Below are positions 1 through 5,681 of a DNA stretch of 5,681 bases, piece after piece. The stretch is from Nitrososphaerota archaeon (GTDB lineage: Archaea > Thermoproteota > Nitrososphaeria > Nitrososphaerales > UBA183), in assembly GCA_027886865.1 (NCBI GenBank), contig JAPCJR010000039.1, positions 1 through 5,681 of the forward strand. Reading direction: 5' to 3'. The notes under the pieces were generated by a model that worked only from the letters and a program-made list of their open reading frames with translations, did not search any database and was not told the DNA's origin. The translations under genes and the position numbers were made by a program. Within the stretch, counting starts at the first letter, position 1. Each line of letters begins with the position of its first letter.

Positions 1-111
1 TGGTATGTAGACAACCGAGAACTGATACCAGCCGACCGCGAAAAGTATGAGGAATAGCGGGGCTATGAGCCTGCTGTACCTGAACTTCTGTGTGGTGTTC
101 GGGGCTCTCAT
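1..111 (-). CDS. N-terminus of unknown membrane-anchored protein (partial, runs off the window)
   Basis: An uninterrupted 37-codon reading frame starts with ATG at 111 and continues past base 1, so only the N-terminus is visible. The ATG shares bases with the TGA stop of the YeeE gene (ATGA junction), a classic sign of translational coupling, and a GAGG (minus strand, bases 123-120) lies 8 bases before it. The peptide opens with a short basic stretch (MRAPNTTQKFRYSR) followed by a hydrophobic segment, about residues 15-36 (LIAPLFLILFAVGW and onward). This fits a signal anchor or first transmembrane helix with a cytoplasmic N-terminus. Family cannot be told from 37 residues. Its place as third gene after tusA and yeeE suggests a membrane or extracytoplasmic partner in sulfur uptake; that is inference. 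The alternative is a chance open stretch, made less likely by the ATGA junction, the ribosome-binding site and the well-formed anchor. Confidence 0.62.
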   Translation of the reverse strand, partial: MRAPNTTQKFRYSRLIAPLFLILFAVGWYQFSVVYIP

Positions 112-1367
112 ACCAGGTGCCTCTGGACCTTCACCGCGATCCACACCCCGAACAGCATCGAAAACAGGAACAATATCCCGTCGTAGCCGAGCTGCGCGAA
201 GTTGGTCCACATCAACCCGATGTTACAGCCCAGCGCCGTCCTCACGCCGATCCCGACCAGTATCCCGCCGGAGAACCCGGTGAATAGTCTCTTTCTCTGG
301 TGCGGCACCCTAACTTTGAAGTCTCCACTGAGGAGACTTGCGCTAAAGGCGCCGACGATAAGCATAACCACCATCAGCACGCTTGGATCGAGTATCGGGA
401 GGGCGTCGTTATACCACGGTGTATTGAGCGCGAGGTTGACGCCGAAGGGCATCAGGATGTACTCGAGGAACCTCCCGCCGTCGGACGACGTTATCACAAG
501 GTAGTTGAAAGTGTACCCAGCCCCCGCCACGAAGACCAGCGCGAGCGCCCCCGCTAGGATGAGGGTCGAGAGATTGGCGCCATAGGGCTTCCTCAGGAGC
601 AGCATCTCCTTCGCGTCGGACAAGCTGAGTCTCGCAGTCTGCATCCCGACAAGGGGGAAAGGGCCTACCCTTCCCGTCGACGCGGGCGCCGCCAGCGCGC
701 GCGACAGGTTCGTCCCGGAGATGCCTCCGAGCTGTGCCGACCGCTTCGAGCGAGTCTTCCGCTGGAGGAAAAGTCCTATGGCCACGAGCGGGAACCCGAG
801 AGCGACAGCGGTGATCCCTATCGAAATCTGCGAGACTGAGTGGAAGAGGTCATACGGCAGGTATTCAGTGTAAGCTCCGAGCTTCGTCGATAGTATCCCG
901 TTCGCCATCGTGAACGACTGGAAAGGCCAGATTGCGACGGCGAAGATGTAGGTGCCGACCATCATCCCGACTAGTTCGAGCCAGTTCTGGACGTATCCAC
1001 TCGCCGCCCTGTACAGCATCGAGAGGTTGCACCCGCCCGCCATGGTGGCTCCGAAGCCAAAGATGATAGCCCCGACCACGACATACCATCCGGAGAAGTA
1101 GTTGTCGTAGTACTGGTCGACCGCCGGCACTATCCCTGTTACGACCAGGAGCGCAGTCATTAGGGCGGAGATACCAAACAGGATCAGGAGGGCCCCGAAC
1201 CTGTCATAGCTCTTGGTGGTGAAGACCGAAGTCATCGCATTCACAAAGCAATAGTTCCCCCTTTGCGCCACCCATCCCAGGATGAAGCCACTCACGCCGA
1301 AAGCCGCGTATACGAAGACGAACCCAAAGGATAGCACCTGCTGCGGGAGCATCGGAGGAAGGGACAT
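108..1367 (-). CDS. yeeE: YeeE/YedE family (thiosulfate) transporter
   Basis: A 419-residue polytopic membrane protein of the YeeE/YedE (TsuA) family, whose characterised members import thiosulfate. Hydrophobic helices fill most of the chain, broken by a basic cytoplasmic-type loop around residues 200-265. The protein has exactly three cysteines, each in a family motif: C40 in QRGNYCFVNA, C113 in AGGCNLSML, and C381 in ALGCNIGLMW. In the structurally studied Spirochaeta thermophila YeeE, three conserved cysteines line the path along which thiosulfate is relayed, so the visible motifs support a working thiosulfate (or related sulfur-compound) channel. The length is at the long end of the family (about 330-420). 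The ATG at 1367 lies 4 bases after the tusA stop and is preceded by GGTGAG, so the two are coupled; the 3' end overlaps the next gene by ATGA. Substrate is inferred from family and from the adjacent TusA. Confidence 0.93.
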   Translation of the reverse strand: MSLPPMLPQQVLSFGFVFVYAAFGVSGFILGWVAQRGNYCFVNAMTSVFTTKSYDRFGALLILFGISALMTALLVVTGIVPAVDQYYDNYFSGWYVVVGAIIFGFGATMAGGCNLSMLYRAASGYVQNWLELVGMMVGTYIFAVAIWPFQSFTMANGILSTKLGAYTEYLPYDLFHSVSQISIGITAVALGFPLVAIGLFLQRKTRSKRSAQLGGISGTNLSRALAAPASTGRVGPFPLVGMQTARLSLSDAKEMLLLRKPYGANLSTLILAGALALVFVAGAGYTFNYLVITSSDGGRFLEYILMPFGVNLALNTPWYNDALPILDPSVLMVVMLIVGAFSASLLSGDFKVRVPHQRKRLFTGFSGGILVGIGVRTALGCNIGLMWTNFAQLGYDGILFLFSMLFGVWIAVKVQRHLV

Positions 1368-1370
1368 CGG

Positions 1371-1376
1371 CTCACC
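1371..1376 (-). promoter_or_regulatory. Shine-Dalgarno site of yeeE, overlapping the tusA stop
   Basis: GGTGAG, read on the minus strand, contains the TGA stop of tusA and sits 3 bases before the yeeE ATG. GGTGA pairs with the AUCACCUCC end of 16S rRNA in the register that needs short spacing. It supports both the ATG at 1367 and coupled translation of the two genes. Confidence 0.6.
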
Positions 1377-1677
1377 GCTTTGCTATGTAGAAACGATACA
1401 GGTCTCCGCTCTTCTCGCTATAGAACTCGTAACCCAGGCCTCTCGCAAGGTCCGGAAGGGTTACATCCACAGACGCCTGGTTGTCGGTCAAGACCTCGAG
1501 CACCTTCGCCTGAGGCATCTCCTTCAACTTCTTGGAGGTCGTCAGCTCCGGGATCGGGCAGCTCTCACCACTGACATTCACCGAAAAGTCGGCCTTAGCC
1601 CACTCCGGACGCGCAGTTTCCGAGGACAAGAGGGATTCTTGGACGCCGCTGTCTCGCGCAGGTAGATAAATATTCAT
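1372..1677 (-). CDS. tusA: TusA-family sulfurtransferase / sulfur carrier
   Basis: A 101-residue protein with the TusA/SirA/YeeD fold signature. The diagnostic motif is C40-P-I-P43, at the start of the first helix after a beta strand (DFSVNVSGESCPIPELTTSKK); the Cys carries sulfur as a persulfide in this family. The rest (LEVLTDNQASVDVTLPDLAR, then GYEFYS and LYRFYIAKR) gives the expected second strand, helix and last two strands. C40 is the only cysteine. The core, about residues 30-101, is normal TusA length; the first 30 residues are an extension with low similarity to anything I recognise, and the true start may be TTG at codon 17 (base 1629), because a TATA-like element lies right at the ATG. 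It is first in the operon with yeeE, analogous to TsuB/YeeD beside TsuA/YeeE in E. coli, so it probably accepts sulfur from imported thiosulfate. Symbol is given at family level. Confidence 0.9.
   Translation of the reverse strand: MNIYLPARDSGVQESLLSSETARPEWAKADFSVNVSGESCPIPELTTSKKLKEMPQAKVLEVLTDNQASVDVTLPDLARGLGYEFYSEKSGDLYRFYIAKR
1665..1672 (-). promoter_or_regulatory. TATA-like element at the annotated tusA start
   Basis: Read on the minus strand, TATTTATC lies within codons 2-5 of the longest tusA frame. If it is the promoter, transcription would begin near 1641 and the first usable start would be TTG at 1629 (codon 17), giving an 85-residue protein closer to normal TusA length. A second candidate is the reverse reading of the 1763-1770 element (GATATAAG), which would give a 5' leader of about 60 bases and keep the ATG. 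The sequence alone does not settle which is used. Confidence 0.3.
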
Positions 1678-1722
1678 AGGTTAATGCCGACCGTCATAGA
1701 AAGTGTAACGTCAGGAATAATC

Positions 1723-1733
1723 CACGCTCAGGA
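1723..1733. repeat. 11-base motif CACGCTCAGGA, copy 1 (divergent promoter)
   Basis: CACGCTCAGGA here is identical to 2541-2551 in front of the DUF169 gene. It lies 30 bases upstream of the AAA gene TATA box and 46 bases upstream of the tusA ATG. A related sequence, ACGTCAGGAATA, is at 1708-1719 and resembles the longer form ACGCTCAGGAATA at 2542-2554. Both exact copies are in promoter regions, which suggests a shared regulator site; no regulator gene is visible in the window. Confidence 0.4.
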
Positions 1734-1762
1734 GCTCCGCTCGCCTTTTTGCTGTCCCATTC

Positions 1763-1770
1763 CTTATATC
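1763..1770 (+). promoter_or_regulatory. TATA box for the AAA ATPase gene
   Basis: CTTATATC stands in the otherwise GC-rich divergent region between tusA and the AAA gene. Its centre is about 52 bases before the GTG start, predicting transcription from about 1793 and a leader of some 25 bases. The element is almost symmetrical (GATATAAG on the other strand), so it could also serve tusA. Confidence 0.5.
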
Positions 1771-1818
1771 GGGCTCGAGACCGCGACTCTGTGAAAGGGA
1801 GACTCCACGCGAGCCAAT

Positions 1819-2535
1819 GTGACCAGCAAACGAGACAGTCTAGAGGTCGGATGGAGGGACATACCGGAGTCTCTGGGGGAGTGCAAAGGAGAGGATTTCC
1901 AGAGGGTCTTCGCCGAGGTAAGGAGCGTTATCTCTCACCAGCTGGGAAACAATTCGCTCAAAGGCATCAAGGGCTTCATCTTCTACGGGGAGCCGGGCAA
2001 TGGGAAGACTCTGATGGCCAAGGTGCTGGCCAAGGAGCTGCAGCTCTCGCTCTTCTTCGTGGATGGTTCAGTGATTGCGAGGGAGCTCTATGGGCAGTCA
2101 GAGCGCCAGATAGTGAAGGTCTTCTCCACGGCCGCCAAGAAGCGGTCGCTGATCCTCATCGACGATGCCGAGTCGGTCTTCCCGGACAGGGATTGGATGA
2201 AGGGTGAAAGCTGGCACGTGGCGCAGAACAACATCCTCTTCCACCAGATCGACGACCTAGACACCTCGCAGACCTCGCTCATAATGACGACCAACAAGTT
2301 CCAGCTCCTCGACAGCGCGCTGAAAGATAGGCTCTATGCGATTGAGTTTCCTCCCATCGACCAGAGAACCGCAATCGAGGTCGCGAGGATGAAGTGCGTC
2401 GAGAAGGGGATCGACGCGACTAGGGCGGAGGAGAGCATCCGGGCAGAGCCCGAGATGTTCAAGTCGGGTAGGGCGATAGAGAAGCTGGTCGTCAGGGAAT
2501 ATATCCGTCAGGTCAGCGATGGACGGCGCGAGTAG
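1819..2535 (+). CDS. Minimal single-domain AAA family ATPase
   Basis: A 238-residue protein consisting of little more than one AAA module. The module opens with GWRDIPES (residues 11-18), like the W-x-D-I entry of classic AAA domains. Walker A is G57-EPGNGK-T64. The pore-loop region is RELYGQSE (88-95) with aromatic Y91. Walker B is LILIDD (111-116), where the usual catalytic Glu is Asp116 and the classic DExD becomes DDAE. Sensor 1 is TTN (N159) and a single arginine-finger candidate is R171 in ALKDRL. A short helical lid contains SGRAIEKLV (216-224). There is no N-terminal substrate domain and no second ring, unlike Cdc48/VAT or proteasomal ATPases. The start is GTG; the frame is closed by TGA at 1792-1794 and no other start precedes it. 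An ATG at 1817 is out of frame and stops at once. The target is unknown; it could remodel one of the neighbouring proteins, which is inference. Confidence 0.92.
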   Translation: MTSKRDSLEVGWRDIPESLGECKGEDFQRVFAEVRSVISHQLGNNSLKGIKGFIFYGEPGNGKTLMAKVLAKELQLSLFFVDGSVIARELYGQSERQIVKVFSTAAKKRSLILIDDAESVFPDRDWMKGESWHVAQNNILFHQIDDLDTSQTSLIMTTNKFQLLDSALKDRLYAIEFPPIDQRTAIEVARMKCVEKGIDATRAEESIRAEPEMFKSGRAIEKLVVREYIRQVSDGRRE

Positions 2536-2540
2536 TCCTA

Positions 2541-2551
2541 CACGCTCAGGA
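2541..2551. repeat. 11-base motif CACGCTCAGGA, copy 2 (DUF169 promoter)
   Basis: Second exact copy of the motif at 1723-1733, here starting 6 bases after the AAA stop codon and 18 bases upstream of the DUF169 TATA box. Its CGCTCAG core is also the left arm of the inverted repeat that brackets that TATA box. Confidence 0.4.
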
Positions 2552-2586
2552 ATAGACAATTACTCAAGTTTAAAACCGTCTGAGCG
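2543..2586. repeat. Inverted repeat bracketing the DUF169 TATA box (possible operator)
   Basis: CGCTCAG (2543-2549) and CTGAGCG (2580-2586) are perfect 7-base inverted arms, 30 bases apart, with the TATA box between them. The right arm lies 15-21 bases before the start codon, where a bound protein would block the polymerase. The long spacer makes an RNA hairpin or terminator unlikely and fits a DNA-binding site with two half sites. The regulator is not identified. Confidence 0.4.
2569..2575 (+). promoter_or_regulatory. TATA box of the DUF169 gene (leaderless transcript)
   Basis: TTTAAAA, preceded by purines (CAAG) that could form a BRE, is centred 29 bases before the ATG at 2601. With the archaeal spacing of about 25-30 bases from TATA centre to transcription start, the mRNA would begin at or next to the ATG, and no ribosome-binding site is seen. 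So the DUF169 gene is probably transcribed on its own, not read through only from the AAA gene. Confidence 0.65.
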
Positions 2587-2600
2587 ATTGTCCCGCCAGA

Positions 2601-3281
2601 ATGTCCAGTTCAGATTTCAACAGTCTCGGAAGGAGGCTCGAGTCGGCCTTAGGGCTCTCGAAGCCAATAGTGGCGGTCTCCTTCAGCCCTGACACTACGA
2701 AGGTCCGGAGGTCGACCGATGTCGTGGAGTCGAGCTGTGTTTTCTGGACAAAGGCGCTTGATGGCGCCTTCTACACCACACCAGATCAGCACTTGCACTG
2801 CTCCGTCGGAGCGGTGACCCACGGCTACCGGGCAGCCAAAGACTCGCTCCCCGGCGCGGGCCTCGCGGACATCGACCTGCTGACGAGCGTAGGATGGATC
2901 GGAAAGAATGATATCTTGGGGTTGCCACACCTGCCCCTAGAAGCCCAACGGAACATCGGCTATGCCCCCCTTGACAACTCACCCTTTATCCCTGATGTTG
3001 TGTTGCTTTTTGTCGACTCACAACAAGCAGCGCTGATTAAGGAGGCTGCGCCCGACAGCAAGGTCACCGTGAAGCCGACCTGTCAGGGCCTCCCTCTGGC
3101 CAACGAGGGGGACGTCGTGATAGGGCTTGGGTGCACGGCGAGCAGGACGAGGTCCGGGTACGATGAGTCCGAGATAGTCGTGACCATCAACGCAAAGAAG
3201 CTCGCCGGCTTCGTCGAACGCTTGGAGAAGATAGCCAAGATCGACAACCAGGTCAAGGTGGCTCTAAGCCACGCCGCCTAA
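2601..3281 (+). CDS. DUF169 family protein (COG2043)
   Basis: A 226-residue cytoplasmic protein of the DUF169 family, common in archaea and anaerobes and without an established function that I know. Family marks seen: LGLSKPIVAVSF near the N-terminus (17-28), SSCVFWTKA with C46, FYTTPDQHLHCSVGA with H64, H66 and C67, a QQAALI helix after LLFVDS, PTCQGLPL with C161, and GLGCTASRTRSGYDESE with C178. These four cysteines are the only ones and all lie in conserved segments, so they may hold a metal or iron-sulfur site or carry redox chemistry; that is inference. There is no signal peptide or membrane helix. The ATG is fixed by the TATA box 29 bases upstream. The next gene follows after 61 bases without a visible promoter. 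Recognition of the family is by motif pattern, not by a search. Confidence 0.88.
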   Translation: MSSSDFNSLGRRLESALGLSKPIVAVSFSPDTTKVRRSTDVVESSCVFWTKALDGAFYTTPDQHLHCSVGAVTHGYRAAKDSLPGAGLADIDLLTSVGWIGKNDILGLPHLPLEAQRNIGYAPLDNSPFIPDVVLLFVDSQQAALIKEAAPDSKVTVKPTCQGLPLANEGDVVIGLGCTASRTRSGYDESEIVVTINAKKLAGFVERLEKIAKIDNQVKVALSHAA

Positions 3282-3291
3282 GGATGCGGCG
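3272..3291 (+). other. Hairpin across the DUF169 stop codon
   Basis: CGCCGC (3272-3277) and GCGGCG (3286-3291) form a 6-base G/C stem with an 8-base loop holding the TAA stop. A second small stem follows (GCGCG 3307-3311, CGCGC 3315-3319). No T-run follows either, so they are not typical archaeal terminators; they may tune expression or mRNA processing between DUF169 and the PDO-like gene, or be by-products of high GC. Confidence 0.25.
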
Positions 3292-3329
3292 CGGTCTCAC
3301 GTCTCTGCGCGTGTCGCGCGCCGACCTCC

Positions 3330-3333
3330 GAGG
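3330..3333 (+). promoter_or_regulatory. Ribosome-binding site of the PDO-like gene
   Basis: GAGG lies 9 bases before the ATG at 3343. With no TATA box in the 61-base gap, this site supports translation from a longer mRNA begun at the DUF169 promoter, in contrast to the leaderless start of that gene. Confidence 0.45.
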
Positions 3334-3342
3334 CAGCTGACG

Positions 3343-3990
3343 ATGACCTCGCTGATAGGCAAGGAGGACACTAAGGAGATTCGAACACTGTTCCGTTCTC
3401 AGCTCGAGAGTGAGGTCGATATCCTTCTCTTCACGTCGAAGGAGGCGTCCGTCTTTTGCGCACCGACGAAGCGGCTCCTCGAGGAGGTCGCCTCGCTCAC
3501 TGACAAGGTCAGGCTCCAGGTGCTCGATAACGATGAAGGGACTGCAAAGGCCGTCGAGATGGCGGTTGACCTCGCGCCTACCACCGTGGTCATTTCTTCC
3601 AACGGTGCAAAGCTGTACTTCGTCGGGATTCCCGCGGGACGTCAACTAAAGTGCCTTGTGGAGGACATAGTAGACTCCTCTCGAGGCCGAACTCAGATGG
3701 ACGAACAGACCCGGCGCATCATCAGGCGCGTAACCGTGCCGACAATCATAAGGGTCTTCGTCACGACCTTCTGCCCATACTCGCCTCTCGTGGTCCGTTC
3801 CGCGCATCGGTTCGCCCTCGAGAACCCCATGATACGCGCCCTCATGGTCGAGACTGCGGAGTTCCCCGAGCTCACTAAGAGATACAACGTTGTGGGGGTG
3901 CCCCGGACCGTCATAAACGACAGGCTTCAGTTCGACGGCGCCCCTAGCGAAGAGGCCTTCGCGACGAAGGTCCTAGAAGCCTCGATGTAA
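3343..3990 (+). CDS. PDO-like double-thioredoxin protein with both CxxC sites reduced to one cysteine
   Basis: A 215-residue protein that matches the archaeal protein disulfide oxidoreductase (PDO) plan: two thioredoxin folds in tandem. Module 1 has strand DILLFTS (26-32), the active-site loop S36-V-F-C39 followed by the helix APTKRLLEEV, and the cis-Pro loop LAPTTVV (P79). Module 2 has strand RVFVTTF, the active-site loop C144-P-Y-S147, and the cis-Pro loop GVPRTVIND (P187). In normal PDOs both loops are CxxC, for example CQYC and CPYC. Here the first has lost its N-terminal Cys and the second its C-terminal Cys. Two motif cysteines and C104 remain. Standard dithiol oxidoreductase activity within each module is therefore unlikely; monothiol glutaredoxin-like, mixed-disulfide or persulfide chemistry is possible. 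No signal peptide is seen, so it is cytoplasmic. GAGG precedes the ATG by 9 bases and the gene probably shares the DUF169 transcript. Confidence 0.86.
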   Translation: MTSLIGKEDTKEIRTLFRSQLESEVDILLFTSKEASVFCAPTKRLLEEVASLTDKVRLQVLDNDEGTAKAVEMAVDLAPTTVVISSNGAKLYFVGIPAGRQLKCLVEDIVDSSRGRTQMDEQTRRIIRRVTVPTIIRVFVTTFCPYSPLVVRSAHRFALENPMIRALMVETAEFPELTKRYNVVGVPRTVINDRLQFDGAPSEEAFATKVLEASM

Positions 3991-3992
3991 TT

Positions 3993-4006
3993 CTCTCGCT
4001 CGAGAG
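3993..4006 (+). terminator. Hairpin just after the PDO-like gene (possible transcript end)
   Basis: CTCTCG (3993-3998) and CGAGAG (4001-4006) form a compact stem 2 bases after the stop codon. No T-run follows directly; the nearest is TTTTT at 4102-4106, inside the next promoter. A second stem, CGACTC (4037-4042) with GAGTCG (4058-4063), lies further on. Since the next gene has its own strong TATA box, transcription probably ends in this gap, but the exact site is not clear. Confidence 0.3.
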
Positions 4007-4103
4007 GCCAGGAGCTCAGCGTAGGATCGGAACTTTCGACTCGCCTTTGACCTGAAGGAGTCGCCAAAAAACCTGTTCCTGGATGCCATCTGAGGGTGGA
4101 CTT

Positions 4104-4111
4104 TTTATAAA
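4104..4111 (+). promoter_or_regulatory. Strong TATA box of the beta-propeller gene (leaderless TTG start)
   Basis: TTTATAAA is a textbook archaeal TATA element in a GC-rich setting. Its centre is 28-29 bases before TTG at 4136, the same distance as for the DUF169 gene, so the transcript should start at or beside the TTG. The ATGs at 4111 and 4114 overlap or abut the TATA box and would not be in the mRNA. Confidence 0.65.
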
Positions 4112-4135
4112 TGATGAATAACAACGGCCCGCTTC

Positions 4136-5476
4136 TTGAGAACCGCAGTCACCAGGAATACTACTGTAATCATCGTCGCGGTCATCGTGGTCATAATTCT
4201 CGTGTCATACACTGCATTATCGGTACTGTCTCCTGCCACGTCATCTTCGACGACGTCGGCTTCGAGCGCAGCTACGTCCTCTGCACCTCCGTCGACCCTC
4301 ACGAGCACGGCAGGTTCAATCACGTCTAGCTCGGGTAGCGCGACCTCGACAATCTCTACTGGCTATTCAGGCTCAGTTACGTCTAGCTCAGACAGCACGA
4401 CCTCAACCATCACTACAAGCTATACGGGCAACAACGACTACTACCTCTTGGCGTTCATGCAGAAGGGTGTGGTGGAACTCATTTCGCCTACAAGCGGCTC
4501 CGTGCTCGGCTATCTTCGACTGTTCAATATTTCTGACAGCGTTTCAGTTCAGACGTCCAACTGGGAGACGTATCCTGTCCAGGGGGTTACCGCCCAGAAC
4601 GTGGTGTTCCCGCTGACCAATGGGACGTTCATAGTGACCGATACGTCACAGTTGAATGTCGAGTCGCGGTTGAGCCTCGGCACGACGGTCGGGTACACGG
4701 GTGTGACGGTATCACCTAACGAGAAGACAGCCGTCCTCATCGACGGACCCTCCGGCATCGTCGAGCTTCTGAACCTGACCACCCTCCAGACAGTATGGAA
4801 GGTGACCTTCAATACGCCCGCCGGAATGAATGCCTATCCGTCCGACGCGAGATGGTCCCCCGACGGGAGCACGATAGTCGTGCCGCTGACGGACAATAAC
4901 TCGATAGACATCCTGAGCGCCGGGACAGGCCAGATCGAGCAGGAGACTTCGTTGACCTCTGGATCGCCCACAATGGTCGCGATAAACGGCCAGGGTAACA
5001 AGCTCGGCGTGGAGCTCGGCAACAAGACTGACCTATTCTACTCTTATCCTGCTCTGAAACTCCTTGGGTCGGTTAGCTTCACGGGTTCCAGCATGTCGCC
5101 GACGCGTGGCGTCTTTACGCCTGACGGGGAGTACTACCTCGAGGCCTCCGGCACATCAAACTCGGTGGCGGTGATATCGCTGAACCAGTTCAAGGTCATG
5201 AACACGATCAATCTGCCGCAGTCGTCAGCCCCGGGCCTGGCAAACATGCAGATCACTCCTGACGGCAACTATGTCTACGTGAACCAACCTGGCAACCCGG
5301 CAACAGGTGGCATAATCTACATGTTCTCGCTCTCAAACATAGCCACGGCAAGCGGGGCCGCGGTAAGCGTCCCGATGACAACGGCCCCCTCGTTTGCCAT
5401 CCCCATATCGATGACTCTTGGCAACTACCTAGCGGACAACGTACTCCTACCGCCTGTTACAGGGTTGCACTGTTAG
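4136..5476 (+). CDS. Membrane-anchored surface protein: Ser/Thr-rich stalk and seven-bladed beta-propeller
   Basis: A 446-residue extracytoplasmic protein. Residues 1-9 are short and basic; about 10-31 (VIIVAVIVVIILV core) form one hydrophobic helix, a signal anchor or signal peptide. Residues 32-100 are a Ser/Thr/Ala-rich stalk, probably O-glycosylated, with a 19-residue duplication at 63-100. Residues 101-446 look like a beta-propeller with about seven blades of the YVTN/WD-like type; the turn signature is seen as SPNE, S241-PDG, T328-PDG and T374-PDG. Several N-glycosylation sequons (N131-I-S, N162-G-T and others) suit an archaeal surface protein. The only cysteine is the last residue. The start is TTG: an in-frame stop lies at 4115-4117 and no ATG or GTG comes before the hydrophobic helix. 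It is transcribed separately from the genes to its left. Ligand and role are unknown; binding or S-layer association is plausible. Confidence 0.86.
   Translation: MRTAVTRNTTVIIVAVIVVIILVSYTALSVLSPATSSSTTSASSAATSSAPPSTLTSTAGSITSSSGSATSTISTGYSGSVTSSSDSTTSTITTSYTGNNDYYLLAFMQKGVVELISPTSGSVLGYLRLFNISDSVSVQTSNWETYPVQGVTAQNVVFPLTNGTFIVTDTSQLNVESRLSLGTTVGYTGVTVSPNEKTAVLIDGPSGIVELLNLTTLQTVWKVTFNTPAGMNAYPSDARWSPDGSTIVVPLTDNNSIDILSAGTGQIEQETSLTSGSPTMVAINGQGNKLGVELGNKTDLFYSYPALKLLGSVSFTGSSMSPTRGVFTPDGEYYLEASGTSNSVAVISLNQFKVMNTINLPQSSAPGLANMQITPDGNYVYVNQPGNPATGGIIYMFSLSNIATASGAAVSVPMTTAPSFAIPISMTLGNYLADNVLLPPVTGLHC
4322..4435 (+). repeat. Tandem 57-base duplication in the Ser/Thr stalk
   Basis: Two adjacent units (4322-4378 and 4379-4435) start with the same ACGTCTAGCTC and encode TSSSGSATSTISTGYSGSV and TSSSDSTTSTITTSYTGNN. 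The period is exactly 19 codons, so the frame is kept. The units have diverged at many third positions, indicating an older duplication that lengthened the stalk. Confidence 0.8.
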
Positions 5477-5645
5477 AGAAAGTGCGGGAACGCGGGACGG
5501 GAGTCGCTGCCTCTGACTCACTTTACCTCGATTAAACTCGCAGAGATGGACGTAATTGGAGTGTGCATGCGAACCGATGCAATCTCCCAAGCATCAATCG
5601 TCGCCACCTTAAGGAGCCTCGATATCTCCGAAGAAACATGAATTG
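5477..5645. other. Intergenic stretch downstream of the beta-propeller gene
   Basis: I see no convincing gene here. After the stop there is a small stem, GAGTC (5501-5505) with GACTC (5515-5519), inside weaker outer pairing of AAAGTG with CACTTT, possibly marking the transcript 3' end, though no T-run follows. Further on GATGC (5576-5580) and GCATC (5591-5595) form another 5-base stem. The stretch becomes more A/T-rich toward its end, as expected of a promoter region for a gene beyond the window. Confidence 0.35.
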
Positions 5646-5681
5646 TCCGAATAAGTTATGAAGTCCGAATAAGTTATGAAG
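5646..5681. repeat. Tandem 18-base direct repeat at the window edge
   Basis: TCCGAATAAGTTATGAAG occurs twice in a row, without mismatch, up to the last base. A degenerate trace (ATGAA, then CCGAATAAG) just before suggests the array once had more units. It may continue beyond the window, or the sequence may end there because a repeat broke the assembly. Confidence 0.8.

What the first reader, a model, noticed from the sequence alone, without database searches (positions are those of the whole stretch)
3343..3990. PDO-like protein with mirror-image loss of one cysteine in each CxxC site
The two thioredoxin modules carry SVFC (36-39) and CPYS (144-147) where archaeal PDOs carry CxxC. Module 1 keeps only the resolving position and module 2 only the nucleophile position, while both cis-Pro loops and the fold pattern stay intact, so this is not simple decay. 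Such a protein could form mixed disulfides, pass persulfide sulfur, or bind a cluster between subunits. Together with TusA and YeeE nearby, a sulfur-relay role is an attractive idea. The cysteine losses are seen directly; the chemistry is inference.
Basis: partly seen in the sequence, partly recalled or inferred. Interest (0 to 1): 0.72.

Follow-up and report, generated by a model that had tools for sequence, protein, structure and literature searches.

The report
Single-cysteine redox protein in sulfur-import cluster
This archaeal two-part redox protein belongs to a lineage that gave up one cysteine of its main active site and keeps losing the other site piecemeal, and it sits with genes for importing and carrying sulfur, so it may be a protein that takes sulfur over inside the cell.

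Summary
In detail: ORF 3343-3990 is a PDO-family protein (TIGR02187 above cut-off; fold closest to 1a8l) with SVFC at 36-39 and CPYS at 144-147. The reading as one "mirror-image" design is not. Of 123 relatives collected, 68 have C144 with S147; the 65 of them put on a tree lie on one side of a branch (100/100), so CPYS is an old, constrained state. Module 1 differs: 49 of 65 readable rows keep CxxC, among them three of the window's four closest relatives; 16 (the window included) have lost one or both cysteines, in at least 13 changes. Four rows have C144 as their only cysteine. SVFC is thus a local loss; C144 is the likely working residue. In genomes the CPYS protein sits in a conserved cluster with YeeE, TusA, AAA ATPase, DUF169 and an exported-looking beta-propeller. 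In 400 genomes of the order, the three with CPYS are the three with the cluster's membrane protein; 15 carry CPYC PDOs. Best reading: a monothiol PDO that takes sulfur or a thiosulfonate from TusA after YeeE import. The chemistry is inferred. New variant of a known kind.

The parts
3343..3990 (+). PDO-family protein, 215 aa, two thioredoxin modules
3448..3459 (+). module-1 site SVFC (residues 36-39); nucleophile cysteine lost in this lineage
3577..3579 (+). cis-Pro P79 of module 1, invariant in 68 CxxS rows
3652..3654 (+). C104, a third cysteine; Cys at this place in 46% of 68 CxxS rows
3772..3783 (+). module-2 site CPYS (residues 144-147), shared as CxxS by 68 of the 123 proteins collected
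3901..3903 (+). cis-Pro P187 of module 2, invariant in 67 CxxS rows
2601..3281 (+). DUF169 protein, 226 aa, four cysteines
1819..2535 (+). small AAA ATPase, 238 aa
1372..1677 (-). TusA-like sulfur carrier; lone cysteine C40 in CPIP
108..1367 (-). YeeE/YedE-family sulfur transporter, 419 aa, cysteines 40, 113, 381
1..210 (-). partial frame holding the start of a small membrane protein, overlapping the end of YeeE; conserved neighbour
4136..5476 (+). exported-looking beta-propeller with N-terminal membrane anchor (by eye); its only cysteine is the last residue (GLHC)

Best explanation
It is a cluster-borne, monothiol offshoot of the archaeal PDO family. The ancestor of the offshoot changed the module-2 site from CPYC to CPYS once and kept it; module 1 is optional and has lost its cysteines many times, the window's SVFC being one recent case. 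Likely work: after YeeE brings thiosulfate (or sulfane sulfur) in and TusA takes it on C40, C144 of the PDO attacks the TusA-bound sulfane or thiosulfonate and takes over the sulfur as a persulfide or mixed disulfide. With no C147 to resolve it, the sulfur is not reduced off on the spot but handed to a low-molecular-weight thiol or to a partner (DUF169 is the first candidate). SHOWN: one-branch CxxS group, constant C144/S147 in it, recurrent module-1 loss, gene cluster. INFERRED: cytoplasmic site (no export signal seen by eye; no predictor run), TusA as partner, direction of transfer, DUF169 as acceptor.
For: C144 with S147 in 68 rows, CxxC in the other 54 readable of 123; CxxS one side of a branch, 100/100, with 65 of 68 CxxS and 15 of 54 CxxC rows in the tree. 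Module 1 lost in 16 of 65 readable rows, at least 13 changes among the 64 readable in the tree; four rows have C144 only. Cluster: YeeE, TusA, AAA, DUF169, PDO and beta-propeller all present in the window, in G001 and G008 (same order) and in G417 (rearranged). In 400 genomes of the order: 24 PDO matches, 18 strong ones read: 3 CPYS, 15 CPYC; the cluster's CCLTP membrane protein matches in 3 of 400, the same 3 (same settings, taken to be the same draw). By equal contig length, 20 of 45 CxxS relatives on contigs over 2 kb appear to share a contig with that membrane protein, 0 of 36 CxxC (lengths; two of the 20 are confirmed by sequence, G008 and G417). Literature: YeeE needs a TusA-family partner, and its electron route and sulfur acceptors are called unknown (PMC11073785, abstract and Discussion); thiol-disulfide oxidoreductases lie near YeeE-like SoxT genes (PMC11582611, passages).
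Against: No biochemical evidence for transfer from TusA to this protein. The core beta-propeller, membrane protein, TusA and YeeE exist without PDO, AAA or DUF169 (E 1e-3) in 8 of 8 loci fetched from other genomes of the phylum, so PDO is not needed for the core. Only three draft genomes with CPYS were found. DUF169 of G417 is only 36% identical and may not be the same gene. PDO is less conserved than YeeE, AAA and DUF169 in these loci. Module-1 loss is not peculiar to CxxS proteins: 18 of 79 CPYC-type genome loci also lack a module-1 cysteine in pairwise alignment, several of them evident alignment slips, so it need not follow from CPYS.
Confidence: 0.42

Rival explanations
1. Monothiol-glutaredoxin-like function: C144 with a low-molecular-weight thiol reduces mixed disulfides, or two subunits bind a cluster or metal between their C144 residues. 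Sulfur carriage from TusA is not involved.
For: CPYS is the site of yeast Grx7 (recalled; PMC7138851 seen in listings only); Grx6 holds a 2Fe-2S cluster with one active-site Cys per subunit and external glutathione (PMC5053157, start of abstract in listing). Module 2 is more conserved than module 1 in CxxS rows (mean top-residue fraction 0.743 against 0.662).
Against: The neighbours are a sulfur transporter and TusA, not Fe-S or thiol-repair genes. Glutathione-binding residues were not tested. The P. horikoshii glutaredoxin-like protein is reported to have thioredoxin but no glutaredoxin activity (PMC7278568, passage).
Confidence: 0.2
2. Relaxed selection: the cluster no longer needs PDO chemistry; module 1 is decaying now and module 2 will follow.
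For: PDO is less conserved than AAA, DUF169 and YeeE (76/64% against 82-87%); module 1 lost in 16 of 65 rows; window-G001 dN/dS 0.37 in module 1 against 0.12 in module 2.
Against: C144, S147 and P148 are constant in 68 rows, with 15 invariant columns in all (C144 and S147 define the set, P148 does not); dN/dS 0.19-0.25 for the whole gene; window-G008 modules do not differ (0.17 and 0.20); module 2 is as conserved in the 16 module-1-lost rows (0.756) as overall (0.743); TusA is no better conserved (69/64%).
Confidence: 0.17
3. One reading: C39 and C144 form a working pair across modules (mixed disulfide, persulfide relay or shared cluster) in this protein.
For: Both cysteines and both cis-prolines are present; SxxC occurs also in P0018 and P0025, and loss of the first cysteine alone is the commonest pattern, 8 of 16.
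Against: Three of the four closest relatives have CxxC in module 1 and the fourth (P0012) lost the second cysteine instead; 7 of 16 losses remove both; four rows keep C144 alone. The distance was not measured.
Confidence: 0.06
4. S36 is a sequencing or assembly error in one metagenome contig.
For: One member sequence, one contig; no reads to check.
Against: TCC against TGT in G001 is two base differences, and residues around the site have also changed (EASVFCAPT against HGCLFCDQS); comparable losses occur in 15 other rows.
Confidence: 0.05

Closest known systems
Archaeal/bacterial protein disulfide oxidoreductase (TIGR02187; P. furiosus 1a8l, P. horikoshii 1j08, A. pernix 2hls, Aquifex 2ayt)
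   Same: Two fused thioredoxin modules, same fold (TM 0.94 to 1a8l), both cis-Pro loops, curated HMM cut-off passed.
   Different: Neither CxxC site is intact; module 2 is CxxS in its whole branch; sits in a YeeE/TusA cluster.
Monothiol glutaredoxins with CPYS/CSYS sites (yeast Grx6/Grx7 type; recalled, papers seen in listings only)
   Same: Single nucleophile with Ser in the resolving place.
   Different: Two-module PDO fold; glutathione site not shown; Pfam Glutaredoxin below its cut-off.
AhpF N-terminal domain (1zyn, 1hyu, 4xvg)
   Same: Two thioredoxin modules of which the first has no working site (recalled for AhpF).
   Different: AhpF keeps CxxC in the second module and is fused to a reductase (recalled); identity 19-24%.
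YeeE-YeeD (TsuA-TsuB) thiosulfate uptake and SoxT (PMC11073785, PMC11582611)
   Same: YeeE-family transporter encoded beside a TusA-family protein with one CPxP cysteine.
   Different: Here AAA, DUF169, monothiol PDO and an exported-looking beta-propeller are added; NCBIfam TsuA cut-offs are not reached.
Sulfur gene sets of Metallosphaera-type genomes (yeeE is sulfur-induced in Sulfolobaceae, PMC11323534)
   Same: Beta-propeller, CCLTP membrane protein, TusA and YeeE in 8 of 8 loci fetched.
   Different: Those loci show no PDO, AAA or DUF169 at E 1e-3.

Membership tests
TIGR02187 protein disulfide oxidoreductase (homology) | Whole-protein score over the curated cut-off | tested here: met
   204.2 bits, cut-off 185
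TIGR02187 protein disulfide oxidoreductase (homology) | Two tandem thioredoxin modules in the PDO arrangement | tested here: met
   pLDDT 94.7; TM 0.94 to 1a8l over 227 alignment columns
Canonical dithiol PDO enzyme | CxxC in both modules | tested here: not met
   SVFC and CPYS
Canonical dithiol PDO enzyme | Disulfide reductase/isomerase activity, reduced by thioredoxin reductase | not testable with these tools
   needs purified protein
Class II monothiol glutaredoxin | CGFS site | tested here: not met
   site is CPYS; CGFS in 0 of 68 CxxS rows
CPYS-type monothiol glutaredoxin | CxxS site in a glutaredoxin domain | tested here: inconclusive
   CPYS present, but Pfam Glutaredoxin 20.9 bits is below its cut-off 22.9
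CPYS-type monothiol glutaredoxin | Glutathione-binding residues and activity | not tested
   no call
TsuA/TsuB thiosulfate uptake | YeeE-family transporter beside a TusA-family protein | tested here: met
   PF04143 169.7 bits; PF01206 59.8 bits; adjacent genes
TsuA/TsuB thiosulfate uptake | NCBIfam TsuA curated cut-offs | tested here: not met
   76.8 of 645 and 75.8 of 400 bits; substrate therefore open

The most novel reading that the evidence does not exclude
The cluster is an archaeal sulfur relay made of single cysteines end to end: an exported beta-propeller whose last residue is its only cysteine (GLHC) carries sulfur like SoxY's C-terminal arm, passes it to the three cysteines of YeeE, then to TusA C40, then to C144 of a PDO that gave up its resolving cysteine so as to carry sulfur rather than reduce disulfides. 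In Nitrososphaerales the PDO, DUF169 and AAA replace the cytoplasmic sHdr route of sulfur-oxidising Sulfolobales.
Probability: 0.2. Interest if true: 0.82.

Novelty: new variant of a known kind. Interest (0 to 1): 0.52.

Why it matters
The authors of the YeeE-YeeD study state that the electron route and the proteins that take sulfur from YeeD are unknown (PMC11073785, Discussion). A redox-fold protein with one constant cysteine that stays with YeeE and TusA through gene rearrangement is a concrete candidate. It would also show a disulfide oxidoreductase turned into a sulfur carrier by fixing a single Cys-to-Ser change, with natural variants (module-1-free, C144-only) ready for testing.

Tried and rejected
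A paired C39/C144 design: rejected because module 1 varies freely among relatives. Sequencing error: judged unlikely. Own-genome search: none held. DUF169 literature: nothing on function in the passages read; one entry in a STRING table of a selenium study and one in a nitrate-fitness table; the PH-domain paper was a false hit on DUF1696. AAA relatives at 48-49% in G010 and G004 have none of the other cluster genes within the 13 kb fetched (G010 frames read) and were dropped. DUF169 relatives at 36-47% in G013, G014, G015 and G033 were not followed. The cluster membrane protein was modelled but too poorly (pLDDT 69.6), so no fold search was run on it. Beta-propeller against PDB sequences: weak repeat-type matches only. 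A link to N2O reductase, suggested by a weak NCBIfam hit, was dropped because the protein has one histidine. sHdr check with PF02754: hits in all 6 genomes searched, but paired domains in open frames of 292-320 aa only in the three Metallosphaera-type ones, against 422-687 aa in G001, G008 and G417; draft genomes, so weak. Literature searches for a CPYS PDO, for the cluster and for a C-terminal-cysteine carrier listed no paper that I recognised as describing them; most listed papers were seen as listing only.

Full report
WHAT IS THERE. The ORF at 3343-3990 encodes a 215-aa protein of the PDO family: TIGR02187 at 204.2 bits against a cut-off of 185, P. furiosus PDO 1a8l at E 2.2e-39, an AlphaFold2 model of mean pLDDT 94.7 whose best PDB match is 1a8l at TM 0.94. 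Its module-1 site reads SVFC and its module-2 site CPYS, as the finding says. There is a third cysteine, C104.

THE TWO SITES HAVE DIFFERENT HISTORIES. Two searches gave 123 proteins including the window's own; one search listed 120 of its 216 hits, so 96 were not seen, and its query was drawn from CxxS rows. Of the 123, 68 have C144 with S147, 54 have CxxC, and one (P0047, a fragment) lacks that region. A tree of 65 CxxS rows (P0049, P0073 and P0074 left out as short) and 15 of the 54 CxxC rows, built with both motif regions masked, puts all 65 CxxS rows on one side of a branch with 100/100 support; the other 39 CxxC rows were not placed. In the sampled set CPYC thus changed to CPYS once and shows no return. 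Among the 68 rows 15 columns are invariant, C144, S147 and P148 included (the first two define the set).

Module 1 tells another story. Of 65 CxxS rows where the site can be read, the window included, 49 have CxxC; 8 have lost the first cysteine, 1 the second, 7 both. On the tree (64 readable rows, 16 of them losses) this needs at least 13 changes (the 14 wrongly counted the fragment P0075). The window's closest relatives are P0002, P0003 and P0004 (76-80% identity) with CLLC, CPLC and CLFC, and P0012 (81% over 87% of the length, 188 aa) with CLLY. P0041, P0044, P0046 and P0071 have no cysteine except C144. The likely order is: resolving cysteine of module 2 replaced in the ancestor; module-1 cysteines lost again and again later. 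The counts cannot by themselves tell loss from gain, but CxxC is the module-1 state of 53 of 54 CxxC-type rows. Module-1 loss is not peculiar to this branch: of 80 loci from named genomes, 1 has CPYS, 77 CPYC and 2 a stop in place of the nucleophile (*PYC); of those other 79, 18 lack a module-1 cysteine in pairwise alignment, some through evident alignment slips such as L010, L021, L029, L042 and L052.

IS IT DECAYING? Against the two genomes with the same locus the gene shows dN/dS 0.19-0.25. Module 1 stands at 0.37 and module 2 at 0.12 for window against G001; for window against G008 the modules do not differ (0.17 and 0.20), and synonymous sites are near saturation in many comparisons. Identity of the window's protein to G001 and G008 is 76 and 64% for PDO, against 82/82 for YeeE, 87/84 for AAA and 86/83 for DUF169, but 69/64 for TusA and 83/57 for the beta-propeller. 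Purifying selection with a freer module 1 fits best.

THE CLUSTER. Besides PDO the window holds a YeeE-family transporter (PF04143) and a TusA-like protein on the minus strand, and a small AAA ATPase, a DUF169 protein and an exported-looking beta-propeller on the plus strand. G001 (Nitrososphaerales archaeon JOPF037, L001) and G008 (L112) have the same genes in the same order; G417 (L138) has all of them within 8 kb in another order, with PDO at 48% identity, DUF169 at 36%, and GQYC/CPYS sites. Three further neighbours recur in those three genomes: a small membrane protein, a 300-aa membrane protein, and a 303-aa membrane protein with a CCLTP stretch conserved in at least 90% of 42 relatives. 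The last two have no Pfam match at E 0.01.

CO-OCCURRENCE. In 400 genomes of the order PDO matches number 24, 18 of them at E below 1e-29; of these 18, three have CPYS (G001, G008, G417) and 15 CPYC; the six weak ones were not read. The CCLTP membrane protein matches in 3 of 400, the same three (same settings, taken to be the same draw). Within G001's family CPYS occurs in 2 of 46 genomes, and AAA and DUF169 relatives over 80% identical occur in those two only; weaker ones occur elsewhere (DUF169 at 36-47% in four genomes, a similar AAA at 48-54% in three). G002 of the same family has a CPYC PDO and no DUF169 match. Metagenome contigs point the same way: by equal contig length, 20 of 45 CxxS relatives on contigs over 2 kb appear to share a contig with the CCLTP protein, against 0 of 36 CxxC relatives (lengths). 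Equal length is only a pointer; for P0036 (G008) and P0068 (G417) the sequence confirms it. None of these counts are independent events.

WIDER CORE. A phylum search with the Metallosphaera hakonensis version of the CCLTP protein (P0192) matched 19 of 398 genomes, G001 and two weak hits included. I fetched eight of the other 16 loci: all eight hold YeeE, TusA, the beta-propeller and the small membrane protein within 16 kb, and none shows PDO, AAA or DUF169 at E 1e-3. Transporter, TusA, beta-propeller and CCLTP protein thus look like the shared core, and PDO-CPYS with AAA and DUF169 like the addition on the Nitrososphaerales side. In Sulfolobaceae a yeeE gene is 211-fold induced on sulfur in A. 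brierleyi and is reported in all strong sulfur oxidisers (PMC11323534, passages and one section). The beta-propeller ends in P[VI][TS]GLHC in 12 of 12 loci, and in the window that cysteine is its only one; a second copy in G001 lacks it.

HOW IT MAY WORK. In YeeE-YeeD the TusA-like partner takes thiosulfate on its conserved cysteine and shows thiosulfonate and persulfide forms; the reductant and the next acceptor are stated as unknown (PMC11073785, Discussion). A thioredoxin-fold protein with one nucleophilic cysteine and no resolving one is suited to attack such a sulfur and hold it. That C144 does this with TusA C40 is inference from gene context and site chemistry. A glutaredoxin-like or cluster-binding role of the same cysteine is the main rival.

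VERDICT. What is new, as far as my searches show, is a PDO lineage defined by CPYS and tied to a sulfur-import cluster: a new variant of a known kind.

Noticed in passing
window 4136-5476 and L112, L113, L138, L190-L197: The exported-looking beta-propeller ends in P[VI][TS]GLHC at its last residue in 12 of 12 loci; in the window it is the only cysteine. A possible C-terminal sulfur-carrying arm, like SoxY's (recalled).
   Followed up: partly
L112:11996-12907, L001:8191-9099, L138:7636-8544, L190:7445-8362: Membrane protein with a conserved CCLTP stretch, no Pfam match where tested, found with the cluster in the genomes examined and also in Metallosphaera-type genomes.
   Followed up: partly
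L190:6925-7464: A 179-aa membrane protein that looks DoxX/DoxD-like (by eye, recalled) lies between the CCLTP protein and TusA.
   Followed up: no
L017, L031: PDO with an in-frame stop in place of the module-2 nucleophile (*PYC) in Tepidibacillus decaturensis and Alicyclobacillus ferrooxydans, probably selenocysteine.
   Followed up: no
L006, L011, L019, L037, L038, L053, L059, L061, L065, L072: CPYC-type PDOs of Aminicenantes, Caldisericales and others also appear to have lost module-1 cysteines (PLFC, SQYL, DELA and the like; pairwise alignment only).
   Followed up: no
L001:6906-8171: G001 carries a second beta-propeller copy (48% identity) that lacks the terminal GLHC and ends GQQG.
   Followed up: no
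window 5645-5681: The contig ends in two head-to-tail copies of an 18-base unit (tccgaataagttatgaag), perhaps an assembly-end artefact or a short repeat (by eye).
   Followed up: no
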